From Peribacillus muralis (GTDB lineage: Bacteria; Bacillota; Bacilli; Bacillales; DSM-1321), in NCBI RefSeq assembly GCF_001645685.2, contig NZ_CP017080.1, forward strand, positions 1,788,001 to 1,852,000: a DNA stretch of 64,000 nucleotides. Reading direction: 5' to 3'. The number at the start of each line of letters is the position of its first letter. Within the stretch, counting starts at the first letter, position 1. Below the pieces are notes generated by a model that saw only the letters and a program-made list of their open reading frames with translations, was not told where the DNA came from and ran no database searches. Below are positions 1-64,000 of the stretch, piece after piece. Both the position numbers and the translations under genes were made by a program.

Positions 1-389
1 GGATTACCATCGTATTTTTCTTACCGAATATTTGGATCGGCCGTTTGAAAAAATGGGTGGTGTTTTTTGATGCCATAGGTTTAGCGGCATTCGCCATTCA
101 AGGTGCAAACTATGCAGTATCGATTGAAGCTCCATTAATTGTGGTAATCATGGCGGCTACCATGACAGGAGCAGGTGGTGGGATGATACGAGATATATTT
201 GCAGGGCGAAAACCCATGATTTTTCATTCCGAAATTTATGCATTATGGGCAGCTTTTGCTGGCATCGCCATTGGTCTGGGGGCAATTCGTGGACCGTATG
301 CTACATTTTTCCTCTTGATCGTAATCGTTTTCTTAAGAATGATATCGGTCTATTTCAATTGGAATCTACCGCACAAACATACTAAATGA
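1..389 (+). CDS. TRIC/UPF0126-family membrane protein, 5' truncated
   Basis: The reading frame is open from base 3, so the gene begins left of the window and only its C-terminal half is present. Visible are the second glycine-rich repeat with the GGGMIRDIFAGRKP-type signature and three hydrophobic helices. TRIC/UPF0126 (YadS/YvgT-like) proteins are about 205-residue cation channels or glycine-transporter-like membrane proteins made of two three-helix repeats. The segment aligns well by eye with the complete paralogue at 37482-38090, for example DAIGLxAFAIQGAxYAV. The TTG at 45 could start a shorter protein, but homology continues upstream of it. Substrate is unknown. Confidence 0.85.
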   Translation, partial: ITIVFFLPNIWIGRLKKWVVFFDAIGLAAFAIQGANYAVSIEAPLIVVIMAATMTGAGGGMIRDIFAGRKPMIFHSEIYALWAAFAGIAIGLGAIRGPYATFFLLIVIVFLRMISVYFNWNLPHKHTK

Positions 390-450
390 TAATGAAAATC
401 CCTTATAGGAAGGTCAACTGCGAAAAAAAAGAATATATCAATTTTGACTG

Positions 451-480
451 TTGACAAACAATTCGCAAAAATATTATATT
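451..480 (+). promoter_or_regulatory. Predicted sigma-A promoter of cdd
   Basis: A TTGACA -35 box (451-456) and a TATATT -10 box (475-480) are separated by 18 bp. They lie about 75 bp upstream of the cytidine deaminase start. No operator for a known regulator was recognised. Confidence 0.6.
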
Positions 481-483
481 AGA

Positions 484-518
484 AGTCCTGCCAACTAAAT
501 GTTGGTGTAAAGGGGACT
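484..518 (+). promoter_or_regulatory. Two-tier inverted repeat at the cdd transcription start
   Basis: AGTCC (484-488) pairs with GGACT (514-518), and nested CCAAC (491-495) pairs with GTTGG (501-505). The element begins at about the expected transcription start, so it could be a 5'-UTR hairpin or a DNA operator. It does not match the PyrR-binding or purine riboswitch consensus that I know. Confidence 0.35.
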
Positions 519-556
519 GTGAAAGGTTCATTCTTATTTGAAAGAGGATGGATAAA

Positions 557-955
557 ATGAATAAAGAACGATTAATGGAAAGTGCACGGAACATGAAAGC
601 TAAAGCATATGCACCTTATTCCAAATTTCCAGTAGGAGTAGCGTTATTACTAAAAGATGGTACTGTCATTAATGGAGTCAATGTGGAAAATGTTTCATTA
701 GGTGCTACTAATTGTGCAGAGAGAACAGCCATTTTTACTGCAATAGCAAATGGGTATAAAAAAGGTGATTTCCAGGCTATAGCTGTTGCAGGTGATACGG
801 TGGATTTTCTTCCACCTTGCAGTATTTGCAGACAAGTTTTAGCGGAATTTTGTTTACCTGAAATGCCTGTTTATTTAACTAATGAAAAGAGAGATATTTT
901 AGAATTAACATTAAGGGAATTATTACCTTACGCATTCACGGACTTAGAGATGTAA
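557..955 (+). CDS. cdd: Cytidine deaminase
   Basis: This 132-residue protein is the homotetrameric zinc-dependent pyrimidine-salvage enzyme that deaminates cytidine and deoxycytidine to the uridine forms in the cytoplasm. The catalytic signature C53-A-E55 and the PCxxC motif (C88, C91) supply the three zinc-binding cysteines and the proton-shuttling glutamate. Length matches the small Bacillus Cdd. The ATG at 557 is preferred over the in-frame ATG at 548 because AGAGG (543-547) lies at normal distance only from 557. It is monocistronic, with its own promoter and terminator. Confidence 0.95.
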   Translation: MNKERLMESARNMKAKAYAPYSKFPVGVALLLKDGTVINGVNVENVSLGATNCAERTAIFTAIANGYKKGDFQAIAVAGDTVDFLPPCSICRQVLAEFCLPEMPVYLTNEKRDILELTLRELLPYAFTDLEM

Positions 956-988
956 ATGCCTAAGGAATATAAATGTTATTAAAATGTA

Positions 989-1030
989 AGAGCCTGTTAT
1001 GACAATTCTTTGTTCATTTCAGGCTCTTTT
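989..1030 (+). terminator. Rho-independent terminator of cdd
   Basis: AAGAGCCTG (989-997) pairs with CAGGCTCTT (1020-1028), and the 3' arm ends in a short T-run. Confidence 0.75.
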
Positions 1031-1634
1031 GGTTCGTTGACTTAACTTACGATAGAGAAGAAGCACTCCATAAAAAAACGTGCAATGCACTTCAAGCATG
1101 AACATACTCATTCTGCAGGAGCTGAGTATAGTTATGCAAAGACAGCATATGAATGGTACCCCAGGAACTTATTCCTTGCTCGGTAAAAAGCAGCAAGAGC
1201 GAAGAATGATATCATTCCTCCGTAACAAGCATGGATGCCTAACAATATGAATCCTGTAAAGCAACCTCTCCCCACAAGTAATCGATCCTTAACGAGTTTC
1301 TTCTATATAAAATGACAAATTCCAATATCCTAACATTCAAGGTAATCAATTATTTACTAATTCCATTTATGGACGCCAGATATATCCTTTCCATTAAGGT
1401 TTCCAATTCCACGAAGCTTTTCAGCCATTAATATTTGTAGCCCTTCAACTGTTTAATTTGATAAAACGCTCCCTTTAACTAAACTGCGACTGATGGATTT
1501 TTTTCAGAATTGAATAATGGGCATTTTCATTCAAACAAAATTGAAACGCCTAAAGTGAATACTTCGTAAGCAGCAGTTAGCGGCTATTTTTTCTTGAGAA
1601 CGAATCGCGGACTGTAAAAGTTGGAAAAAGTATA
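1031..1634. other. Long intergenic region, no secure gene
   Basis: About 600 bp lies between the cdd terminator and the Fur-controlled promoter. Open frames are short and broken. The only one with some support is a possible 47-residue membrane peptide on the minus strand (1132-1275). No mobile element ends were seen. The segment may be decayed coding DNA. Confidence 0.4.
1132..1275 (-). CDS. Possible small membrane protein (47 aa)
   Basis: A GTG-started frame of 47 residues is preceded on the minus strand by AAGGA at about 10 nt. It contains a glycine-rich hydrophobic stretch of about 28 residues (GCFTGFILLGIHACYGGM onward) and then a basic segment, which fits one or two membrane helices. 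I recognise no family. It sits in non-conserved-looking DNA and could be chance or a gene remnant. Confidence 0.22.
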   Translation of the reverse strand: MGRGCFTGFILLGIHACYGGMISFFALAAFYRARNKFLGYHSYAVFA

Positions 1635-1664
1635 TTGACAATGATAATCATTATCATATAAAAT
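1635..1664 (+). promoter_or_regulatory. Fur-regulated sigma-A promoter
   Basis: TTGACA (1635-1640) and a -10 element (TATAAA 1657-1662 with 16 bp, or TAAAAT 1659-1664 with 18 bp) enclose a perfect Fur box, TGATAATCATTATCA (1642-1656). Iron-loaded Fur bound there would block RNA polymerase. This makes the downstream IDEAL protein-flavodoxin operon an iron-starvation unit. Confidence 0.85.
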
Positions 1665-1676
1665 GATAAATGAAAT

Positions 1677-1691
1677 TGATAATCATTTTCA
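1677..1691 (+). promoter_or_regulatory. Second Fur box
   Basis: TGATAATCATTTTCA matches the 7-1-7 Fur consensus with one mismatch. It begins 35 bp after the start of the first box, just downstream of the predicted transcription start. Confidence 0.7.
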
Positions 1692-1836
1692 ATTGTGTTT
1701 CTTGCCGAAAAAGAAATTTGAAATCAAAGGGAAGACAATATGGTTGGTTGAACAGTAATGGATCAGGAAGAAAAATTTTAAAAATAAAACAAAGAAAAAT
1801 ATCTAAAAAATGAATGTGAGTGGGGGAGTCATACCA

Positions 1837-2235
1837 ATGGATAAAAATCATGTAATTTTAGAGCTATTCCAACATCAAGTAACCTGTTGCTGCCCGGGAG
1901 AAAAGCATCAGCATATGATAGAGTTCTTTCCAGGTGATGTATGGACAATTACGGATGAGCGGAAATATGTGGATTGCCTGGGATGGCACTTTTTAATTGT
2001 GGTGAACGAAGAGTATCAGTTTTTTATGCAAGTGGGGGAAATCGAGGAACTTTATTCCGAGGGCACTATTTGCTCCATCTTGGATTTGGATCTGAGAATT
2101 AACCATTTGGGCTATAAAATAAATGAAGCGCTTGATGCACATGATAGGGAGTCATTTCTTTCGTTTGCTGATGAATTGAGCAACATACAGGAAATAAAGA
2201 ATAAAATGAACACGGAAGATGTGCATGCTTTTTAG
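1837..2235 (+). CDS. IDEAL-domain protein of the Fur operon
   Basis: The 132-residue soluble protein has no assigned function. Its N-terminal half contains a CCC cluster (about residues 17-19) and a mixed beta-type region (DVWTITDERKYVDCLGWHF). Its C-terminal part (about 85-120, NEALDAHDRESFLSFADEL) resembles the IDEAL domain of Firmicutes proteins such as YpiB. The ATG at 1837 follows GGGGGAG at good spacing and is preferred over the in-frame ATG at 1810. It is co-transcribed with the flavodoxin behind a Fur-box promoter, so a role in iron-limited growth is inferred. The position recalls ykuO within B. subtilis ykuNOP, but sequence relationship to YkuO was not established. Confidence 0.7.
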   Translation: MDKNHVILELFQHQVTCCCPGEKHQHMIEFFPGDVWTITDERKYVDCLGWHFLIVVNEEYQFFMQVGEIEELYSEGTICSILDLDLRINHLGYKINEALDAHDRESFLSFADELSNIQEIKNKMNTEDVHAF

Positions 2236-2283
2236 ATAGTTTACTACTTTTTGATAATAGCGTCGTTGGAAGGGGATCATAAC

Positions 2284-2742
2284 ATGTCTAAAATCATTAT
2301 GATTTTTGCAAGTATGAGTGGAAATACAGAAGAAATGGCGGACTCCATTGCAGCAGGAATTAAGGAAAGCGGTGTGGACGTTGAAATGATAGATATAATG
2401 GATAGTCCTGAAGCTTCCATACTTGGAGAGTACGATGGAATCTTATTAGGTGCATATACGTGGGGAGATGGCGATTTACCGGATGATTTTTTAGACTTTT
2501 ATGATGAAATGGAAGATGTAGATCTAACCGGAAAGAAAGCTGCAGTGTTTGGTTCTGGTGATACTTACTATACACATTATTGTGCAGCTGTAGATATTCT
2601 GGACGAAAAATTGCGGGAACGGGGTGCTGATATCGTCCTCGAGGGGTTAAAAGTGGAATTAACCCCAGAAGATGATGATATCAAAAAGTGCCAAGACTTC
2701 GGGAGGGAGTTCATTAAGAAAAGCTTCGTTTCTTCCCTATAG
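2284..2742 (+). CDS. Short-chain flavodoxin
   Basis: This 152-residue FMN protein carries electrons in place of ferredoxin when iron is scarce. The phosphate-binding loop is at the N-terminus (SMSGNTEEMA), followed by the isoalloxazine-flanking loops around GAYTWGDGDLPDDF and FGSGDTYYTHYC. Its length is that of YkuN/YkuP-type short-chain flavodoxins. The ATG at 2284 has a GGAAGGGGA ribosome site; the upstream alternative start at 2251 has none. It is second in the Fur-controlled pair, which fits the known iron regulation of Bacillus flavodoxins. Confidence 0.92.
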   Translation: MSKIIMIFASMSGNTEEMADSIAAGIKESGVDVEMIDIMDSPEASILGEYDGILLGAYTWGDGDLPDDFLDFYDEMEDVDLTGKKAAVFGSGDTYYTHYCAAVDILDEKLRERGADIVLEGLKVELTPEDDDIKKCQDFGREFIKKSFVSSL

Positions 2743-2780
2743 TATTAGACATCATATGAATAGAGGAGTGAAGGGGATTG

Positions 2781-3551
2781 ATGGGGAAGGAATATCAGGT
2801 TTCGATTGCCACTTTGACGGATTACCATTTACAAGATTTTATAAGATGCCCTTATCAATTTTACTTTCATCATATAGAAGGAAAAAACACCACTCAACAA
2901 AATTGGAGAAAGATGGTTCAATTAGTGATTAATCAGGTTGTAAGTCGATATTATAAACTTCCCCCTGCAAACCAGACGGCCAAGAAGGTTATGGAGTTAA
3001 TAGATGAGCATTCGAGAGTCATGGATGTACGTCAGTTTGATTCGAAAATTCATTATTATAGGGCTCTTGCCAAAATAACTGATTACTTAATCAAATTTTT
3101 AACATCTGGGAAAAACGAATATCCTCCTTTATTTTTATATGAAAAATTCAACATGGTTATTAGTGAGCTAGGAACCGACCTTTCCTTGATTCTTGACGTG
3201 GCAGAATGGTCAAGCAACTCATTCATCATCAAGAAATTTTTAGTCGATACTAATGAAGAAATGACCGTTTTGTTCATTCATATGATTTCGGTATTTTGTC
3301 AGAAGGCATTTGGTCGACTACCGGAAAGAATGGAGATAATCTCGCTTATGGACGGTAAAATGAAAACGTATATTCCAACCATGAATGATGTTTCTGACGG
3401 ATTGGAGTACCTCAACATAATCAAGAGTCTTTTACAAAATCCCAAAGAATATTCGAAAACAGATTGCTTAACGGTTTGTAACAGCTGTTCTTATCGAGAA
3501 AGATGTAATGAAGGTATTCATATTAATCTTGAAAGTATTACTATTCAGTAA
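2781..3551 (+). CDS. Cas4/AddB-like PD-(D/E)XK protein with Fe-S cysteines
   Basis: The 256-residue protein starts like RecB-family nucleases (LxDFIRCPYQFYFHHIEG). It ends with a cysteine cluster, CLTVCNSCSYRERC. One N-terminal and three C-terminal cysteines are the layout of the 4Fe-4S cluster in Cas4, AddB and related exonucleases. The central strand region (LSLILDVAEW, then SFIIKKFLV) occupies the place of the D...(D/E)xK active site. The acidic residue before the lysine seems to be missing, so catalysis may be lost. No CRISPR or recombination partner is adjacent. ATG 2781 and TTG 2778 are both possible starts behind AAGGGG. Confidence 0.65.
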   Translation: MGKEYQVSIATLTDYHLQDFIRCPYQFYFHHIEGKNTTQQNWRKMVQLVINQVVSRYYKLPPANQTAKKVMELIDEHSRVMDVRQFDSKIHYYRALAKITDYLIKFLTSGKNEYPPLFLYEKFNMVISELGTDLSLILDVAEWSSNSFIIKKFLVDTNEEMTVLFIHMISVFCQKAFGRLPERMEIISLMDGKMKTYIPTMNDVSDGLEYLNIIKSLLQNPKEYSKTDCLTVCNSCSYRERCNEGIHINLESITIQ

Positions 3552-3685
3552 TGGTTTTCAAGGTTGCGGCAAAGTTGTATCTTCCTTCTCATATCCGATA
3601 TAAGCATGTAAGTTGAGTTTTTTTAAGCCCCAGTGATGAAAGGGGAGATAACTGACTTGAAACTAGGAAATTACATAATTTAGTA

Positions 3686-3722
3686 ATGCGGATTATACCA
3701 TTCAGGGATAATCCGCATTTTA
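3686..3722 (+). terminator. Hairpin, probable terminator
   Basis: AATGCGGATTAT (3686-3697) pairs perfectly with ATAATCCGCATT (3709-3720), followed by a weak T-run. A second palindrome, TTTACGTTA/TAACGTAAA (3719-3738), overlaps its end. The pair separates two convergent genes. Confidence 0.6.
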
Positions 3723-3791
3723 CGTTAAATAACGTAAAATATGACCGGAGCAATGAATATGGAAAAGGCTCTTTGCTGTATTTTTCATGGG

Positions 3792-4670
3792 TCATTCATA
3801 TCCGGTTACAATTACTCCATCTATATTGTTGCCCGAGATATCATAATTGTTATTCTTTGGAACCTTAATAGTCATGTTTTCAGAAACGAAATAATAAGAA
3901 ATCGTATATTTTATCCCATTAACAATTGCAGATGCCATCTTTTCTTTTTTTAGGTACTTTAAATATTCTTCCAACGCGAAATTTTTCTTATGCATTATCG
4001 CGCTGTGTGGTAAACCTACATAGCGAATATGCCATGGTTCATATTGAATTCCAGTAATATCGATCTTGTCTCTAGGATAGCGTAGAATAAAGCCATATTT
4101 CCAAGCATTTTTTTCTATCCATTTTCCTTCAGGTGCTTCACTCATCTTCATTTGGGAAGAGCCTACATCAAGTGATAAACCCAGATTGTGTTCACTATAG
4201 CCTGCTGGCAAGGCATAGTCAGGTCCCGCTTTCTGGTAGATTTCTCGTTGTTCATTAAGGTCCCGGTATCCACTATTAATCAAGAAATGGTGAACCCCGT
4301 CTTTTTCAGCAGCAGAAATCATCTTCAAAAATTCTTGGGCTACATTCTCTGATAACTTCATTTCGCTATCAAGGATTCCGTATCCCTTCGTTAATTCCTT
4401 GTGTCCAAATAAATCCAAGATATCGGACTTTACACTCTTTTGGTGAACGGGATATTCACTGTTGACCAAGAGTAGATTTCCCTGATAAATCTGTTCTTTG
4501 GAAATCTTTTTCTGTTGAGTGTTTTTAGGTATCCCTATATCAGCCAATTTGATTTTTTCATATTGATTATATTCTTGAATCTCAACTTTCCCTTGAAAAG
4601 TCGGTGCTATATAAGCTACCGCCAAACCTATACACAATGCAAAAAATAATAAAAACCCCATCTTCTTCAA
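3792..4670 (-). CDS. vanY: VanY-type D-Ala-D-Ala carboxypeptidase
   Basis: This 292-residue membrane-anchored zinc peptidase has an N-terminal hydrophobic signal-anchor (about 5-25) and the VanY/M15 catalytic domain. The motif S159-E-H161-N-L-G-L-S-L-D168 supplies His and Asp zinc ligands, and E211-P-W-H214 supplies the catalytic Glu and third ligand. R135 in SGYRD is the conserved substrate-binding arginine. The family removes the terminal D-Ala from peptidoglycan precursors. The C-terminal 60 residues continue past the domain and are not recognised. It lies just downstream of a VanRS-like pair on the same strand, so sensory control by cell-wall stress is likely. No vanH, vanA or vanX gene is nearby, so glycopeptide resistance cannot be claimed. 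Confidence 0.88.
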   Translation of the reverse strand: MKKMGFLLFFALCIGLAVAYIAPTFQGKVEIQEYNQYEKIKLADIGIPKNTQQKKISKEQIYQGNLLLVNSEYPVHQKSVKSDILDLFGHKELTKGYGILDSEMKLSENVAQEFLKMISAAEKDGVHHFLINSGYRDLNEQREIYQKAGPDYALPAGYSEHNLGLSLDVGSSQMKMSEAPEGKWIEKNAWKYGFILRYPRDKIDITGIQYEPWHIRYVGLPHSAIMHKKNFALEEYLKYLKKEKMASAIVNGIKYTISYYFVSENMTIKVPKNNNYDISGNNIDGVIVTGYE

Positions 4671-4753
4671 TTTAAGTTTCCTCCTTGATCTTACCTTCTT
4701 ATAAGATAGGACAAACTTTTTAAAGAAAGAATGGGGTAATTCTTAAATTTTTC

Positions 4754-5878
4754 TTAAATTGTTTTTTTGTTTAGATCATTCAATACCATTTTTTGAGGCA
4801 AACGAACTTCGAATACTGTACGCTTAAAACTGCTTTCGGCAGTAATTGTCCCATCATGCTGCTCCACGATATTTTTGGCAATGAATAAGCCTAGACCAGT
4901 GCTATCCCCATGATGAGTTCGAGCTTTGTCACCTGTATAAAACATATCAAAGAGATGTGGCAGCTCATTTTGGGGGATGAGATCACCGTAATTCACAACT
5001 TGAACAACTAAATTCCCTGAATGTATGAAGCCATTAATATCCACAAACTGACCATCGCTTCCATAACGATTCGCATTGGTTAGAAGATTTTCAAACAAAC
5101 GAGCTAAAAGCTCACCGTCGGCCACAATAAATAATTGATCGGGAATATTCATACGTGCAGTCAAATGATTTTTCTCAAAAACGGGAAATAATTCTTCCGT
5201 TAATTGATTGAGCAAATCAGTTAAATTAATTTGCTTCTTATTAACAGGAAGCATACCATAGTTCATTCTCGTTATTTCGAATAATTCATCTATAAGCCGT
5301 TCTAAACGCTGTGATTTGGTAAAGGCAATCGTTAAAAAATGTCTGATCTGCTCTTTAGTCAAGTTTTCATCTTTAAGCATTAAATCAATATAACCCAAAA
5401 TAGATGTAAGTGGTGTACGCAGATCGTGTGCTAAATTTACGACCAGCTGATCCTTGCTGCTTTCAGAAAAATCTCCTCTTTCTATTGCTTCTTTCAACGT
5501 TTCACTTGCCAAGTTGATATCTTGGGCAATATCTTTGAATTCGTCATTTGATTTAATTTGAACTGTGTATGAGAAGTCTCCCCGAGCGAGAAAATGTATT
5601 CCGGTTGAAATTTCGTTGAAATAGGTCGAATAGCGCCGAGTAAGTAAATAAAAAAACAAAATCGATAGCGGGAGGAATAGTAGTAAAAAGAAGTTAATGT
5701 CGCCCATTCCATTCATCATTTGACGATAATAAGTCAGTCTGTCCCCAAACTGGACATAGGTATGATAATAAATTTGAAGTCCTTTAAAAATTAAATAGGT
5801 GATGATACCAGACAGAAGCATACTTAAACCAAATAACAACACCATCTTTGAACGAAAGCTGCGTACTACTTTAGCCAT
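4754..5878 (-). CDS. VanS-like sensor histidine kinase
   Basis: The 374-residue membrane kinase has two helices (about 11-33 and 61-80) enclosing a very short external loop, then HAMP (about 80-133). The HisKA box has phospho-acceptor H151 in NLAHDLRTPLTS. The HATPase domain shows ENLLTNANRYG (N box) and GLGLFIAKNIV (G box). The short extracellular loop resembles VanS and intramembrane-sensing kinases. The ATG at 5878 overlaps the stop of the response regulator, showing translational coupling; an upstream frame extension to 6013 lies wholly inside that gene and is rejected. Confidence 0.9.
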   Translation of the reverse strand: MAKVVRSFRSKMVLLFGLSMLLSGIITYLIFKGLQIYYHTYVQFGDRLTYYRQMMNGMGDINFFLLLFLPLSILFFYLLTRRYSTYFNEISTGIHFLARGDFSYTVQIKSNDEFKDIAQDINLASETLKEAIERGDFSESSKDQLVVNLAHDLRTPLTSILGYIDLMLKDENLTKEQIRHFLTIAFTKSQRLERLIDELFEITRMNYGMLPVNKKQINLTDLLNQLTEELFPVFEKNHLTARMNIPDQLFIVADGELLARLFENLLTNANRYGSDGQFVDINGFIHSGNLVVQVVNYGDLIPQNELPHLFDMFYTGDKARTHHGDSTGLGLFIAKNIVEQHDGTITAESSFKRTVFEVRLPQKMVLNDLNKKTI

Positions 5879-6566
5879 TGAATGCATATCCAACACCCCA
5901 TACAGTTTTAATCCACTTATTCTGTTGTTTATTTTCTTCAAGTTTTTTTCGTAACGTACGGATATGGACCATAACGGTATTTCCACTTTCAAAATAAGCT
6001 TCGCCCCACACATTCTGGAAGATATTTTCCACGCTATACACCTTCTTCGGATGACTGGCTAATAAATATAAAATATCGAACTCTTTAGGGGTAAGTTCAA
6101 TATTTTCACCATATAAATGAACTGTGCGCTGATCAGCAGAAATAATGAGACCACCAAATTCCAAGGTCTTTTTATGATTGGTTATAGGCTGATTTAACTT
6201 CGTGAAACGCCTCAACTGAGCATTTACACGAGCAACCAATTCCATGGGGATGAATGGTTTGGTCATATAATCATCTGCTCCAATAACAAGTCCGTGTACC
6301 TTATCGAAATCAGAGGTTTTAGCGCTCAAAAATATGATAGGCATATTATGCCCCTCGCGGATGTGACGGATTACTTCATATCCATCCATTTTCGGCATCA
6401 TGATATCCAGTATCAGCAAATCAATCGTTTTTGTCTCGGTAACATGAAGGGCTTCTTGTCCATCAGACACTTTAATTACATGGTACCCCTCTTTTTCTAA
6501 AAGGATGGCAATTAAATCTGCAATTTCCTTCTCATCATCAGCCACTAAAATTGATATTCGTTTCAT
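5871..6566 (-). CDS. VanR-like OmpR-family response regulator
   Basis: The 231-residue protein has a receiver domain (acidic pair D10-D11, phospho-acceptor D54 in LILDIMMPKMDG) and a C-terminal winged-helix DNA-binding domain. The latter carries the LTPKEFDILYLLASHP and VMVHIRTLRKKLE signatures. It is the first gene of the regulator-kinase-carboxypeptidase unit and probably activates vanY and its own operon. Target sequences were not identified. Confidence 0.92.
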   Translation of the reverse strand: MKRISILVADDEKEIADLIAILLEKEGYHVIKVSDGQEALHVTETKTIDLLILDIMMPKMDGYEVIRHIREGHNMPIIFLSAKTSDFDKVHGLVIGADDYMTKPFIPMELVARVNAQLRRFTKLNQPITNHKKTLEFGGLIISADQRTVHLYGENIELTPKEFDILYLLASHPKKVYSVENIFQNVWGEAYFESGNTVMVHIRTLRKKLEENKQQNKWIKTVWGVGYAFNG

Positions 6567-6987
6567 CCATTCCCACTCCTATAAAAAATTACAAACTAAT
6601 TGATTCTTGTCATACGAAACGCTATAGCTCTGGGCCTCATTATGACTGATAATTTATGTAGGCTATATTATTATTATTTTCCATTATAGCTCCACCTACT
6701 TCAAGAACCTGGCCATTTTTCTCAACTGTTTCTAATACTATTGCTATCCAGCCGTTTAAGCAACCTTCAATTGCTCTCATTATTTCTCGCTTAACTGGTT
6801 ATGGTGATTCTCGTTTTAGCAACGGAAGCTAGTTAAAAAGAAAAAAAGTACGCCGGTATGATTATATGAGCGTATAGGGAAAGAGTGGAAGGGGATTACG
6901 GAATGTGCGACTAAACGGAACATGTCCGAAGCAAGAGAGGGCGTTAATTATTCAGCCATGATTGCAACAAAAGTGATATGTAATGAT
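6567..6987. other. Intergenic region upstream of vanR-like gene
   Basis: About 420 bp lies between the divergently arranged regulator and the cupin terminator. No convincing gene was found; the frame at about 6866-7030 lacks a start. Promoters of the regulator operon should lie near 6570-6700 but no strong consensus was identified. Confidence 0.35.
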
Positions 6988-7022
6988 AAGCGATGGAATG
7001 AAGTGACTCCATCGCTTTTTTG
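6988..7022 (-). terminator. Terminator downstream of the cupin gene
   Basis: AAGCGATGGA (6988-6997) and TCCATCGCTT (7008-7017) form a perfect stem just beyond the stop of the minus-strand cupin gene. The T-run follows on the plus strand (7016-7021), so it is best for plus transcripts and perhaps bidirectional. Confidence 0.6.
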
Positions 7023-7025
7023 TTT

Positions 7026-7736
7026 TCAATAATAATAATATTGGGGGTTAGCTGGAATTTGATGGTTATATGCAGCAGGATAGACCTGGTTATCATATTG
7101 ATTGATATATTGCGGATATTGCTGCTGCGGAAATTGCGATTGTTGTTGCTGGTGATGTTGTGGCTGTTGCTGTTGATGCTGCTGTGTTTCTTCTTCAGTA
7201 CTTCTTTGGCAGTTGGCTGGTGGTCCGATGAATGTTGCCGGCTGTACGGGGGCAACTGCTTTTTTCCATTGGTTTTCATCCATGCAATAAGTGTGCGCCA
7301 TAATATTTGCTGGTGTCAATTTCAAAATATCGGAACCAAGCACGACTTCAGGAGTTGGCGCATCAAAAATGGCCAGCAGATGTGTATTATCGGAATTAGC
7401 TACTTCATAATGCCACCAGCCTTGTGGAACGTTTGCGACTTGACCTTGCTTAAGCGGATAGTTTTGAATTTGTTTCGTGAAAGGATTTAGTAGCGAAACC
7501 GTTGCGGCACCAGAGATACAGTAAACGAGTTCAGCGGCATTTTGGTGATAATGCGGTTCTACGACATTGTTCCTGCTGAGGTAGATATCTAGTAAAGAAA
7601 CATTTTCAAGCGTGTTTAGTTGTTTGATACCTACTACATTAATATAGTTTTGATCATCTTTTTTAAAGAGATTGCTATTATTGGCATCGAAAAAAAATTG
7701 CGTGGAGGGGGATGTATAATCCATATATGAAACCAT
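7026..7736 (-). CDS. Cupin-domain protein with Gln/His-rich tail
   Basis: The 236-residue protein has a single cupin beta-barrel (about residues 40-130). The metal motif 1 is PHYHQNAAELVYCISG and motif 2 centres on GWWHYE. From about residue 180 it is low-complexity: runs of Q, H and P ending in four tyrosines. Such tails are seen on spore-surface or secreted Bacillus proteins, but no signal peptide is present. Enzymatic function cannot be inferred; many cupins bind sugars or small acids. The start ATG at 7736 follows AAGGAATG at rather long spacing. Confidence 0.75.
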   Translation of the reverse strand: MVSYMDYTSPSTQFFFDANNSNLFKKDDQNYINVVGIKQLNTLENVSLLDIYLSRNNVVEPHYHQNAAELVYCISGAATVSLLNPFTKQIQNYPLKQGQVANVPQGWWHYEVANSDNTHLLAIFDAPTPEVVLGSDILKLTPANIMAHTYCMDENQWKKAVAPVQPATFIGPPANCQRSTEEETQQHQQQQPQHHQQQQSQFPQQQYPQYINQYDNQVYPAAYNHQIPANPQYYYY

Positions 7737-7970
7737 GAAAGTATCATTCCTTTTCTAAAGACTTGATTCTGCAGGATATGTTCGTTGTCAATTAAATGTG
7801 CAAATGCCTAATCATTTTTTGTACCATTAACAAGAGTGATCATTTTAATGGGGATCGATCGTTTAAAAATATGGATGGAATTAAATAGTTTTATGTTGGA
7901 TTTCTATAAACTGAAACTGTTAATCTGAATGTTTTGCATAATCGAAATTTTAATAAGCAGAATTTTCCCA

Positions 7971-8000
7971 TTGCGTGTGTTTAAATTAGAGTGATATAAT
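7971..8000 (+). promoter_or_regulatory. Predicted extended -10 promoter of the OPT gene
   Basis: TTGCGT (7971-7976), an 18-bp spacer and TATAAT (7995-8000) preceded by TG at the extended -10 position. It is 42 bp upstream of the transporter start. The remaining 7737-7970 region shows nothing further. Confidence 0.6.
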
Positions 8001-8041
8001 GTTTTTTATGATTTTAAAGTTAAACATAGGAAGTGGCTAAA

Positions 8042-9934
8042 TTGTCGAACAATTCAAAAGAGAGTAAATTTGTCCCGTACGTTTCTGCATCTAAATCTTT
8101 ACCGGAGTTGACTGTAACGGCAATAATCCTAGGGATTATTCTTGCAATCGTCTTCGGGGCAGCGAATGCGTACTTAGGACTGCTAATTGGTTTAACTGTC
8201 TCTGCTTCAATACCCGCGGCGGTAATCTCAATGGCTATTTTAAGAGGTGTTTTTCGCAGGGATTCCATATTAGAGAACAATATAGTGCAAACGATGACCA
8301 CGGCTGGTGAGGCAATTGGTGCCGGTGCAGTATTTACCATACCGGCATTATTCATGTGGGATATGGACGTGAGTCAAGCATTCATCATTTTCGTTGTTTT
8401 AACCGGGGGATTCTTGGGGGTCTTCATGATGGTGCCCCTTCGTCAGCTCCTTATTGTAAGGGAACATGAAACATTACCTTATCCTGAAGGTACGGCATGT
8501 GCCGAAGTACTGAAATCGGGAGAAAAAGGCGGGACCAGCGCCAAGCTGATCGGCGCCGGTTTAATCATCGGCGGTGTGGTGAAAGGGCTTGGTGATGGAT
8601 TTAAGCTTTTTAAAACGGAAGTTGAAACAGGAATCACAAATTTTAAAAATGCAGTCGTTGGTCTGGATGCCTTTCCTTCCCTTTTGGGTGTCGGGTATAT
8701 CATTGGACCGCGTGTCGCAGGTCAAATGCTAGGTGGAGGACTGTTGGCCTGGGTCGTTCTTATTCCGGCAATCAGCTTTTTTGGCAGCAGTAATGGAACA
8801 GCCATTTTCCCTTCCGAGGTACCGATTGGTGAATTGGATGCATGGGGAATTTGGGATAATTATATTCGTTATATAGGAGCTGGTGCGGTTGCAACTGGCG
8901 GATTGATTACATTGATCAAAACCTTACCGATCCTTTTCAGTTCGGTGATTGATACCTTAAAAGGTGTTAAAGCCAATAAAGGACAGCTTAAGGCTGGTTC
9001 AATCCGAACCGAAAAAGACATTCCGGCTAAATACGTTTGGTTGGGTATAATCATCGTCATTATAATCATTGCATTCGCACCTATTACGGATGTCGGAATC
9101 ATTGGAGCGGTTGCCATTGCCATTTTTGGATTCTTATTCGTGACCGTGGCTTCAAGGGTTGTCGGGATCGTCGGAAGTTCTTCTTCCCCTGTTTCTGGAA
9201 TGACGATCGCTACACTATTGATTGTAGCGATTGTCTATAAAGCTACTGGTTTTACTGGTACCCAAGGAATGGTTGCCGCTTTAACTGTCGCTGCAATCAT
9301 CTGTACCGCTCTTGCTGTTTCAGGTGATGTATCGCAAGATTTAAAAACAGGTTACATCGTGGGCGGAACTCCTTGGAAGCAACAAGTTGCGATGATGATC
9401 GGTGTTGTGGCGTCCGCTTCAGTCATCGGTTTTATCTTGGTGCTGATGGATAACGCCTATACGATGGGATCTGCAGAACTGCCTGCACCTAAAGCGGCTC
9501 TAATGAAAATTCTTGCTGAAGGAGTTCTTGGTGGAGACTTACCTTGGACGCTTATCTTTATCGGTGCAGCGATTGCCATCACATTGGAGTTTTTCGGTTT
9601 GAATTCATTAGTAGTGGCCGTAGGCATCTACTTGCCGGTTCATACTAGTGCGCCAATCATGATTGGTGGATTTATACGCTTCTTCATTGAATTCTTCTCG
9701 AAAACGAAAGAAGCACTTAAAGCACGCGTCGATAGAGGTGTATTGTTTGCATCTGGCTTGATAGCAGGTGAGTCATTGATAGGTGTGCTTATTGCCATCC
9801 TGATCGCTGCCGGTGTCCAAGTTCCGGCTGCAGCTAAATTGGCCAGCAATCTGCTGCCATTCCTACTATTCCTTGCTTTAGCTGGCTTGCTTTGGTACGT
9901 TTCCAGCAAAGGGAAAAAAGAAGATGCTTCGTAA
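8042..9934 (+). CDS. OPT-family oligopeptide transporter
   Basis: This polytopic membrane protein of about 630 residues, with some 14-16 hydrophobic helices, belongs to the OPT superfamily of proton-coupled oligopeptide or metal-chelate importers. The N-terminal SLPELTVTAIILGIILAIVF, the NAYLGLLIGLTVSASIPAAV helix and the EGTACAEVLKSGE loop are typical of the prokaryotic group. TTG at 8042 is favoured because AGGAAGTGG lies 5-9 nt upstream; GTG 8033 lies within that ribosome site. Its last codons overlap the next gene. Substrate is unknown. Confidence 0.9.
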   Translation: MSNNSKESKFVPYVSASKSLPELTVTAIILGIILAIVFGAANAYLGLLIGLTVSASIPAAVISMAILRGVFRRDSILENNIVQTMTTAGEAIGAGAVFTIPALFMWDMDVSQAFIIFVVLTGGFLGVFMMVPLRQLLIVREHETLPYPEGTACAEVLKSGEKGGTSAKLIGAGLIIGGVVKGLGDGFKLFKTEVETGITNFKNAVVGLDAFPSLLGVGYIIGPRVAGQMLGGGLLAWVVLIPAISFFGSSNGTAIFPSEVPIGELDAWGIWDNYIRYIGAGAVATGGLITLIKTLPILFSSVIDTLKGVKANKGQLKAGSIRTEKDIPAKYVWLGIIIVIIIIAFAPITDVGIIGAVAIAIFGFLFVTVASRVVGIVGSSSSPVSGMTIATLLIVAIVYKATGFTGTQGMVAALTVAAIICTALAVSGDVSQDLKTGYIVGGTPWKQQVAMMIGVVASASVIGFILVLMDNAYTMGSAELPAPKAALMKILAEGVLGGDLPWTLIFIGAAIAITLEFFGLNSLVVAVGIYLPVHTSAPIMIGGFIRFFIEFFSKTKEALKARVDRGVLFASGLIAGESLIGVLIAILIAAGVQVPAAAKLASNLLPFLLFLALAGLLWYVSSKGKKEDAS

Positions 9935-10292
9935 ACGCCAAAGAGAAAAGAGGAACCTGTTAACCATGGTTCCTCTTTTGGAAGGACGGGTCACCTTGGA
10001 GCAAGGATCTTCGGAAGCGACTTTTTTAGTCATCCAAAGAACCAACTTTGTGGAACGAATGACAATTCGTTTTTTAAAACAGCCTTCAGTTCGTAAAATC
10101 AAGCTCGATAAGTTTGGCGCATTTGCCGTTAATCAAATGGAGTATAAATGCAATGTCAATCAGATTTCTGAAGCGATGAGTGAACATTTCGGTGAGGAAG
10201 CGGAACCATCTTTGCCACGGTTGGTGAAATTCCTGGAAATCCTTGAGGTCCATGAATGGATTGTCTGGGATGAGGAAGAAGATAAAAGCTAA
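9924..10292 (+). CDS. PqqD-like protein
   Basis: The 122-residue protein has the layout of PqqD/RiPP-recognition-element winged helices. The features are VRKIKLDKFGAFAVNQMEY, then a helical part and an acidic C-terminus (WDEEEDKS). PqqD-like proteins usually deliver precursor peptides to radical SAM enzymes; none is visible here. Its ATG lies inside the end of the OPT gene (11-bp overlap), so the two are translationally coupled. A role together with peptide transport is suggested by this arrangement but is inference. Confidence 0.7.
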   Translation: MLRKRQREKRNLLTMVPLLEGRVTLEQGSSEATFLVIQRTNFVERMTIRFLKQPSVRKIKLDKFGAFAVNQMEYKCNVNQISEAMSEHFGEEAEPSLPRLVKFLEILEVHEWIVWDEEEDKS

Positions 10293-10312
10293 AGATTTTT
10301 TTGTTTGATATG

Positions 10313-10388
10313 ATCTCCTTAAGGTAGACCGTGTAAAAAGGCCACAATCATTCGTGGATGCTACATACCTGCTTTAAGGGGATTTTTT
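10313..10388 (+). terminator. Structured terminator of the OPT-PqqD operon
   Basis: ATCTCCTTAA (10313-10322) pairs with TTAAGGGGAT (10374-10383, one G-T wobble), followed by a T-run. Inside are GGTAG/CTAC pairing and an inner CCAC/GTGG hairpin. The large folded interior is unusual for a plain terminator. Confidence 0.6.
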
Positions 10389-10739
10389 ATTATGTCTAAA
10401 AATCGGTGATGATTCCCATTATGACTGAAAGCCTTATACTGTGTATGACTGACATGCTTTGCACTGACAGGATATCAACAATCCTTCGCGGACAGTGAAT
10501 CTCCTTTCCCGCAATATTTAGTTTAGATGAATACTTCACATTCTGAAAGTAATGAATGACTATAAGTAACCTCTTCATAATCGTTAATTGAATTCAACAC
10601 TTTTTCGCTTTCATGCTAGAAACCGCAATCAAGGGGACGCTATGCAAGCTGTATTTTCTCCTGAAGCAATAGCAAGAGTCCATTTAATTAATAAAGTATG
10701 TTGGTGATGGTTCACGTCGCGTTTAATCATATATAGTCT
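10389..10739. other. Intergenic region, no secure gene
   Basis: About 350 bp. The only signal is a possible 21-codon frame at 10642-10707 with AAGGGG five nt upstream of ATG, ahead of the 10741 hairpin. No homology is recognised. Confidence 0.3.
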
Positions 10740-10769
10740 AAGCAGACTCAAATAGATCGAGTCTGCTTT
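10740..10769 (-). terminator. Bidirectional terminator, end of the enhancer-binding protein gene
   Basis: AGCAGACTC (10741-10749) pairs with GAGTCTGCT (10759-10767), with a T-run on the plus strand. It lies 10 bp beyond the stop codon of the minus-strand regulator. Confidence 0.65.
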
Positions 10770-10777
10770 TCCACCTT

Positions 10778-12799
10778 CTAAAGTAAGGATTCTAAGTAGG
10801 ATATTCCGACTTCCGTCATTCTTGTTCCGCCCCGGCCTTTACGTTTTATGATCAGTCCTTTTTGCTCAAGGTCTTCAAGTCTTCTTCTCACCTGCTGTGG
10901 GGACAAGAAGAGGCTTGCATGATGTTCTTTCGTTTTTGCTGAAATATATTCCCTGCTGGCTGCTTTTCCCGTTTCATTGCATTGCATAACGATCTCTAGA
11001 ATCATTCGATGTTCGGATTGCTGCAGGGGATTTTGTGGCGGGGATTCTATATCTGCCGCTTGTTGAGCTTTCTGATACTGCGGCAAATCATCTTTGGTCA
11101 ATACCGTTCCATTACACACTGTCAGCATATAATCCAGTGTGTTTTTAAGCTCGCGAATATTGCCGTCCCACTCAGCTCGGATTAACCTATCCATCAGTGA
11201 TTGCTCCACTTTTATCCATTTTCCGTTCTTTGTTATGTAATGATGGATCAAAAGGGGAATGTCTTCTCTTCTCTGCCTAAGTGGTGGAATGAAGAGGTGA
11301 AGCACATTTAAACGGTAAAATAAATCGTTTCTGAACGTTTGTGCTTTCATTTGTTCCTCGATTTTTTTATTCGTTGCAGTAATGATGCGAATGTTAATTG
11401 GGATTATCTTCGAGCCGCCGATTCGTCTGATTTCCTTTTCCTGGATAACCCTTAATAATCGGGATTGCATCGATAAACTGATATCTCCTATTTCATCCAG
11501 GAAGATGGTGCCGTTATCGGCAAGCTCAAACAGCCCTTTTTTACCTCCGCGCTGACCTCCAGTAAATGATCCATCCTCATACCCGAATAATTCGCTCTCA
11601 AGCAGGCTTTCAGATAAGGCGCTGCAGTTTACGGGCAGAAAAGGTCCGTTTTTTCTATAGGAGTGCTTGTGAATGGCATGAGCAAACAATTCTTTGCCCG
11701 TTCCTGACTCACCTTGAATGAGGATGGGGTGTTCTGCTAATGCAAGCTTTTTTGCGATCTGTTTAAGTTCAATCATTTTAGGATTTTCACAGAAAATGTC
11801 ATCAAAGCTATACTTCGCGTAAAAACCTGTCTCGCGATATTTGCGCTGTGCTGTTTTTTCGATTTCGGATGCCTGATGGACACTTTTAAAAACAGTAACG
11901 ATAGATTGCTCCCCGATCATTGAATGACGGTATACGACGACCTCAACACCATGAATGCTAAAAAATTGACTCTCTTCCACACCATCCCGGATAAAATGAA
12001 CCACTTCGTTTTGAAGGATTACCGTATCGATCGGACGGTTGATGATTACATCCGCCTGAACTTGAAATAGTGCTTCAAGTTTTTGATTAAACACGGTTAC
12101 TTCACTCGTTTCATTGATGACCAGTATTCCGTCATCAATGGTATTAACGACATTTTGGATATGGTGATAGACTTCTTTTGTCTCTTGTTGGGATAAAAGC
12201 AATTTTTGCTGCAATTCAATAATGCTTCTAATGTATCTTTCTGAAATTTGCAGAGCCACATTTCCATCCAGCCTGCAATGATCAACAATTCTTAAAATTG
12301 TGGTCATATCCAAAAGCCTGACACCGATATCCAAAACCATTGGCAAATAGGTGGGGGCAAGTTCTACTTCACCTGGAGATACAGCCACATCAATATCATC
12401 ATAATAAGCATGGTTTTTCTTGTAAGCTACGAAGCGAACATGATTGATGCCAAGTTGGTTAAGAGATTGTATGAGTTCCAATGTGACATTGTATTCATCA
12501 TTAACAACAAGTACGTTAGCTCCAGCTGGAATTGTGAGAAGTTTATCCAAATGTTCATGATGGACGGTGCGTTGTCCCGTTATAAAGGTCACGGCATTCA
12601 TATTCTTTAAATGACCGACTTCTTTTTTAAGAGATTCGGAGGAGAAGAGGATGACATCAGCTTCAAGACCGGCTGGAAGGCCCTCATCCACTGCATAGCT
12701 ATCAATGTCCAGATAATCACCTAAAAGCTGTTGAAGTTGCTGATGCAGTGTGTGCCTTGTCTTCATTCCGCCTGTCAAAAGGATAAGTGAAGGTTTCAT
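10778..12799 (-). CDS. Sigma-54 enhancer-binding transcriptional activator
   Basis: The 673-residue protein has an unassigned sensory N-terminus (about 1-200). A PAS-like domain follows (about 213-310, DDGILVINETSEVTVFNQKLEALF). The sigma-54 AAA+ domain has Walker A GESGTGKE (363-370), loop 1 GSFTGG (410-415) in place of GAFTGA, and Walker B TIFLDE (431-436). The C-terminus is a winged helix (RRRLEDLEQKGLIIKRKGRGG) rather than a Fis-type helix-turn-helix. It is transcribed divergently from an operon with a clear -24/-12 promoter, so it almost certainly activates that operon. The intergenic GGTTC/GAACC repeats are candidate binding sites. The inducer could be a cyanophycin-derived dipeptide or amino acid, but this is inferred. 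Confidence 0.92.
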   Translation of the reverse strand: MKPSLILLTGGMKTRHTLHQQLQQLLGDYLDIDSYAVDEGLPAGLEADVILFSSESLKKEVGHLKNMNAVTFITGQRTVHHEHLDKLLTIPAGANVLVVNDEYNVTLELIQSLNQLGINHVRFVAYKKNHAYYDDIDVAVSPGEVELAPTYLPMVLDIGVRLLDMTTILRIVDHCRLDGNVALQISERYIRSIIELQQKLLLSQQETKEVYHHIQNVVNTIDDGILVINETSEVTVFNQKLEALFQVQADVIINRPIDTVILQNEVVHFIRDGVEESQFFSIHGVEVVVYRHSMIGEQSIVTVFKSVHQASEIEKTAQRKYRETGFYAKYSFDDIFCENPKMIELKQIAKKLALAEHPILIQGESGTGKELFAHAIHKHSYRKNGPFLPVNCSALSESLLESELFGYEDGSFTGGQRGGKKGLFELADNGTIFLDEIGDISLSMQSRLLRVIQEKEIRRIGGSKIIPINIRIITATNKKIEEQMKAQTFRNDLFYRLNVLHLFIPPLRQRREDIPLLIHHYITKNGKWIKVEQSLMDRLIRAEWDGNIRELKNTLDYMLTVCNGTVLTKDDLPQYQKAQQAADIESPPQNPLQQSEHRMILEIVMQCNETGKAASREYISAKTKEHHASLFLSPQQVRRRLEDLEQKGLIIKRKGRGGTRMTEVGISYLESLL

Positions 12800-12823
12800 A
12801 TGGGCCCTTACCTTTCTTTGGTT

Positions 12824-12879
12824 AAATTGGTTCTATTATAGCACAATATTTGAACCAATTTAGACCATTGAACCGTTAA
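12824..12879. promoter_or_regulatory. Candidate upstream activating sites
   Basis: AAATTGGTTC (12824-12833) and GAACCAATTT (12852-12861) are a perfect 10-bp inverted repeat. A related half-site, TTGAACCGTTAA, follows at 12868-12879. TTGGTT also occurs just before the first arm. They lie about 180-230 bp upstream of the -24/-12 promoter and next to the regulator start, where enhancer sites for an activator of this class are expected. Confidence 0.6.
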
Positions 12880-13056
12880 TATCGGCTATACTATCAGCTT
12901 ATAGATTGGTATTTCTAAATTTTCTTATTTCTTACCTTGCTCCAAATGCAGTAATCATGAAAGTATACAAACGAGTATAATTCTGCACCTTTCCATCTCC
13001 ATTACCCATTCCATTTATACGTCATTTAGATCCCCGTCCAGCAGTCGCCTTATTAG

Positions 13057-13073
13057 TTGGCATGTATTTTGCA
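13057..13073 (+). promoter_or_regulatory. Sigma-54 (-24/-12) promoter of the cyanophycin operon
   Basis: TTGGCATGTATTTTGCA has GG and GC separated exactly as in the sigma-54 consensus (TGGCAC-N5-TTGC), with one deviation (T for C after TGGCA). It lies about 100 bp upstream of the transporter gene and is divergent from a sigma-54 activator gene. Confidence 0.85.
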
Positions 13074-13120
13074 TTATTAGTATACAAATGTTTATTTCTC
13101 AAAAAAAGAAAAGGAGAACC

Positions 13121-13150
13121 ATGGAAGAAGAGGGAAGTATCATTTACTAG
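13121..13150 (+). CDS. Possible nine-codon leader peptide
   Basis: AAGGAG is followed at four nt by ATG and a frame encoding MEEEGSIIY and a stop. It lies between the -24/-12 promoter and the transporter gene. It may be a leader ORF or chance. Confidence 0.25.
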   Translation: MEEEGSIIY

Positions 13151-13176
13151 TTGAATGAAAAAAGGGGAGAAGCTTT

Positions 13177-14595
13177 ATGGCTCAAGTCGAAACAACCTAT
13201 CAACCGGAAGGAAATAGGAAAAAAGAGCGTAAAATTAATGTATTCGCATTACTGCTGGGTGTTTTGGTCATCGCAACTTTATTAACGTATGTGTTGCCTG
13301 CAGGGGATTATGGGCGCGTGGAAGTTGACGGAAGGACCGAAATAGACCCAGGTACTTACAAAACTTCCGAACAAACACCGGTTAGCCCATTTGGAGCGGT
13401 TAAAGCACTTCATACTGGTATGGTTGAAGCAGCTAATATTATCTTTTTTGTTTTGATCATTGGGGGGTTCTTTGGTGTATTAACCGCCACTGGGACGATA
13501 AATGTATTGATTACGACGCTTGCAAAAAGACTTGCAACCCGAGAGAAGCTGCTCATTCCGGCCATGATGTTATTTTTCGCAATTGGCGGATCACTTATGG
13601 GGATGGCCGAGGAAACACTCGCTTATATCCCATTATTGATTCCATTGGCGCTTGCACTTGGTTTTGACGTTCTTACAGGGACAGCCATTGTTATTCTTGG
13701 GGCTTCCGCAGGCTTTACGACAGCGGTAATGAATCCGTTTACAGTCGGAATCGCTCAAGGTATCTCCGAATTGCCGATGTTTTCTGGCATGTCGTATCGT
13801 CTAGTACTTTTCGTGATTGTTTATGCAGTATCTGTAACATTCGTCTATCGTCATGCCATGAAAGTGAAAAAGGATCCATCAAGTGGATTTTATGGAAAGT
13901 ACAGCAAAAAAGAAGCTGATGTGCTTCATAATTCAAAAGAGAAGCTTGAAACCAAACATAAGCTCATTCTAGGTGCGTTTTTACTGAATTATGTGGTCCT
14001 TGCTTTTGGAGTGATCAAATACCAATGGTATATTACTGAAATTGCAGCTCTTTTTGTAGTTTTGACAATTGTCATAGGAGTCATTGGCAGATTATCTACG
14101 GATAAGATTGCGAAATCGTTTGTAGACGGATCTTCGTTATTGATTGGTGGAGCCTTAATTATTGGTGTTTCCCGGGCAACTCTTGTTGTATTAAATGAAG
14201 GGCATATTATTGACCCGATGCTTCATGGGGTTTCCGATACGCTAAAGCATATTCCGGCCTTCTGGAGTGTAATCGGGATGTATAACTTCCAAGCTATTAT
14301 CCATTTTATCCTTGCTTCGGGCAGTGGACATGCGATGCTGACGATGCCAATCATGACGCCGCTTGCGGATTTGCTTGATATTACTCGACAGACGGCAGTT
14401 CTTTCGTTTTCATTTGCTGATGGAATCGGGAATATTATTTTTCCGACTGCAGGCACGCTCATGGCAGGCCTCGCAATTGCCGGTATTCCATGGACAAAGT
14501 GGGCCAAATGGGTGCTTCCGCTTGTATTCATTCAATACCTCATTGGTTTAGCCGCCGTTGTCATCGCTCATTTAATGAATTACGGACCATTCTGA
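13177..14595 (+). CDS. YfcC-family carrier (ArcD/DcuC-like)
   Basis: This membrane protein of 472 residues with about 12 hydrophobic helices belongs to the YfcC/C4-dicarboxylate anaerobic carrier group. Typical features are the N-terminal basic tail, the first helix FALLLGVLVIATLLTYVLPAGDY and the central GGSLMGMAEETLAYIPLLIPL. The NFQAIIHFILASGSGHAM segment lies near the end. Members move dicarboxylates, amino acids or dipeptides. As first gene of a sigma-54 operon followed by isoaspartyl dipeptidase and two secreted cyanophycinases, it probably imports beta-Asp-Arg dipeptide or the released arginine/aspartate. That substrate is inferred from context only. The ribosome site AAAGGGGAG is clear. 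Confidence 0.87.
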   Translation: MAQVETTYQPEGNRKKERKINVFALLLGVLVIATLLTYVLPAGDYGRVEVDGRTEIDPGTYKTSEQTPVSPFGAVKALHTGMVEAANIIFFVLIIGGFFGVLTATGTINVLITTLAKRLATREKLLIPAMMLFFAIGGSLMGMAEETLAYIPLLIPLALALGFDVLTGTAIVILGASAGFTTAVMNPFTVGIAQGISELPMFSGMSYRLVLFVIVYAVSVTFVYRHAMKVKKDPSSGFYGKYSKKEADVLHNSKEKLETKHKLILGAFLLNYVVLAFGVIKYQWYITEIAALFVVLTIVIGVIGRLSTDKIAKSFVDGSSLLIGGALIIGVSRATLVVLNEGHIIDPMLHGVSDTLKHIPAFWSVIGMYNFQAIIHFILASGSGHAMLTMPIMTPLADLLDITRQTAVLSFSFADGIGNIIFPTAGTLMAGLAIAGIPWTKWAKWVLPLVFIQYLIGLAAVVIAHLMNYGPF

Positions 14596-14635
14596 TCGTG
14601 TTAAGAAACAGCTTAGAGCAATTGGAGGAAAAAAA

Positions 14636-15811
14636 TTGATAACTTTAATTAAAAATGCAGAAGTGTATGAACCTCAATATCTTGGCCGGATGGATGTGCT
14701 GCTTGCGGGTGGCAAAATAGTCCATATCCAAGATGAAATTGATCTGGATAACGTATCCATTGATGTGAAAATAGTAGATGGATCGGGGAAAATCCTCGTG
14801 CCTGGTTTCATTGATGCCCATGTGCATTTAATCGGTGGCGGCGGCGAAGGTGGCTTTAGGACACGGACTCCGGAATTGAACTTAACGGATGCTACGATGG
14901 CAGGCATTACAACCGTGGTTGGAGTGCTGGGTACGGATGGAACAACAAGACGGATCGAAAGTCTGCTGGCAAAGGCCCATGCATTGGGAGAAGAGGGAAT
15001 TACGGCGTACATTCACTCAGGCTCTTATCAGATTCCGGTGAAAACCTTAACGGGCAAAGTAGAAGAAGATTTGATATTCATTGAGAAAGTAATCGGTGTA
15101 GGCGAAATCGCCATATCCGACCATCGCTCTTCTGAACCGACGCTTAATGAGCTTGTGAAGATAGCGGCTTCAGCTCGTAATGGCAGTTTAATTACGGGAA
15201 AGGCAGGGATATTGGAAATACATGTAGGCGATGGTGATCGCAGGCTCCAGCTCCTTTTTGAGATTCTAGAAAAGACGGATATACCGATTCATCATTTTCA
15301 CCCGACTCACATTAACCGAAATCAAGATTTATTCGCAGAGGGGATCCGTTATGCAGAAAAAGGGGGATATGTAGACTTAACGACAAGCACCACTCCTCAA
15401 TTCCTGGAGGAAGGGGAAGTGAAATGCAGTAGCGGATTGAGACAGATGCTTGAGAGTGGGGTGCCCGTTACTCAGATTACTTTCTCCTCGGATGGACAGG
15501 CAAGTCTTCCTTATTTTAATCAAGACGGTGAGTTCGCAGGTCTGCAAGTTGGCAATGTTTCTTCTCTTTACAACGAGGTCCGTGACTCCGTATTGGATGA
15601 GGGCGTTCCGCTTGAATCAGCACTCCAGGTTATCACATCTAATCCGGCTCGTATATTGAAGCTGAAAAGCAAAGGTAAAATAGGGGTGGAAATGGATGCT
15701 GATCTCGTGATGCTTAATGAAGGAACGTTGACCATCGATACGGTCATCTCAAGAGGAAAAGTGATGGTAGAACAGGGTGTCCCTATTATTAAAGGGACAT
15801 TTGAAAAATAA
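14636..15811 (+). CDS. iadA: Isoaspartyl dipeptidase
   Basis: This 391-residue amidohydrolase of the IadA family cleaves beta-aspartyl dipeptides in the cytoplasm. The metal motif GFIDAHVHLIGGGGEGGF is followed by a central TGKAGILEIHVGDGDRR segment. The later ligands are in HHFHPTHINRN, and the catalytic aspartate lies in TFSSDGQASLP. Length is normal. TTG at 14636 has GGAGG at good distance. In this operon it is well placed to split the beta-Asp-Arg dipeptides made by cyanophycinase, giving aspartate and arginine. Confidence 0.93.
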   Translation: MITLIKNAEVYEPQYLGRMDVLLAGGKIVHIQDEIDLDNVSIDVKIVDGSGKILVPGFIDAHVHLIGGGGEGGFRTRTPELNLTDATMAGITTVVGVLGTDGTTRRIESLLAKAHALGEEGITAYIHSGSYQIPVKTLTGKVEEDLIFIEKVIGVGEIAISDHRSSEPTLNELVKIAASARNGSLITGKAGILEIHVGDGDRRLQLLFEILEKTDIPIHHFHPTHINRNQDLFAEGIRYAEKGGYVDLTTSTTPQFLEEGEVKCSSGLRQMLESGVPVTQITFSSDGQASLPYFNQDGEFAGLQVGNVSSLYNEVRDSVLDEGVPLESALQVITSNPARILKLKSKGKIGVEMDADLVMLNEGTLTIDTVISRGKVMVEQGVPIIKGTFEK

Positions 15812-15834
15812 AAGAATGATAGGGAGCTGAAGGA

Positions 15835-16860
15835 ATGAAACAGTTAATGAAGGTGTGTATGATGTTAGGTTTGTTTGCTTTTTATTGCCAAGGGAATTTT
15901 GCACATGCTGCGAGCGGTGACTATCAGTATAGCAGCTCAGGAAACACGGGAAATGTAACGACTGCCACATCTTATGGCATTAACTTAATGGGAGGAGGCA
16001 CGGACGTCGATGAAGCGATGCTATGGATGGCCAAAAAAGCAAATTCAGGTGACTTTGTCGTCCTCCGGACTTCAGGATCCGACGGATATAACCAGTATCT
16101 TTACGATTTGGCACAGAGTAATAACGCAAAGCTTGATTCAGTCGAAACGATCGTGCTGAACAACAAATATGCTTCAAGTGACTCGTTTGTGTTAGATAAG
16201 GTGCGTAAGGCGGAAGCAGTCTTTTTTGCCGGAGGAGATCAATTCAATTATGTCGATTTCATAAAAAATACGGCACTTGAGGATGTACTTAATCAGCTTA
16301 TTCAAAATAATGTTCCAATAGGTGGAACAAGTGCAGGGCTCGCAATTATGGGGCAATTTGTCTATGATGCAAAAAATGGTTCCGTCTATTCAGATGAAGC
16401 ACTGGCAAATCCAAATAACCGCTATATGACGTTTTCAAGAGATTTCCTGAATAATCGCTATGTATCAAGTGCGATTACAGACACTCATTTCGAACAGAGG
16501 GACAGAATGGGAAGATTCATAGGGTTTATGGCGAGAAATGTATCAGACGGATGGACGAATCAGGCTAAAGGCATTGCTGTTAATGAACAAACAGCTCTGC
16601 TCATCGAACAGGACGGAACGGCTAAGGTTGTTGCCCAGCCAGGTGGCAGCAACCAATCCGTATATATGGCGAAAACAACGGCCGCCCCTACAAGCAGCTC
16701 AGGCAAGCCATTGACTATAAAAGATGTTCAGCTCGTCAAGTTGAAACCCGGAAATACGTTCAATCTTCAGACATGGACGAGCAGTAATGGCTATTCCTAT
16801 AAACTATCTGCCCTGTCTGGTGTCTTAAGTTCAACAAGTGGTTCAATATATGGAAATTAA
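15835..16860 (+). CDS. Secreted cyanophycinase-type S51 peptidase, single domain
   Basis: The 341-residue protein has a signal peptide (about 1-26, ending AHA-A) and one peptidase S51/cyanophycinase domain. The nucleophile is S166 in GGTSAGLAIM; the upstream FFAGGDQF loop and the later DTHFEQRDRMGRF helix are the family landmarks. These enzymes are serine-type exo-hydrolases that release beta-Asp-Arg from cyanophycin. Compared with the next gene, several landmark residues differ (AGGDQ for VGGDQ, DTHFEQ for DQHFDE). Specificity may therefore differ. The next gene begins 16 bp after its stop. Confidence 0.85.
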   Translation: MKQLMKVCMMLGLFAFYCQGNFAHAASGDYQYSSSGNTGNVTTATSYGINLMGGGTDVDEAMLWMAKKANSGDFVVLRTSGSDGYNQYLYDLAQSNNAKLDSVETIVLNNKYASSDSFVLDKVRKAEAVFFAGGDQFNYVDFIKNTALEDVLNQLIQNNVPIGGTSAGLAIMGQFVYDAKNGSVYSDEALANPNNRYMTFSRDFLNNRYVSSAITDTHFEQRDRMGRFIGFMARNVSDGWTNQAKGIAVNEQTALLIEQDGTAKVVAQPGGSNQSVYMAKTTAAPTSSSGKPLTIKDVQLVKLKPGNTFNLQTWTSSNGYSYKLSALSGVLSSTSGSIYGN

Positions 16861-16876
16861 AATAGGAGGAGTAAAA

Positions 16877-19399
16877 GTGAAGAAGATCATTAATATGGCA
16901 TTTATGGCCTTATTGCTTGCATCGGCCTGCTTTTTGCCTCCAGGAAAGGTCAGCGCTCACCATGATGACGAATTTAGAGGAAGTCTCGTTATTGCAGGAG
17001 GCTCATTAGGCAGCAGCAACAAGGATATCTATGAATCTTTTATTAAACTCGCCGGCGGAGCCGAAAAAGCGAAAATCGGCATTATTCCCGCTGCGAGCGG
17101 AAGTCTGAAATCCTCCAAGGAGTTTAGAGCAGATCTTGTGAAATATGGGGTGAACGAGAAGGAAATCGTGATTCTTCCGCTATCGGACCATGATTTCAGT
17201 GATACTGATTTTGATGAGAAATCGTGGAAGAACAATGTCCACAGTAAAGCGGTTGTAAGTCAGATCGAGGATCTTTCGGGTATCTGGTTTGTTGGAGGCG
17301 ACCAACTTCGAATAACAAATACATTATATGATGCCAAGGGAAAGAGTACGTTGGCGCTTGATGCGATTTGGAACGTGTATAAAAAAGGAGCTGTCGTGGG
17401 CGGAACAAGTGCAGGCGCGGCAATTATGAGTGATGTCATGATTACCGGCGGTGATAGCTTAGGAGGGCTAAAAGGTAAATTCACCGGAAATTCCGAGTCT
17501 CCAAAAAACAAAGAGTATGAGCCCGTCCGTATTGACCGGGGGCTCGGGTTCTTTAAATATGGGATCATCGACCAGCATTTCGATGAAAGAGGGAGACTCG
17601 GGCGTTTGGTAGCAACGGCCATTAAATACGAAAAGCAAAAAAAGAAATATAATTCTTATGGAATTGATGAAGATACAGCGTTGATTGTCAACAATCAAGA
17701 AAAAACAGCTGAAATTGCAGGCAGGGGCGGAGTGACGGTTGTTGATTTAAGTAAAGCAAAAGAACACAAGGGGAAGATCAGTAATGTCTCCATCAGCCTC
17801 TTATCTCCTGGCGATAAGATGGATTTGACTGCTAAATCATTTACGATCCATTCAAATAAGAGTGCCACTAAAGGAAATGAGTACTATCAATTTAAACCTT
17901 TGGAAGCAACGGGTGTCCTGACTTCATATGGAAAACTCAAATCATATTTGTCATATTCGCTTGTTGATAATGCTTCAACTGAATCGGTAAAAAGCTATTT
18001 ATATGATAGCAAGGGATCAGGCTATGCCTTAACCTTTAGTAAAACGGGAAACACAAATGGGTATTGGGGCTATCAAGATGGACAGAAAGATGATTATTCC
18101 ATCACGAATGTGAAAATGGATGTTGCCCCTGCTTCTCTCCAATTTAAAAGAGACAAGCATGCTTTTAAAGACTATCAAGAAGCCAATTTTGAACTTCCTG
18201 AAAAAAAGGAGCGCGGTCGCATAGAAGGAAATTTGGTCATTGCAGGTGGAGCACTTGGTTCAAGCAACGAAGATGTGTACAAAAAGTTTATTGAGTTGGC
18301 CAAGGAAGGTTCTGATGCCAAAGTAGGCATCATTTCGGCTGCAAGCGGAAGCCTGAGCTCCTCATACGCCTTCAAAAACGATCTATTGAGGTATGGCTTG
18401 AAAGATGAAAATATCAAGATCCTACCGATTTCAACTCATGACTTTAAAGGAACTTCCGTGGATGAATCAAGTTGGAAGGAAAACAGAAATAGTGATCCTG
18501 TCGCTGCCGAAATAAAAAACCTTGATGCCATTTGGTTTGTGGGCGGAGATCAGACGTATATTACAGAAGCATTATTCAATCCAGATCAAACGGAATCAAA
18601 AGCATTAAAGGCGATTTGGGATATGTATAAAAATGGTGGTGTGTTAGGCGGAACAAGTGCAGGAGCAGCGATCATGAGCGATGTCATGCTTGCCGGCGGC
18701 GGCAGCTTGGAGACACTAACAAAAGGATTTACGAACACGTATAACGGAATGGAACAGCAAGAAGGTGGGCCGGGTTATTTGGAACGTGGGCTTGGCTTTT
18801 TCCAGTATGGGATAATTGACCAGCATTTCGATAATAAAGCAAGGCTCGGCAGACTTATAGCAACTGCACATGAAAAAGGCAATCATGGTCAGCTGTCATA
18901 TGGAATTGATGAAGACACAGCAATGGTTGTCAATAATCTCAAGCAGAAGATCGAAGTAGTCGGGCGCGGAGGAGTAACCGTTATTGATTTATCCAAAGTT
19001 AGCACCAATCCTAAGATAAAAAGCGAATATAAAAATATTTTACTATCTACAATCGCACCAGGGGATAGTGTTGATTTCAAAACGAAAGAGATTCAAATAG
19101 ATGAACATAAAACCCGTACAAAAGGAAATGAGTATAGTGATTTTGACGCCGCTCCTCATTCTGGTGTATTAACGGCTCATGGCACATTAAGTAAATTCCT
19201 TTCTTATCAACTTGTTGATAACAGCAGAGAGAAAGAAGTGAAAGCCTATTCTTTTGATAAAGGAAAAGGAGTGGAGCTTACATTCAGAAAGACAAAAGAA
19301 ACGGATGGATTTTGGGGGTACAAAGACGGCAGCAAAGATGATTATTCAGTCGTTAATGTTGTTGTGGATATCACACCCATTACAGTAAAGAATGAATAA
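16877..19399 (+). CDS. Secreted tandem-domain cyanophycinase
   Basis: This 840-residue exported protein has a signal peptide (about 1-27, GKVSA-HH). Two homologous units of about 400 residues follow, spanning roughly 34-430 and 448-835. Each has GGSLGSSN or GGALGSSN at its start, an IWFVGGDQ loop, a nucleophile in GGTSAGAAIMSDVM (S178 and S594) and IIDQHFD...RLGRL. Each also carries a C-terminal beta-rich extension ending in WGYxDGxKDDYS. Both active sites look intact. The usual enzyme has one domain, so this is an internal duplication. GTG 16877 with GGAGGA is preferred to an earlier ATG inside the preceding gene. No cell-wall anchor is visible, so it is probably released. It is the last gene of the sigma-54 operon. 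Confidence 0.9.
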   Translation: MKKIINMAFMALLLASACFLPPGKVSAHHDDEFRGSLVIAGGSLGSSNKDIYESFIKLAGGAEKAKIGIIPAASGSLKSSKEFRADLVKYGVNEKEIVILPLSDHDFSDTDFDEKSWKNNVHSKAVVSQIEDLSGIWFVGGDQLRITNTLYDAKGKSTLALDAIWNVYKKGAVVGGTSAGAAIMSDVMITGGDSLGGLKGKFTGNSESPKNKEYEPVRIDRGLGFFKYGIIDQHFDERGRLGRLVATAIKYEKQKKKYNSYGIDEDTALIVNNQEKTAEIAGRGGVTVVDLSKAKEHKGKISNVSISLLSPGDKMDLTAKSFTIHSNKSATKGNEYYQFKPLEATGVLTSYGKLKSYLSYSLVDNASTESVKSYLYDSKGSGYALTFSKTGNTNGYWGYQDGQKDDYSITNVKMDVAPASLQFKRDKHAFKDYQEANFELPEKKERGRIEGNLVIAGGALGSSNEDVYKKFIELAKEGSDAKVGIISAASGSLSSSYAFKNDLLRYGLKDENIKILPISTHDFKGTSVDESSWKENRNSDPVAAEIKNLDAIWFVGGDQTYITEALFNPDQTESKALKAIWDMYKNGGVLGGTSAGAAIMSDVMLAGGGSLETLTKGFTNTYNGMEQQEGGPGYLERGLGFFQYGIIDQHFDNKARLGRLIATAHEKGNHGQLSYGIDEDTAMVVNNLKQKIEVVGRGGVTVIDLSKVSTNPKIKSEYKNILLSTIAPGDSVDFKTKEIQIDEHKTRTKGNEYSDFDAAPHSGVLTAHGTLSKFLSYQLVDNSREKEVKAYSFDKGKGVELTFRKTKETDGFWGYKDGSKDDYSVVNVVVDITPITVKNE

Positions 19400-19425
19400 A
19401 GCATTTTGAACCGATTCAAACTTGC

Positions 19426-19457
19426 AGACACACCTCATCATGATTGGGTGTGTCTTT
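19426..19457 (+). terminator. Terminator of the cyanophycin operon
   Basis: GACACACC (19427-19434) pairs with GGTGTGTC (19447-19454), followed by TTTAT. A short TTTGAACCGATTCAAA palindrome precedes it. Confidence 0.7.
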
Positions 19458-19459
19458 AT

Positions 19460-19974
19460 CGTTTGTGAATATGGACGTGGGCAACCTTTTCCTGCTATAT
19501 CCATTTTTCTGAAAAGGAGTCACCCATTTACAATTGGTCTACTCCTTTGCCCTCTGTGTATTTTCTTTAAGTATAAAAGATTAGCTCTTCAACCAACTAT
19601 CTTAGTTCATTTTGAGAGCTCGTCATGTCCATTTGGTTCAGGGTTTTATGTATGTAACAAGTTTGCTTATTGAAGAATGGCTTCAAGCGGATGCTTATTT
19701 CACATCAATACTAAATGGTCGTACCCGTTTTTCTTTGCTAAAAAACCTTATTATTTCATATGAAAATCATAACTTGTACATGATTTTATTTAATCTTAGG
19801 TTGAATGAATTTCGCTAGTTTCGTAGTGCTGTTCGACAGAGAAAGCATATGGGAAAGCATGCACTGTAAAGGGACCTCACTGTATTTACTATAACCGCCG
19901 AATAACTCATTTTTAGGTATCTTTTCTATACGAAAGCTATTTATGCATGGTGTTTATACTATCGGTATAATATT
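19460..19974. other. Intergenic region, nothing recognised
   Basis: About 515 bp between the operon terminator and the SDR promoter. Short frames here have no ribosome sites and no familiar sequence. Confidence 0.5.
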
Positions 19975-20003
19975 TTGGACTTAAGTTATTTTTCCGTTAT
20001 ACT
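19975..20003 (+). promoter_or_regulatory. Predicted sigma-A promoter of the SDR gene
   Basis: TTGGAC (19975-19980), a 17-bp spacer and TATACT (19998-20003), 39 bp before the SDR start. Confidence 0.6.
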
Positions 20004-20041
20004 AATATTGCAGGATATACTAAAAAAAGCAGGTGGTTAGT

Positions 20042-20848
20042 ATGGGAAGAGTACAAGGTAAAGTGGCATTAGTGACAGGTGGAGCTTCAGGCATCGGGTT
20101 ATCGATATCCACATTAATGGCTAAAGAAGGCGCAAAAGTCGTAATTGCTGATTATAACGAAGCGGGAGCAAAAGAAGCGGCCGAAAATATTACAAGCCAA
20201 GGCGGAGAAGCCGTTGGGCTATTCTTGGATGCAGGGCAGGCTGATTCGATCCAAGCGGCTGTCGATTTTACGGTTGAAAAATATGGAACGATTACAGTAC
20301 TGGTTAATAATGTAGGGTTGTCTAATTTGCAAAAAGATCTTGATGTTGTGAATCTGGATTTGGAAGAATGGGACAGGCTTATGGATGTGAATTTAAAAAG
20401 CGTGTTATTGGGAAGCAGATTTGCGATTCCCCATATGATCAAAGCCGGGGGAGGGTCCATAATCAATACGGCATCCATGGCTGGCTTTGCAGGTGACTCT
20501 GTGCGATCGGCATATGGGGCCTCCAAAGCCGGGGTGGTGAATTTGACGCGGTATATAGCTGCCCAGTACGGGAAAAATCATATACGTTGTAACGGAGTGG
20601 CACCTGGCCTTATTTTGACACCTGCGGCCAAAAATAATATGCCTCCGGCCGTGCTCGACATATTTGCCAAGTTCAACGCTTTGCCATACCATGGTGAAGC
20701 GGATGATATCGGTTATACCGTTCTATTCCTTGCATCCGATGAGTCCAAATTCATTACCGGACAAACCATACAAGTGGAGGGCGGTCACTACATGGCCAAT
20801 CCAAGCATTTCGGATTTCGACGATTATGTGGCGAATCAGTCGAAATGA
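20042..20848 (+). CDS. Short-chain dehydrogenase/reductase
   Basis: A classical NAD(P)-dependent SDR of 268 residues. The cofactor motif is TGGASGIG, the NNVG strand follows, the catalytic serine lies in NTASMAG and the Tyr-Lys pair in YGASKAG. An aspartate after the second strand (VIADYN) suggests NAD preference. The C-terminal FITGQTIQVEGGHYM is standard. The start at 20042 has AGGTGG upstream. Substrate is unknown; it is monocistronic between its own promoter and terminator. Confidence 0.9.
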   Translation: MGRVQGKVALVTGGASGIGLSISTLMAKEGAKVVIADYNEAGAKEAAENITSQGGEAVGLFLDAGQADSIQAAVDFTVEKYGTITVLVNNVGLSNLQKDLDVVNLDLEEWDRLMDVNLKSVLLGSRFAIPHMIKAGGGSIINTASMAGFAGDSVRSAYGASKAGVVNLTRYIAAQYGKNHIRCNGVAPGLILTPAAKNNMPPAVLDIFAKFNALPYHGEADDIGYTVLFLASDESKFITGQTIQVEGGHYMANPSISDFDDYVANQSK

Positions 20849-20860
20849 GCAAAATCATCA

Positions 20861-20896
20861 AACCCTGGATAAGCTTTTGCCTTATCCGGGGTTTTT
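20861..20896 (+). terminator. Terminator of the SDR gene
   Basis: AACCCTGGATAAG (20861-20873) pairs with CTTATCCGGGGTT (20881-20893, with a T-G wobble and a mismatch), followed by a T-run. Confidence 0.75.
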
Positions 20897-20942
20897 AGGT
20901 AGAATGCCATTATCATAACAACTGTAAAGAAGGTGTATATCC

Positions 20943-21508
20943 TTGAAAGAAGCCGATCATGATGCATTGCTTAATATTAAAACAAAAGGCGAACAAGTAA
21001 AATTCAATGATTCCATGCATTATCACCGCTATGAGCCAACGCCATATAAAGCCCTAGAGCTTTTGTTCCGAGAATATGAACTCAATAGTCGTGATCGCCT
21101 TGTTGATTTTGGGTGTGGGAAAGGGCGAGCGTGGAGATGAACGAGCATTTTCACAAAGAAGCGATCGGGAATCTGAAAAGTTATCGGAAGAAGTGGAAGA
21201 ATCACAATGGCAGCATAGAATTCAACTGCTGCTTGGCAGAGGAATATGCTATTGATTCAAGGGACAATCGATTTTATTTCTTTAATCCGTTTTCCATCCA
21301 GATTTTTATGAAGGTGATCAATAACATCCTGATTTCCTACGAAAATGAACCGCGCCAAATTGAACTTATTCTATATTATGGTTCACAGGATTATATTTTT
21401 TTCCTGGAAAATCAAACCTCCTTCGAGTTGAAACAAGAGGTGCCGTTACCGGGCATGACTGAAGCGAATCCATATGAGAAATTTGTCATTTATCAATTAT
21501 CGAATTGA
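20943..21508 (+). pseudogene. SAM-dependent methyltransferase, inactivated by internal deletion and frameshift
   Basis: The first frame (20943-21140) begins a class I methyltransferase and runs to the SAM-binding glycine motif VDFGCGKGR. It then hits a stop after three unrelated codons. A second frame (to 21508) picks up with VEMNEHFHKEA, the usual next acidic-strand segment, and continues to the natural C-terminus (YEKFVIYQLSN). The strand and helix that normally join these motifs, about 12-20 residues, are absent and the frame is shifted. This points to one deletion rather than sequencing noise. Neither half could make a working enzyme. Confidence 0.8.
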
Positions 21509-21534
21509 TTCCTTGCTTTTTTACAAGAATATAA

Positions 21535-21566
21535 AAACACCCAAGCAAGTGGAATGCTTGGGTGCA
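21535..21566 (-). terminator. Terminator of asnB
   Basis: CACCCAAGCA and TGCTTGGGTG form a 10-bp stem. On the minus strand it is followed by TTTTTAT, fitting termination of the asparagine synthetase transcript. Confidence 0.75.
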
Positions 21567-21601
21567 AAAACGAGTAAACATGGCATTCGTACAGTGAATG
21601 C

Positions 21602-23491
21602 TTAATTTACAGCATATTGTAAGGACCTTTGTGGTTGAAGCTCATCTTGCTTTTCTACATATATTTGATGCCAAATCATGAAAGTTAAAATCGTCCATAG
21701 TTTTCGACTGTTATCCATTTTACCATTCACATGATTTTCAAGTAATTTCAAGATTTGCTGTTTGTTAAAAAGATAGTCTGTTTGGCTCTCATGGATCAGC
21801 TTCACTGACCAATCATATAATTCGTCCTTTAACCAATGTCTTATCGGAACTGGGAAGCCAAGCTTCTTTCTGCTCCATACATGTTCGGGTACGATTCCAC
21901 GGGCAGCTTTTCGGAGCATGTATTTCGTCGTTCCATTTCTGACCTTTTGATCCATGCTCAGTTTTGATGCCGTGTCGAAAACACATGTATCCAGGAATGG
22001 AACTCTTACCTCTAAAGAATTTGCCATCGACATTTTATCAGCTTTCAGTAAAATATCACCTTTGAGCCATGTCTGAATATCAATGTTTTGCATTTGTGTA
22101 ATCGGATCATAATCTAAAGAGTTTGAATAAATGGGACTGGTCACTTTTTCATTCTCTAAACCATTCAGATAATTCACCAGTAATCCTTTCTTCTCTTTCT
22201 CATCGAAGATATTTGCATTTCCGATATATCGATCCTCTAGTGCCGTAACACCGCGCTCAATGAAACTCTTTCCTTTTACGCCTTCCGGCAAAATGGAAGA
22301 AAGGGTCTTTAACACATTGTTAAGCGGCGATGGAATATAGGAAAACATACGCAGGGAATGCGGTTCCCGGTATATATTGTATCCGCCGAATAATTCATCT
22401 GCTCCTTCCCCGGACAAGGCGACCTTGACGTGCTTTTTAGCTTCCCGTGCGACGAAATATAGCGGGACGGCAGCAGGGTCGGCTAGAGGGTCATCCAGAT
22501 GCCAAATAATCTTGGGAAGTTCGGCCAAAAATTCCTCTGGACTTATGATATAACTAATATTCTCTACATTTAAAGCGGCAGCCGTTTCCTGTGCAACGTT
22601 TATTTCACTATAACCATCTCTTTCAAAGCCCACTGAAAAAGTTTTTATTTTTGGATTAATCTGTTTGGCGATGGAGCAGATAAAAGATGAGTCAATGCCT
22701 CCTGAAAGGAATGATCCAACTGGAACATCACTTCTCATATGTACGTTCACCGAATCTATTAAAGTCTCCTGGATTTCTTTGGATACTTTTGAATCTTCCA
22801 TATTGGAAGGATGAAATGTAGGCTGCCAAAACTTGGTGATATCCATTTTCTTACCAGGCTCTTTAGTGAAATAATGACCAGGCAATAGCTTTTTAATATT
22901 TTTGGATAAGGTGGATGGTTCGGGAACATATTGAAAACTGAGATAATGCTGTAGTGAATTCACATCCAGCTTCTCATCCATTGTCGTCAAGATGCTTTTT
23001 TTCTCCGAAGCAAAATATGTAACCTCATCTTGCTCACAGTAGAAAAACGGCTTGATTCCAAAGTGGTCTCTTGCTCCAAACAGCTTTTCCTCAATTTTAT
23101 CCCATATGACAAAAGCGAACATCCCCCGCAGCTTTTGAACGGCATGCTCTTTTTGACTGCAATAAAGTGCCAGGATTACTTCCGTATCCGATTGCGTAGT
23201 GAACTCATATCCACTTTCAATCAGCTCTTTCCTCAATTCAATATGATTATAGATTTCACCATTGAAAATGATCCAATACCTTTCATTTTCATATGAAAGA
23301 GGTTGGTTGCCATTCTCTAAATCGATGATACTTAATCTTCTAAATCCAAAATTCACGAAATCATCAAAAAAATAACCTTCATCATCCGGACCTCTATGGG
23401 TGATGATCGTATTCATTTTTTTGATCGCGTCTTTCATATTTGAATTTATGGCTTTTGGATATTCTTGAATACATCCAACAAAACCGCACAT
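21602..23491 (-). CDS. asnB: Glutamine-hydrolysing asparagine synthetase
   Basis: The 629-residue enzyme makes asparagine from aspartate, ATP and glutamine. The ATG at 23491 follows GGCAGGTGG and places the nucleophile Cys2 (MCGFVGC) directly after Met, as class II amidotransferases require; a slightly longer frame to 23500 would bury it. The N-terminal glutaminase domain has RGPDDEGYF and NGEIYNH. The synthetase domain has the PP-loop SGGIDSS and GEGADELFGGY. Length is that of the Bacillus AsnB/AsnO group. It is monocistronic. Confidence 0.95.
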   Translation of the reverse strand: MCGFVGCIQEYPKAINSNMKDAIKKMNTIITHRGPDDEGYFFDDFVNFGFRRLSIIDLENGNQPLSYENERYWIIFNGEIYNHIELRKELIESGYEFTTQSDTEVILALYCSQKEHAVQKLRGMFAFVIWDKIEEKLFGARDHFGIKPFFYCEQDEVTYFASEKKSILTTMDEKLDVNSLQHYLSFQYVPEPSTLSKNIKKLLPGHYFTKEPGKKMDITKFWQPTFHPSNMEDSKVSKEIQETLIDSVNVHMRSDVPVGSFLSGGIDSSFICSIAKQINPKIKTFSVGFERDGYSEINVAQETAAALNVENISYIISPEEFLAELPKIIWHLDDPLADPAAVPLYFVAREAKKHVKVALSGEGADELFGGYNIYREPHSLRMFSYIPSPLNNVLKTLSSILPEGVKGKSFIERGVTALEDRYIGNANIFDEKEKKGLLVNYLNGLENEKVTSPIYSNSLDYDPITQMQNIDIQTWLKGDILLKADKMSMANSLEVRVPFLDTCVFDTASKLSMDQKVRNGTTKYMLRKAARGIVPEHVWSRKKLGFPVPIRHWLKDELYDWSVKLIHESQTDYLFNKQQILKLLENHVNGKMDNSRKLWTILTFMIWHQIYVEKQDELQPQRSLQYAVN

Positions 23492-23738
23492 AAAATCCAC
23501 CTGCCTAAATAATTATAATAAAAAATGATTTCGTAGTGACTTTTCTCGAGAGTGAAATGAAATTAGGATAATCGAATCAGTCAACTAGCGTTAAATAGAT
23601 AAAAGGTATCTAGATTACAAGGTTAGATTATTATTATAAATTTGTCAATTTTATTCATAAAATGAATTAAAATGTAATATGATGAATGGTTCAAGACCTT
23701 GTTGATGATGCAAAACATATAAATTGAAGGGGATCTGA

Positions 23739-23813
23739 GTGAATAGTCCTATGAAAAAACAAATTGTTGAGAAGAAGAATAAATCTTGGATAGCTAACAA
23801 TGGAATGGTGTGA
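23739..23813 (+). CDS. Possible 24-aa peptide, first of an overlapping pair
   Basis: GTG follows GAAGGGGAT at good spacing and opens a basic peptide, MNSPMKKQIVEKKNKSWIAN plus four residues. Its stop overlaps the start of the next tiny frame, and a strong terminator follows. No family is recognised. It may be a real small gene or a remnant. Confidence 0.3.
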   Translation: MNSPMKKQIVEKKNKSWIANNGMV

Positions 23814-23884
23814 AGGAAAAGTTAGAGAGTTTTGTCCGTGGCTCTTTTAAATGGATATGGAACTTGAATGATAGGGGAAATTAG
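23810..23884 (+). CDS. Possible 24-aa peptide, second of an overlapping pair
   Basis: GTG (23810) lies inside the last codons of the preceding frame (GTGTGA overlap). It encodes MKEKLESFVRGSFKWIWNLN plus four residues, an amphipathic-looking sequence. A hairpin terminator begins seven bases after its stop. The two frames may also be one gene broken by a frameshift. Confidence 0.28.
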   Translation: MKEKLESFVRGSFKWIWNLNDRGN

Positions 23885-23890
23885 TAAAAG

Positions 23891-23940
23891 GGACGTCCAA
23901 TAAGTCGTTATTCCGACTATTGGACGCCTTCTTGTTTTTT
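23891..23940 (+). terminator. Strong terminator hairpin
   Basis: GTCCAATA-AGTCG pairs with CGACT-ATTGGAC around a short loop, followed by CTTCTTGTTTTTT. It ends the tiny-ORF unit. It may also serve the convergent GntR gene. Confidence 0.65.
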
Positions 23941-23987
23941 ACTTATCCTTGGAACCAGTGTTTTGGAACAGCCCTTATATTTTTAAT

Positions 23988-24713
23988 TCAATAGTTCCGT
24001 TCTATGATAAAGTGCGCACGATCGCCCCTGAAGAAGGTTTTGGAAAATTCAATGACTGAACCATCACTTTCGTATGTGTAGGTTTCCAAGGAAAAACAAG
24101 GTGATCCGTTTGGTACTTCCAATTTACCGGAAATGGAGTCGTCGGCAAGTGAAAATTCCAAATGCTCGACCGTTTTTTTCACTTTTAAATTGAATTGTTT
24201 TTCAAGTACTTCAAAGAGCGATTTCTCACATGCTTCAATATTCAACCCTGGAGTTTTATACCAAGGAAGATAGGCGATTTCATATTGAAGGGGGACATCG
24301 TTTACGTAGCGTATCCGCTCCAGTTTATTCACGGGATCTCCAATATTTTGCTTGAAAAGCTTGGCAAGGGTAGCGTTTGCTTCGATGACCTTTAGGCTGA
24401 TGACCTTTGTGGAAGGATTTTTTCCTTGCATCGTGATTTGCTCGGAGAACTTTTCAACTGTACTTGATAGGAATTGCTTCACTTTATTTTCCGAAACGAA
24501 GGTTCCTTTCCCCTGAACACGATAGATGTAGCCCTCGACGGTCAATTGCTGTAAGGCCGTCCGTACTGTCGTCCTGCTTACACCGTATATTTTACAAAAC
24601 TCTGCTTCAGTCGGTAATTTAGTATTCGTTTCATATTCGCCTTTCTTTATAAGATCGATGATCGATTCCTTAACTATGGAATGCAATGCCGCATCTTTAT
24701 TCATGGTCTCCAC
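23988..24713 (-). CDS. GntR/UTRA-family repressor of the PTS operon
   Basis: The 241-residue regulator has an N-terminal winged helix (KLPTEAEFCKIYGVSRTTVRTALQQL) and a UTRA effector domain (about 85-235), which usually binds a phosphorylated sugar. GTG 24713 follows GGGAGG at seven nt and gives the normal family length; longer starts have no ribosome site. It is divergent from a chitobiose/cellobiose PTS operon, and a 14-bp palindrome covers that promoter's -10 box. Repression relieved by a phospho-disaccharide is the likely mode. Confidence 0.9.
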   Translation of the reverse strand: METMNKDAALHSIVKESIIDLIKKGEYETNTKLPTEAEFCKIYGVSRTTVRTALQQLTVEGYIYRVQGKGTFVSENKVKQFLSSTVEKFSEQITMQGKNPSTKVISLKVIEANATLAKLFKQNIGDPVNKLERIRYVNDVPLQYEIAYLPWYKTPGLNIEACEKSLFEVLEKQFNLKVKKTVEHLEFSLADDSISGKLEVPNGSPCFSLETYTYESDGSVIEFSKTFFRGDRAHFIIERNY

Positions 24714-24793
24714 AGTGATTCCTCCCATACTCATTCCAATATATACATATAGATTATCTCGGATAAGTTCAATAATCAACTGATAATCAAAAA

Positions 24794-24807
24794 TTTGTTA
24801 TAACAAA
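24794..24807. promoter_or_regulatory. Palindrome TTTGTTATAACAAA
   Basis: A perfect 14-bp palindrome in the divergent region between the GntR gene and the PTS operon. It may be an operator for the regulator's own promoter. It differs in sequence from the 24835 palindrome. Confidence 0.45.
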
Positions 24808-24819
24808 TAAAAAATTGTG

Positions 24820-24848
24820 TTGATATTTTTTAAAATTGTAATTACAAT
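24820..24848 (+). promoter_or_regulatory. PTS operon promoter with GntR operator
   Basis: TTGATA (24820-24825), a 17-bp spacer and TACAAT (24843-24848) form the promoter. ATTGTAATTACAAT (24835-24848) is a perfect palindrome that overlaps the -10 box. It resembles GntR/UTRA-family sites. Confidence 0.75.
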
Positions 24849-24990
24849 GTATGTATGGAGGTAATAATACCCATTTCAAAAATACCGGTAGAGGAGAGGA
24901 TAAAGCGAAAGGCTATCATTCATTAATAAATACAGTTTCATCCATGTTTAAAAAAACTGAATAATCAATCATTATAAAGGGGGTATATCA

Positions 24991-25299
24991 ATGAATATCT
25001 TATTATGCTGTTCTGCGGGGATGTCTACTAGTTTATTAGTTACAAAGATGGAGGAAAGTGCGAGGAATCAAGGAGTCGATTGTCATATTTGGGCGGTTGG
25101 ATCGACCGAAGTGAACAATGAAATGGATAAGGCCGATGTGATTCTTTTAGGACCACAAGTTAGATATCTCCTTTCCAAGTTACAGGAAGCTGTAAAAGAA
25201 AAAGGTATTCCTGTCGCAACCATCAATCCGATGTTCTATGGACTGTGTAATGGTGAAGAAGTGCTAAAACAAGCCACTACTTTAATTAAGGGAGAATAA
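24991..25299 (+). CDS. chbB: PTS lactose/cellobiose-class IIB component
   Basis: The 102-residue cytoplasmic phosphocarrier has phosphocysteine C7 in [12 protein letters not shown] and the family's Rossmann-like layout. It accepts phosphate from IIA and passes it to the disaccharide carried by IIC. It is first of a five-gene operon (IIB, IIC, IIA, GH4, ChbG) behind a GntR-controlled promoter. The presence of the deacetylase gene favours diacetylchitobiose over cellobiose as substrate. Confidence 0.9.
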
Positions 25300-25303
25300 G
25301 GAT

Positions 25304-26653
25304 ATGATGACTTTTATTGATAAGTATATTATGCCAGGAGCTGTAAAGGTAGGAAATAACCGGCATCTGCTTGCGATTCGTGACGCATTGATTGGAATGA
25401 TAGCGATTACAATGATCGGATCATTTGCGGTCCTGTTCAATAATCTTGGGCAAGTCATCAAGCCTTATGGAAGAATGATGGAGGCCATTTTCGGTCCCGC
25501 ATGGAATACGCTCGGCGGTGATATTTGGTTCGGGACCTTTGCATTCATGACGGTATTCGCCGTATTTGGCATTTCTTATAAACTAGCAAGATCTTACGGC
25601 GATGATGGCTTTGAAGCGATGTTGGTATCAGCGGCATGTTTCTTCTTGCTATTGCCTCAAATCGGTAATGTCACATTGACCATCGATGATAAGGCCGTTT
25701 CAGGCGGGGCTTGGGGATTCGTCAGCGTGAATTATTTTAATGCCACCGCCCTATTTACAGGTATAGTCGTTGCCTTAATTGCGACTGAAATATTCGTGAG
25801 GCTTTCACGGGTGAAATATTTAGTCATTAAGCTGCCGGATGGAGTTCCTCCAGCTGTAGCCAGGTCGTTTGCCAAGTTAATTCCTGGGATGGCCACAATC
25901 TTTGCCGCTGGCTTGTTCGGACTGCTATTTCGCAAAGCTACGGATGGGCAGGTGTTGAATGATTGGCTGAGCAAGGTAATCGTATCTCCCTTACAAAGTG
26001 CGGTAGACTCATTGCCATTCGCAATTTTATTAGTATTTCTTGTTCATTTATTATGGATGATTGGTTTGCACGGACCAAATATCCTTGGCGGAATAACGAC
26101 TCCGCTTTTTGAAAGTTCGGGAGTGAAGAATATCGATTTGTATGCTAAAGGTGTCAAAGATCTGGACCAGTATGGTGTGTTGGCAGGCTCTTTCCTTGAT
26201 GCATTCGTTTATTTAGGAGGGTCTGGGGCAACATTGGGGCTTATCATTGCCATGATCATTGCAGGACGAAAACGCTATAAACAGATGATTGCGCTCGGAG
26301 GGGCACCCGGGGTGTTCCAAATTAACGAACCGATTCTTTTCGGATTGCCAATCGTTTTGAATCCAATGTGGTTCATTCCTTTTGTTCTCGGTCCGGTAAT
26401 TACAACCGTGATTTCTTATATTGCCGTAAGCAGCGGAATGGTTTTTCCAATCGTAGCCAAGATACCTTGGGTTACACCTCCGATCGTGGGAGGATTCCTG
26501 GCAACTGGAGGTCACGTATCTGGAGCTATATTGGCAGCAATCAATTTAGTCATTTCAACTGCGATTTATTTACCGTTTGTTTATGCCCAGGTGAAGATTG
26601 ATACAAAAAATAAAACAGAGCTAACGAAAGATTCAGAAACGTTAAGCGTATAA
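25304..26653 (+). CDS. chbC: PTS lactose/cellobiose-class IIC permease
   Basis: The 449-residue membrane permease has about ten helices. The IIC signatures include LHGPNILGGITTPLFES, GGSGATLGL and the NEPILFGLPIVLNPM loop that lines the sugar site. It carries the disaccharide across the membrane while IIB phosphorylates it. It starts four bases after the IIB gene with an AAGGA ribosome site. Confidence 0.92.
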   Translation: MMTFIDKYIMPGAVKVGNNRHLLAIRDALIGMIAITMIGSFAVLFNNLGQVIKPYGRMMEAIFGPAWNTLGGDIWFGTFAFMTVFAVFGISYKLARSYGDDGFEAMLVSAACFFLLLPQIGNVTLTIDDKAVSGGAWGFVSVNYFNATALFTGIVVALIATEIFVRLSRVKYLVIKLPDGVPPAVARSFAKLIPGMATIFAAGLFGLLFRKATDGQVLNDWLSKVIVSPLQSAVDSLPFAILLVFLVHLLWMIGLHGPNILGGITTPLFESSGVKNIDLYAKGVKDLDQYGVLAGSFLDAFVYLGGSGATLGLIIAMIIAGRKRYKQMIALGGAPGVFQINEPILFGLPIVLNPMWFIPFVLGPVITTVISYIAVSSGMVFPIVAKIPWVTPPIVGGFLATGGHVSGAILAAINLVISTAIYLPFVYAQVKIDTKNKTELTKDSETLSV

Positions 26654-26663
26654 GAAAGCAGTG

Positions 26664-27017
26664 ATGAAAATGGAAAAAGAAGAATTATACCAGTTATCGT
26701 TTCAATTGATTTTATATAGCGGCAATGCGAGAAGCTTTGCAATGGAAGCGATGCAGGAAGCGAAAAAAAGAAACTTTGAATCTGCCCGTTCAAAAATTGC
26801 CGAGTCGGAATCCGAACTACTGCAAGCCCATAAATATCAAACGCAATTAATCCATGCTGAGGCAGGCGGGGACCACTTTGAACTTCCCATTCTCCTGGTC
26901 CATGCACAGGATCATCTCATGACAGCGATGACATTGAAGGATCTTGCGATTGAAATGATCGATCTACGCGAAGAATTCTCACATGCAGGTACTGTGAAGG
27001 AGGGAACTGCGGAATGA
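26664..27017 (+). CDS. chbA: PTS lactose/cellobiose-class IIA component
   Basis: A helical protein of about 117 residues forming the family's trimeric IIA. The phospho-histidine lies in the LLVHAQDHLM helix. The ribosome site is weak, and ATG 26664 or 26670 could be the start. Its TGA overlaps the ATG of the glycosidase gene (ATGA), indicating coupled translation. Confidence 0.88.
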   Translation: MKMEKEELYQLSFQLILYSGNARSFAMEAMQEAKKRNFESARSKIAESESELLQAHKYQTQLIHAEAGGDHFELPILLVHAQDHLMTAMTLKDLAIEMIDLREEFSHAGTVKEGTAE

Positions 27018-28357
27018 GCAAGGGATTGAAGATTGTTACAATAGGCGGAGGATCAAGCTATACTCCAGAGCTGATCGAAGGCTTCATTAAGTATCATGAG
27101 GAGCTTCCTGTAAGTGAAATTTGGCTAGTGGATATCGAAGCGGGTAAGGAAAAACTTGAAATCGTCGGGGATTTGGCAAGAAGGATGATAGAAAAGGCTG
27201 GGGTCAATATAGAAGTGCACCTGACATTAGATAGAAAGAAAGCGCTTAAAAATGCGGATTACGTCACGACACAGCTCCGGGTCGGCCAGCTTGCTGCTAG
27301 AGCTCTTGATGAGAAGATTCCTTTGAAGCACGGAGTCATCGGACAGGAGACAAACGGACCTGGCGGGCTTTTCAAAGCTTTTAGAACGATTCCCGTCATA
27401 CTTGATATAGCGCGTGAGATGGAAGAGGTTTGTCCGGATGCTTGGCTGATCAACTTCACCAACCCTGCCGGAATGGTAACGGAAGCCGTTCTTCGTCACA
27501 GTAATATTACCAAAATCATTGGACTATGCAATGTCCCGATTGGCATGGAGCGAGGAGTGGCGGATTTAATGGGCGTGGAGCCATCAAGAGTCCGGATCGA
27601 CTTTGCGGGGTTGAACCATATGGTTTACGGATTGGATGTATTCGTTGATGGGGAAAGTGTCAAGGATCAAATCATCAAACTGATTACAGATCCTGCAAAA
27701 GCCGTCACGATGAAGAATATCCATGCAATGGGATGGGAGCCGGAATTCCTAAAGGCGTTGAATCTGTTTCCATGTCCATACCATAATTACTATTATAAAA
27801 CGGGAGATGTGCTTGCCCAGGAATTGAAGGATGCAGAAAATGGGGAAACGCGTGCTGAGGTTGTCCAAAGGCTTGAAGCAGAATTATTCGAGCTATATAA
27901 AGACAAGGACCTGGCGATCAAGCCGCCGCAGCTGGAAGAGCGTGGCGGAGCATACTACAGTGATGCTGCCGTAAGGTTAATTCGCTCGATGCATACCGAT
28001 AAATGCGATATTCAAGCTGTCAATACCATCAACCAAGGTTCCATCGAAGGCATCCCGTATGAATCGGCCATTGAAACCAGCTGTGTAATAACGAAAGACG
28101 GTCCGAAGCCGATCAATGTCGGAAAGCTTCCAGTGGCTGTCAGGGGATTGATCCAGCAGATTAAATCATTCGAAAGAGTGGCCATCGAAGCTGCAGTCAC
28201 AGGGAACTATGATACTGCATTGCTTGCCTTGACGATTAATCCGTTAGTTCCAAGTGATCGTGTTGCGAAACTTATTCTTGACGAAATGCTTGAAGCGCAC
28301 AAAGACTATTTGCCTCAGTTTTTCGAGGAAAAGGAGTTGCAGGATAATTTATCATGA
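27014..28357 (+). CDS. chbF: GH4 6-phospho-beta-glucosidase
   Basis: The 447-residue NAD- and Mn-dependent glycosidase of family GH4 cleaves phosphorylated disaccharides after PTS import. The N-terminal dinucleotide motif is TIGGGSSYTPEL. The metal-binding cysteine and histidine lie in GLCNVPIGM and FAGLNHMVYG. GQETNGPGGLFKAFRTIP is a family landmark. It overlaps neighbours on both sides by four bases, so the operon is tightly coupled. With ChbG beside it, 6-phospho-chitobiose is the probable substrate; cellobiose-6-phosphate remains possible. Confidence 0.9.
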   Translation: MSKGLKIVTIGGGSSYTPELIEGFIKYHEELPVSEIWLVDIEAGKEKLEIVGDLARRMIEKAGVNIEVHLTLDRKKALKNADYVTTQLRVGQLAARALDEKIPLKHGVIGQETNGPGGLFKAFRTIPVILDIAREMEEVCPDAWLINFTNPAGMVTEAVLRHSNITKIIGLCNVPIGMERGVADLMGVEPSRVRIDFAGLNHMVYGLDVFVDGESVKDQIIKLITDPAKAVTMKNIHAMGWEPEFLKALNLFPCPYHNYYYKTGDVLAQELKDAENGETRAEVVQRLEAELFELYKDKDLAIKPPQLEERGGAYYSDAAVRLIRSMHTDKCDIQAVNTINQGSIEGIPYESAIETSCVITKDGPKPINVGKLPVAVRGLIQQIKSFERVAIEAAVTGNYDTALLALTINPLVPSDRVAKLILDEMLEAHKDYLPQFFEEKELQDNLS

Positions 28358-29085
28358 ATGAAGTTCTAATAAATGCAGATGACTTCGGGTTAACTAAAGC
28401 GGTGAATTATGGAATTTTGGATAGCCACAAGTATGGAATTGTCAATTCGACGACGATTATGATGAATGCAAAAGCGACGGAGCATGCGATAGAAATCGCC
28501 AAGAAAACACCATCCTTGAGAGTGGGCATACACTTAGTGCTGACATGGGGGAAACCTTTGTTGAGCGACGTACCGAGCTTGGTTGATGAAACTGGAAACT
28601 TCAAGAAACAAGGAGTGGTATATGGCAATCCCGGTGATATCTCCTTGGCTGAGTTGGAGCGGGAGTGGTCGGCACAGATCGAAAGGTTCCTGGAATTCGG
28701 GCTCTTTCCAACTCATTTTGACAGTCATCATCATGTACATGGGATAAAAGCTTTTCTGCCGGTTATTCGAAGGCTGTCGGAGAAATACCGATTGCCGGTT
28801 CGTAATGCCGGGGAGCACTTTGCCGGGATTCAAACCGTTACAGATATCTTCCTGGATGACTTTTATGGAGATATGGTTGTTGAAGATTATTTTGAAAACT
28901 TAAAGGGAAGGGTAATCGATGGAGCAAGTGTGGAAATAATGACTCATCCGGCCTATCTGGATGAAGAATTATTTGCTGTTTCCTCTTATAACGATAAACG
29001 CTTAAGAGAAACGAGCATTTTGGTTAATGCTAAATTGCCAGAAGGATTTTTCCTTAGATTCAGCATCAATCAAGTTAAGATCTGA
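28354..29085 (+). CDS. chbG: ChbG/YdjC carbohydrate deacetylase
   Basis: The 243-residue protein has the ChbG/YdjC fold. The metal-binding aspartates are in INADDFGLT and histidines in FDSHHHVHG, with TMMNAKATEHA-like and IMTHPAYLDE segments later. In E. coli ChbG removes one acetyl group from chitobiose-6-phosphate so that the GH4 enzyme can act. Its presence as the last gene here, overlapping the GH4 gene by ATGA, argues for chitooligosaccharide use. Confidence 0.9.
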   Translation: MNEVLINADDFGLTKAVNYGILDSHKYGIVNSTTIMMNAKATEHAIEIAKKTPSLRVGIHLVLTWGKPLLSDVPSLVDETGNFKKQGVVYGNPGDISLAELEREWSAQIERFLEFGLFPTHFDSHHHVHGIKAFLPVIRRLSEKYRLPVRNAGEHFAGIQTVTDIFLDDFYGDMVVEDYFENLKGRVIDGASVEIMTHPAYLDEELFAVSSYNDKRLRETSILVNAKLPEGFFLRFSINQVKI

Positions 29086-29108
29086 ATGTATAAACGGTAA
29101 TCCATTCC

Positions 29109-29143
29109 AAAAAGGACCATTCATTTAATGAATGGTCCTTTTC
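29109..29143 (+). terminator. Bidirectional terminator between chbG and ndh
   Basis: AAAGGACCATTCA and TGAATGGTCCTTT form a perfect 13-bp stem with T-runs on both strands. It serves the convergent chb operon and yjlC-ndh. Confidence 0.85.
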
Positions 29144-29163
29144 AATATCAAAGATTCTTTATT

Positions 29164-30345
29164 TTAATACGCCAAGCTATATAGTGCTTTGATGTGTGAT
29201 AGGTAGCGGATATTACTTGCTTCCTTCATCAAAGTGGCTGGCAGGCCTTTCAGGGCTGTGTTGTTAGCTCCGACGGTTGCCACGGCATCCTTACGGCCAA
29301 GGCTCGCAAGTGTGCCTGAGTTTACAGGCGTGAATACTTCAAGCTTTTTGCCTTCGAACGCTGCATATAGGTTATAGCCGACAAGCTCACCCATTTGCCA
29401 TGCGTTTTGTGCCGTTGGCGCGTATGGACGTCCGCCTTCTGGAGGGAAAGCAAGGGCGCTGTCACCGACAACGAATACGTCGTTATGTGATGTCGATTGC
29501 AGGTATTCATTAACCGCTGCTTTGCCGCGATCCACTTCAAGGCCTGATTCGCCTACGATAGGAAGAGCCGCAACCCCGCCTGTCCAAACAAGCGTATTGG
29601 CTGTGATCGTTTGGCCGTCCTTCAATTCGATTTGGTTGCCTTTTACACCCGTAACAGGAAGGCTTGTCAAGAATTCGACGCCTCGCGCTTGCAAGCTTGT
29701 CATGGCCCGGTCGATTAGGTGATCAGGCAATACAGGAAGGATTTTTGGACCAGCTTCGACAAGCTTGATTTTCAAATCCTTGTAGTCGACGCCGAATTTT
29801 TTGGCGATTTTAGGGAAATGATCGACGATTTCACCAATCAGTTCGACGCCAGTCAAGCCGCCGCCCCCGATGACGATGGTGGCATCGGCTTCATTTTTCG
29901 TTTGGGCATATTCACGAATGCGATCTTCGATATGCTTGTAAATTTGGTTCGCATCTTTCACCGATTTCAAGACCATGCTGTTTTCTTCCAGTCCTGGAAT
30001 GCCGAAGAATCCAGTTTGGCTTCCTAAAGCGACAACAAGGGCATCGTAAGATAAAGTGGAACCGTTGGAAAGCTTCACTTCTTTTTTATCGACGGAGAAA
30101 GACTCCACTTTGGCAATGGCAAGGTCGATATCTTTTCCTTTGAAAAGCTTTTCCAAAGGAATCGAAACAGCTTGCTCGGAAATGGAACCGCCGGCAAGAC
30201 GGTGCAATTCCGTGATGATTTGGTGTGTTGGAAATTGGTTCACCACGGTAACCTGCACTTGATCTTTCGTGTAATATTCACGTACGGACAACGCAGATAG
30301 CAACCCAGCGTATCCTGCACCTAAGATGACGATTTGTTTTGACAT
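29164..30345 (-). CDS. ndh: Type II NADH dehydrogenase
   Basis: A single-subunit flavoprotein of 393 residues that passes electrons from NADH to menaquinone at the inner membrane face without pumping protons. The FAD motif is VILGAGYAGLLSAL, and the NADH motif is IGGGGLTGVELIGE. VVGDSALAFPPEGGRPYAPTAQNA is the usual second FAD motif. The C-terminus has the short amphipathic membrane-binding tail. It follows a DUF1641 gene as in B. subtilis yjlC-yjlD(ndh). A Rex operator was looked for upstream but not seen. Confidence 0.94.
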   Translation of the reverse strand: MSKQIVILGAGYAGLLSALSVREYYTKDQVQVTVVNQFPTHQIITELHRLAGGSISEQAVSIPLEKLFKGKDIDLAIAKVESFSVDKKEVKLSNGSTLSYDALVVALGSQTGFFGIPGLEENSMVLKSVKDANQIYKHIEDRIREYAQTKNEADATIVIGGGGLTGVELIGEIVDHFPKIAKKFGVDYKDLKIKLVEAGPKILPVLPDHLIDRAMTSLQARGVEFLTSLPVTGVKGNQIELKDGQTITANTLVWTGGVAALPIVGESGLEVDRGKAAVNEYLQSTSHNDVFVVGDSALAFPPEGGRPYAPTAQNAWQMGELVGYNLYAAFEGKKLEVFTPVNSGTLASLGRKDAVATVGANNTALKGLPATLMKEASNIRYLSHIKALYSLAY

Positions 30346-30376
30346 AGATAATCCCCGTCCTTACTGATTGAAAGTT

Positions 30377-30820
30377 TTATTTTAGGTTTTTACGTTCTGA
30401 TGAAACTTCAAGGAATGCTTGTGCAAAACGGAAAAGCTTTTGTGCCTCCGGGTCCTTCATCATTCTTAACAGTCCAAAAAGACCGATTACATCATGATTC
30501 GCTTCTGCACGATCCTTCGCTTCGATTGCAGTAGCCGCAAGACCTTTCACGGAATCGACCACAGGTGTCGCGATTTCCGAAATGGCACTGACGGTATCGT
30601 TTTTCAGGACATCATCCGTTGCCACCGATTGGGCGAAATCATACGACTTTGTTAAAATATTCACTAACTCAGTCAGTTTTGGAAGCTGATCGACTAACGT
30701 AGTGAGGGATTCCTGAACCTCAGGCTTTAATAACTGATCAAGGATATCCAATTTTTCTTGATTTGCAGAAATATTAAGTGTTTCTTGTTCAGGTTTGGAT
30801 TTTGTAATTACATCTACCAT
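30377..30820 (-). CDS. DUF1641 protein, YjlC-like
   Basis: The 147-residue largely helical protein has the DUF1641 signature near its end (GLFGLLRMMKDPEAQKLFRFAQAFLE). B. subtilis YjlC precedes ndh in the same way. Its biochemical role is unknown; an effect on NDH-2 is inferred from the conserved linkage. The ribosome site AAGGGGA precedes the ATG, and the ndh gene begins 31 bp downstream. Confidence 0.85.
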   Translation of the reverse strand: MVDVITKSKPEQETLNISANQEKLDILDQLLKPEVQESLTTLVDQLPKLTELVNILTKSYDFAQSVATDDVLKNDTVSAISEIATPVVDSVKGLAATAIEAKDRAEANHDVIGLFGLLRMMKDPEAQKLFRFAQAFLEVSSERKNLK

Positions 30821-30879
30821 ATCTGATTCCCCTTTTAGCTGAATTTATTTTTATTTATATAGTTTCCGTCGATACTACA

Positions 30880-30908
30880 ATCATACGACTCTAATCTCTT
30901 AATTTCAA
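30880..30908 (-). promoter_or_regulatory. Predicted promoter of yjlC-ndh
   Basis: On the minus strand TTGAAA and TATGAT are separated by 17 bp, about 60 bp upstream of the DUF1641 start. No TTGTGAA-type Rex half-sites were found nearby. Confidence 0.6.
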
Positions 30909-31917
30909 ATGAATTTTACTTGATGTGGATATAATTTTAGCAAGGTAATTAGGTATGTGAGGATATATATGGAATTTACTTTCCTTTCTAAAGGAATTTG
31001 GAAGATATTCTCGTTACTATCCTTTTAGAAAGGGATTTCATAGGGGGTATTTTCAGAACATGATTAATACTGGATGTGGAATTTACAAATAATGGAGATG
31101 AAATAAATCTACTATTTATTATATTCATAGTGTACGCGCCTCAAGTACATTCATATCATGCGCTTGCACAGCTCTTTTGCAAAATGGAGCGTTAAAATTT
31201 GCCAATACGTTATTGGCTTATTTTTTTCTCAAATAGCATAAATAAAGGTAGCGGAATTGGAGATGATGCCCTTGGTAGAACACAGGATATTAAAGATTCG
31301 TGGGGGAATAATCGAAGTTTCTTCTAGCTATGGTGAAAAATATAGTAAGTGGAGTTGTACTGCAAAACTACTCAATAGTTCTATTGTATGGACAAGAATA
31401 AGGTTCGTGCAGAGACCGTTTCAATGAGCGGATTGTTAATTGCTTATGATGGCAATGAATTTTTATGAGATGGCGAGAATTCAAACAAATGGTTTGGAGC
31501 CCTCCATTGTTTATTTGCATGAATACGGAAGAAGGGAGATCGCACTTCAGGGGGAATGGTTATTCGTATTTTACAAGACTTGGATTGCATTCGCTTATTT
31601 TCATGCTTGTTTTTTATATCTTTATTGATGAAATGCTTATTCATTTCTCTTTTAATGGAAAGAAATCGCAACAAAATTGTAAAAAAATATCAGAAAAAAA
31701 CTGAAAAAAATGGTAAAATTATGTTAGTATATTTTAAAAAAGTGGTATGTTTTAAATTCAAATGAATAATTTATTCTTCAAGGATCTCCAACGGAATAAG
31801 ATCATTAGTTCTCCAGATAATGCGGGAACCACGTTCCAATGGTTTCGTTGAAAATGAATGAGGGAATCAGTCTGTCAGGTTGGAAGTTATGAAAATAAAT
31901 GAAATGGAGATGGTAGA
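30909..31917. other. Long intergenic region with decayed sequence
   Basis: About 1 kb without a secure gene. It holds an imperfect inverted repeat (CCTTTCTAAAGG near 30985 and CCTTTTAGAAAGG near 31022) and a terminator at 31199-31229. Overlapping short frames occur at 31390-31704 with no good starts. One frame (about 31388-31468) encodes KVRAETVSMSGLLIAYDGNE and then stops, suggesting remnants of a lost gene upstream of the SUKH gene. Confidence 0.4.
31199..31229 (+). terminator. Orphan terminator hairpin
   Basis: GCCAATA (31201-31207) pairs with TATTGGC (31211-31217), followed by TTATTTTTTT. No intact gene ends before it. Confidence 0.55.
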
Positions 31918-32373
31918 ATGGTGAATATTACTGGATATGGAAAAGCGACACAAGCAGCAGTGAAGGGTTTTCAGGAATTTGTAGGTTTTGAAATTCCTGA
32001 AGATTACAAACAATTTCTCCTACAGTATAATGGCGGCACGACAGAGGTACAAAACAGCAAGTTTTATGTAGATACACTGGATACCCTCGTTTGCTTAAAT
32101 ATTCTCTATGGATTGGATCTTCAGGATAAAGGACTGGATTTACGGAAGTGGCATGAAGAAAAGAAAGAAGACTTACATAAGAATTGCATCATCATTGGTA
32201 ATGATACGTGTGCAGGGAAGATCTTGCTGATAAATAACGAAGAGGAAAAGGGAGTTTACTTCTGGGATCAAGGTTGGTATTCGGATCCATCAAGCCAGGA
32301 TGAAAATATATATAAAGTTGCAGAGAGTTTTCAATCTTTTATCGAGGGATTGAAAATCCCGGAAGAAATCTAA
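31918..32373 (+). CDS. SMI1/KNR4 (SUKH-1) family protein
   Basis: The 151-residue protein shows the SUKH fold signatures IPEDYKQFLLQYNGGTTE near residue 28 and GVYFWDQGW with the following SFQSFIEGL. SUKH proteins are the commonest immunity proteins of bacterial polymorphic toxins and contact-dependent inhibition systems. No toxin, LXG or WXG gene is next to it. It is therefore an orphan, perhaps protecting against toxins of relatives or left from a lost locus. It has its own terminator. Confidence 0.85.
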   Translation: MVNITGYGKATQAAVKGFQEFVGFEIPEDYKQFLLQYNGGTTEVQNSKFYVDTLDTLVCLNILYGLDLQDKGLDLRKWHEEKKEDLHKNCIIIGNDTCAGKILLINNEEEKGVYFWDQGWYSDPSSQDENIYKVAESFQSFIEGLKIPEEI

Positions 32374-32387
32374 ATTTATATGAATCC

Positions 32388-32420
32388 CCTTGATTGGCTC
32401 AGACCTTTCAAGGTTTTTTA
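32388..32420 (+). terminator. Terminator of the SUKH gene
   Basis: CCTTGA pairs with TCAAGG and is followed by TTTTTTA. The stem is short but the position after the stop is apt. Confidence 0.6.
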
Positions 32421-32505
32421 TTGTCATTTATAAGTAAAGTGAGTTTGATGCTATTTAAATGGATAGGATGGCAGGAGTCTTTGGCAACTCATGGGGGTGG
32501 AGAAG

Positions 32506-32634
32506 ATGTGTGTGCAAGCAAGCAGTGATCATGGCTTGTTGAATGTTAATCTGCAGCATCAGGAGCGTGCTTGGGAAACAGACGGGCAGCAGTGGCGATT
32601 TATGTTCATTTTCGGGAAATATGAAATTGGTTAA
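32506..32634 (+). CDS. Possible 42-aa protein
   Basis: ATG follows GGTGGAGA and opens a frame of 42 codons (MCVQASSDHGLLNVNLQHQE and on). An in-frame ATG at 32491 is also available. No family is recognised and composition is not clearly coding. Confidence 0.25.
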   Translation: MCVQASSDHGLLNVNLQHQERAWETDGQQWRFMFIFGKYEIG

Positions 32635-32639
32635 AAGGT

Positions 32640-33084
32640 CCTATTGCCTTCCAATGATTAAATTTTTGGGGGAAGTATGCAGCCAAGAGGAGTAAAAAGG
32701 GCATATAATTAGCTGGAACGAAAAAATATTGTAATATTTTCATGTAAAGGGTAAAATTATATATTTGAAACGTAAGAAATGAAAATGACTTCTCTTCATT
32801 TTTTCCCTTTATATATAAAAATATAGTAAAATAATAATCATTTGGAAATAAAAAGTTTTATTGGGGATTTTTAATGAATCCGCGCAGCTTAGATTAGCAG
32901 ATAAAAAGATATATAATCAAAAAAAGATATGGGTATATTGTTATTTATTTCATTAATTTTAGTGCGGTTTACCTGCTGTTAACGTGAGATGTGGATGTTC
33001 TTCTATTTGTTTTTCCCTTTATATAGTAAACTCAGAATAAGTTCGTTAACTTTTAACTGCTAGAGACGAGGTAAGTTTAATCCT
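32640..33084. other. AT-rich leader region of the sensor kinase
   Basis: About 445 bp without a gene. TTTTTCCCTTTATATA occurs twice (32800-32815 and 33010-33025), each followed by TAGTAAA, with an 8-bp insertion in the first copy. This is a duplicated element close to the expected promoter of the kinase. Confidence 0.45.
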
Positions 33085-34407
33085 ATGAAAAATAAAAAGT
33101 TAAGGGCATTTCTTTATTTGACCATCCTTTTATTAATTGCTTTCATTCTTCTGAATATGTTTTCTACCTATTTAAGTATTAAAAATTCCGTTCAAAAATC
33201 GATTGCAAATCAAAACTTGGTAGCAGCCCGATCCATTGCCGATTCAATGGATGTAAAGGCTTATGAGCGCTTTCTTAATAACCAAGTAAAGAGCCCGGAA
33301 TATAAGGATATTAAAGCTTACTTAGAGGATGCAAGAGAAAAAATCGGAGCTTTGTATGTTTATACCATCATGGTGGATAATCCGAAGGTGTCAAGAGCCA
33401 TGATTACAGGCTTTTCTAAAGATCATAAAGGGGATTTTCCGATTGGAGGAGTGTGTACAGTGCCTCCAAAGCAGGTCCAACAGGCCTATCAAGGTAAGAG
33501 TTTTATTACCGGGATACTGGATGATCCGGAGTATGGGGATTATTTGACTGTCGGAGTGCCGATCGAAAATCAAGATGGCTCGATTATAGGCTTTTTAGGA
33601 ATCGATGTAAGTGCTGATAATATAAACTCCATTAATGGAAAGGTATTAAGAAGCAGTATTGCCATCCTCGTTTATAATGGAGGATTTGTTATTATGCTGC
33701 TGGTCACCTTTTTTGTCGTTCAAAAATGGTATCAAAAAGAATTGACGCGTGAAGTTGGGGATACAGAGGATACTTATCAATCAGAATTCCAATCACTCAT
33801 AGCTTCAGTCCGATCATTAAGGCATGATTTTTCCAATCATATTCAGGTGATACATGGTCTTCTTAAGTTGGAGGAGAATGATAAAGCACTCGATTATTTA
33901 ACAGGTTTATCAAAAGAGGTACATTCAATCGGTTCGATGAAGCTGGATGTAACCCATCCGGGCTTATCCGTCCTGTTAGAGACAAAAAAGCTCTCGGCCC
34001 AGAATTATAACATCGATATTGAAATAGATGTTTCACCTAACTCGTTTAACAGGGTGAAAACGATCGATTTGATTAAGCTATTATCAAATGTCATTGATAA
34101 TGCCATTGAAGCGACGGTTGAATTGCCTGAGCAGGAACGACGGATGAATATTGCCTGCAAAGCTGATGATGAAAAATATAGCTTTAGGGTCACGAACACC
34201 GGACCAATGATATCAGCATTCGATCAGGAAAATATTTTCATCAGCGGATTTTCAACCAAAAAGCCTCAAAAGGGCAAGGTGCGCGGTCAAGGATTATTCA
34301 TCGTTAAAGACTTAATCAACAGATATGATGGAGAGATTCAGGTGCAATCCAATGAGAAGGAAACTTCAGTAACGATGATGATACCTGTTAATGGAAGACC
34401 GGTCTGA
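33085..34407 (+). CDS. Orphan Spo0B/CitA-type sensor histidine kinase
   Basis: The 440-residue membrane kinase has helices at about 9-30 and 195-215 enclosing an extracytoplasmic sensor region of about 165 residues, probably a Cache/PAS-like fold. The SPOB_a-type dimerisation box has the phospho-acceptor in LRHDFSNHIQVIHGLL. The HATPase domain has NVIDNAIEATVE and GQGLFIVKDLI. The H-box type is that of CitA/DcuS/AgrC-like kinases. No response regulator is adjacent. The partner and ligand are unknown. Confidence 0.88.
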   Translation: MKNKKLRAFLYLTILLLIAFILLNMFSTYLSIKNSVQKSIANQNLVAARSIADSMDVKAYERFLNNQVKSPEYKDIKAYLEDAREKIGALYVYTIMVDNPKVSRAMITGFSKDHKGDFPIGGVCTVPPKQVQQAYQGKSFITGILDDPEYGDYLTVGVPIENQDGSIIGFLGIDVSADNINSINGKVLRSSIAILVYNGGFVIMLLVTFFVVQKWYQKELTREVGDTEDTYQSEFQSLIASVRSLRHDFSNHIQVIHGLLKLEENDKALDYLTGLSKEVHSIGSMKLDVTHPGLSVLLETKKLSAQNYNIDIEIDVSPNSFNRVKTIDLIKLLSNVIDNAIEATVELPEQERRMNIACKADDEKYSFRVTNTGPMISAFDQENIFISGFSTKKPQKGKVRGQGLFIVKDLINRYDGEIQVQSNEKETSVTMMIPVNGRPV

Positions 34408-34458
34408 TTGGGATAGAGTGCGGCGAAAACATTAAGCTGTAAAACCCGACTGGGCTTA

Positions 34459-34496
34459 AAAAGGATGATTTCGATTATCGCGGAATCATTCCTTTT
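34459..34496 (+). terminator. Terminator of the sensor kinase gene
   Basis: AAGGATGATT-TCG pairs with CGG-AATCATTCCTT, followed by TTATG. The following 34500-34868 stretch holds no recognisable gene. Confidence 0.6.
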
Positions 34497-34868
34497 ATGT
34501 ACTTCCTAATACAAAAACAAGCTATCCATCGAGAGTTCACCTTACAAGTACAATGGATGTTCACTGTACTGATGTAGTGTAATAGTTTATCTTTTTCATT
34601 ATTTTAAATGGCCCTCCCTCAATTCCGCTTCGATAAAACCTTCTAAAATAAGTTGTATATATATTGCCATCGACATTTGGCTCCACCCTAATGGAACACT
34701 CCTCTTATCAAGCAACAACTTAAGATTGAGCGTGAGCAGATCTTTACATGATTTTCAGGTAAATGGGCTGAATAAAAAGGTCGTAAATGGAGATAATGGA
34801 TGGATGTTTAGCTGCTTTCAACGAGATTATGTTAAGATAGGGAAAAAATCATATAAGGCAGTGAGAAT

Positions 34869-35852
34869 GTGAAACAACAAAAAGGAAAGCTTCTCGTTAT
34901 CATTGGACCGACTGCTGTTGGCAAGACAAAAATGAGCATTGAGATGGCAAAGTTATTTAATGGTGAAATTATCAGCGGTGATTCCATGCAGGTATACAAA
35001 GGCATGGATATAGGGACTGCAAAGATCAAGAGGGAAGAAATGGAGGGGATTCCCCATTATTTACTTGATATTAAGGAACCGGATGAACCTTTTAGCGCGG
35101 CTGAATTTCAGGAGCGTGCAAATGCTTGTATCGAGGATATCCAAAGCAGGGGGAAGCTGCCGATTATCGTTGGTGGAACAGGATTATACATACAATCGGT
35201 GATTCATGATTATCAGTTTTCAGAAGCCCCATCCGACCTTGAATATAGAGAGGGGTTGGAAATGCAAATAAGAGAGTCAGGAATCGATCCGGTTTTTGAC
35301 CAATTACGCAAGGTTGACCCTGAAAGTGCGAATCGAATTCACCCTAATAATGTAAGGCGGGTGATCAGGGCACTTGAGATATTTCATTGCACAGGTAAAA
35401 CGATGAGTGAGCAGCTGGATGACCAGCCTACTGAATTGAAATACGAGACGTGCATCATCGGCTTGTCGATGGAACGTGAGAAATTATATCAGCGGATCGA
35501 TCAACGAGTTGAAGGAATGGTGGAAGAAGGGCTGATTCAAGAGGTGCAGTCATTTTATGATCAAGGTTTGAAGGATTGCCAATCCATCCAAGCTATAGGC
35601 TATAAAGAAATCTATGATTATTTTGATGGAAGGGTTTCAGTGGATGAAGCGGTCGAGACCCTAAAGCAAAACTCCCGTCGATATGCAAAAAGGCAATTGA
35701 CTTGGTTTCGGAATAAAATGGATGTCATCTGGTTTAATATGACCGAACTCGATGGTTTTCCAAAAAAAATACATGAAATATCTGGATTTATAGCAGGAAA
35801 GCTTTTCAACGAAGGCGAATACATAAATTTAGAGAGAAAAGAGGAGGACTAA
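34869..35852 (+). CDS. miaA: tRNA dimethylallyltransferase
   Basis: The 327-residue enzyme transfers a dimethylallyl group to N6 of A37 in tRNAs reading UNN codons. The P-loop GPTAVGKTKMS, the SGDSMQVYKGMDIGTAK segment and VGGTGLYIQSVI are diagnostic, with RRYAKRQLTWFRN near the C-terminus. GTG 34869 is the start. hfq follows after three bases, the usual Bacillus order. Confidence 0.95.
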   Translation: MKQQKGKLLVIIGPTAVGKTKMSIEMAKLFNGEIISGDSMQVYKGMDIGTAKIKREEMEGIPHYLLDIKEPDEPFSAAEFQERANACIEDIQSRGKLPIIVGGTGLYIQSVIHDYQFSEAPSDLEYREGLEMQIRESGIDPVFDQLRKVDPESANRIHPNNVRRVIRALEIFHCTGKTMSEQLDDQPTELKYETCIIGLSMEREKLYQRIDQRVEGMVEEGLIQEVQSFYDQGLKDCQSIQAIGYKEIYDYFDGRVSVDEAVETLKQNSRRYAKRQLTWFRNKMDVIWFNMTELDGFPKKIHEISGFIAGKLFNEGEYINLERKEED

Positions 35853-35855
35853 TAC

Positions 35856-36089
35856 ATGAAACAATCAGTAAATATTCAAGATCAATTCCTTAACCAATTA
35901 CGTAAAGACGGTACGTATGTAACGGTATTTCTATTGAATGGGTTCCAAATCAGGGGGCAAGTTAAAGGATTTGATAATTTTACCGTATTATTTGAATCGG
36001 AAGGCAAGCAGCAATTGGTTTATAAACATGCCATTTCTACATTCGCTCCACAACGTAATGTTCAGATTGATTACGAAGTGAAGGAATAA
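35856..36089 (+). CDS. hfq: RNA chaperone Hfq
   Basis: The 77-residue Sm-like protein forms a hexamer that binds A- and U-rich RNA. Sm1 is visible around [21 protein letters not shown], and Sm2 has [10 protein letters not shown] in place of the enterobacterial YKHAIST. The short C-terminus is typical for Bacillus. AGGAGG precedes the ATG, and the gene is likely co-transcribed with miaA. Confidence 0.96.
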
Positions 36090-36104
36090 TCATATATGAA
36101 TGTG

Positions 36105-36138
36105 AAAAACAGGTTTCGCTTTAAGCGGCCTGTTTTTT
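36105..36138 (+). terminator. Terminator of miaA-hfq
   Basis: AAACAGG with CGCTT pairs AAGCGG with CCTGTTT, followed by a seven-T run. Confidence 0.8.
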
Positions 36139-36405
36139 TGTGCACTGCTCGTTTTTTCTAAGAATCGATAATTTTACGTGTTTGAATTGAATATATATCA
36201 AGGGACGGATTATTTTCCGGGAAACCGCAGGAATTGACAATTCCCTTATTTAATCGGTGGATTGAAAGGAAATTTGTCGAAATATAGTTGCGATGGAAGA
36301 ATTCTGTCGTGATAAGGCGCCGTTGGGAAGACATGATGGCATTTTACACTGGAATATTCTCGATTCCCAAAGAAATAAGGGGATTTCCCGATGGGGGAAA
36401 TTTGG

Positions 36406-36435
36406 GCATATGTCACATTGCCCGTTCCGATAAAT
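36406..36435 (+). promoter_or_regulatory. Possible sigma-E promoter of spoVK
   Basis: GCATATG (36406-36412) and CGATAAAT (36428-36435) are 15 bp apart. They resemble the mother-cell sigma-E boxes (ATA-containing -35, CATACAAT-like -10). B. subtilis spoVK is sigma-E dependent. The match is partial. Confidence 0.35.
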
Positions 36436-36482
36436 TGGATGAAGTTGTGGCGTAAAGGGTCCAAGATGGAGAGGTGATTGCA

Positions 36483-37439
36483 TTGGAACAACCGATCCGT
36501 ATGAAAAATAACGGGCAAATCAATATCGTGTTTAATGCGGAAAATAGAAAAGCACTGCAAAAAGATCTGCCGATAAAAGAAATGTTGGAACAGGAAATAC
36601 CCCACCAGCATGCCGCCTTGAGGGAAATCGAAGAGGAGCTGAAATCGCTGGTCGGGATGGAAGAAATGAAACGAATGATTAAAGAAATATATGCGTGGAT
36701 CTACATCAACAAACAGCGAGAGTCGAAAGGGCTGAAAATTGGCCGTCAAGCGCTGCATATGATGTTCAAAGGAAATCCCGGGACAGGGAAAACAACGGTT
36801 GCACGTTTAATCGGGAAGTTATTTCAAAAGATGAATGTACTTTCAAAAGGGCACTTGATCGAAGCGGAGAGGGCGGATCTAGTTGGAGAATATATCGGTC
36901 ATACTGCCCAAAAAACAAGGGATTTGATCAAGAAAGCGATTGGTGGGATCTTATTCATCGACGAGGCTTATTCCTTGGGCAGAGGCGGTGAAAAGGATTT
37001 TGGGAAAGAGGCCATCGATACGCTTGTTAAACATATGGAGGATCGCCAGCATGAATTCATTTTGATCCTTGCTGGGTATTCCCGGGAAATGGATTATTTC
37101 CTTAGTCTGAACCCAGGCCTTCATTCAAGGTTTCCGCTAGTTGTTGATTTTCCGGACTATACGATTGATCAGCTGATGGAAATAGCGGGTCGGATGCTGC
37201 AGGAACGTGAATATATCATGAATCGCGAGGCTGAAAGGAAATTAAAGGAACATTTAATCGTTTTGAGGTCATATCGCGGATCTATTTCATTTTCAAACGG
37301 CCGCTATATACGTAACGTGATTGAAAAGTCGATCAGGGCACAGGCGATGAGGCTTCTGCTTGAGGATTCCTTTGAAAAAACGGATTTATTGACCCTTACC
37401 TTCCAAGACTTGATTTTTGAAGATGACGAGAAGGATTGA
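36483..37439 (+). CDS. spoVK: Stage V sporulation protein K, AAA+ ATPase
   Basis: This CbbX-type AAA+ ATPase is needed for spore maturation in the mother cell. Walker A is GNPGTGKTTVA, Walker B GGILFIDEAYSLGRG and the arginine-finger region NPGLHSRFP. LVGEYIGHTAQKTRDLI is a family landmark. It matches B. subtilis SpoVK over its length of about 318 residues. TTG 36483, six bases after GAGGTG, is favoured; GTG 36474 lies in that ribosome site. It is strong evidence for an endospore former. Confidence 0.93.
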   Translation: MEQPIRMKNNGQINIVFNAENRKALQKDLPIKEMLEQEIPHQHAALREIEEELKSLVGMEEMKRMIKEIYAWIYINKQRESKGLKIGRQALHMMFKGNPGTGKTTVARLIGKLFQKMNVLSKGHLIEAERADLVGEYIGHTAQKTRDLIKKAIGGILFIDEAYSLGRGGEKDFGKEAIDTLVKHMEDRQHEFILILAGYSREMDYFLSLNPGLHSRFPLVVDFPDYTIDQLMEIAGRMLQEREYIMNREAERKLKEHLIVLRSYRGSISFSNGRYIRNVIEKSIRAQAMRLLLEDSFEKTDLLTLTFQDLIFEDDEKD

Positions 37440-37447
37440 ATGACATA

Positions 37448-37477
37448 GGAAAGCCCGCGAAAAAAGGCGGGCTTTCC
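37448..37477. terminator. Bidirectional terminator between spoVK and TRIC gene
   Basis: GGAAAGCCCGC and GCGGGCTTTCC form a perfect 11-bp stem between two convergent genes. Confidence 0.85.
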
Positions 37478-37481
37478 AAAT

Positions 37482-38090
37482 TTATGTTTTCGGCACCCAT
37501 TTTTTATTCGGAAGGTGCCAATTGTAGGTGTAAGAAAGGACTCGTAAAATGGTGATGATCGCAAAGAGCGTATATAGCTGCCATGCTTGCGATAATACAC
37601 CGCTGCCTAAGGCCATGCCTGCAATGATGGCCCACACTGCGTAAATTTCTTTTCTGAAGACCAATGGTTTCCTGCCTGCCAATACGTCACGGACGATTCC
37701 TCCGCCGCAACCTGTTAATGCTGCTGATACAATGACGGCGCTTATTGGATGGTTTAATTCAACCGCATACATGGCCCCTTGGATTGCGAAGGCTGATAGT
37801 CCAATGGCGTCACTGAAATTCCCCCATCTGTCCCAGTGTTTGGATAGGATGGTAGGAAAAACAAAAACGATGGTGATGGAAAGTAAAGCAGTGATGAAAT
37901 AAGAGCTTTGATCCCATAAGGTTGAAACGGGAACTCCTATCAGCAGGTTCCTGATTGCACCTCCGCCAAACGCGGTTATGATTCCTAAAATGTACACTCC
38001 TAAAATATCATACTCTTCTTCCATGGCAATGATGGTGCCGCTAATGGCAAATGCAACCGTACCTATGAAACTTAATACTTCCCATGTCAT
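37482..38090 (-). CDS. TRIC/UPF0126-family membrane protein
   Basis: This complete protein of 202 residues has two three-helix repeats. Each contains the family's glycine-rich loop: first AFGGGAIRNLLIGVPVS, then GCGGGIVRDVLAGRKPLVF. TRIC-type proteins conduct cations, and some bacterial members have been linked to glycine transport; substrate here is not known. ATG 38090 follows AGAGGG; a longer frame to 38150 has no ribosome site. It is a paralogue of the partial gene at the left end of the window. Confidence 0.9.
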   Translation of the reverse strand: MTWEVLSFIGTVAFAISGTIIAMEEEYDILGVYILGIITAFGGGAIRNLLIGVPVSTLWDQSSYFITALLSITIVFVFPTILSKHWDRWGNFSDAIGLSAFAIQGAMYAVELNHPISAVIVSAALTGCGGGIVRDVLAGRKPLVFRKEIYAVWAIIAGMALGSGVLSQAWQLYTLFAIITILRVLSYTYNWHLPNKKWVPKT

Positions 38091-38257
38091 ATGAATGTTC
38101 CCTCTATGTCTTTTCAATTTTGATGTTAAAGTCAAACTTGATTTTAGCATGTTATCGGAATTTTTAAAACGGGTAAAAGCTTTGTTCTCAGGAAAGTTTT
38201 ATCTGTTGATTTTTTTTGTTATGATTAACTGAAATCTTATAGGAAGGTGGAGATGTT

Positions 38258-39511
38258 TTGGGAGAAACCATAAAGGAAAAGGCCGTATTGATAGGATGTC
38301 AAACAACAGAGGAAAATGAACGTTTCGAATATTCACTAGATGAATTGGCTTCATTGGCAAAGACGGCGAATGGTGAGGTATTGATTACCGTCACCCAAAA
38401 AAGGGTAAGCGTAGATCCGGCTACATATATAGGGAAAGGAAAAGTGGCGGAGCTCCGGAATCTCGAAGAAGAGCTGGAGCCGGATTTGTTCATTTTCAAC
38501 GATGAACTATCCCCTAGTCAAATCCGAAACCTTTCCAAACAGCTAGAGGCAAGAATCATTGACCGGACACAGCTTATTCTCGATATATTTGCTCAACGGG
38601 CACGTTCAAGGGAAGGAAAGCTTCAAGTTGAACTGGCTCAGCTTCAATACCTGTTACCGCGTTTGGTTGGTCAGGGGACTGCGTTGTCCAGGCTTGGAGG
38701 CGGAATTGGCACGAGGGGGCCAGGAGAAACGAAACTGGAAAGCGACCGTCGCCATATCCGTGGAAAGATTGATGAGATCAAGCAACAATTAAGCGGAATT
38801 GTGAAGCATCGTGAACGTTATCGCGATAGAAGGAAAAAGAATAAAACCTTTCAGATTGCTCTTGTCGGCTATACGAATGCAGGTAAATCCACTTTGTTCA
38901 ACCGTTTGACGGAAGCTGATTCCTACGAAGAGAACCAGTTATTCGCCACTCTTGATCCCATGACCAGGAAAGTGATCCTTCCGAGCGGCTTTACCGTGCT
39001 ATTGACTGATACGGTTGGCTTTATCCAAGATTTGCCTACCTCTTTGATTGCTGCGTTCCGTTCGACGTTGGAGGAGGTGAAGGAAGCGGATCTATTGCTG
39101 CATGTGGTTGATTCCTCAAGCTCAGATTATTTTAACCATCAGAAAACGGTGCAGGATTTGCTAAATGACTTAGAAGTCCCTTCCATTCCACAGTTAACAT
39201 TGTATAATAAGAAGGACATGACCCACGCTGATTTTGTAAGAACATCCAGCCGTGCTTCATTATTGGTCAGTGCCTTCGAACAATCGGATTTGAATCAAAT
39301 CATGGAAGAAATTGAAAAGTACGTAATTGAAGAAATGGTCCCGTATAATGTTTTTCTCCCTTCGAGTGAGGGTAAACTATTATCACAGCTGAAAAATGAA
39401 ACCATTTTGCGCACTCTCTCCTTTAATGAAGAATCGGAAAGATATGAATGCAAAGGTTTTTGTCTGGCTGATCATCCGTTGACCGGGCAGCTAGAGAAAT
39501 ATTCGTTTTAA
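38258..39511 (+). CDS. hflX: Ribosome-associated GTPase HflX
   Basis: The 417-residue GTPase splits or rescues stalled ribosomes under stress. An N-terminal HflX domain ends in the [15 protein letters not shown] glycine-rich linker. The G domain follows, with G1 [10 protein letters not shown]3 DTVGF and G4 NKKD. TTG 38258 has AGGAAGGTGG upstream. The YnbB-like gene follows after 16 bases, the same order as ynbA-ynbB in B. subtilis. Confidence 0.94.
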
Positions 39512-39527
39512 TAAAGGGGAATTATTG

Positions 39528-40796
39528 ATGTATCAGCAGTTAACGAATGGAGAAATGTTGAAAAGCATTGCCAAAGAAGTGGAAGCGATGATTTCTCCAT
39601 TGCATAAGCAAGTGGACGAACGAATTGAAGAGAATCAATTTCGTGTATTACAAAGTTATCAAGCACATAATGTAAGTGATTCGCATTTCATCCCTACGAC
39701 TGGTTATGGATACGATGATATGGGACGCGATACGCTGGAATTGATATATGCAGAAGTATTTGGAGCTGAAGCGGGGCTGGTTCGTTCTCAAATCATTTCT
39801 GGCACACATGCCATTTCCACTGCCCTGTTCGGCATCCTGCGTCCAGGTGATGAATTATTATACATAACTGGAAAACCGTATGACACGTTGGAAGAGATTG
39901 TCGGCATTAGGGGAACCGGAATCGGTTCATTGCGCGACTTTCAAATAAGCTACAACTCCGTTCCCTTAGCGGAATCCGGACACGTTGATTTTGAAGCCGT
40001 CAAACAAGCCATTCAGCCGAATACGAAGATGATCGGAATCCAACGCTCCAAGGGATATGCGACACGCCCTTCGTTTACGATTGCTGAAATCAAGGAAATG
40101 ATTTCGTTTGTAAAAGACATCAATCCAGGAATCGTTGTATTCGTGGACAATTGCTACGGTGAGTTTGTGGAAACACAGGAGCCTTGTCATGTAGGAGCGG
40201 ATTTGATGGCGGGATCGCTGATCAAAAACCCTGGTGGGGGTATTGTGAAAACCGGTGGTTACATTGTTGGGAAAAAAGACTTGGTCGAGGCTTGCTCCTA
40301 TCGATTGACATCCCCTGGGATAGGGGCTGAAGCAGGTGCATCGCTTTATAGCCTGCAGGAAATGTATCAAGGGTTCTTCCTGGCGCCGCACGTCGTTGGA
40401 CAAGCTCTGAAAGGGGCCATGTTCACAGCCGCATTTTTAGAAAAAATCGGGATGAATACCTATCCGAAATGGGATGCAAAGCGCACCGATTTGATTCAAT
40501 CCGTCCAATTTGATGATCGCGATAAAATGGTTGCTTTCTGTCAGGCAATCCAATATGCCTCACCAATCAATTCCCATGTGACGCCATATCCTGCTTATAT
40601 GCCAGGTTACGAAGATGATGTCATCATGGCTGCGGGGACGTTTATCCAGGGTGCCAGCATCGAGCTTACCGCCGATGGTCCGACAAGGTCTCCATACGTT
40701 GCCTACGTACAAGGCGGATTGACTTATGCCCATGTGAAAATCGCTGTATTGACTGCAGTGAATGCATTAATGGATAAAAAACTAATTCAATTATAA
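39528..40796 (+). CDS. YnbB-like PLP-dependent protein (methionine gamma-lyase/aluminium-resistance family)
   Basis: The 422-residue protein of the fold-type I PLP family is often annotated as methionine gamma-lyase-like or aluminium resistance protein. The cofactor region includes SGTHAISTALFGILRPGD and the lysine in LIKNPGGGIVKTGGYI. B. subtilis YnbB is the same length and lies in the same hflX-ynbB-glnR-glnA order. Its reaction has not been settled. ATG 39528 has AAAGGGGA upstream. Confidence 0.9.
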   Translation: MYQQLTNGEMLKSIAKEVEAMISPLHKQVDERIEENQFRVLQSYQAHNVSDSHFIPTTGYGYDDMGRDTLELIYAEVFGAEAGLVRSQIISGTHAISTALFGILRPGDELLYITGKPYDTLEEIVGIRGTGIGSLRDFQISYNSVPLAESGHVDFEAVKQAIQPNTKMIGIQRSKGYATRPSFTIAEIKEMISFVKDINPGIVVFVDNCYGEFVETQEPCHVGADLMAGSLIKNPGGGIVKTGGYIVGKKDLVEACSYRLTSPGIGAEAGASLYSLQEMYQGFFLAPHVVGQALKGAMFTAAFLEKIGMNTYPKWDAKRTDLIQSVQFDDRDKMVAFCQAIQYASPINSHVTPYPAYMPGYEDDVIMAAGTFIQGASIELTADGPTRSPYVAYVQGGLTYAHVKIAVLTAVNALMDKKLIQL

Positions 40797-40895
40797 ATAG
40801 GGTTATCAGGAATCCAATAAGTTGGATTCCTATAAAAAGCAATAGTCATAATATTTGTGCAGTTTTAAAAATTGATTCAATTTTTGTTTAAATCA

Positions 40896-40912
40896 TGTCA
40901 TGAAATGTAACA
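40896..40912 (+). promoter_or_regulatory. GlnR/TnrA box 1
   Basis: TGTCATGAAATGTAACA fits TGTNA-N7-TNACA exactly. It lies just upstream of the glnRA -35 box. Confidence 0.85.
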
Positions 40913-40917
40913 TCATC

Positions 40918-40946
40918 TTGACATGTTTAATAACATGGTATAAAAT
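40918..40946 (+). promoter_or_regulatory. glnRA promoter with overlapping GlnR box 2
   Basis: TTGACA (40918-40923), a 17-bp spacer and TAAAAT (40941-40946) form the promoter. TGACATGTTTAATAACA (40919-40935) is a GlnR-type box with one mismatch that covers the -35 and spacer. Two boxes upstream of glnRA is the B. subtilis arrangement for autorepression under nitrogen excess. Confidence 0.82.
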
Positions 40947-40979
40947 GAGATTAAGATAACCAAAAGGAGGATGCTGAGA

Positions 40980-41384
40980 ATGAGCGGCAACAACATTCGG
41001 CGTTCGATGCCTCTTTTTTCCATCGGAATCGTCATGCAGCTAACTGAGTTGTCTGCACGCCAAATTCGGTATTATGAAGAGCATCAATTAATTACTCCTA
41101 TGAGAACAGATGGAAATCGTCGCGTTTTCTCTTTGAATGACATCGATCGGCTGCTTGAAATCAAGGACTTGATCGAACAAGGAGTCAATCTGGCCGGCAT
41201 CAAAAAGATTTTCACTGTAAAGGAACAGAATGTACCTAAGACACAAGATTTAGAACAAGCGGAAAAAATAAGACATGACCTTAGTGACGAGGAGCTTCGC
41301 AAGCTTCTGCGTGCCGAGCTTTTACAAGGAAGCAAGCACCGAACATCTCTTCGGCAAGGTGATATGTCCCGTTTTTTTCAATAA
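40980..41384 (+). CDS. glnR: MerR-family repressor GlnR
   Basis: A 134-residue nitrogen regulator with an N-terminal MerR winged helix ([26 protein letters not shown]). The C-terminal tail contacts feedback-inhibited glutamine synthetase, which turns on repression. AAAGGAGG is at correct spacing for ATG 40980, while ATG 40971 abuts it. It is co-transcribed with glnA. Confidence 0.95.
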
Positions 41385-41421
41385 AAATATGAATATGAAT
41401 GATTATTAGGGGGAATAAAAA

Positions 41422-42756
41422 TTGGCAAAGTTCACACGTGAAGACATCACTCGTTTAGCGAAAGAAGAAAATGTTAAGTACATTCGATTACAGTTTACTG
41501 ACATTTTAGGGACAATCAAAAATGTTGAAATCCCAGTCAGTCAATTGGAAAAAGCACTTGATAATAAAATGATGTTTGACGGATCTTCCATTGAAGGATT
41601 CGTACGTATCGAAGAATCGGATATGTATTTGTATCCTGACTTGAATACATGGGTCATCTTCCCTTGGACTTCCGAAAAAGGTAAAGTGGCACGCTTGATT
41701 TGTGACATTTACAATACCGATGGAACACCTTTCGATGGGGACCCGCGTGCCAACTTGAAACGTGTCCTTGCGGAAGCAAGGGAAATGGGCTTCACGGATT
41801 TCAACTTAGGGCCGGAACCGGAATTCTTCTTATTCAAACTGGACGCAAACGGAGAGCCTACTCTAGAGTTGAATGATAAAGGCGGATACTTTGACCTTGC
41901 TCCTACTGACTTAGGGGAAAACTGCCGTCGTGATATCGTGCTTGAGCTTGAAGAAATGGGATTTGAAATCGAAGCATCCCACCATGAAGTAGCTCCAGGA
42001 CAACATGAAATCGATTTTAAATATGCCGATGCCATTTCAGCTTGTGATAACATCCAAACATTTAAATTGGTTGTTAAAACGATTGCCCGCAAACACGGCT
42101 TGCACGCAACATTCATGCCAAAACCATTATTCGGCGTTAACGGATCTGGAATGCACTGTAACGTATCCCTATTCAAAGGCAATGAAAACGCGTTTTACGA
42201 TAAAACAGGCAAATTGGAGTTAAGCAAAACGGCTGAGCAATTTATCGCAGGAATCATCAAACATGCTCCAAGCTTTACAGCAGTTACGAACCCAACTGTT
42301 AACTCGTACAAACGTCTAGTGCCAGGCTACGAAGCACCTTGCTATGTTGCATGGTCTGCAAAAAACCGCAGCCCATTAATCCGTATCCCGGCTTCACGCG
42401 GAGTGAGCACTCGCGTTGAGGTACGCAGTGTCGATCCTGCAGCAAACCCATACTTGGCACTTGCCGTCCTGCTAAAAGCTGGTCTTGACGGAATCAAGAA
42501 CGACCTGACTCCGCCAGCTCCAGTTGACCGCAATATCTATGTCATGAACAAAGAAGAACGTGAAGAAGTAGGTATCGTTGACCTGCCAGCCACTTTATAT
42601 GCTGCATTGGAAACATTGAAAGCCGATCCAGTCATCAAAGATGCGTTAGGCGAACACTTGCTTGAACACTTCATCGAAGCAAAAGAAATCGAATGGGATA
42701 TGTTCCGCACGCAAGTCCACCCATGGGAACGCGAACAATATATGTCCATGTATTAA
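41422..42756 (+). CDS. glnA: Glutamine synthetase, GSI-alpha
   Basis: The 444-residue dodecameric enzyme joins ammonia to glutamate using ATP. Landmarks are [18 protein letters not shown] (N-terminal loop), [11 protein letters not shown] and [36 protein letters not shown] is the ATP/substrate region. It lacks the adenylylation site of GSI-beta, as expected in Bacillus. TTG 41422 has GGGGGA upstream. A prophage begins just after its terminator. Confidence 0.97.
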
Positions 42757-42763
42757 TATCTCA

Positions 42764-42797
42764 AACCCTTGGCACCTCTGGTGTCAGGGGTTTTTTG
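42764..42797 (+). terminator. Terminator of glnRA
   Basis: ACCC-TTG-GCACC pairs with GGTG-TCA-GGGGT around a TCT-type loop, followed by a six-T run. It is the last chromosomal element before the prophage. Confidence 0.8.
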
Positions 42798-42798
42798 T

Positions 42799-42858
42799 TG
42801 TGGGGTAAAAAAGCAATAAATAGTATCAAGATGGGTTTCACCCCTTTTTTACCCCACA
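42799..42858 (-). repeat. 15-bp inverted repeat at the prophage left end
   Basis: TGTGGGGTAAAAAAG (42799-42813) and CTTTTTTACCCCACA (42844-42858) are perfect inverted copies separated by 30 bp, directly after the glnA terminator. The right copy ends three bases before the integrase stop. It may act as the integrase terminator, as arm-type integrase sites, or as part of the attachment site (attL). The matching attR lies beyond the window, so the core cannot be defined. Confidence 0.6.
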
Positions 42859-42860
42859 AT

Positions 42861-44012
42861 TCATTTTAAAATGTCTTTTGTATAGTTTTCGAAATTATCC
42901 ATAGTATCCTTTTCGATCTTCTTAGAAATATGAGCATATACATCGGCTGTGATTTGAGCGCTGCCGTGACCTAACCGTTCCTGAATATATTTCATTGTTG
43001 CTCCTGATTCGAGTAGTAAGACGGCGTGTGTATGTCTTAGACAATGTATGGGTATCTCAGGGATGTCTGTTCGTTTTAGTATTCTGGAAAATGCATTAAA
43101 TAAAGAAGACTTAGGCATGAAATTCCCGTCGTTTCTGCAAAGTACTAAATTTAAATCATGGTTATATATATCGGCCAGAGCCAATTTGTTTTGGTTCTGG
43201 TATTTTTTATGGAAATGTAGATCATTTGCTAAAGTATTGCTGATAGTTATTGTCCTTCTTGAATGGTCTGTCTTAGGATCACCTAAAAGCTCGTCCTTGT
43301 TTTTGGCTGTGAAATCAAGAGTTTTTGTTATTGTCATCGTTTTCGCTTTAAGGTCAATATCGGTCCATTGAAGGGCGGCAGCTTCTCCTTTGCGTAATCC
43401 AGTCTCAATCAAGACTTTAAAGAAGATCCAATAGATGTATCCATATTTATAAGCTTCGGTTAAAAAAATCGGTATATCATCGGAATTCATGAACTTTATT
43501 TCATCTTTTTTTTCTTCCCCACGAATTATCGCTCCCTCGCAAGGGTTTTTTAGTATTTTCCCTAATTTAATGGCTCTTTCGAGTGCGCCATACATTGTTC
43601 CGTTAACAATTTCTATTGTTCTTTTACTATAATTTTCTTTAGCCATTTGATTTAAAAATTTCTGATACATAATTGGCTTTACGTCTTGTAAGGAAATGTT
43701 TTTGAAATAAGGGAGGATGTGTTTATTGATACTATATTTATGAAGATCTAGAGTGTTTTTTCTAATCGTTCCTTCCTTATATTCCTCTAACCACATTTCT
43801 AGAAAAGATCTTAAGGAAATAGGACCTTGCTCAATCCCTTCTGATAATCTTTGTTCCTCAGCTACAGCAGCTATTAAAGCTTCCTTAGAGGATGTAAAAC
43901 CTCTCTTTGATTTTTCTTTCTTTTCTTGGGTAATTGGATCTCTATAGCGAATCCGGTATTCGTAGAAATACTTTTTATCAGCTTTGTTCTTATATTTTCT
44001 AATATGAGCCAT
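42861..44012 (-). CDS. int: Prophage tyrosine recombinase (integrase)
   Basis: The 383-residue integrase is of the Tn916/phi-type Gram-positive group. It has an N-terminal arm-binding domain (about 1-55, AP2-like), a SAM-like core-binding domain (about 65-165) and a catalytic domain. The catalytic residues are R in ETGLRKGEAAAL, H-x-x-R in HCLRHTHAV, H in LGHGSAQ and the nucleophile Y in ADVYAHIS. It points outward to the glnA end, marking the left boundary of the prophage. Confidence 0.95.
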   Translation of the reverse strand: MAHIRKYKNKADKKYFYEYRIRYRDPITQEKKEKSKRGFTSSKEALIAAVAEEQRLSEGIEQGPISLRSFLEMWLEEYKEGTIRKNTLDLHKYSINKHILPYFKNISLQDVKPIMYQKFLNQMAKENYSKRTIEIVNGTMYGALERAIKLGKILKNPCEGAIIRGEEKKDEIKFMNSDDIPIFLTEAYKYGYIYWIFFKVLIETGLRKGEAAALQWTDIDLKAKTMTITKTLDFTAKNKDELLGDPKTDHSRRTITISNTLANDLHFHKKYQNQNKLALADIYNHDLNLVLCRNDGNFMPKSSLFNAFSRILKRTDIPEIPIHCLRHTHAVLLLESGATMKYIQERLGHGSAQITADVYAHISKKIEKDTMDNFENYTKDILK

Positions 44013-44213
44013 GGAAATATCCTCCTATCTGCACTTGTAATAAACCGAACATAAGTTCCTATATTCCTATTATTATGATACAATAAAAGACATTATAAGA
44101 CAAAATATACTTTATGGCACTAATTGGGAAGTGAAAATTGTTGTTAAATGTGTTAATAATTAACTACAATGATGACTTTTGGGTAGCGAGCAGACAATTT
44201 GTCCACCCTTTGC

Positions 44214-44429
44214 CTACTCCGTAAAAATCTCGTACAGATCTTCCATTTGACAGTTTAATTTTTTCGCAATATTCAGAGCAGCTTGATAAGACATAACGTG
44301 TGAATTGTTAGCATATCTAGAAATAGTTTGTTTTGTCATTCCAGTCTGTTCTGCAAGCTCTTGTTGTGTCATTTTGTTTACGGTCAAATGATATCGGAGT
44401 AGGCACTTACCTACTCTGTAAGTCACCAT
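44214..44429 (-). CDS. Xre-family HTH protein
   Basis: A 71-residue protein consisting of one lambda-repressor-type helix-turn-helix (MTQQELAEQTGMTKQTISRYANN). AAAGGA precedes the ATG at 44429. It lies between the integrase and the main repressor, reading in the same direction. It may control excision or the integrase; that is inference. Confidence 0.8.
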   Translation of the reverse strand: MVTYRVGKCLLRYHLTVNKMTQQELAEQTGMTKQTISRYANNSHVMSYQAALNIAKKLNCQMEDLYEIFTE

Positions 44430-44534
44430 TACCATTCCTTTAGGAGTTGATGAAAATGTGCAAAGTTGAAATTAACATCTCCGCAATTATTTTAATTTTT
44501 CTCAATGAAACTAAAAAGGATGAAAAGAGAAAAC

Positions 44535-44915
44535 CTAATGATCCATTGAACGGAGCGAACGTAAATAAGCAATAATTCCTTTCAATTCGCTTTCTGTTAA
44601 TTCTTCGCCGTCTAATGTAATGTTATATTTTTCGCGAAGTTCATTTACAGGAAGCAAGTCCATTTCTTTTATGAAGTCTTTGTTTTGTTGTGTGTATAAA
44701 CTATTAATGTTAATTTCATCATGCTTTTGAAAAAAGTATCCCTCTTGTACGCCGTAGTAATCTGCGGCTTTTAATATTAATTCTATGCTGGGTTTAGTTT
44801 TATCCTTTTCAACTCTTGAAAGATAACCTGGAGTAATATTAAGTGCTGCAGCAGCATCTTTTTGATCGACACCCTTCCGATTTCGAGCATCTAAAAAATT
44901 CTTTCCGAATTCCAC
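44535..44915 (-). CDS. Phage immunity repressor (CI-like)
   Basis: The 126-residue protein has an N-terminal helix-turn-helix (QKDAAAALNITPGYLSRVEKDK) and a short helical C-terminal part, without the S24 protease domain of LexA-type repressors. It is divergent from the early genes. Three near-identical 16-bp operators lie in the region between (44979-45134). Induction would need an antirepressor or protease rather than self-cleavage. Confidence 0.85.
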   Translation of the reverse strand: MEFGKNFLDARNRKGVDQKDAAAALNITPGYLSRVEKDKTKPSIELILKAADYYGVQEGYFFQKHDEININSLYTQQNKDFIKEMDLLPVNELREKYNITLDGEELTESELKGIIAYLRSLRSMDH

Positions 44916-44978
44916 CTGTATACACCACCTTCCATTGTTAATTTACTATATATATAAAGGTTGTTCAATTGTGTGTTA

Positions 44979-44994
44979 TTTACCCATGAGTAAA
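44979..44994. promoter_or_regulatory. Phage operator O1
   Basis: TTTACCCATGAGTAAA, first of three copies of the palindrome TTTACYYATRRGTAAA. It is nearest to the repressor gene. Confidence 0.8.
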
Positions 44995-45031
44995 TTAAAG
45001 GCAAAAAATCCAAAAAAAATTTGATAATCAA

Positions 45032-45060
45032 TTGACTAAATGGAAATTTAGTTATATTAT
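45032..45060 (+). promoter_or_regulatory. Early lytic promoter
   Basis: TTGACT (45032-45037), a 17-bp spacer and TATTAT (45055-45060). Operator O2 begins within the -10 box, so repressor binding would block it. Confidence 0.75.
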
Positions 45061-45075
45061 TTACTCATAGGTAAA
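45060..45075. promoter_or_regulatory. Phage operator O2
   Basis: TTTACTCATAGGTAAA, overlapping the -10 end of the early promoter. Confidence 0.82.
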
Positions 45076-45118
45076 TGATTGGTAAGAAAAAACAAAGCAT
45101 TTGGTAAATTTCTTCTGA

Positions 45119-45134
45119 TTTACCTATAAGTAAA
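45119..45134. promoter_or_regulatory. Phage operator O3
   Basis: TTTACCTATAAGTAAA, just upstream of the ribosome site of the first early gene. A half-site-like GGTAAA lies between O2 and O3. Confidence 0.8.
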
Positions 45135-45151
45135 TTGAAAGGGTGAATTGA

Positions 45152-45346
45152 TTGGAAAAAAATTTAGAATTACCTCCAGTACTTACTGCTAAAGATATTC
45201 AAATCTTCCTGAGTGTTAGTAAAGGTAAGGCTTATGAAATTTTTAAACTGAAGGATTTTCCTACTTTGGTTATTGGTGGTTCAAAGAGAGTTCTCAAGGA
45301 TGATTTCTTGAATTGGATCGAGCAACAAAAAGGAAGGGTGAATTAA
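45152..45346 (+). CDS. Small HTH excisionase-like protein
   Basis: This 64-residue MerR/excisionase-type winged helix (LTAKDIQIFLSVSKGKAYEI, then VIGGSKRVLKDDFLNWI) is the first gene under the early promoter. Such proteins act as Cro-like regulators or directionality factors. TTG 45152 follows AAGGGTGA. Confidence 0.75.
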   Translation: MEKNLELPPVLTAKDIQIFLSVSKGKAYEIFKLKDFPTLVIGGSKRVLKDDFLNWIEQQKGRVN

Positions 45347-45347
45347 T

Positions 45348-45608
45348 TTGTTAAATATCCAAGTCGACCAACAGGAAGTTAAGAAACTTTACCTTCAGAA
45401 GATAGAAGAGCGTATCAAAGAATTGGATAACGAATTAGTTTTTTGGGATGCAAATGAATTGAAGAGAAGGACTTGTATGTCTTGGAACACTATTCAGGAA
45501 AAATTCTTCTTTGACCTTAGATTTCCAAAACATAAAGTTGGAGGGAAATGGATTTTCCCAGCTGCAAAGACACAGAAATTCTTGCTTGAATGGTTGGATG
45601 AACAATAG
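45348..45608 (+). CDS. DUF771-like phage protein
   Basis: The 86-residue protein has the DUF771 pattern: ELKRRTCMSWNTIQEKFFFD followed by FPKHKVGGKWIFPA and FLLEWL. The domain resembles a winged helix and is common in early regions of Bacillus and Staphylococcus phages. Function is unknown. TTG 45348 begins one base after the preceding stop. Confidence 0.75.
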   Translation: MLNIQVDQQEVKKLYLQKIEERIKELDNELVFWDANELKRRTCMSWNTIQEKFFFDLRFPKHKVGGKWIFPAAKTQKFLLEWLDEQ

Positions 45609-45637
45609 AAAAAGTGTAATGAACTGGTGGTGGATAA

Positions 45638-46009
45638 ATGCAAAACCGACTTTTTATCAGTGGTGATGTAGCTGTTATAGAAGTTTACCACAGATCCTCT
45701 AATAGAAATTTCTATGTGCTAATTGATTCTGAAGATATTGAATTAATTCACGAAAATGTTAAAAGCCTTTCTATCTATATTGATTTCCGTACTAACTATT
45801 GTTTGTATCGATCAATGGACAAAAAGACGAAAGGTTTACATCGATTAATTATGAACACTCCTTCTGATTTGGTTGTGGATCATATTGAACATAACGGATT
45901 AGATAATCGGAAGAGAAAATTGAGAAATGTTACTCGTAAAGCAAACAGCAATAACCGAATAACCGAACAAAGAAATCCATTGTTTGAAACGAAATTCAGA
46001 TTTCTTTAA
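45638..46009 (+). CDS. HNH homing-type endonuclease, probably short form
   Basis: The 123-residue protein has the HNH_3-type motif GLHRLIMN, VDHIEHNGLDNRKRKLRNVT. Related free-standing phage enzymes usually continue into an AP2 DNA-binding domain, which is missing here. The gene ends soon after the LR motif, so it may be truncated. The N-terminal part (VIEVYHRSSNRNFYVLID) matches the usual leader of this group. Confidence 0.7.
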   Translation: MQNRLFISGDVAVIEVYHRSSNRNFYVLIDSEDIELIHENVKSLSIYIDFRTNYCLYRSMDKKTKGLHRLIMNTPSDLVVDHIEHNGLDNRKRKLRNVTRKANSNNRITEQRNPLFETKFRFL

Positions 46010-46087
46010 CTGGTTAGAAAACAAAAAAGATGTGAGCTGACTTTTGCTGCATCAGTGTAGACACAAACTGTGAAGGAGGAGATGGGT

Positions 46088-46288
46088 ATGAGAACAAAGG
46101 AAGAATGCCAAGAAATGCTTAAAGAGTGTATAGAAAAACGAGAGTTCTGGAGGGATAAGGTATGGGAGTGGGAGAAAAAGCAGTTAGAGTATCCCCACCA
46201 ATTAGATGACTATGAGGGGCAACGAAATTCTTGGTCCCAACGTGTCAAGACATTGGAATACGTTTTGGGAATAAAGGATTACATTTAA
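46088..46288 (+). CDS. Phage protein of unknown function (66 aa)
   Basis: A charged, helical protein (RTKEECQEMLKECIEKREFW). AAGGAGGAG lies upstream; ATG 46082 is also possible. A 22-bp intergenic sequence before it (46057-46078) is repeated exactly ahead of the gene at 48882. Confidence 0.6.
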   Translation: MRTKEECQEMLKECIEKREFWRDKVWEWEKKQLEYPHQLDDYEGQRNSWSQRVKTLEYVLGIKDYI

Positions 46289-46333
46289 TTCTTAGTACGA
46301 TTAAACTGCGAGATAAATAGGAGGAGAACAGAT

Positions 46334-46648
46334 ATGGATCCAAAAACAAAAGCAAAATTAATGGAAATGGTTTCAGAAGCCTTGGATAAACAAGCGTATG
46401 TAAGTATCCATTTTACTCAGTTTGAAAAAGCGAATGATTTTAAACCAGTGTTTAAAGAAGATGTCGAGGAAAAAGCGAAAAAAATCGCTGATATGTTGTC
46501 TGTGAGTGTAGGTGAATCTGTCTCAAATAGTTTCATGATTGATGCTGGTTATGATTGCGTCAACCTTTGCTTTAGTTACTTGCCAGAAGAAAAGAAATCC
46601 GAATACATGGAAGAGGATGTGTGGATGGATGAGTCTAAACTCGGATGA
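46334..46648 (+). CDS. Phage protein of unknown function (104 aa)
   Basis: An acidic protein that starts after AGGAGGAG. Its upstream region carries the AGTACGATTAAACTG linker. No family is recognised. Its end overlaps the next gene. Confidence 0.6.
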   Translation: MDPKTKAKLMEMVSEALDKQAYVSIHFTQFEKANDFKPVFKEDVEEKAKKIADMLSVSVGESVSNSFMIDAGYDCVNLCFSYLPEEKKSEYMEEDVWMDESKLG

Positions 46649-46841
46649 CCAAATCTTCTACTTCCTGTGCTCCTGCCACGACGAAGGTTTTATCCCAGAC
46701 TTCGATACATTATCCGATAAGTTTCCTGAAACCGATTGGGATGTGTTGCAGCAAGAGGTCAGAAGTTTTGCCAATATTCATGAAATGGATGGAATCAATG
46801 TTTTATGGAAAGGTGATTTACGCCTACCACAATATAAATAG
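46629..46841 (+). CDS. Phage protein of unknown function (70 aa)
   Basis: The frame MSLNSDDQIFYFLCSCHDEG onward is plausible coding sequence overlapping the preceding gene by 20 bp. ATG 46617 is an alternative start. No family is recognised. Confidence 0.5.
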   Translation: MSLNSDDQIFYFLCSCHDEGFIPDFDTLSDKFPETDWDVLQQEVRSFANIHEMDGINVLWKGDLRLPQYK

Positions 46842-46918
46842 GACAGCTCGGGACGGCCATCCCTTACTGCCCTGGTAAAAAACAATTTGAAATCAGTATA
46901 CCACAAGGAGGAAAACGA

Positions 46919-47752
46919 ATGAATAGCTTAACTAACCAATTTCAAGGCGGTCAAGACATGAGCCTTAATTCTCAAGCTGCACAAAGTCGTGAAATGGCTG
47001 AGGTTCAATCACAAATTTTCTTAGCTAAACAATTCCCGAGAAATGAATATCAAGCGGAAATTAAGATCTTGAATGCTTGTAAACGTAAGTCTTTAGCGGA
47101 AACAGCTCTTTACCAGTACCCAAGAGGGAGCATGACAGTTACGGGTCCATCTATCCGATTGGCTGAAACTATCGCTCAATATTGGGGGAATATCAATTTC
47201 GGCATAAAAGAGCTCGAACAAAAAAATGGTGAATCCACTGTTGTTGCTTATGCCTGGGATATGGAAACAAATACTCGCCAAGAAAAGGTGTTTCAAGTTA
47301 AACATGAGCGTTATGCAAAAGGGAAAATGACTAAACTTACTGATCCTAGAGATATCTATGAACTGGCTGCTAATAACGGGGCCAGGAGGCTGCGCGCTTG
47401 TATCCTAGGGGTTATTCCAGGGGACATCATTGATAACGCTGTTGCTCAGTGTAATCAAACCTTACAGAGCAGTTATGAAGAACCACTAAAAGATCGGGTA
47501 GTATCTGTGCTCAGGTACTTCCAAAAGGAATATGGAATCAATCAGGAAATGGTTGAAGCGAAATTGGGGCACAGCATGGAGTCCTTTACAGAACAGGATT
47601 ATATAACGTTGAAAAGCATTAACCAATCCTTAAAAGACGGAATGGCCAAACGGGAAGATTTCTTTAAAATCATTCAGTCAAAAGAAGCTCCCAAAACTTC
47701 TTTAGAAGCACAATTCAAGGAGGGTGAAAAAGATGTTGCTAACCAAGGATAA
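46919..47752 (+). CDS. Conserved phage protein, candidate single-strand annealing protein
   Basis: A 277-residue protein without a firm family assignment. Its middle part (YPRGSMTVTGPSIRLAETIA, NNGARRLRACILGVIPGDI) resembles conserved early proteins of Gram-positive phages. It lies directly before a RecE/lambda-exo-like nuclease and overlaps it by 20 bp. In phages that position is usually held by a RecT, Erf or Sak-type annealing protein. The role is therefore inferred from neighbours. Ribosome site AAGGAGG is strong. Confidence 0.6.
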   Translation: MNSLTNQFQGGQDMSLNSQAAQSREMAEVQSQIFLAKQFPRNEYQAEIKILNACKRKSLAETALYQYPRGSMTVTGPSIRLAETIAQYWGNINFGIKELEQKNGESTVVAYAWDMETNTRQEKVFQVKHERYAKGKMTKLTDPRDIYELAANNGARRLRACILGVIPGDIIDNAVAQCNQTLQSSYEEPLKDRVVSVLRYFQKEYGINQEMVEAKLGHSMESFTEQDYITLKSINQSLKDGMAKREDFFKIIQSKEAPKTSLEAQFKEGEKDVANQG

Positions 47753-48524
47753 TTACTACTCTGTGGAGGCGGACCGTCACTATATGTCCGTTTCCCAATA
47801 CAAAAAATTCATTCAATGTGAAGCTGCAGCAATGGCGAAGCTCACTGAGGAATATACAGAGCCAAAAAGTGAAGCGTTGTTATTCGGATCTTACGTTCAT
47901 TCTTGGCTGGATGATTCACTTGAAGAATTCAAAGAGTCGAATCCAGATATTTTCAGTACCCGTGGAGCTTCCAAAGGGCAGTTAAAAGCCAATTACCAAC
48001 TGGGTGATGAAATGATTCGGGTCCTAAAATCTGACCCATTCGTGATGATGGCCTTAGAAGGTGAAAAAGAGGTGATCATGACCGGTGAATTATTTGGGGC
48101 ACCATGGAAAATCAGGATGGATGTTTATAATCCGCAGTATGGCCGTTTCGCTGATTTAAAGACCGTTAAAGGCATCTATGAGAAGTATTGGCACCAAGAG
48201 TATGGGTACTGCTCTTTCGTTGAAGCATACGGCTATATAACGCAAATGGCAGTATACACAGAGATTGAAAGCCAAAACCGAGAAGGTGACTGGTTAGAAA
48301 ACTTCATTGTAGCTATTTCCAAACAAGATCCACCAGATAAAGCGGTTATCACTGTAGATCATGTCAGTTTGAATCTCGAACTAGAAGAAATACAAGCGAA
48401 AATGGAACGAATCAAGTCCGTTAAATACGACGGAGAACAGCCGGAAAGCTGCGGAAAGTGTGAGTATTGCCGTAAAAAGAAAATGGTAACCACTGTATTG
48501 GATTATAGAGAATTAATCGGATAG
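47733..48524 (+). CDS. PD-(D/E)XK phage exonuclease (DUF3799-like)
   Basis: The 263-residue nuclease resembles RecE/YqaJ-type recombination exonucleases. MSVSQYKKFIQCE and LLFGSYVHSWLDD are at the start. The active site is WKIRMDVYNP followed by FADLKTVKG (D...DLK). A GYITQMAVYTE helix and a C-terminal cysteine cluster CGKCEYC come later. With the N-terminal cysteine this could hold an Fe-S cluster. It likely works with the preceding protein in phage recombination. ATG 47733 sits nine bases after AGGAGG. Confidence 0.82.
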   Translation: MLLTKDNYYSVEADRHYMSVSQYKKFIQCEAAAMAKLTEEYTEPKSEALLFGSYVHSWLDDSLEEFKESNPDIFSTRGASKGQLKANYQLGDEMIRVLKSDPFVMMALEGEKEVIMTGELFGAPWKIRMDVYNPQYGRFADLKTVKGIYEKYWHQEYGYCSFVEAYGYITQMAVYTEIESQNREGDWLENFIVAISKQDPPDKAVITVDHVSLNLELEEIQAKMERIKSVKYDGEQPESCGKCEYCRKKKMVTTVLDYRELIG

Positions 48525-48559
48525 GGGGCCTAAGAGCCCTCTGAAAGGGAGGAAAACAC

Positions 48560-48652
48560 ATGCCAATAGTCGAGGCTTTCTTATTAGGAGCAGTTCTTTT
48601 CTTTGGTGGTTTATTTACCAGAACGGTATTGAAAGATAAAAGTGAGGTGTAA
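48560..48652 (+). CDS. Small single-helix membrane protein (30 aa)
   Basis: GGGAGG precedes an ATG that opens a 30-residue frame with one membrane helix (VEAFLLGAVLFFGGLF). It overlaps the next gene closely. Unknown phage microprotein. Confidence 0.55.
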   Translation: MPIVEAFLLGAVLFFGGLFTRTVLKDKSEV

Positions 48653-48655
48653 TGA

Positions 48656-48850
48656 ATGTCCAGAACGAATCCCTTGGAGTACGCAGTGTACAAAGGCGAT
48701 GAATTCCTTTGCTTAGGGACTGCTAAAGAGTGTGCTACTTACTTAGGTGTAACCGTCCAAACCATTAGATTTATGGTGTCTCCCACCTATAGAAAGAGGA
48801 CACAAAACTCAAAGGATCCATTGATAGCCATTAAAGTGGATGATGAATAG
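48656..48850 (+). CDS. Phage protein with possible HTH (64 aa)
   Basis: EYAVYKGDEFLCLGTAKECA followed by TYLGVTVQTIRFMVSPTY resembles small phage proteins seen in many Bacillus and Listeria prophages. The second part looks like a helix-turn-helix. Function unknown. Confidence 0.6.
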   Translation: MSRTNPLEYAVYKGDEFLCLGTAKECATYLGVTVQTIRFMVSPTYRKRTQNSKDPLIAIKVDDE

Positions 48851-48881
48851 TAGACACAAACTGTGAAGGAGTGAAAATACG

Positions 48882-49058
48882 GTGAATAAGCAAAAATTCA
48901 TAATAATCGATGTAACGGGTAGAACCCCAAAAGAAATCGAAGAACATATGAATAGACTTAATTCTATTGGATATAAGAGGGTCTTTCAAAGTGACATTCA
49001 ATGGTATCAAGGTAAAGGAGATTGCGGTGTTATAACATTTGAATTAAAAGAAGACTAA
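48882..49058 (+). CDS. Phage protein of unknown function (58 aa)
   Basis: A GTG-started frame (MNKQKFIIIDVTGRTPKEIE and on) with a compact alpha/beta look. It is preceded by the exact 22-bp linker shared with the gene at 46088. Confidence 0.5.
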   Translation: MNKQKFIIIDVTGRTPKEIEEHMNRLNSIGYKRVFQSDIQWYQGKGDCGVITFELKED

Positions 49059-49124
49059 CGCACAGTACGAATAAACTGTCCGGAAACGAATTCTCGCGCG
49101 ACATATTAGATAAGGGGGATAAAA

Positions 49125-49352
49125 TTGGAAGCTATAAAAGCAATTGAAAAGCTGAATTGGATGAAGCAGGAACAAATAAATTTGGATCTTTGGTTAAGTG
49201 ATTTGGAAATTAACAATAAGCCTGTAAATGGTGTTCATTGGAGAAGATTAAAAAAGACTATTGAGGTTTTTGAAGAAGATCTAATTGGGGAGATTCGTTC
49301 TTTAGAGTATAAGATTCACCAAAAACTTGGTGATATTGAAATAGACGTCTAA
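49125..49352 (+). CDS. Phage protein of unknown function (75 aa)
   Basis: A helical, charged protein (MEAIKAIEKLNWMKQEQINL). TTG follows GGGGGA. A linker copy lies upstream at 49064-49078. Confidence 0.5.
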   Translation: MEAIKAIEKLNWMKQEQINLDLWLSDLEINNKPVNGVHWRRLKKTIEVFEEDLIGEIRSLEYKIHQKLGDIEIDV

Positions 49353-49382
49353 TGTTCACCCCAACGTAATACGGCAACAAAA

Positions 49383-49424
49383 AAAGAGGATGCTCAGCAT
49401 TCACTAAGCAACCTCTTTGCTTTC
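49383..49424 (+). terminator. Bidirectional terminator within the early region
   Basis: AAAGAGG (49383-49389) pairs with CCTCTTT (49412-49418), with further TGCT/AGCA pairing inside and a T-rich tail. It ends the plus-strand genes and overlaps the 3' end of the minus-strand RHH gene. Confidence 0.6.
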
Positions 49425-49594
49425 TTTTTCTCAAGTAATTCTTTGTACTTTAAACCGAAAAGGATAAGTTCTTCAAACGCTTGGGATCGATTATCTTTAC
49501 GTTCATTAAAACGATAGTCTTCAACTTTTGAAAGAGTACTTTGATGAAGCGAAACAGTAGTGGTTGGTTTAGATGAATCTTTACGGATATGCAT
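49394..49594 (-). CDS. Ribbon-helix-helix protein
   Basis: A 66-residue protein with a CopG/Arc-like pattern: a beta strand (TTTVSLHQSTLSKVEDY) then NRSQAFEELILFGLKY. It is a likely DNA-binding regulator. It is read on the minus strand together with the Xre gene behind it, so it may be expressed in the lysogen. Confidence 0.7.
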   Translation of the reverse strand: MHIRKDSSKPTTTVSLHQSTLSKVEDYRFNERKDNRSQAFEELILFGLKYKELLEKKKAKRLLSEC

Positions 49595-49650
49595 GTTATT
49601 TAGCTCCTTTATTTTTGGATGTACGTAATACGTTATTGCAATGGTTTTGC

Positions 49651-49863
49651 TTAATCGGATTCTTTTTCAAGGGTAAGCAGGTCGTCCACTTCGCAATTGA
49701 AGTAAGTACATAATCGAGCAATTACATCGAACGTGATTTGGATTGAAGTTTCATTATATAGTTTAGAAATTGATTTTCGGCTAAGGCCAGTGGCATCGGA
49801 TACGTCTTGAATATTGACTCCTTTTTTCGCCATTAGGACTCTTAGGTTGTTTTTTACTACCAT
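49651..49863 (-). CDS. Xre-family HTH regulator (70 aa)
   Basis: A compact YozG/Cro-type helix-turn-helix (NIQDVSDATGLSRKSISKLYNE, CNYE-like ending FNCEVDDLLTLEKE). It is divergent from a plus-strand HTH gene at 50030 across a region with two palindromic operators, forming a second switch inside the prophage. Confidence 0.82.
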   Translation of the reverse strand: MVVKNNLRVLMAKKGVNIQDVSDATGLSRKSISKLYNETSIQITFDVIARLCTYFNCEVDDLLTLEKESD

Positions 49864-49974
49864 TTGGTATCACCTCATGTTTTATTATATCCAAAAGGTT
49901 TCAAAATACAACCTCTGGGACTCATTTTGTTAAAAATAATTTGAAATACCTAAAGAAAATTCAAAATAATTAAT

Positions 49975-50012
49975 ACCCATGGGTTGTAGTTAACACCCTT
50001 GGGTGGTATAAT
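49975..50012 (+). promoter_or_regulatory. Promoter with two operators, second switch
   Basis: TTGTAG (49984-49989), a 17-bp spacer and TATAAT (50007-50012). ACCCATGGGT (49975-49984) and CACCCTTGGGTG (49994-50005) are palindromes with the same CCC..GGG core, centred 20 bp apart and flanking the -35 box. Confidence 0.75.
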
Positions 50013-50035
50013 AAAAACAGAGAGGGGGGTTGAAT

Positions 50036-50257
50036 ATGTCGCAAGCTCCGTACATCGAGATAGACTTACATCGTGTAATGAGAGATCGGGAAATCAAGAC
50101 GATTGAACAGCTCAAGGATATGACTGGTCTTTCACGTAAGGCGATATCACATGCCTTAAACAAAAAACAACATAGAATGCACACTGATACCATAGCTAAG
50201 CTTTGTGCAGCATTAGATTGTAGTGTAGGCGATTTATTAATTTTAAGGAAAGGGTGA
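50036..50257 (+). CDS. Xre-family HTH protein, Cro-like (73 aa)
   Basis: The helix-turn-helix (IEQLKDMTGLSRKAISHALN) and ending CSVGDLLILRKG are close in form to the divergent minus-strand regulator. It is first gene of the unit that includes the antirepressor. ATG 50036 lies about 7 bases after the GGGGGG ribosome site; ATG 50030 is the alternative. Confidence 0.8.
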   Translation: MSQAPYIEIDLHRVMRDREIKTIEQLKDMTGLSRKAISHALNKKQHRMHTDTIAKLCAALDCSVGDLLILRKG

Positions 50258-50261
50258 TTGA

Positions 50262-51314
50262 ATGAATCAATTAGTTTTCAACGAGAATGGACAGGCCGTA
50301 ACGGATAGCTTAACTATTGCGGAAGTATTTGGGAAAGAACACAAAAACATACTTAGAGATATAAGAGATTTAGAAATGAAGAGTACATCAGATTTTTTCA
50401 TTAAAAACTTTAGAGAAGATTATTACATTAGTTATAGGAACAAAAAGTATCCAAAATTCGTATTAACTGAAGACGGATTGACATTTTTGACGCTTGGTTA
50501 TAACAAAGAAAAATACATTGAAATTAAGGAAAATTATATCAAGACTTTGAAGAGGTCAATCTCGGAAAATGAGATAAGGACTAATATTGAAAAAAACGTT
50601 GAGCATATTAAAAGTGCTGAGGATATTTCTATAAAAGAGTATAAGAATCAAAGAGTAGTAACTTTCAAGGATGTCGATGAAGTTCACAGAAGGCCTTATG
50701 GAACAGCTAGTAGAAACTTCAAACAAAATAAAAAACACTTTATTGAAGGAAAGCACTTTTACAAAATAACTCGAGACGAAATTCGTCCAGAGTTCGGATT
50801 TGGAATAAATGCGCCTAATGGGATATTAATCACAGAATTCGGTTATCTCAAATTAGTGAAATCATTTACCGACGACCTGTCTTGGGAAGTTCAAGAAAAA
50901 ATAGTTGAAGTCTATTTTAGAGAAAATCAAAAACAATTAGAACAAATAGTTAGTCTACCAACAAATTTCGCTGAAGCCCTACGTTTAGCGGCGGATCTCG
51001 AAGAAGAAAATGAGCGAAATAGACCTAAAGTTGAAGCTCACGACAAGTTCATCAGTGGGGAGAATTATCAGAAGGTTGGACAGGTTGCGAAGGTTTTGAA
51101 TATCGGGAGGAACAAACTGTTTGTCTTCCTAAGAGAGAACAAAATATTAATGAGTGACAATACGCCTTACCAGCAATACATTGATCGTGGATATTTCGTA
51201 GTTAAAGAGAAACCTATAGAGATGGGCTCACAGGTAATAAATAAACCACAAACCTATGTAACAGCTAAGGGTGTTGATTATATATCTAAGCTTTTGGACA
51301 AAAAAATAGCCTGA
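50262..51314 (+). CDS. Rha/ORF6N/ANT three-domain phage antirepressor
   Basis: The 350-residue protein has an N-terminal Rha domain (SLTIAEVFGKEHKNILRDIRDL, FVLTEDGLTFL). An ORF6N/BRO-like middle part follows (VVTFKDVDEVHRRPYGTASRN, LITEFGYLKLVKSF), and the C-terminus is an ANT/KilAC domain (QKVGQVAKVLNIGRNKLFVFL, TAKGVDYISKLL). Antirepressors of this type bind and disable CI-like repressors. As the immunity repressor here lacks a self-cleaving domain, this protein is the probable inducer of the lytic cycle. Confidence 0.88.
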   Translation: MNQLVFNENGQAVTDSLTIAEVFGKEHKNILRDIRDLEMKSTSDFFIKNFREDYYISYRNKKYPKFVLTEDGLTFLTLGYNKEKYIEIKENYIKTLKRSISENEIRTNIEKNVEHIKSAEDISIKEYKNQRVVTFKDVDEVHRRPYGTASRNFKQNKKHFIEGKHFYKITRDEIRPEFGFGINAPNGILITEFGYLKLVKSFTDDLSWEVQEKIVEVYFRENQKQLEQIVSLPTNFAEALRLAADLEEENERNRPKVEAHDKFISGENYQKVGQVAKVLNIGRNKLFVFLRENKILMSDNTPYQQYIDRGYFVVKEKPIEMGSQVINKPQTYVTAKGVDYISKLLDKKIA

Positions 51315-51440
51315 TGCGCCAACATCAGACCTGGTTTTAAATGTTTTTATAAGTTTATGCTCTTGTGGTCAATTATATACCATCTTTCAAAAGTTGGCTA
51401 CAGGAGCGTACGTTCGAAATACACAGCAAGGAGTGTTTAC

Positions 51441-52256
51441 ATGGATGTTAAATGGATTAGGTTAAGCACTCATATGTTTGAAGATGAAAAGATAAAATTG
51501 ATTGAATCGCTGCCAGAAGCAGACACGATCTTAATTATATGGGTGAAGCTCTTATCTCAAGCAGGTAAGACAAATGCGTCAGGATTTATTTATCTCAATG
51601 AGAACATTCCGTTCACAGATGAGATGATTGCGACTATCTTTAATCGTCCACTTGCGACAGTGAGATTAGCGTTAAATACTCTCAAACAGTTCGGAATGAT
51701 TGAGATTTTAGACAATAATTTCATCAGTATTTGCAATTGGGAAAAGCATCAAAACGTTGCTGGGCTTGAGAAAATCAGAGAACAGACAAGGCAACGTGTG
51801 GCTAAACACCGAGAAGCAAAAAGTATCTCATCTTGTAACGTTACAGTAACAGAAAGTAACGCTCTAGAACTAGAACTAGAATTAGATATAGAACTAGATA
51901 AAGAAAAAGATAAAAAGAATAACCCTTACTCAAACGAGTTTGAGCAATTCTGGAATATCTATCCGAGGAAAGTGGATAAGAAGAAAGCCTTGAAATCGTT
52001 CAAGACAGCTTCCAAGATCCACTCTCTAGAAACTATATTGTCTGGTACACAAAAATATGCAAAGCAAGTCCAGAAAACGGACAAACAATATATCAAGCAC
52101 CCAACGACTTTCTTAAACAACGATTCATTCATAGATGGATTTGAAGAAAGGAGCGAGCAGTTTGGACAAGATACAAGAAGTTTTAAGCAAGCTCCAAGAA
52201 CGAACGGCAGGCAATACGACATCGAACCACCAGAATTCAACTACGAACAAAGATGA
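51441..52256 (+). CDS. Phage replisome organizer
   Basis: The 271-residue protein has an N-terminal Phage_rep_org_N winged helix (DVKWIRLSTHMFEDEKIKLI, GFIYLNENIPFTDEMIATIF) and a C-terminal DnaD-like or zinc-free tail (FEQFWNIYPRKVDKKKAL). Such proteins bind the phage origin, which often lies within their own gene. Here a run of CTAGAA-like hexamers encodes ELELELDIEL in the linker. ATG 51441 follows AAGGAG; an upstream frame to 51357 is not needed. Confidence 0.88.
   Translation: MDVKWIRLSTHMFEDEKIKLIESLPEADTILIIWVKLLSQAGKTNASGFIYLNENIPFTDEMIATIFNRPLATVRLALNTLKQFGMIEILDNNFISICNWEKHQNVAGLEKIREQTRQRVAKHREAKSISSCNVTVTESNALELELELDIELDKEKDKKNNPYSNEFEQFWNIYPRKVDKKKALKSFKTASKIHSLETILSGTQKYAKQVQKTDKQYIKHPTTFLNNDSFIDGFEERSEQFGQDTRSFKQAPRTNGRQYDIEPPEFNYEQR
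51835..51925 (+). repeat. Iteron array, candidate phage replication origin
   Basis: Three perfect CTAGAA hexamers (51864-51881) are followed by TTAGAT, ATAGAA and CTAGAT in register. Three GTAAC motifs lie just upstream (about 51835-51860, one within GTAACGTTAC), and an A-rich stretch follows. Tandem iterons plus an AT-rich element in a replisome organizer gene is the expected origin layout. Confidence 0.6.
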
Positions 52257-53034
52257 GTGTTCTGAATGTAACGGTATGGGCTTCGTAATGTACCTTAAAA
52301 ACGGTTATGAGTTCGCAAGAGAGTGTAAGTGCCAAGAAGCTATTAAAATGCGAATACGGTACCAAAACGCGACAATTCCAGATGAGTACGAGGAATACAC
52401 TTTCAAGAACTTTGAGAAGAGGGAAGATGTACACGATCTGATGGTAACTAAGATTGTGGAGTATTTAAAAAACTTCCCTAATCAACGACCGGAACCTACA
52501 TGGAAAGATGGCAAACAAGAAAGATTTAAAGGCCCATCATTTGGATTCATTGCAACCTTTGGAGAACAGCGGATTAAAAATATAGGTGATCCTAACGCCA
52601 GGAACGATTTAAAACGGAAGCACAATAATTACGGGATTGGCAAAAGTCATTTAACGATAAGTGCAGCCAAGTTTTTACTAAAGAGTGGTTACAGAGTCCA
52701 GGTAGTGAGTGACCCGGTATTCATCCAAGATTTAATGACAGCTAAGTTTAACAACGATAAAGGGGAATCGTTCAATAACATCCTATCGAGTGTTACAGCT
52801 TATGCGGACTTCGTAATCTGGGACGATCTTGGGAAACTGAAATGGACGGAGCCAAGAGAAGATTTATATTATCAGATTTTCAATGAGTTATATAAACAGG
52901 GTAAGCCGGTTATTTTCAGCAGTAACGAAGATATTGAAACGTTATCGGATAAAATCGGACAAGCTGCAGCAAGCAGGCTAAAAGGTATGTGCAAAGGATT
53001 TCTATATCCGGTCGAAGGTAAGGACCAACGATAA
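52162..53034 (+). CDS. DnaC/DnaI-type helicase loader
   Basis: The AAA+ ATPase of about 290 residues has an N-terminal zinc-binding part (CSECNGMGFV, ECKCQEA). Walker A is NYGIGKSHLT and Walker B FVIWDDLGK, and SSNEDIE is the sensor region. It would load the host DnaC helicase at the phage origin. TTG 52162 after AAAGGAG is the likely start; the frame is open from 52135. It overlaps the replisome organizer by about 95 bp. Confidence 0.88.
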   Translation: MDKIQEVLSKLQERTAGNTTSNHQNSTTNKDECSECNGMGFVMYLKNGYEFARECKCQEAIKMRIRYQNATIPDEYEEYTFKNFEKREDVHDLMVTKIVEYLKNFPNQRPEPTWKDGKQERFKGPSFGFIATFGEQRIKNIGDPNARNDLKRKHNNYGIGKSHLTISAAKFLLKSGYRVQVVSDPVFIQDLMTAKFNNDKGESFNNILSSVTAYADFVIWDDLGKLKWTEPREDLYYQIFNELYKQGKPVIFSSNEDIETLSDKIGQAAASRLKGMCKGFLYPVEGKDQR

Positions 53035-53047
53035 GGGGGGAAGTAAT

Positions 53048-53206
53048 ATGCCATATTACAACGGATTCGGATTATATGATGAATCCCCATTAACCCCACC
53101 TAAGACAGACAAAGCAGATATTTTACACATGATTGACATGGCGATGGACACGAAAGATGAACAGTGGTTCGCGGAGCTAACGGAACGACTTAAAAATATG
53201 GAGTGA
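53048..53206 (+). CDS. Phage protein of unknown function (52 aa)
   Basis: MPYYNGFGLYDESPLTPPKT starts after AAGGGGGGAAG. The C-terminal helix (DMAMDTKDEQWFAELTERLK) is acidic. It is a small early protein without a recognised family. Confidence 0.6.
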   Translation: MPYYNGFGLYDESPLTPPKTDKADILHMIDMAMDTKDEQWFAELTERLKNME

Positions 53207-53214
53207 GGTGCGGT

Positions 53215-53685
53215 ATGAGAGAAGTTAAATATCGGGCGTGGGATAACGTCGAGAACAAAATGTATTATCCAGGGGAAGAGGAAAACATTCACTTTTACTT
53301 CGATAGTTCGGGGATTGTAGCGGAAAGGTTTATTGAAGAAGAGGTATGCACGCCTGAAGGGGAACGTGGGATGTATGGGGGAACTGAAAAGCTTGAGCAT
53401 CATAAATACATGCAATACACAGGATTAAAGGATAATGCGTCAGAAGAAGAACATCCAATGGAGATTTTCGAAAGTGACATCCTATTCGATCCTGTAAACG
53501 ATGAATATTACATTGTTACTTGGGATGAAAGTTATGCAAATTTCTTTTTGAAAAACATTGATGACTCGCTTGGTAAACCAGATTATGATTTTGCTGAGTA
53601 TGACACGGATGTATGCGACGGCTTGTATGTAGTAGGTAACATTCACGAAAATCCGGAATTGTTGTGTGATTCGAATGTGCGCTAA
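53215..53685 (+). CDS. YopX-family protein
   Basis: The 156-residue protein has the YopX pattern: MREVKYRAWDNVENKMYYP at the start, YTGLKD and IFESDIL in the middle, and YVVGNIHENPELL at the end. YopX proteins are widespread in phages of Firmicutes, and their function is not known. ATG 53215 has GAGGTG upstream. Confidence 0.85.
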   Translation: MREVKYRAWDNVENKMYYPGEEENIHFYFDSSGIVAERFIEEEVCTPEGERGMYGGTEKLEHHKYMQYTGLKDNASEEEHPMEIFESDILFDPVNDEYYIVTWDESYANFFLKNIDDSLGKPDYDFAEYDTDVCDGLYVVGNIHENPELLCDSNVR

Positions 53686-53890
53686 TTGTAACGACCTAAA
53701 ACACACCCATACAGAGGTAATAGCAGGGGTTTGGCAAGTAACCCCTTGCTCCTGCCTCCCTGATTGGGAAACGACGAGAAAACCGCAGCTGGAAAAAATC
53801 TTGAAGGAAGCGAGGGAGCGTTATGAGAGATACACAAAACAGAAGGATCAAGGATACGGAAGAGAAGTACATGTATCACAAGCGACATAA
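53675..53890 (+). CDS. Small zinc-ribbon-like protein (71 aa)
   Basis: CANCNDLKHTHTE and TPCSCLPDW could bind zinc through two CxxC/CxC pairs. It overlaps both neighbours. Ribosome site is weak, so the exact start is unsure. Confidence 0.55.
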   Translation: MCANCNDLKHTHTEVIAGVWQVTPCSCLPDWETTRKPQLEKILKEARERYERYTKQKDQGYGREVHVSQAT

Positions 53891-54092
53891 CCTTTACATC
53901 ATGCTTGAGGATGAAGATGTGGACTGGTATTGGGACGAAACAGAGGTACTTGAATTCGATCGGATGTTCAATGAGGGAGCAACGGTCCTGGAACTATCTC
54001 AGCACTTTTGCCGCCCTACCATTGAAATCGCTTTGATTACCATTGACCGAGATTTAAAAGGGCTGCTGGGAGTTGATCGGTATGCCAATTGA
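53823..54092 (+). CDS. Phage protein of unknown function (89 aa)
   Basis: An acidic protein (YHKRHNLYIMLEDEDVDWYW, FNEGATVLELSQHFCRPTIE). The C-terminal half looks like a helix-turn-helix resembling small phage regulators. GAGGGAG lies upstream of ATG 53823. Confidence 0.6.
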   Translation: MRDTQNRRIKDTEEKYMYHKRHNLYIMLEDEDVDWYWDETEVLEFDRMFNEGATVLELSQHFCRPTIEIALITIDRDLKGLLGVDRYAN

Positions 54093-54582
54093 ATTCCGTC
54101 CCGTGCCGAAGCCAGTTTCTAAGCCAAAGGAAAAGCCGCGGTATAAGGAGCGCAAGCCAAAGAAACGGAAGAAGCTTGAAACATTCAAAGGTCGAACAAT
54201 TCCGCCAGCTAAGGTAAGGGGATCAATTAGCAAGAAGGAATATGGAAAAGTCATTGAGATATATGGTCATAATTGCGCTTATTGCTTTAGTTCTTATATT
54301 GAAATGCATCATATTCGGTTCCGATCGCAGCAAGGCAGAGGGACATACAGAAATTTAATTCCATTGTGCAAGGAGCACCACGGACTAGCACATAGAAATC
54401 GAGTATTCGCGGATCAACTTAGGAGAGAGCGGATACAAGCTTACGGAGAATGGTACTGGGCAGATAAATTTGACCTATGGAAACAAAACTTAATTCCTAA
54501 CACCACTGATAAGGCATTTGAGGATTTCATGCTGAAAGAAGAGGTGAAGGCCCGTGAAGCGGTATGTACTAATCAAGACTGA
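54082..54582 (+). CDS. HNH endonuclease
   Basis: The 166-residue protein has a basic proline-rich N-terminus and an HNH domain: NCAYCFSSYIEMHHIRFRSQ, NLIPLCKEHHGLAH. The CxxC pair and HH are zinc and catalytic residues. Similar HNH proteins occur in early regions of Bacillus phages. ATG 54082 follows GGGAG and lies inside the preceding gene. Confidence 0.85.
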   Translation: MPIEFRPVPKPVSKPKEKPRYKERKPKKRKKLETFKGRTIPPAKVRGSISKKEYGKVIEIYGHNCAYCFSSYIEMHHIRFRSQQGRGTYRNLIPLCKEHHGLAHRNRVFADQLRRERIQAYGEWYWADKFDLWKQNLIPNTTDKAFEDFMLKEEVKAREAVCTNQD

Positions 54583-54673
54583 AAAAGATATAGATGGAGC
54601 TCCGTTACAGGTGGTTCAGGTGCTGGATAGTAAACCAAACAGGGTGGACTTTATTATCTTCGATAGAAAATAG
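54554..54673 (+). CDS. Phage protein of unknown function (39 aa)
   Basis: GTG after GAGGTGAAGG opens MKRYVLIKTEKDIDGAPLQV and a further 19 residues, ending in FIIFDRK. It overlaps the HNH gene by 29 bp. Confidence 0.5.
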   Translation: MKRYVLIKTEKDIDGAPLQVVQVLDSKPNRVDFIIFDRK

Positions 54674-54728
54674 CATATAAAATCCCATTATCTATATTAG
54701 TCAATTCATGAGGGAGTGACAAGAGAAC

Positions 54729-55202
54729 ATGAGTTTCAAAAGGAAATTAATAGAGTTCGAGGTTGATGATAACGGATGTTTTATATGCACTTCTCACGCA
54801 AGGAGTAAAGGATACCCCTTAAGTTGGGTCGGCGGAAAGAAAGTCAGGTTATTGCGTTTCATATACGAACAAATGCATGGAGAAATCCCGGAAGGACATG
54901 TAATAAGACATAAATGTGATGTGCGTCCTTGCATAAATCCTGAACATCTTGAGACGGGAACTCCAAAACAAAATATGAACGATGCTATTGAAAGAGGTCG
55001 TATGAGACCACTTCTAGGAGAAAAAAATCTTAATTCAAAATTAACCACTGATCAAGTCAGAGAAATAAAGTTTTCTATAAAAAATAAATCCGATTCCAAT
55101 TATGGATTAGCTAGAAAATATGGAGTAAGCGAAATGGCTATTAGGAAAATAAAAAAAGGCACTATGTGGGCACATGTGAAATTAGAGGAGGAAATTATAT
55201 GA
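54729..55202 (+). CDS. HNH homing endonuclease with HTH
   Basis: The 157-residue protein has an HNH_3-type nuclease part: [41 protein letters not shown]-like [17 protein letters not shown]-terminal helix-turn-helix follows ([30 protein letters not shown]). This is the layout of free-standing phage homing enzymes. It sits between host-like early genes and ssb. Its TGA overlaps the ssb start. Confidence 0.85.
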
Positions 55203-55684
55203 TGAATCGCACAGTTTTAGTCGGAAGACTTACAAAAGATCCGGAATTACGCTATACACCAAATGGAGTACCAGTGGCTACTTTTACATTAGCTGTTAAT
55301 CGTCCATTCAAAAATGCAGCCGGGGAACAAGAAGCTGATTTCATAAACGTGGTTGTGTGGAGAAAGCCGGCAGAGAACGCAGCCAACTATCTAAAGAAGG
55401 GCTCACTTGCTGGAGTAGATGGACGAGTTCAAACACGTAATTATGAGGGGCAAGACGGGAAAAGAATTTACGTGACGGAAGTTCTAGCTGAATCAGTACA
55501 GTTTTTAGAGCCTAGGAGCCAGAATACAGGCGGTAACAGCCAAGGTAATACAAATACATCCAGTAGTAACCAAAACCGCACACAGAGCAATTACACAAGG
55601 GTTGATGATGATCCATTTTCAGGTAGTGGCTCGATATCAATTAACGACGATGATCTTCCCTTCGCACCATGGACGGAGGCGTAA
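55199..55684 (+). CDS. ssb: Phage single-stranded DNA-binding protein
   Basis: The OB-fold is clear: [51 protein letters not shown] Gln/Asn/Ser-rich linker leads to the acidic tip DDDLPF. Normal SSBs end at that phenylalanine, because the free tip binds partner proteins. Here six more residues (APWTEA) follow, and their codons contain the ribosome site ACGGAGG of the next gene. Start is ATG 55199 or 55202. Confidence 0.93.
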
Positions 55685-55686
55685 AT

Positions 55687-56466
55687 ATGAAATGGACAGA
55701 CGAATCCATAACAATAGCTGTTTTTGAATTAAAGGACAAACTCGGAGTAGCTCGTATGCCAAGTAGTACAGAAATGAGAAATAATAAACAAACCGGATTA
55801 ATGAGAGCCATTACTGTATCAGGTGGGATGGCACGTTGGTCTAATATTCTAGGTCTACCGATGAAAGAAAAAGAAAAGTTTTGGACGGATGAACGGATCG
55901 AAAAAGAAATAAGAAAAGCCATGGAATTGTTTGTGATAAATAGGATGCCTACAGCTAGTGAACTGACATCTATAGGCAGAAACGATTTGCACTGCGCTTT
56001 GAGTAAATCAGAATTGAAATACTCAGGTTGGGCTAAAAAACTTGGATTGGAAATGAAATATTCCGAAACGGTCAAAGGGAACAAGTACGAATTAATGATT
56101 AAAAATAGAATTGAGCAAATTTCAAATGATTTATTCGTTAAAGAAATGACCACAAGACATCCATATGACTTATTAATCAATGATTGTGTAAAGGTTGATG
56201 TAAAGGTAGCCTCACCTTACTTACTTAGAGGCGAAAGTATAGTTCACACATTTGGTATAAACAAAAAGTATGGAACTTGTGACATTTATATCTGTATAGC
56301 GCTGGATGAAAACGAAGAGATTGAAAGAACCTTTATTATCCCAGCATCACACTTACAGATCGTTACATTGTGTGTAGGTAAAGATAGTAAGTACAACAAG
56401 TACTTAGACAACTGGAATTTCCTTTATCAGTTTGTTCGTCAATATGAAAGGGCCATAAGCATATGA
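55687..56466 (+). CDS. Putative homing endonuclease with HNH-associated repeats and PD-(D/E)XK-like domain
   Basis: The 259-residue protein has two N-terminal repeats of the homing-endonuclease-associated type. The first is WTDESITIAVFELKDKLG, then MARWSNILGLP; the second is WTDERIEKEIRKAMELF, then SGWAKKLGLE. The C-terminal domain (HPYDLLINDCVKVDVKVASP, YGTCDIYICIAL) fits a PD-(D/E)XK nuclease with D...DVK. This combination is inferred by eye, so the nuclease call is moderate. It overlaps the sigma gene by ATGA and lies two bases after ssb. Confidence 0.6.
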   Translation: MKWTDESITIAVFELKDKLGVARMPSSTEMRNNKQTGLMRAITVSGGMARWSNILGLPMKEKEKFWTDERIEKEIRKAMELFVINRMPTASELTSIGRNDLHCALSKSELKYSGWAKKLGLEMKYSETVKGNKYELMIKNRIEQISNDLFVKEMTTRHPYDLLINDCVKVDVKVASPYLLRGESIVHTFGINKKYGTCDIYICIALDENEEIERTFIIPASHLQIVTLCVGKDSKYNKYLDNWNFLYQFVRQYERAISI

Positions 56467-57086
56467 AAATACACTTGGCTACTGATACACAATTAGAAGA
56501 AATCACTAAACATGATCATGACTGCCCTCCCTCTCTTTTGGGAGAGGTAGTTGAGGAGATGTTAAATAGAAATCTATTCGACAGGATGATTACTCATTGT
56601 TGCAAAATGGTGTTCGGAAGTTTTAACCGAATGAAGGAATTACACAGCATGGAGTTAGAAGATTTTTTACAGATAGGGCGCACAGCTGTATTTAAGGCGG
56701 TCAAGATGTTCGAACCCGGGAAAGGGAAATCATTTTCTAGTTTTGTTCACATGTTTATTAAACAAAGAATTGTTGAGTGTATCAAGTTCTTGGAAAGAGA
56801 TAGGCGAGATCAGCGTAATGAATTCAGGGATATTGAGACAGAGGATGGCTTAAATATGTTTTATTTCATGCCAAGCCAGACAAATGTCGAGAAGTTCGTC
56901 ATTAACAAAATCATGATAGAGGATTTCCTGAATCAATTGACCGAACGGCAAAGGCAAGTGATGGAGTTATATCTTAAGGACCACAACTTCGAGGAAATCG
57001 CAGAAATGTTAGGGAGAAAAGGCAAAGGGCGATCTTTAAATAAGACCTATAACGATGCAATGAAAAAATTGAGAAAAGGGGCGTAA
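56463..57086 (+). CDS. Phage sigma-70-family factor
   Basis: The 207-residue protein has sigma region 2 (DFLQIGRTAVFKAVKMFEPG, FSSFVHMFIKQRIVECIKFL) and region 4 (LTERQRQVMELYLKDHNFEE, then IAEMLGRKG). A similar SigI/SigF-like factor occurs in several Bacillus phages and may direct transcription of middle or late genes. Start overlaps the preceding stop. Confidence 0.85.
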   Translation: MKIHLATDTQLEEITKHDHDCPPSLLGEVVEEMLNRNLFDRMITHCCKMVFGSFNRMKELHSMELEDFLQIGRTAVFKAVKMFEPGKGKSFSSFVHMFIKQRIVECIKFLERDRRDQRNEFRDIETEDGLNMFYFMPSQTNVEKFVINKIMIEDFLNQLTERQRQVMELYLKDHNFEEIAEMLGRKGKGRSLNKTYNDAMKKLRKGA

Positions 57087-57088
57087 GT

Positions 57089-57415
57089 ATGAATTTTAAT
57101 GAATACCAACAATTATCTAAAAGGACAATGCCAGGGACACATGATGGGAAAGCATTAGCAAATTATGCATTAGGTCTTACGGGGGAAGCCGGGGAGTGTG
57201 CGGACATCATCAAGAAAGAAGTATTCCATGGCCACAGAAGGGATGCTCAAGCGATTAAAAAGGAACTGGGTGACGTATTACATTATTTGACTGGTTTAGC
57301 CACCATGTACGGATACACGCTGGAAGAAGTAGCGAATGCAAATATTGAAAAGCTGATGAAGCGTTATCCAAGTGGTTTTTCAAAAGAGGCAAGCATCAAG
57401 AGGATTGATGTATGA
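57089..57415 (+). CDS. MazG-like nucleotide pyrophosphohydrolase
   Basis: The 108-residue all-alpha NTP pyrophosphatase has the metal-binding ExxE and ExxD motifs: GLTGEAGECADIIKKE and KKELGDVLHYLTGLA. Phage MazG proteins adjust host nucleotide or (p)ppGpp levels. It starts two bases after the sigma gene and overlaps the next gene by ATGA. Confidence 0.9.
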   Translation: MNFNEYQQLSKRTMPGTHDGKALANYALGLTGEAGECADIIKKEVFHGHRRDAQAIKKELGDVLHYLTGLATMYGYTLEEVANANIEKLMKRYPSGFSKEASIKRIDV

Positions 57416-57558
57416 GTGATCAAGAACGTGCAACCATGATTGAATGGTTAGCCATGACAGGATATAGCAAACAGTATTACGAAAAAATGAGTGATAAAGA
57501 ATTAGAGTTTTATTACCGTGAAATGCTGGAGGAAAACAATGGGGAAAATCAACAGTAA
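57412..57558 (+). CDS. BH0509-like small protein (48 aa)
   Basis: MSDQERATMIEWLAMTGYSK and a second part MSDKELEFYYREML resemble the BH0509-type small proteins of Bacillus phages, whose function is unknown. It is coupled to MazG by an ATGA overlap. Confidence 0.65.
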   Translation: MSDQERATMIEWLAMTGYSKQYYEKMSDKELEFYYREMLEENNGENQQ

Positions 57559-57970
57559 GAAAACAATCGTGGGCGGCATCGTATTTGACAGCCAAACAGA
57601 AGGACAATACTATCAGTACCTTACCAATGATCCTAATGTGAAACATATAGAGTTACAGCCTAAATACACCTTGTTAGAAGCTTTCAAGATAAGCTGCAGC
57701 AAATGCATCGGGGAGGGCAAAACGCCTTCTCCAAAGACTAACAGGATGATTAAATGCAGGACATGTGAAGGGACAGGCAAGAAAAGCCGGCAACCCTGGA
57801 CCTATAAAGCTGATTTTAAAGTAACCTACATGAATGGTAATGAGGAAGTAATCGATGTGAAAGGCTTTGCTAACGAACGATTTCCACTGGTTAAGAAGAT
57901 GTGGGAAAGAAAATACGGACAAGAGCTGATCGTGGTGAAGAAAGTAAAAGGTGGATGGAAAAGAGGTTGA
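57539..57970 (+). CDS. DUF1064 resolvase-like nuclease with zinc-finger insert
   Basis: The 143-residue protein belongs to the DUF1064 PD-(D/E)XK group, proposed Holliday-junction resolvases of phages. The catalytic features are E in FDSQTEGQYYQYL, D in YKADFKVTY and the D-x-K in EVIDVKG. Two CxxC pairs (CSKCIGEGK and CRTCEGTGK) form a zinc finger inserted between. GGAGG precedes ATG 57539. Confidence 0.82.
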   Translation: MGKINSKKTIVGGIVFDSQTEGQYYQYLTNDPNVKHIELQPKYTLLEAFKISCSKCIGEGKTPSPKTNRMIKCRTCEGTGKKSRQPWTYKADFKVTYMNGNEEVIDVKGFANERFPLVKKMWERKYGQELIVVKKVKGGWKRG

Positions 57971-57972
57971 GC

Positions 57973-58308
57973 GTGAAAACAATTGAGATGTCAGAAGTCG
58001 TTCAAGAAATGATGAACGTAAAAACCCGTATGGATGGATCAATTAAAGAAGCATACAAACAAGCAAAAGTTAAGGATGCAGCTGAACGAGAATATAGAAA
58101 GCAGTTAGCGAAAGAGATACTGAAGCTAAAATCAGAAGGGTATCAAGCCACATTGATTGGAGACATCGCAAGGGGGAATTGTGCAGACTTGAAATTCGAA
58201 AGAGATATAGCTAAAACACTTTACGATTGTGCAAAGGATTCAAAGGATGTATTGAAAGCTGAAGCAAGTATGCTGCAAACGATAGCGAAATTCCAAACTG
58301 ATTTATAG
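57973..58308 (+). CDS. Helical phage protein of unknown function (111 aa)
   Basis: A long helical protein (VVQEMMNVKTRMDGSIKEAY, AEREYRKQLAKEILKLKSEG) typical of a small early protein found near DUF1064 genes. GTG 57973 follows AGAGG. Confidence 0.6.
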   Translation: MKTIEMSEVVQEMMNVKTRMDGSIKEAYKQAKVKDAAEREYRKQLAKEILKLKSEGYQATLIGDIARGNCADLKFERDIAKTLYDCAKDSKDVLKAEASMLQTIAKFQTDL

Positions 58309-58336
58309 GGTGCGTATCAATACGAGCTAAATAAAA

Positions 58337-58415
58337 AACCCCTAGGTGAGATATTTCAGTTCCTGGTAGACCGTCACCTAAGGGTTAATGCGAGCAGGCG
58401 TATACCTGACTAACC
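58337..58415 (+). ncRNA. Structured intergenic element, possible RNA
   Basis: AACCCCTAGGTGA (58337-58349) pairs with TCACCTAAGGGTT (58374-58386, one mismatch) around a 24-nt loop. A second stem, GGTTA with TAACC, encloses CAGG/CCTG (58395-58408). GGTT is shared by both stems, so two alternative folds exist. No T-run follows. It might be a regulatory RNA or a DNA site. Confidence 0.4.
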
Positions 58416-58526
58416 ACAGTATAAAATGAATTTTTTTATAAATAAAGAGTTAACGAGTGAAACGGTTAAGTGAAGATATGGTGTTACTGAGTGGGCAAAA
58501 ACTGTTCATTAAAAAGGGGTGGTTGA

Positions 58527-58688
58527 GTGAAGCAAACAAACGACATAGTGGATTTATGGATGAAGTTTTGTGAAGCAAACAATGCAACATTTATCGAAGG
58601 AGGACAAGGGATATACACCTTTAGAGATAAGGTAGGTAGAAAATGGTGGTACTTGTCGGAAAAACAGTTGAGAGAACTTTTTGATTAA
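58527..58688 (+). CDS. Phage protein of unknown function (53 aa)
   Basis: GTG after AAAGGGGTGG opens MKQTNDIVDLWMKFCEANNA with a compact alpha/beta pattern ending GRKWWYLSEKQLRELFD. Confidence 0.55.
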   Translation: MKQTNDIVDLWMKFCEANNATFIEGGQGIYTFRDKVGRKWWYLSEKQLRELFD

Positions 58689-58734
58689 TATTATGTCGCA
58701 GTACGATTAAACAGTGAAGGAGGATGATGACATT

Positions 58735-58887
58735 ATGAGTAAAAATTGCGGTATTAGATTTTGTCCACATTGCGGGATTACAACAGATAATGAGTTTTTA
58801 AATACTCCATTAGGAAATGGTGCTGAATGGGTGTGTAGCGGTTGTGAAAATCACGTGGAAGCTTACATTTTAGACGATGGAGAATAA
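58735..58887 (+). CDS. Small zinc-ribbon protein (50 aa)
   Basis: CPHCGITTDN and VCSGCENHVE form two CxxC knuckles. GAAGGAGG is upstream, as part of the AGTACGATTAAACAGT linker copy. Confidence 0.6.
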   Translation: MSKNCGIRFCPHCGITTDNEFLNTPLGNGAEWVCSGCENHVEAYILDDGE

Positions 58888-58941
58888 CAAACTGTCCGAA
58901 CAAACAAGCACACACAAATAGTGCGGAATGGAGGGATATAA

Positions 58942-59178
58942 TTGAATATAAAAACTTTTGAAGAGGCGAGTAATCTTAAAGTTTTGATTGAAGCAGAAGA
59001 AAGAAATATTAAAGGGTGGATGGAATTATTCAATTCCAATGAAGTGGCTCTTTCATCTGCTACAAAACCACAAAAAATGTTTTTAACGGGAGATAAAAAG
59101 GAGAAAGTTAAAGAGATTATCATTAGTGAAAACAAGAAAAGACTGGAGGAACACAGACAAAGATTCGAAAGCCTTTAA
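58942..59178 (+). CDS. Helical phage protein of unknown function (78 aa)
   Basis: TTG after GGAGGGA opens a charged helical frame (MNIKTFEEASNLKVLIEAEE). A linker copy lies upstream (58887-58898). Confidence 0.55.
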   Translation: MNIKTFEEASNLKVLIEAEERNIKGWMELFNSNEVALSSATKPQKMFLTGDKKEKVKEIIISENKKRLEEHRQRFESL

Positions 59179-59213
59179 TACGCCGTTTGAATAAACAGTG
59201 AAGGAGGAAACAC

Positions 59214-59660
59214 ATGAATCAACTATCCTTTTTAAACACATCCATCAGCAAAGAAGCCAAACGTCAGGCAGAGAAGCTAATGAGCCGGTATAAAGTACTG
59301 GATGCCCTTATCGAGAGTAGAAAGTTAGACTTGGAACCAAGGATGACACAAAACCCGGAACCAAGCGAGATCCAAAGAGGTAACCAGTTTTATAGCTCAG
59401 TAGAGAATACAGTAATGACTGAATTTGAGATTGAGGAATATGTAAGAACCAAAAGGAAACTAAGTTTAATTTATGACTCACTGAAACCAGAACAGCAAAA
59501 AATATGGGATCATCGGTATATCAATGGCAAATATGATACGGATGTACACTATGACTTAGATATTAGACGAAGGACGTATTACAGATTAAAAAGGGAAATG
59601 GTCGCGATAGTGGCTGAATCATTTGGATTTAATGAGAATAAAATTAGTGGCACTAAATAG
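59214..59660 (+). CDS. ArpU/RinA-like late transcription regulator
   Basis: A 148-residue protein of the ArpU type. The helical N-terminus leads to a sigma-region-4-like helix-turn-helix: LSLIYDSLKPEQQKIWDHRY, DLDIRRRTYYRLKREMV. These proteins activate the packaging and structural operon of Gram-positive phages. It is the last early gene and stands right before the late region. Confidence 0.85.
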   Translation: MNQLSFLNTSISKEAKRQAEKLMSRYKVLDALIESRKLDLEPRMTQNPEPSEIQRGNQFYSSVENTVMTEFEIEEYVRTKRKLSLIYDSLKPEQQKIWDHRYINGKYDTDVHYDLDIRRRTYYRLKREMVAIVAESFGFNENKISGTK

Positions 59661-59910
59661 CTACAAAAACGCACAACATTTCCAATATTGATGTAGTAAG
59701 ATGATAGTATGGAAAATTAAACATACCCTAACGAAAGGGTCATGTTGGTGATAGTAAAGACGGCTGTTCCTTGCCAGGCAGCCGTTTTCTTATGTTCTTT
59801 GTAAACTAGGCATGCAGAATGGTTGGTAAGTCTTGTGCTTAGTTTAGAGTGAATATGCAGCAGGAGAATAGTCCCTTTTGTCGAAATTAGTAGACGAGGG
59901 GAGTGATAAA
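59661..59910 (+). other. Early-late junction without genes
   Basis: About 250 bp. The segment holds an ACCCT/AGGGT hairpin (about 59727-59742) and the terminator at 59758-59793. The late promoter activated by ArpU and the packaging (pac or cos) site are expected near here, but no sequence could be assigned to them. Confidence 0.45.
59758..59793 (+). terminator. Terminator at the early-late junction
   Basis: ACGGCTG pairs with CAGCCGT around GTTCCTTGCCAGG-type loop bases, followed by TTTCTTATGTTCTTT. It lies after the ArpU gene. Confidence 0.7.
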
Positions 59911-60108
59911 ATGGATAATAACCAGGAATTAATTAAACTTATGCAAGTAATAACACAAATTGATGAAAACTTGATGGAAACAGTTAATTCTAGAAAAAAA
60001 GATGTTATTTCGCTTTATGCTATAGTAGATTTGCTTGTTGAAAAAGGGATATTAACTGAGGATGAAATCAATAAGAAAAGAAATGAACTAAGAAGAGAAT
60101 TTGAATAA
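59911..60108 (+). CDS. Small helical phage protein (65 aa)
   Basis: MDNNQELIKLMQVITQIDEN and a second part with LVEKGILTEDEI resemble small proteins encoded before terminase genes. GAGGGGAG is upstream. Confidence 0.6.
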   Translation: MDNNQELIKLMQVITQIDENLMETVNSRKKDVISLYAIVDLLVEKGILTEDEINKKRNELRREFE

Positions 60109-60114
60109 ATTTGA

Positions 60115-60145
60115 GGGCATCCATTAATTTGGGTGCTTTTTTTAT
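60115..60145 (+). terminator. Short terminator between two small late genes
   Basis: GGCATCC pairs with GGGTGC-type bases (one G-T), followed by TTTTTTTATT. It overlaps the leader of the next gene. Confidence 0.55.
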
Positions 60146-60158
60146 TGGGGTGAGAACA

Positions 60159-60305
60159 ATGAATCCTGTTGAGAAGAAGAAACCAGTTAAGAAGGCAATA
60201 CAGAAGAAATCTGAAAAGATGAGCCGGCGTGATTGGGAAGAGATTATGGGGATGAACAGAGATACCTTCTCAAGGAAACGTGGAGGATCAATCACAAGGA
60301 AATAA
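60159..60305 (+). CDS. Small basic phage protein (48 aa)
   Basis: Very lysine-rich (MNPVEKKKPVKKAIQKKSEK), followed by an HTH-like tail (RRDWEEIMGMNRDTFSRKRG). GGGGTGAG precedes ATG 60159. Confidence 0.6.
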   Translation: MNPVEKKKPVKKAIQKKSEKMSRRDWEEIMGMNRDTFSRKRGGSITRK

Positions 60306-60325
60306 AAAAGACCCATCACAGGGTC
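60302..60325 (-). terminator. Terminator of the minus-strand gene
   Basis: GACCC and GGGTC around a six-base loop are followed on the minus strand by TTTTTTATT, immediately at the end of the 60324-60515 gene. Confidence 0.65.
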
Positions 60326-60515
60326 AGATACTTTTCTTCATGCCGCAATGACGACATTCGCGTATATAAAGAAAGTCTTTAACGGAACTTTTGAATTGGG
60401 CATTATTGCAGTTATCGCATCGCCCACTCTTTATATCAGGGTAGTCATTATAATCATAAACGATGGATGTATCGTAGCTTTTGTTTTCTTCTTCAGACAA
60501 ATTGTTCACCTTCAT
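60324..60515 (-). CDS. Zinc-ribbon protein, moron-like, antisense to the late operon
   Basis: A 63-residue protein with CDNCNNAQFK and CRHCGMKK knuckles. It is the only minus-strand gene among the late genes and has its own terminator, the usual sign of a moron expressed in the lysogen. Ribosome site is weak, and GTG or TTG codons a little downstream might be used instead. Confidence 0.6.
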   Translation of the reverse strand: MKVNNLSEEENKSYDTSIVYDYNDYPDIKSGRCDNCNNAQFKSSVKDFLYIRECRHCGMKKSI

Positions 60516-60575
60516 TATTGGATTTAACTTTATATATGATATCAGATAATCATTGAGGGAGGTAGGTGTGATGAC

Positions 60576-61010
60576 ATGAAACTAACAGAGAAGCAGAAAC
60601 GATTCGCTGATTTTTATATTGAGACAGGGAACGGCGTGGATTCAGCAAGAAGAGCAGGATATAAAGGGAACAACTTAAACAAGATAGCGAGCGAGAACTT
60701 GACGAAACTAGACATACGTAAATATGTAGATGAACGGATTGCAGAGAAAGAAAGCAAACAGATAGCCAAACAGGATGAAGTCTTGACGTTCCTCACAAGT
60801 ATTATGAGAGGCGAACAGAAAGAAGAAGTTTTGCGAGGCATTGGTGAAGGTGCTCAGACCATAGATGATATGGATGTAGGGGCGAAGGATAGGATTAAGG
60901 CTGCTGAACTTCTTGGTAAGCGTTACGCCATGTGGACTGACAAACAAGATATCGATGTAAAAGGTGTTGTGACATTTGTTGATGATATAGGTGATGAGGA
61001 TGGAGCGTAA
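60576..61010 (+). CDS. terS: Terminase small subunit
   Basis: The 144-residue SPP1 G1P-like protein (Terminase_2) recognises the packaging site. The N-terminal helix-turn-helix is LTEKQKRFADFYIETGNGVD, ARRAGYKG, and the oligomerisation part follows. It overlaps terL. Confidence 0.9.
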   Translation: MKLTEKQKRFADFYIETGNGVDSARRAGYKGNNLNKIASENLTKLDIRKYVDERIAEKESKQIAKQDEVLTFLTSIMRGEQKEEVLRGIGEGAQTIDDMDVGAKDRIKAAELLGKRYAMWTDKQDIDVKGVVTFVDDIGDEDGA

Positions 61011-62268
61011 GCTATCTGAGTTTCTCCCGAAACACTTCTTTCCTGTATGGAGAGCAGCAAACAATCCTGATATTTTAAATATTGTCTGTAAGGGAGGCAG
61101 GGGTTCCGGTAAGTCATCGGATATTGCACATATAATCGTCCAATTACTTATGAGGCATGCCATTAACGGTGTGGGGATCAGGAAGATTGATAACACGATT
61201 GAGCTGTCTATATTTGAACAGATGAAATGGGCCATTAGTGAGCAGGGTGTAAGCCATCTATTTAAGGTCAATAAGTCACCAATGCGTATCACCTATATCC
61301 CAAGAGGGAATTACATGGTGTTTCGTGGTGCCCAGGAGCCGGAACGGATTAAGTCCTTAAAATCAGCCAACTTCCCATTTGCTTTAGCTTGGCTGGAAGA
61401 ACTGGCGGAATTCAAAACTGAAGATGAAGTTACGGTCATCACCAACTCCCTTTTGCGTGGAGAATTGGAGGATGGTCTTTTTTATAAATTCTTTTACTCG
61501 TACAATCCTCCGAAGAGAAAACAATCTTGGGTGAATAAGAAGTATGAGACGCAATTTGTATCCAATAATACATTCGTGCATCATTCAACTTATATGGATA
61601 ACCCGTTCATCTCGAAACAATTCATCGCGGAGGCTGAAGCTGCCAAAGAACGAAGTGAATTGAGGTATCGATGGGAGTATCTTGGTCATGCGATTGGTTC
61701 CGGTGTTGTTCCGTTTGATAACTTAGTGTTCCGTACCATTACTGACGAAGAATACAACTCTTTCGATAATATCAGGCAGGGTAATGACTTCGGTTATGGT
61801 CCAGATCCTTTATCTTTTGTACGTTGGCACTATGATAAGACACGTAATCGGATATACGCCATGGATGAGATATATGGACACAAAATCAGCAATAGGGACT
61901 TAGCATCAAGAATTAAGGAAAGAGGCTATGTGCGCCATAGAGTCATTGCTGACAGCGCGGAGCCTAAGAGTATTGATGAGTTGAGGGATTATGGCATAAA
62001 GATCATTGGAGCCAAGAAGGGGCCTGACTCTGTACAGTACGGTGAAGAATGGCTGGATGATTTAGAGGAGATTATCATTGATGTAAACAGAACCCCTAAC
62101 ACCGCAAGGGAATTTGAATCAGCAGATTATGCTACTGATAAGAATGGTGATCCTCTTCCGAGGTTGGAGGATAAGAACAATCATACGATCGATGCCACAC
62201 GATATGCCTTTGAAGATGACATGAAGAAGACAGCTAAATTGGTTACTGGTAGAAGATTAACACGTTAA
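61000..62268 (+). CDS. terL: Terminase large subunit
   Basis: The 422-residue DNA-packaging motor (Terminase_3/XtmB, SPP1 G2P-like) has an ATPase domain with Walker A GGRGSGKSS and Walker B FALAWLEELAEF. The RNase H-like nuclease domain has acidic residues in GNDFGYGPDPL, VIADSAEPK and NHTIDATRYAF. ATG 61000 after AGGTGATGAGG is the probable start. This type suggests headful packaging, which is inference. Confidence 0.95.
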   Translation: MERKLSEFLPKHFFPVWRAANNPDILNIVCKGGRGSGKSSDIAHIIVQLLMRHAINGVGIRKIDNTIELSIFEQMKWAISEQGVSHLFKVNKSPMRITYIPRGNYMVFRGAQEPERIKSLKSANFPFALAWLEELAEFKTEDEVTVITNSLLRGELEDGLFYKFFYSYNPPKRKQSWVNKKYETQFVSNNTFVHHSTYMDNPFISKQFIAEAEAAKERSELRYRWEYLGHAIGSGVVPFDNLVFRTITDEEYNSFDNIRQGNDFGYGPDPLSFVRWHYDKTRNRIYAMDEIYGHKISNRDLASRIKERGYVRHRVIADSAEPKSIDELRDYGIKIIGAKKGPDSVQYGEEWLDDLEEIIIDVNRTPNTAREFESADYATDKNGDPLPRLEDKNNHTIDATRYAFEDDMKKTAKLVTGRRLTR

Positions 62269-62279
62269 GGGGGAATGAG

Positions 62280-62474
62280 ATGGAATTAGGGCAGAACTTC
62301 CTCTTGGTAGCTGACGGGCTGGAAATATCGGCTGATCATACAAGTGATGGATGGTATTGTTTGGAGTTAGTGAATGAAGATGATTTATTTTTTAAGGATT
62401 TAGGGGTCATAAAATTCGATGACCTAATCAATGAGGTATCTGAAGGTAAATATAAATTAATTAAAACGGTATAG
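62280..62474 (+). CDS. Phage protein of unknown function (64 aa)
   Basis: MELGQNFLLVADGLEISADH with an acidic C-terminus lies between terL and the portal. GGGGGA precedes the ATG. It looks inserted in an otherwise standard packaging cassette. Confidence 0.6.
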   Translation: MELGQNFLLVADGLEISADHTSDGWYCLELVNEDDLFFKDLGVIKFDDLINEVSEGKYKLIKTV

Positions 62475-62492
62475 AGATTGAGGTGAAAACAC

Positions 62493-63890
62493 TTGGATTT
62501 TTCTTATGAGTTAGAACAGCTCGAACAAGGAATCAGGACTCCTGAATTGATACAGAAAATTATTAGCAAACACAAAGAACGTGCTGAGAAGATGAAACTG
62601 CTATATGAGAGATACAAAACAACCTCAGTCCCTATTTTCGATAGGACTCTGGATGACCCAATGGAAGTAAATAATCAAGTGAACAATGATTTTTTCTCGG
62701 AAATTATTGATACAAAGGTGGGTTACTTCGCTGGCTCGCCAGTAAGTTATCTAACAGAGAATGATGATTCAGGGGACGGAATCATAAAGGAATTTGGGGA
62801 CAGGAACAGGCTGGCGGATTTAGATGCTGAGGCCACTAAGTTTGCTGCAATATGCGGGTATGGTGCCAGGTTCATTTACATTGATACTGATGGCAAGGAA
62901 AGAGCTGCTAATGTGAATCCTTGGGAAGCAATCTTGCTTGGTGAAAAGGGAATGGATGAGCCTGACTATGGACTCCGATATTACAAATCCTTTAATGAAC
63001 AAGGCAAGGAGCAACTAAGGGTTGAACTATGTGAATCAGGATTAATCACTGAATATAGGGGATCAATCAGCGAACTAAAGGAATTCAAGAAAACCAATCA
63101 GCCTTTTTCCGTTTGTCAGATGTACGGAATCATGAATAACGAGGAGCTGCAGGGTGATGGTGAAAAGGTGCTTGCTCTTATCGATGCGTATGACCGTGCT
63201 ATTTCAGATGTTAACAGTGAGATTGAAGCGTTTAGGTTGGCTTATATGGCCTTCTATGGGGTGGAGGCTCCGTCGCCAGAGGACGAACAATCATTTGCGA
63301 AGACTGGAACCTTTTACTTTAGGAATGATGGGCAAGGGGGCGGGCAGAAAGCCGAGTTCATCTCTAAAAGCCTTCAGGATACTGCCATAGAGAACCACTT
63401 AAATAGGCTTCACAATAACATTTACCGATTCTCTCAGACGCCTGATATGGCTGACGAGGCGTTTGCTGGTAATTCAAGTGGTGTTGCCATGAAGTTTAAA
63501 ATACTTGCTCTGGAAAACAAGACAGCGGGCTTTGAACGTAAGTTTAAATCATCTGCCATCCGGATGTTCGAGATTCTGCAAAGTTCTTGGGCGAAGAGAA
63601 GTATTCAGATTGATCCATATACGATTGAGATGAAGTTCACTCGTACTTTCCCACTTGATTTGTTGTATGAGGCTCAGGCTAGTGCTCAGTTGAAAGGTTT
63701 GGTGAGTGAGGAAACGCGCTTAAGCCAATTATCATTTGTTGCCAATCCTGCGGAGGAAGTGACAGCCATGGAAGCAGAATCAGAACTGTACGACTTAGGC
63801 GGTGATGATGATGGACAAATGGGATCAACATCTTCAAGATCTACAGAAAAGGTTAAACAAGAAGGAAAAAAAGTTACTCAGGCAGATTAA
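62493..63890 (+). CDS. Portal protein, SPP1 gp6-like
   Basis: The 465-residue portal subunit forms the dodecameric ring through which DNA enters the head. Landmarks are NNQVNNDFFSEIIDTKVGYF and YFAGSPVSYL near the start. SQTPDMADEAFAGNSSGVAM lies in the stem region, and the tail is acidic and polar. TTG 62493 follows AGGTG. The head protein gene begins inside its last 80 bp. Confidence 0.93.
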   Translation: MDFSYELEQLEQGIRTPELIQKIISKHKERAEKMKLLYERYKTTSVPIFDRTLDDPMEVNNQVNNDFFSEIIDTKVGYFAGSPVSYLTENDDSGDGIIKEFGDRNRLADLDAEATKFAAICGYGARFIYIDTDGKERAANVNPWEAILLGEKGMDEPDYGLRYYKSFNEQGKEQLRVELCESGLITEYRGSISELKEFKKTNQPFSVCQMYGIMNNEELQGDGEKVLALIDAYDRAISDVNSEIEAFRLAYMAFYGVEAPSPEDEQSFAKTGTFYFRNDGQGGGQKAEFISKSLQDTAIENHLNRLHNNIYRFSQTPDMADEAFAGNSSGVAMKFKILALENKTAGFERKFKSSAIRMFEILQSSWAKRSIQIDPYTIEMKFTRTFPLDLLYEAQASAQLKGLVSEETRLSQLSFVANPAEEVTAMEAESELYDLGGDDDGQMGSTSSRSTEKVKQEGKKVTQAD

Positions 63891-64000
63891 CAAAGAATAC
63901 AAGGAAGTTTCTAAAGAACTAATCATGGCATTAACTGAAATGTACATGCGTTTAGAAAAGAATGGTGAGTTATCTTACTCGGATGCTGTCCGTTTCAATG
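63811..64000 (+). CDS. Phage head morphogenesis protein, 3' truncated by window
   Basis: ATG 63811 after GGTGATG opens MDKWDQHLQDLQKRLNKKEK and runs open to the window end. The helical N-terminus and position directly after the portal gene match SPP1 gp7-like minor head proteins. Only 63 residues are visible. Confidence 0.75.
   Translation, partial: MDKWDQHLQDLQKRLNKKEKKLLRQINKEYKEVSKELIMALTEMYMRLEKNGELSYSDAVRFN

Follow-up and report, generated by a model that had tools for sequence, protein, structure and literature searches.

Genes and promoter at the locus

The window is a stretch of 64,000 nucleotides from Peribacillus muralis (assembly GCF_001645685.2, contig NZ_CP017080.1, positions 1,788,001–1,852,000), the genome of which comprises 5.0 Mb in two contigs. 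It includes a gene for a sigma-54-dependent activator (10778–12799, minus strand), with matches to AAA+, PAS fold and HTH_12 families, that is divergent from an operon of four genes on the plus strand. These encode a DcuC/YfcC-family carrier that we propose to be a β-Asp-Arg importer (13177–14595), the isoaspartyl dipeptidase IadA (14636–15811), a single-domain S51 peptidase with an export-type start and a CphE-like active site in which Thr precedes the His (15835–16860), and a tandem cyanophycinase-like protein with an export-type start and two S51 domains, each with a β-rich extension (16877–19399). The operon therefore has three cyanophycinase-like S51 domains in total, the tandem counting as two. 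The preliminary description had reported this arrangement, a sigma-54 operon facing its activator and containing a carrier, IadA and two S51 proteins with export-type starts, and all of the open reading frames are where it placed them. The closest named loci are those of P. muralis, P. simplex and Peribacillus sp. SI8-4. Flanking OPT, PqqD-like and SDR genes were dropped as members of the system, the first two because they have no match in three of the six other operon loci (L016, L019 and L020).

The carrier matches the DcuC profile PF03606 with 351 bits and the YfcC basic amino acid antiporter profile (NF008611) with 332.3 bits, the latter under a cut-off of 500 bits. IadA exceeds the TIGR01975 cut-off (556.4 bits as compared with 331.25), has relatives of solved structure and lacks an export-type start. 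The genome encodes a second IadA (L150); no activator or carrier match was found in the 16 kb searched around it, and the only sigma-54 site there has one mismatch and lies inside a gene approximately 4.7 kb downstream.

A −24/−12 promoter element, TTGGCATGTATTTTGCA, is located at 13057–13073 on the plus strand, and nothing else in the window matches TTGGCAYN5TTGCW exactly. When one mismatch is allowed the window contains four matches as compared with 1.76 expected, a number that is reached in 12 of 100 shuffled sequences, so that one weak match alone would mean little. Genome-wide, there are 19 exact sites as compared with three for a reversed control pattern. The intergenic regions of the seven compared loci in which activator and carrier are paired (the window, L016, L017, L018, L048, L019 and L020) were aligned. 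Every one of them has −24 and −12 boxes that conform to the consensus, even though the sequence around the boxes differs extensively, indicating that the site at 13057 is more than a chance match. The claim of a well-formed sigma-54 promoter is thus borne out. The genome encodes two proteins whose sigma-54 DNA-binding domain scores above the Pfam cut-off (L151 and L152, at G000:C1:4549609 and 529267).

An inverted repeat, TAAATTGGTTCTATTAT / ATATTTGAACCAATTTA, at 12823–12862 is a candidate upstream activating sequence. It adjoins the start of the activator gene, ends approximately 195 bp before the −24 element and is largely conserved in the seven loci. In a pattern search of the 260 bp around each of the 19 exact genomic sites, the full dyad was found at the window locus only, with one weak partial match elsewhere.

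The activator and the putatively exported S51 enzymes

The activator has a sigma-54 AAA+ domain (Sigma54_activat, 221 bits) and a PAS fold, preceded by an unannotated N-terminal domain of about residues 1–190. Sigma-54 activators usually end in a Fis-type HTH, and their GAFTGA loop contacts sigma-54. The C terminus of this protein is instead an HTH_12 winged helix (23.4 bits, cut-off 21.4), and the families listed up to an E value of 10 include no Fis-type HTH. The contact loop has the sequence GSFTGG here and in all four other Peribacillus loci that were read, and GTFTGA in L019 and L020. The best NCBIfam match, to a PrdR-type regulator, covers residues 193–602 only and, at 369 bits, is far below the cut-off of 795. 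A search with residues 1–330 returned 56 protein clusters; the structural-alignment matches listed were those of the AAA+ domain and say little about the fold of the putative N-terminal sensor.

The single-domain enzyme scores 44 bits against Pfam S51 (cut-off 23.9) and 84.2 bits against TIGR02069, under the 126.6-bit cut-off, and is retained here only as a predicted S51 peptidase with CphE-like residues. The tandem protein exceeds the same TIGR02069 cut-off with 326 bits, and both of its halves are complete S51 domains. Translation probably begins at the GTG at 16877, which lies behind a GGAGG, rather than at 16838, and this is consistent with the 840-residue record P0121 that matched the tandem in a protein search. 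Inspection and a simple hydropathy score identified an n-region and a hydrophobic core at the start of both proteins, suggesting that they are secreted. The catalytic Ser-His-Glu is present in all three S51 domains. Comparison with the substrate and binding residues listed in the accessible text of PMC3235067 for CphEal, the CphE of Pseudomonas alcaligenes, shows that the single-domain protein and domain 1 of the tandem have equivalents of CphB Gln101, Asp172, Arg178, Arg180 and Arg183, whereas domain 2 has Lys at the position of the binding residue Arg178 and keeps the others. The single-domain protein resembles CphEal in its signal-peptide-like start, GxSxG, His and Glu, and in having Thr in place of CphB Gln173; the tandem protein differs from CphE in its two-domain organization, its CphB-like DQH and the Lys in domain 2.

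These motifs extend to homologues of the tandem. Two copies each of GTSAG and GGDQ are found in 88 of the 98 full-length homologues returned; the exact motif D[QTS]HF occurs fewer than two times in 42 of the 98, some of which read DQHM. A structure model of the tandem (pLDDT 90.6, pTM 0.88) matched cyanophycinases, among them 7uqw and 3en0. The best match was 7uqv, which bears the title "pseudo-CphB" (TMt 0.89), with Synechocystis CphB (0.83) next. In the alignment with 7uqv the active-site motifs are kept despite the title of that entry, and conservation of residues is for this reason no proof of a cyanophycin substrate.

Conservation and sigma-54 sites across the order

The tandem protein was used as a query against 397 genomes of the order and, at the level of the family, against 43, of which 36 are from the genus. 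It was found in five of the 36 genus genomes. The operon is not a Peribacillus peculiarity, as an exported enzyme, tandem or single, is encoded at an E value of 1e-30 or better in 49 of the 397 order genomes, comprising 39 with a tandem (one, G373, interrupted) and 10 with a single-domain protein. These 49, together with four Peribacillus genomes picked because they have the enzyme, make up the set of 53 described below. Activator homologues are present at 1e-140 in 97 of the 397 genomes, which include all 49 with an exported enzyme and 48 of the 348 others. The match in one of the 49, G203, is truncated and is missed at 1e-150. Fisher p values for this co-occurrence, 8e-36 by genome and 1e-10 by genus, overstate the case because related genomes are not independent. 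The preliminary description had called for a survey of the synteny of six genes; the number is corrected to five. The association as such is maintained throughout the order.

Twenty-seven of the 53 genomes have the exported-enzyme gene linked to those for the activator and IadA, with several different gene orders among them, and in 24 the activator-iadA pair is present with the enzyme gene elsewhere. In G203 the truncated activator match adjoins the enzyme, and in G046 no IadA match was obtained at the cut-off used. Two loci outside the 53, L021 (Bacillus sp. SJS) and L022 (Neobacillus sp. DY30), have an exported enzyme without an activator-carrier pair within the 10 kb examined; in L021 an exact sigma-54 site precedes a pair of single-domain and tandem genes, and in L022 the tandem gene is preceded by a site with one mismatch. 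Peribacillus frigoritolerans F-D2 (L020) and Metabacillus idriensis (L019) were considered as partners in a transfer, an idea that was rejected since both fall in the same genus in the genome set. The L020 record, which appears within the genus of M. idriensis, is probably mislabelled.

Fifty-one of the 53 genomes, as judged from the stretches examined, have a carrier gene of the family adjacent to the activator or to iadA, the exceptions being G046 and G373. In all 51 the carrier is preceded by a sigma-54 site that has no more than one mismatch, and in 46 this site is exact. These 46 include all seven loci of one genus. Between the activator and iadA of G373 there is a site with one mismatch. 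The exported-enzyme gene is itself behind a sigma-54 site in 50 of the 53 genomes. Thirty-five have a site of their own, exact in 21: 14 of these genes are linked and 21 belong to the 24 that are unlinked, 20 of the latter with exact sites. A further 14 enzyme genes follow iadA within the carrier operon and have no site of their own, and that of G046 is in an ABC transporter operon behind an exact site. The unlinked genes that lack their own site are those of G107 and G168, which are intact, and the interrupted gene of G373. As a control, the 600 bp preceding the match were scanned in 16 Peribacillus homologues, which are single-domain, CphB-sized open frames from one genus, and no site was found in any of them; only that of the window genome was checked as being beside cphA1.

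TTGG and CCAA half-sites precede carrier and enzyme promoters alike at roughly similar distances. TGG occurs at −84 to −76 in 26 of the 35 enzyme promoters (mean 3.05 and largest value 14 in other windows of position) and CCA at −62 to −44 in 30 of the 35 (mean 2.96 in other windows). This positional test is descriptive because it was framed after the sequences had been viewed, the genomes are related and the carrier histogram behind it covers 42 of the 51 promoters, nine with longer intergenic regions being omitted. A matrix derived de novo from 50 of the 51 carrier promoters (L143 omitted) reached p<0.05 in only 18 of the 35 enzyme promoters.

Could the promoter and gene order be a coincidence of neighbouring genes? 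The number of one-mismatch sites expected in a window of this size allows for a stray match, but a consensus site in seven of seven loci, separate promoters on unlinked genes and the co-occurrence of activator and enzyme in 49 of 49 genomes make such an explanation vanishingly improbable. By sequence, the gene set and its regulon are real and conserved.

Some parts of the module appear to be exchangeable. A carrier of the window type (at least 75% identity) is present in 21 genomes and is linked to the tandem in 19 of them. A distant type (31–33%) is present in 30 genomes; it is linked to a single-domain enzyme in nine and to the tandem in none of the other 21, all of which have a tandem. This distribution fits a substrate-matched carrier. 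In G046 (L112:3018-11701) the genes opposite the activator, which are preceded by an exact sigma-54 site, encode a solute-binding protein of family 5, two permeases, two oligopeptide ATPases, a protein of the asparaginase-II family (PF06089) and a single-domain exported-type enzyme. The simplest reading is that the peptide ABC importer and asparaginase-II replace the carrier and IadA and would have a like function; a search of 10 further genomes with PF06089 gave no match. Three megaterium-like loci, L108, L109 and L110, from the genomes G228, G374 and G275, unite in one cluster the genes for the activator, the carrier, IadA, the tandem and a single-domain relative. The single-domain gene of L108 has its own one-mismatch site, and the tandem and single-domain proteins of the three loci are 92.6–99.7% identical to Priestia megaterium records. 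A purified extracellular cyanophycinase from Bacillus megaterium BAC19 is cited in the accessible text of PMC3235067.

Genes for arginine catabolism are found nearby in two loci. In L019, beyond the operon and past one unmatched gene, there is a second sigma-54 activator followed by catabolic genes (L019:14282-19970). The glutamate-semialdehyde dehydrogenase and ornithine transaminase are both over their cut-offs and a glutamate-dehydrogenase-like protein is below its cut-offs; an exact sigma-54 site precedes these genes. L020 likewise has, a few genes further on, putative genes for such an activator, the dehydrogenase and the transaminase, together with the site.

The 48 order genomes that have the activator but no exported enzyme indicate that the core module has another use. 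They leave room for a general role in the use of isoaspartyl peptides, in which the S51 enzymes would act on damaged proteins or other β-linked peptides and cyanophycin would be incidental. The separation of the activator-iadA pair from the enzyme gene in 24 genomes, the "pseudo-CphB" title of the closest structure and the promiscuity described, in the accessible text of PMC10206079, for an IadA from a cyanophycin cluster are in keeping with such a role. We nevertheless regard it as a rather improbable account of the locus, as the substrate residues of cyanophycinases are conserved in the exported enzymes, the window-type and distant carriers differ sharply in their linkage to the tandem, and arginine catabolic genes are near the operon in L019 and L020.

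A proposed pathway for external cyanophycin

The locus is probably an inducible pathway for the use of external cyanophycin. In the mechanism that we infer, the exported CphE-type enzymes would cut the polymer outside the cell to give β-Asp-Arg, the DcuC-family carrier would import this dipeptide, and IadA would split it into Asp and Arg, which would be followed by arginine catabolism. The divergent activator would bind the TTGG/CCAA dyad and drive sigma-54 RNA polymerase at the −24/−12 promoter, with an imported β-aspartyl dipeptide as the probable inducer. The pathway for an external polymer envisaged in the preliminary description is coherent with the gene content, which combines predicted sigma-54 control and an operon with enzymes that have export-type starts and an IadA that has none.

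The source of the polymer is a separate question. The preliminary description saw no cphA in view and concluded that cyanophycin is scavenged, a step that does not hold for this strain. The same genome, approximately 400 kb from the locus, has a full cphA1 (1148 bits, cut-off 850) that adjoins a gene for a 271-residue intracellular-type cyanophycinase without a hydrophobic start (G000:C1:1395675-1399063). That description had also counted a cphA in the genome, with intracellular localization, against its own proposal; cphA1 is present and its neighbour is intracellular in type as predicted from its sequence, which comes close to that case. No sigma-54 site with at most one mismatch was found in the 19-kb region L043 that includes the cphB-cphA1 pair (at 8660–12093), so that the pair and the operon are not co-regulated through this promoter type. 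Among the 53 enzyme-bearing genomes, cphA1 is over the cut-off in 13 and is lacking in 40, and foreign polymer is therefore the likely food in most carriers of the system. Scavenging is likeliest for the system overall, and the window strain could use its own or foreign polymer. Recycling, in which the strain makes cyanophycin and the exported enzymes recover it from lysed mother cells or siblings, is suggested by the cphA1 and adjacent cyanophycinase of this genome, by the 13 carriers with cphA1 and by a proposed role of cyanophycin in the spore matrix of Clostridium perfringens cited in PMC5532821. With 40 carriers lacking cphA1 and no sigma-54 site in L043, we consider it unlikely, although less so than a general role in isoaspartyl peptide use.

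Control of amino acid use by a sigma-54 activator is exemplified by the RocR/SigL arginine regulon of Bacillus subtilis. The system described here is similar in this respect and in the arginine genes behind sigma-54 sites near the operon in L019 and L020; it differs in the substrate step and in having HTH_12 in place of the Fis-type DNA-binding domain. Another counterpart is the "cyanophycin utilization locus" of cyanophycinases, iadA and a transporter, which the accessible text of PMC10206079 attributes to Ben Hania et al. According to the same text, clusters of cyanophycinase and isoaspartyl dipeptidase are usually in genomes without cphA1, and the isoaspartyl dipeptidase of Firmicutes is undiscovered. 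Cyanophycinase genes, iadA and a transporter are likewise clustered at the window locus, in a genome that departs from the usual setting in having cphA1. The present system also features a sigma-54 activator, a candidate dyad, promoters that are located before unlinked cyanophycinase-like genes as well, and the tandem organization of one exported enzyme.

The preliminary description knew of no account of this arrangement. Cyanophycin utilization loci have in fact been published; a sigma-54 regulon of cyanophycin or isoaspartyl dipeptidase genes was not found in the open-licence papers searched and is new within them, which is no proof of novelty. Among these papers, cyanophycin occurred together with sigma-54 in one flavobacterial transcriptome and cyanophycinase together with RpoN in one Legionella genome, and SigL with isoaspartyl dipeptidase in none.

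More tentatively, we suggest a Bacillales sigma-54 regulon in which a new family of N-terminal sensors may respond to β-aspartyl dipeptides, bind the TTGG/CCAA dyad and govern exported cyanophycinases wherever these are sited, with transporter and dipeptidase being exchangeable and asparaginase-II (PF06089) as a candidate for the Firmicutes isoaspartyl dipeptidase. If these proposals are correct, extracellular cyanophycin breakdown in bacilli would be tied to a single genetic switch, and the regulon would offer a candidate β-Asp-Arg transporter and a candidate for the missing dipeptidase. It would also indicate how widely cyanophycin feeding has spread among bacteria that are unable to make the polymer.
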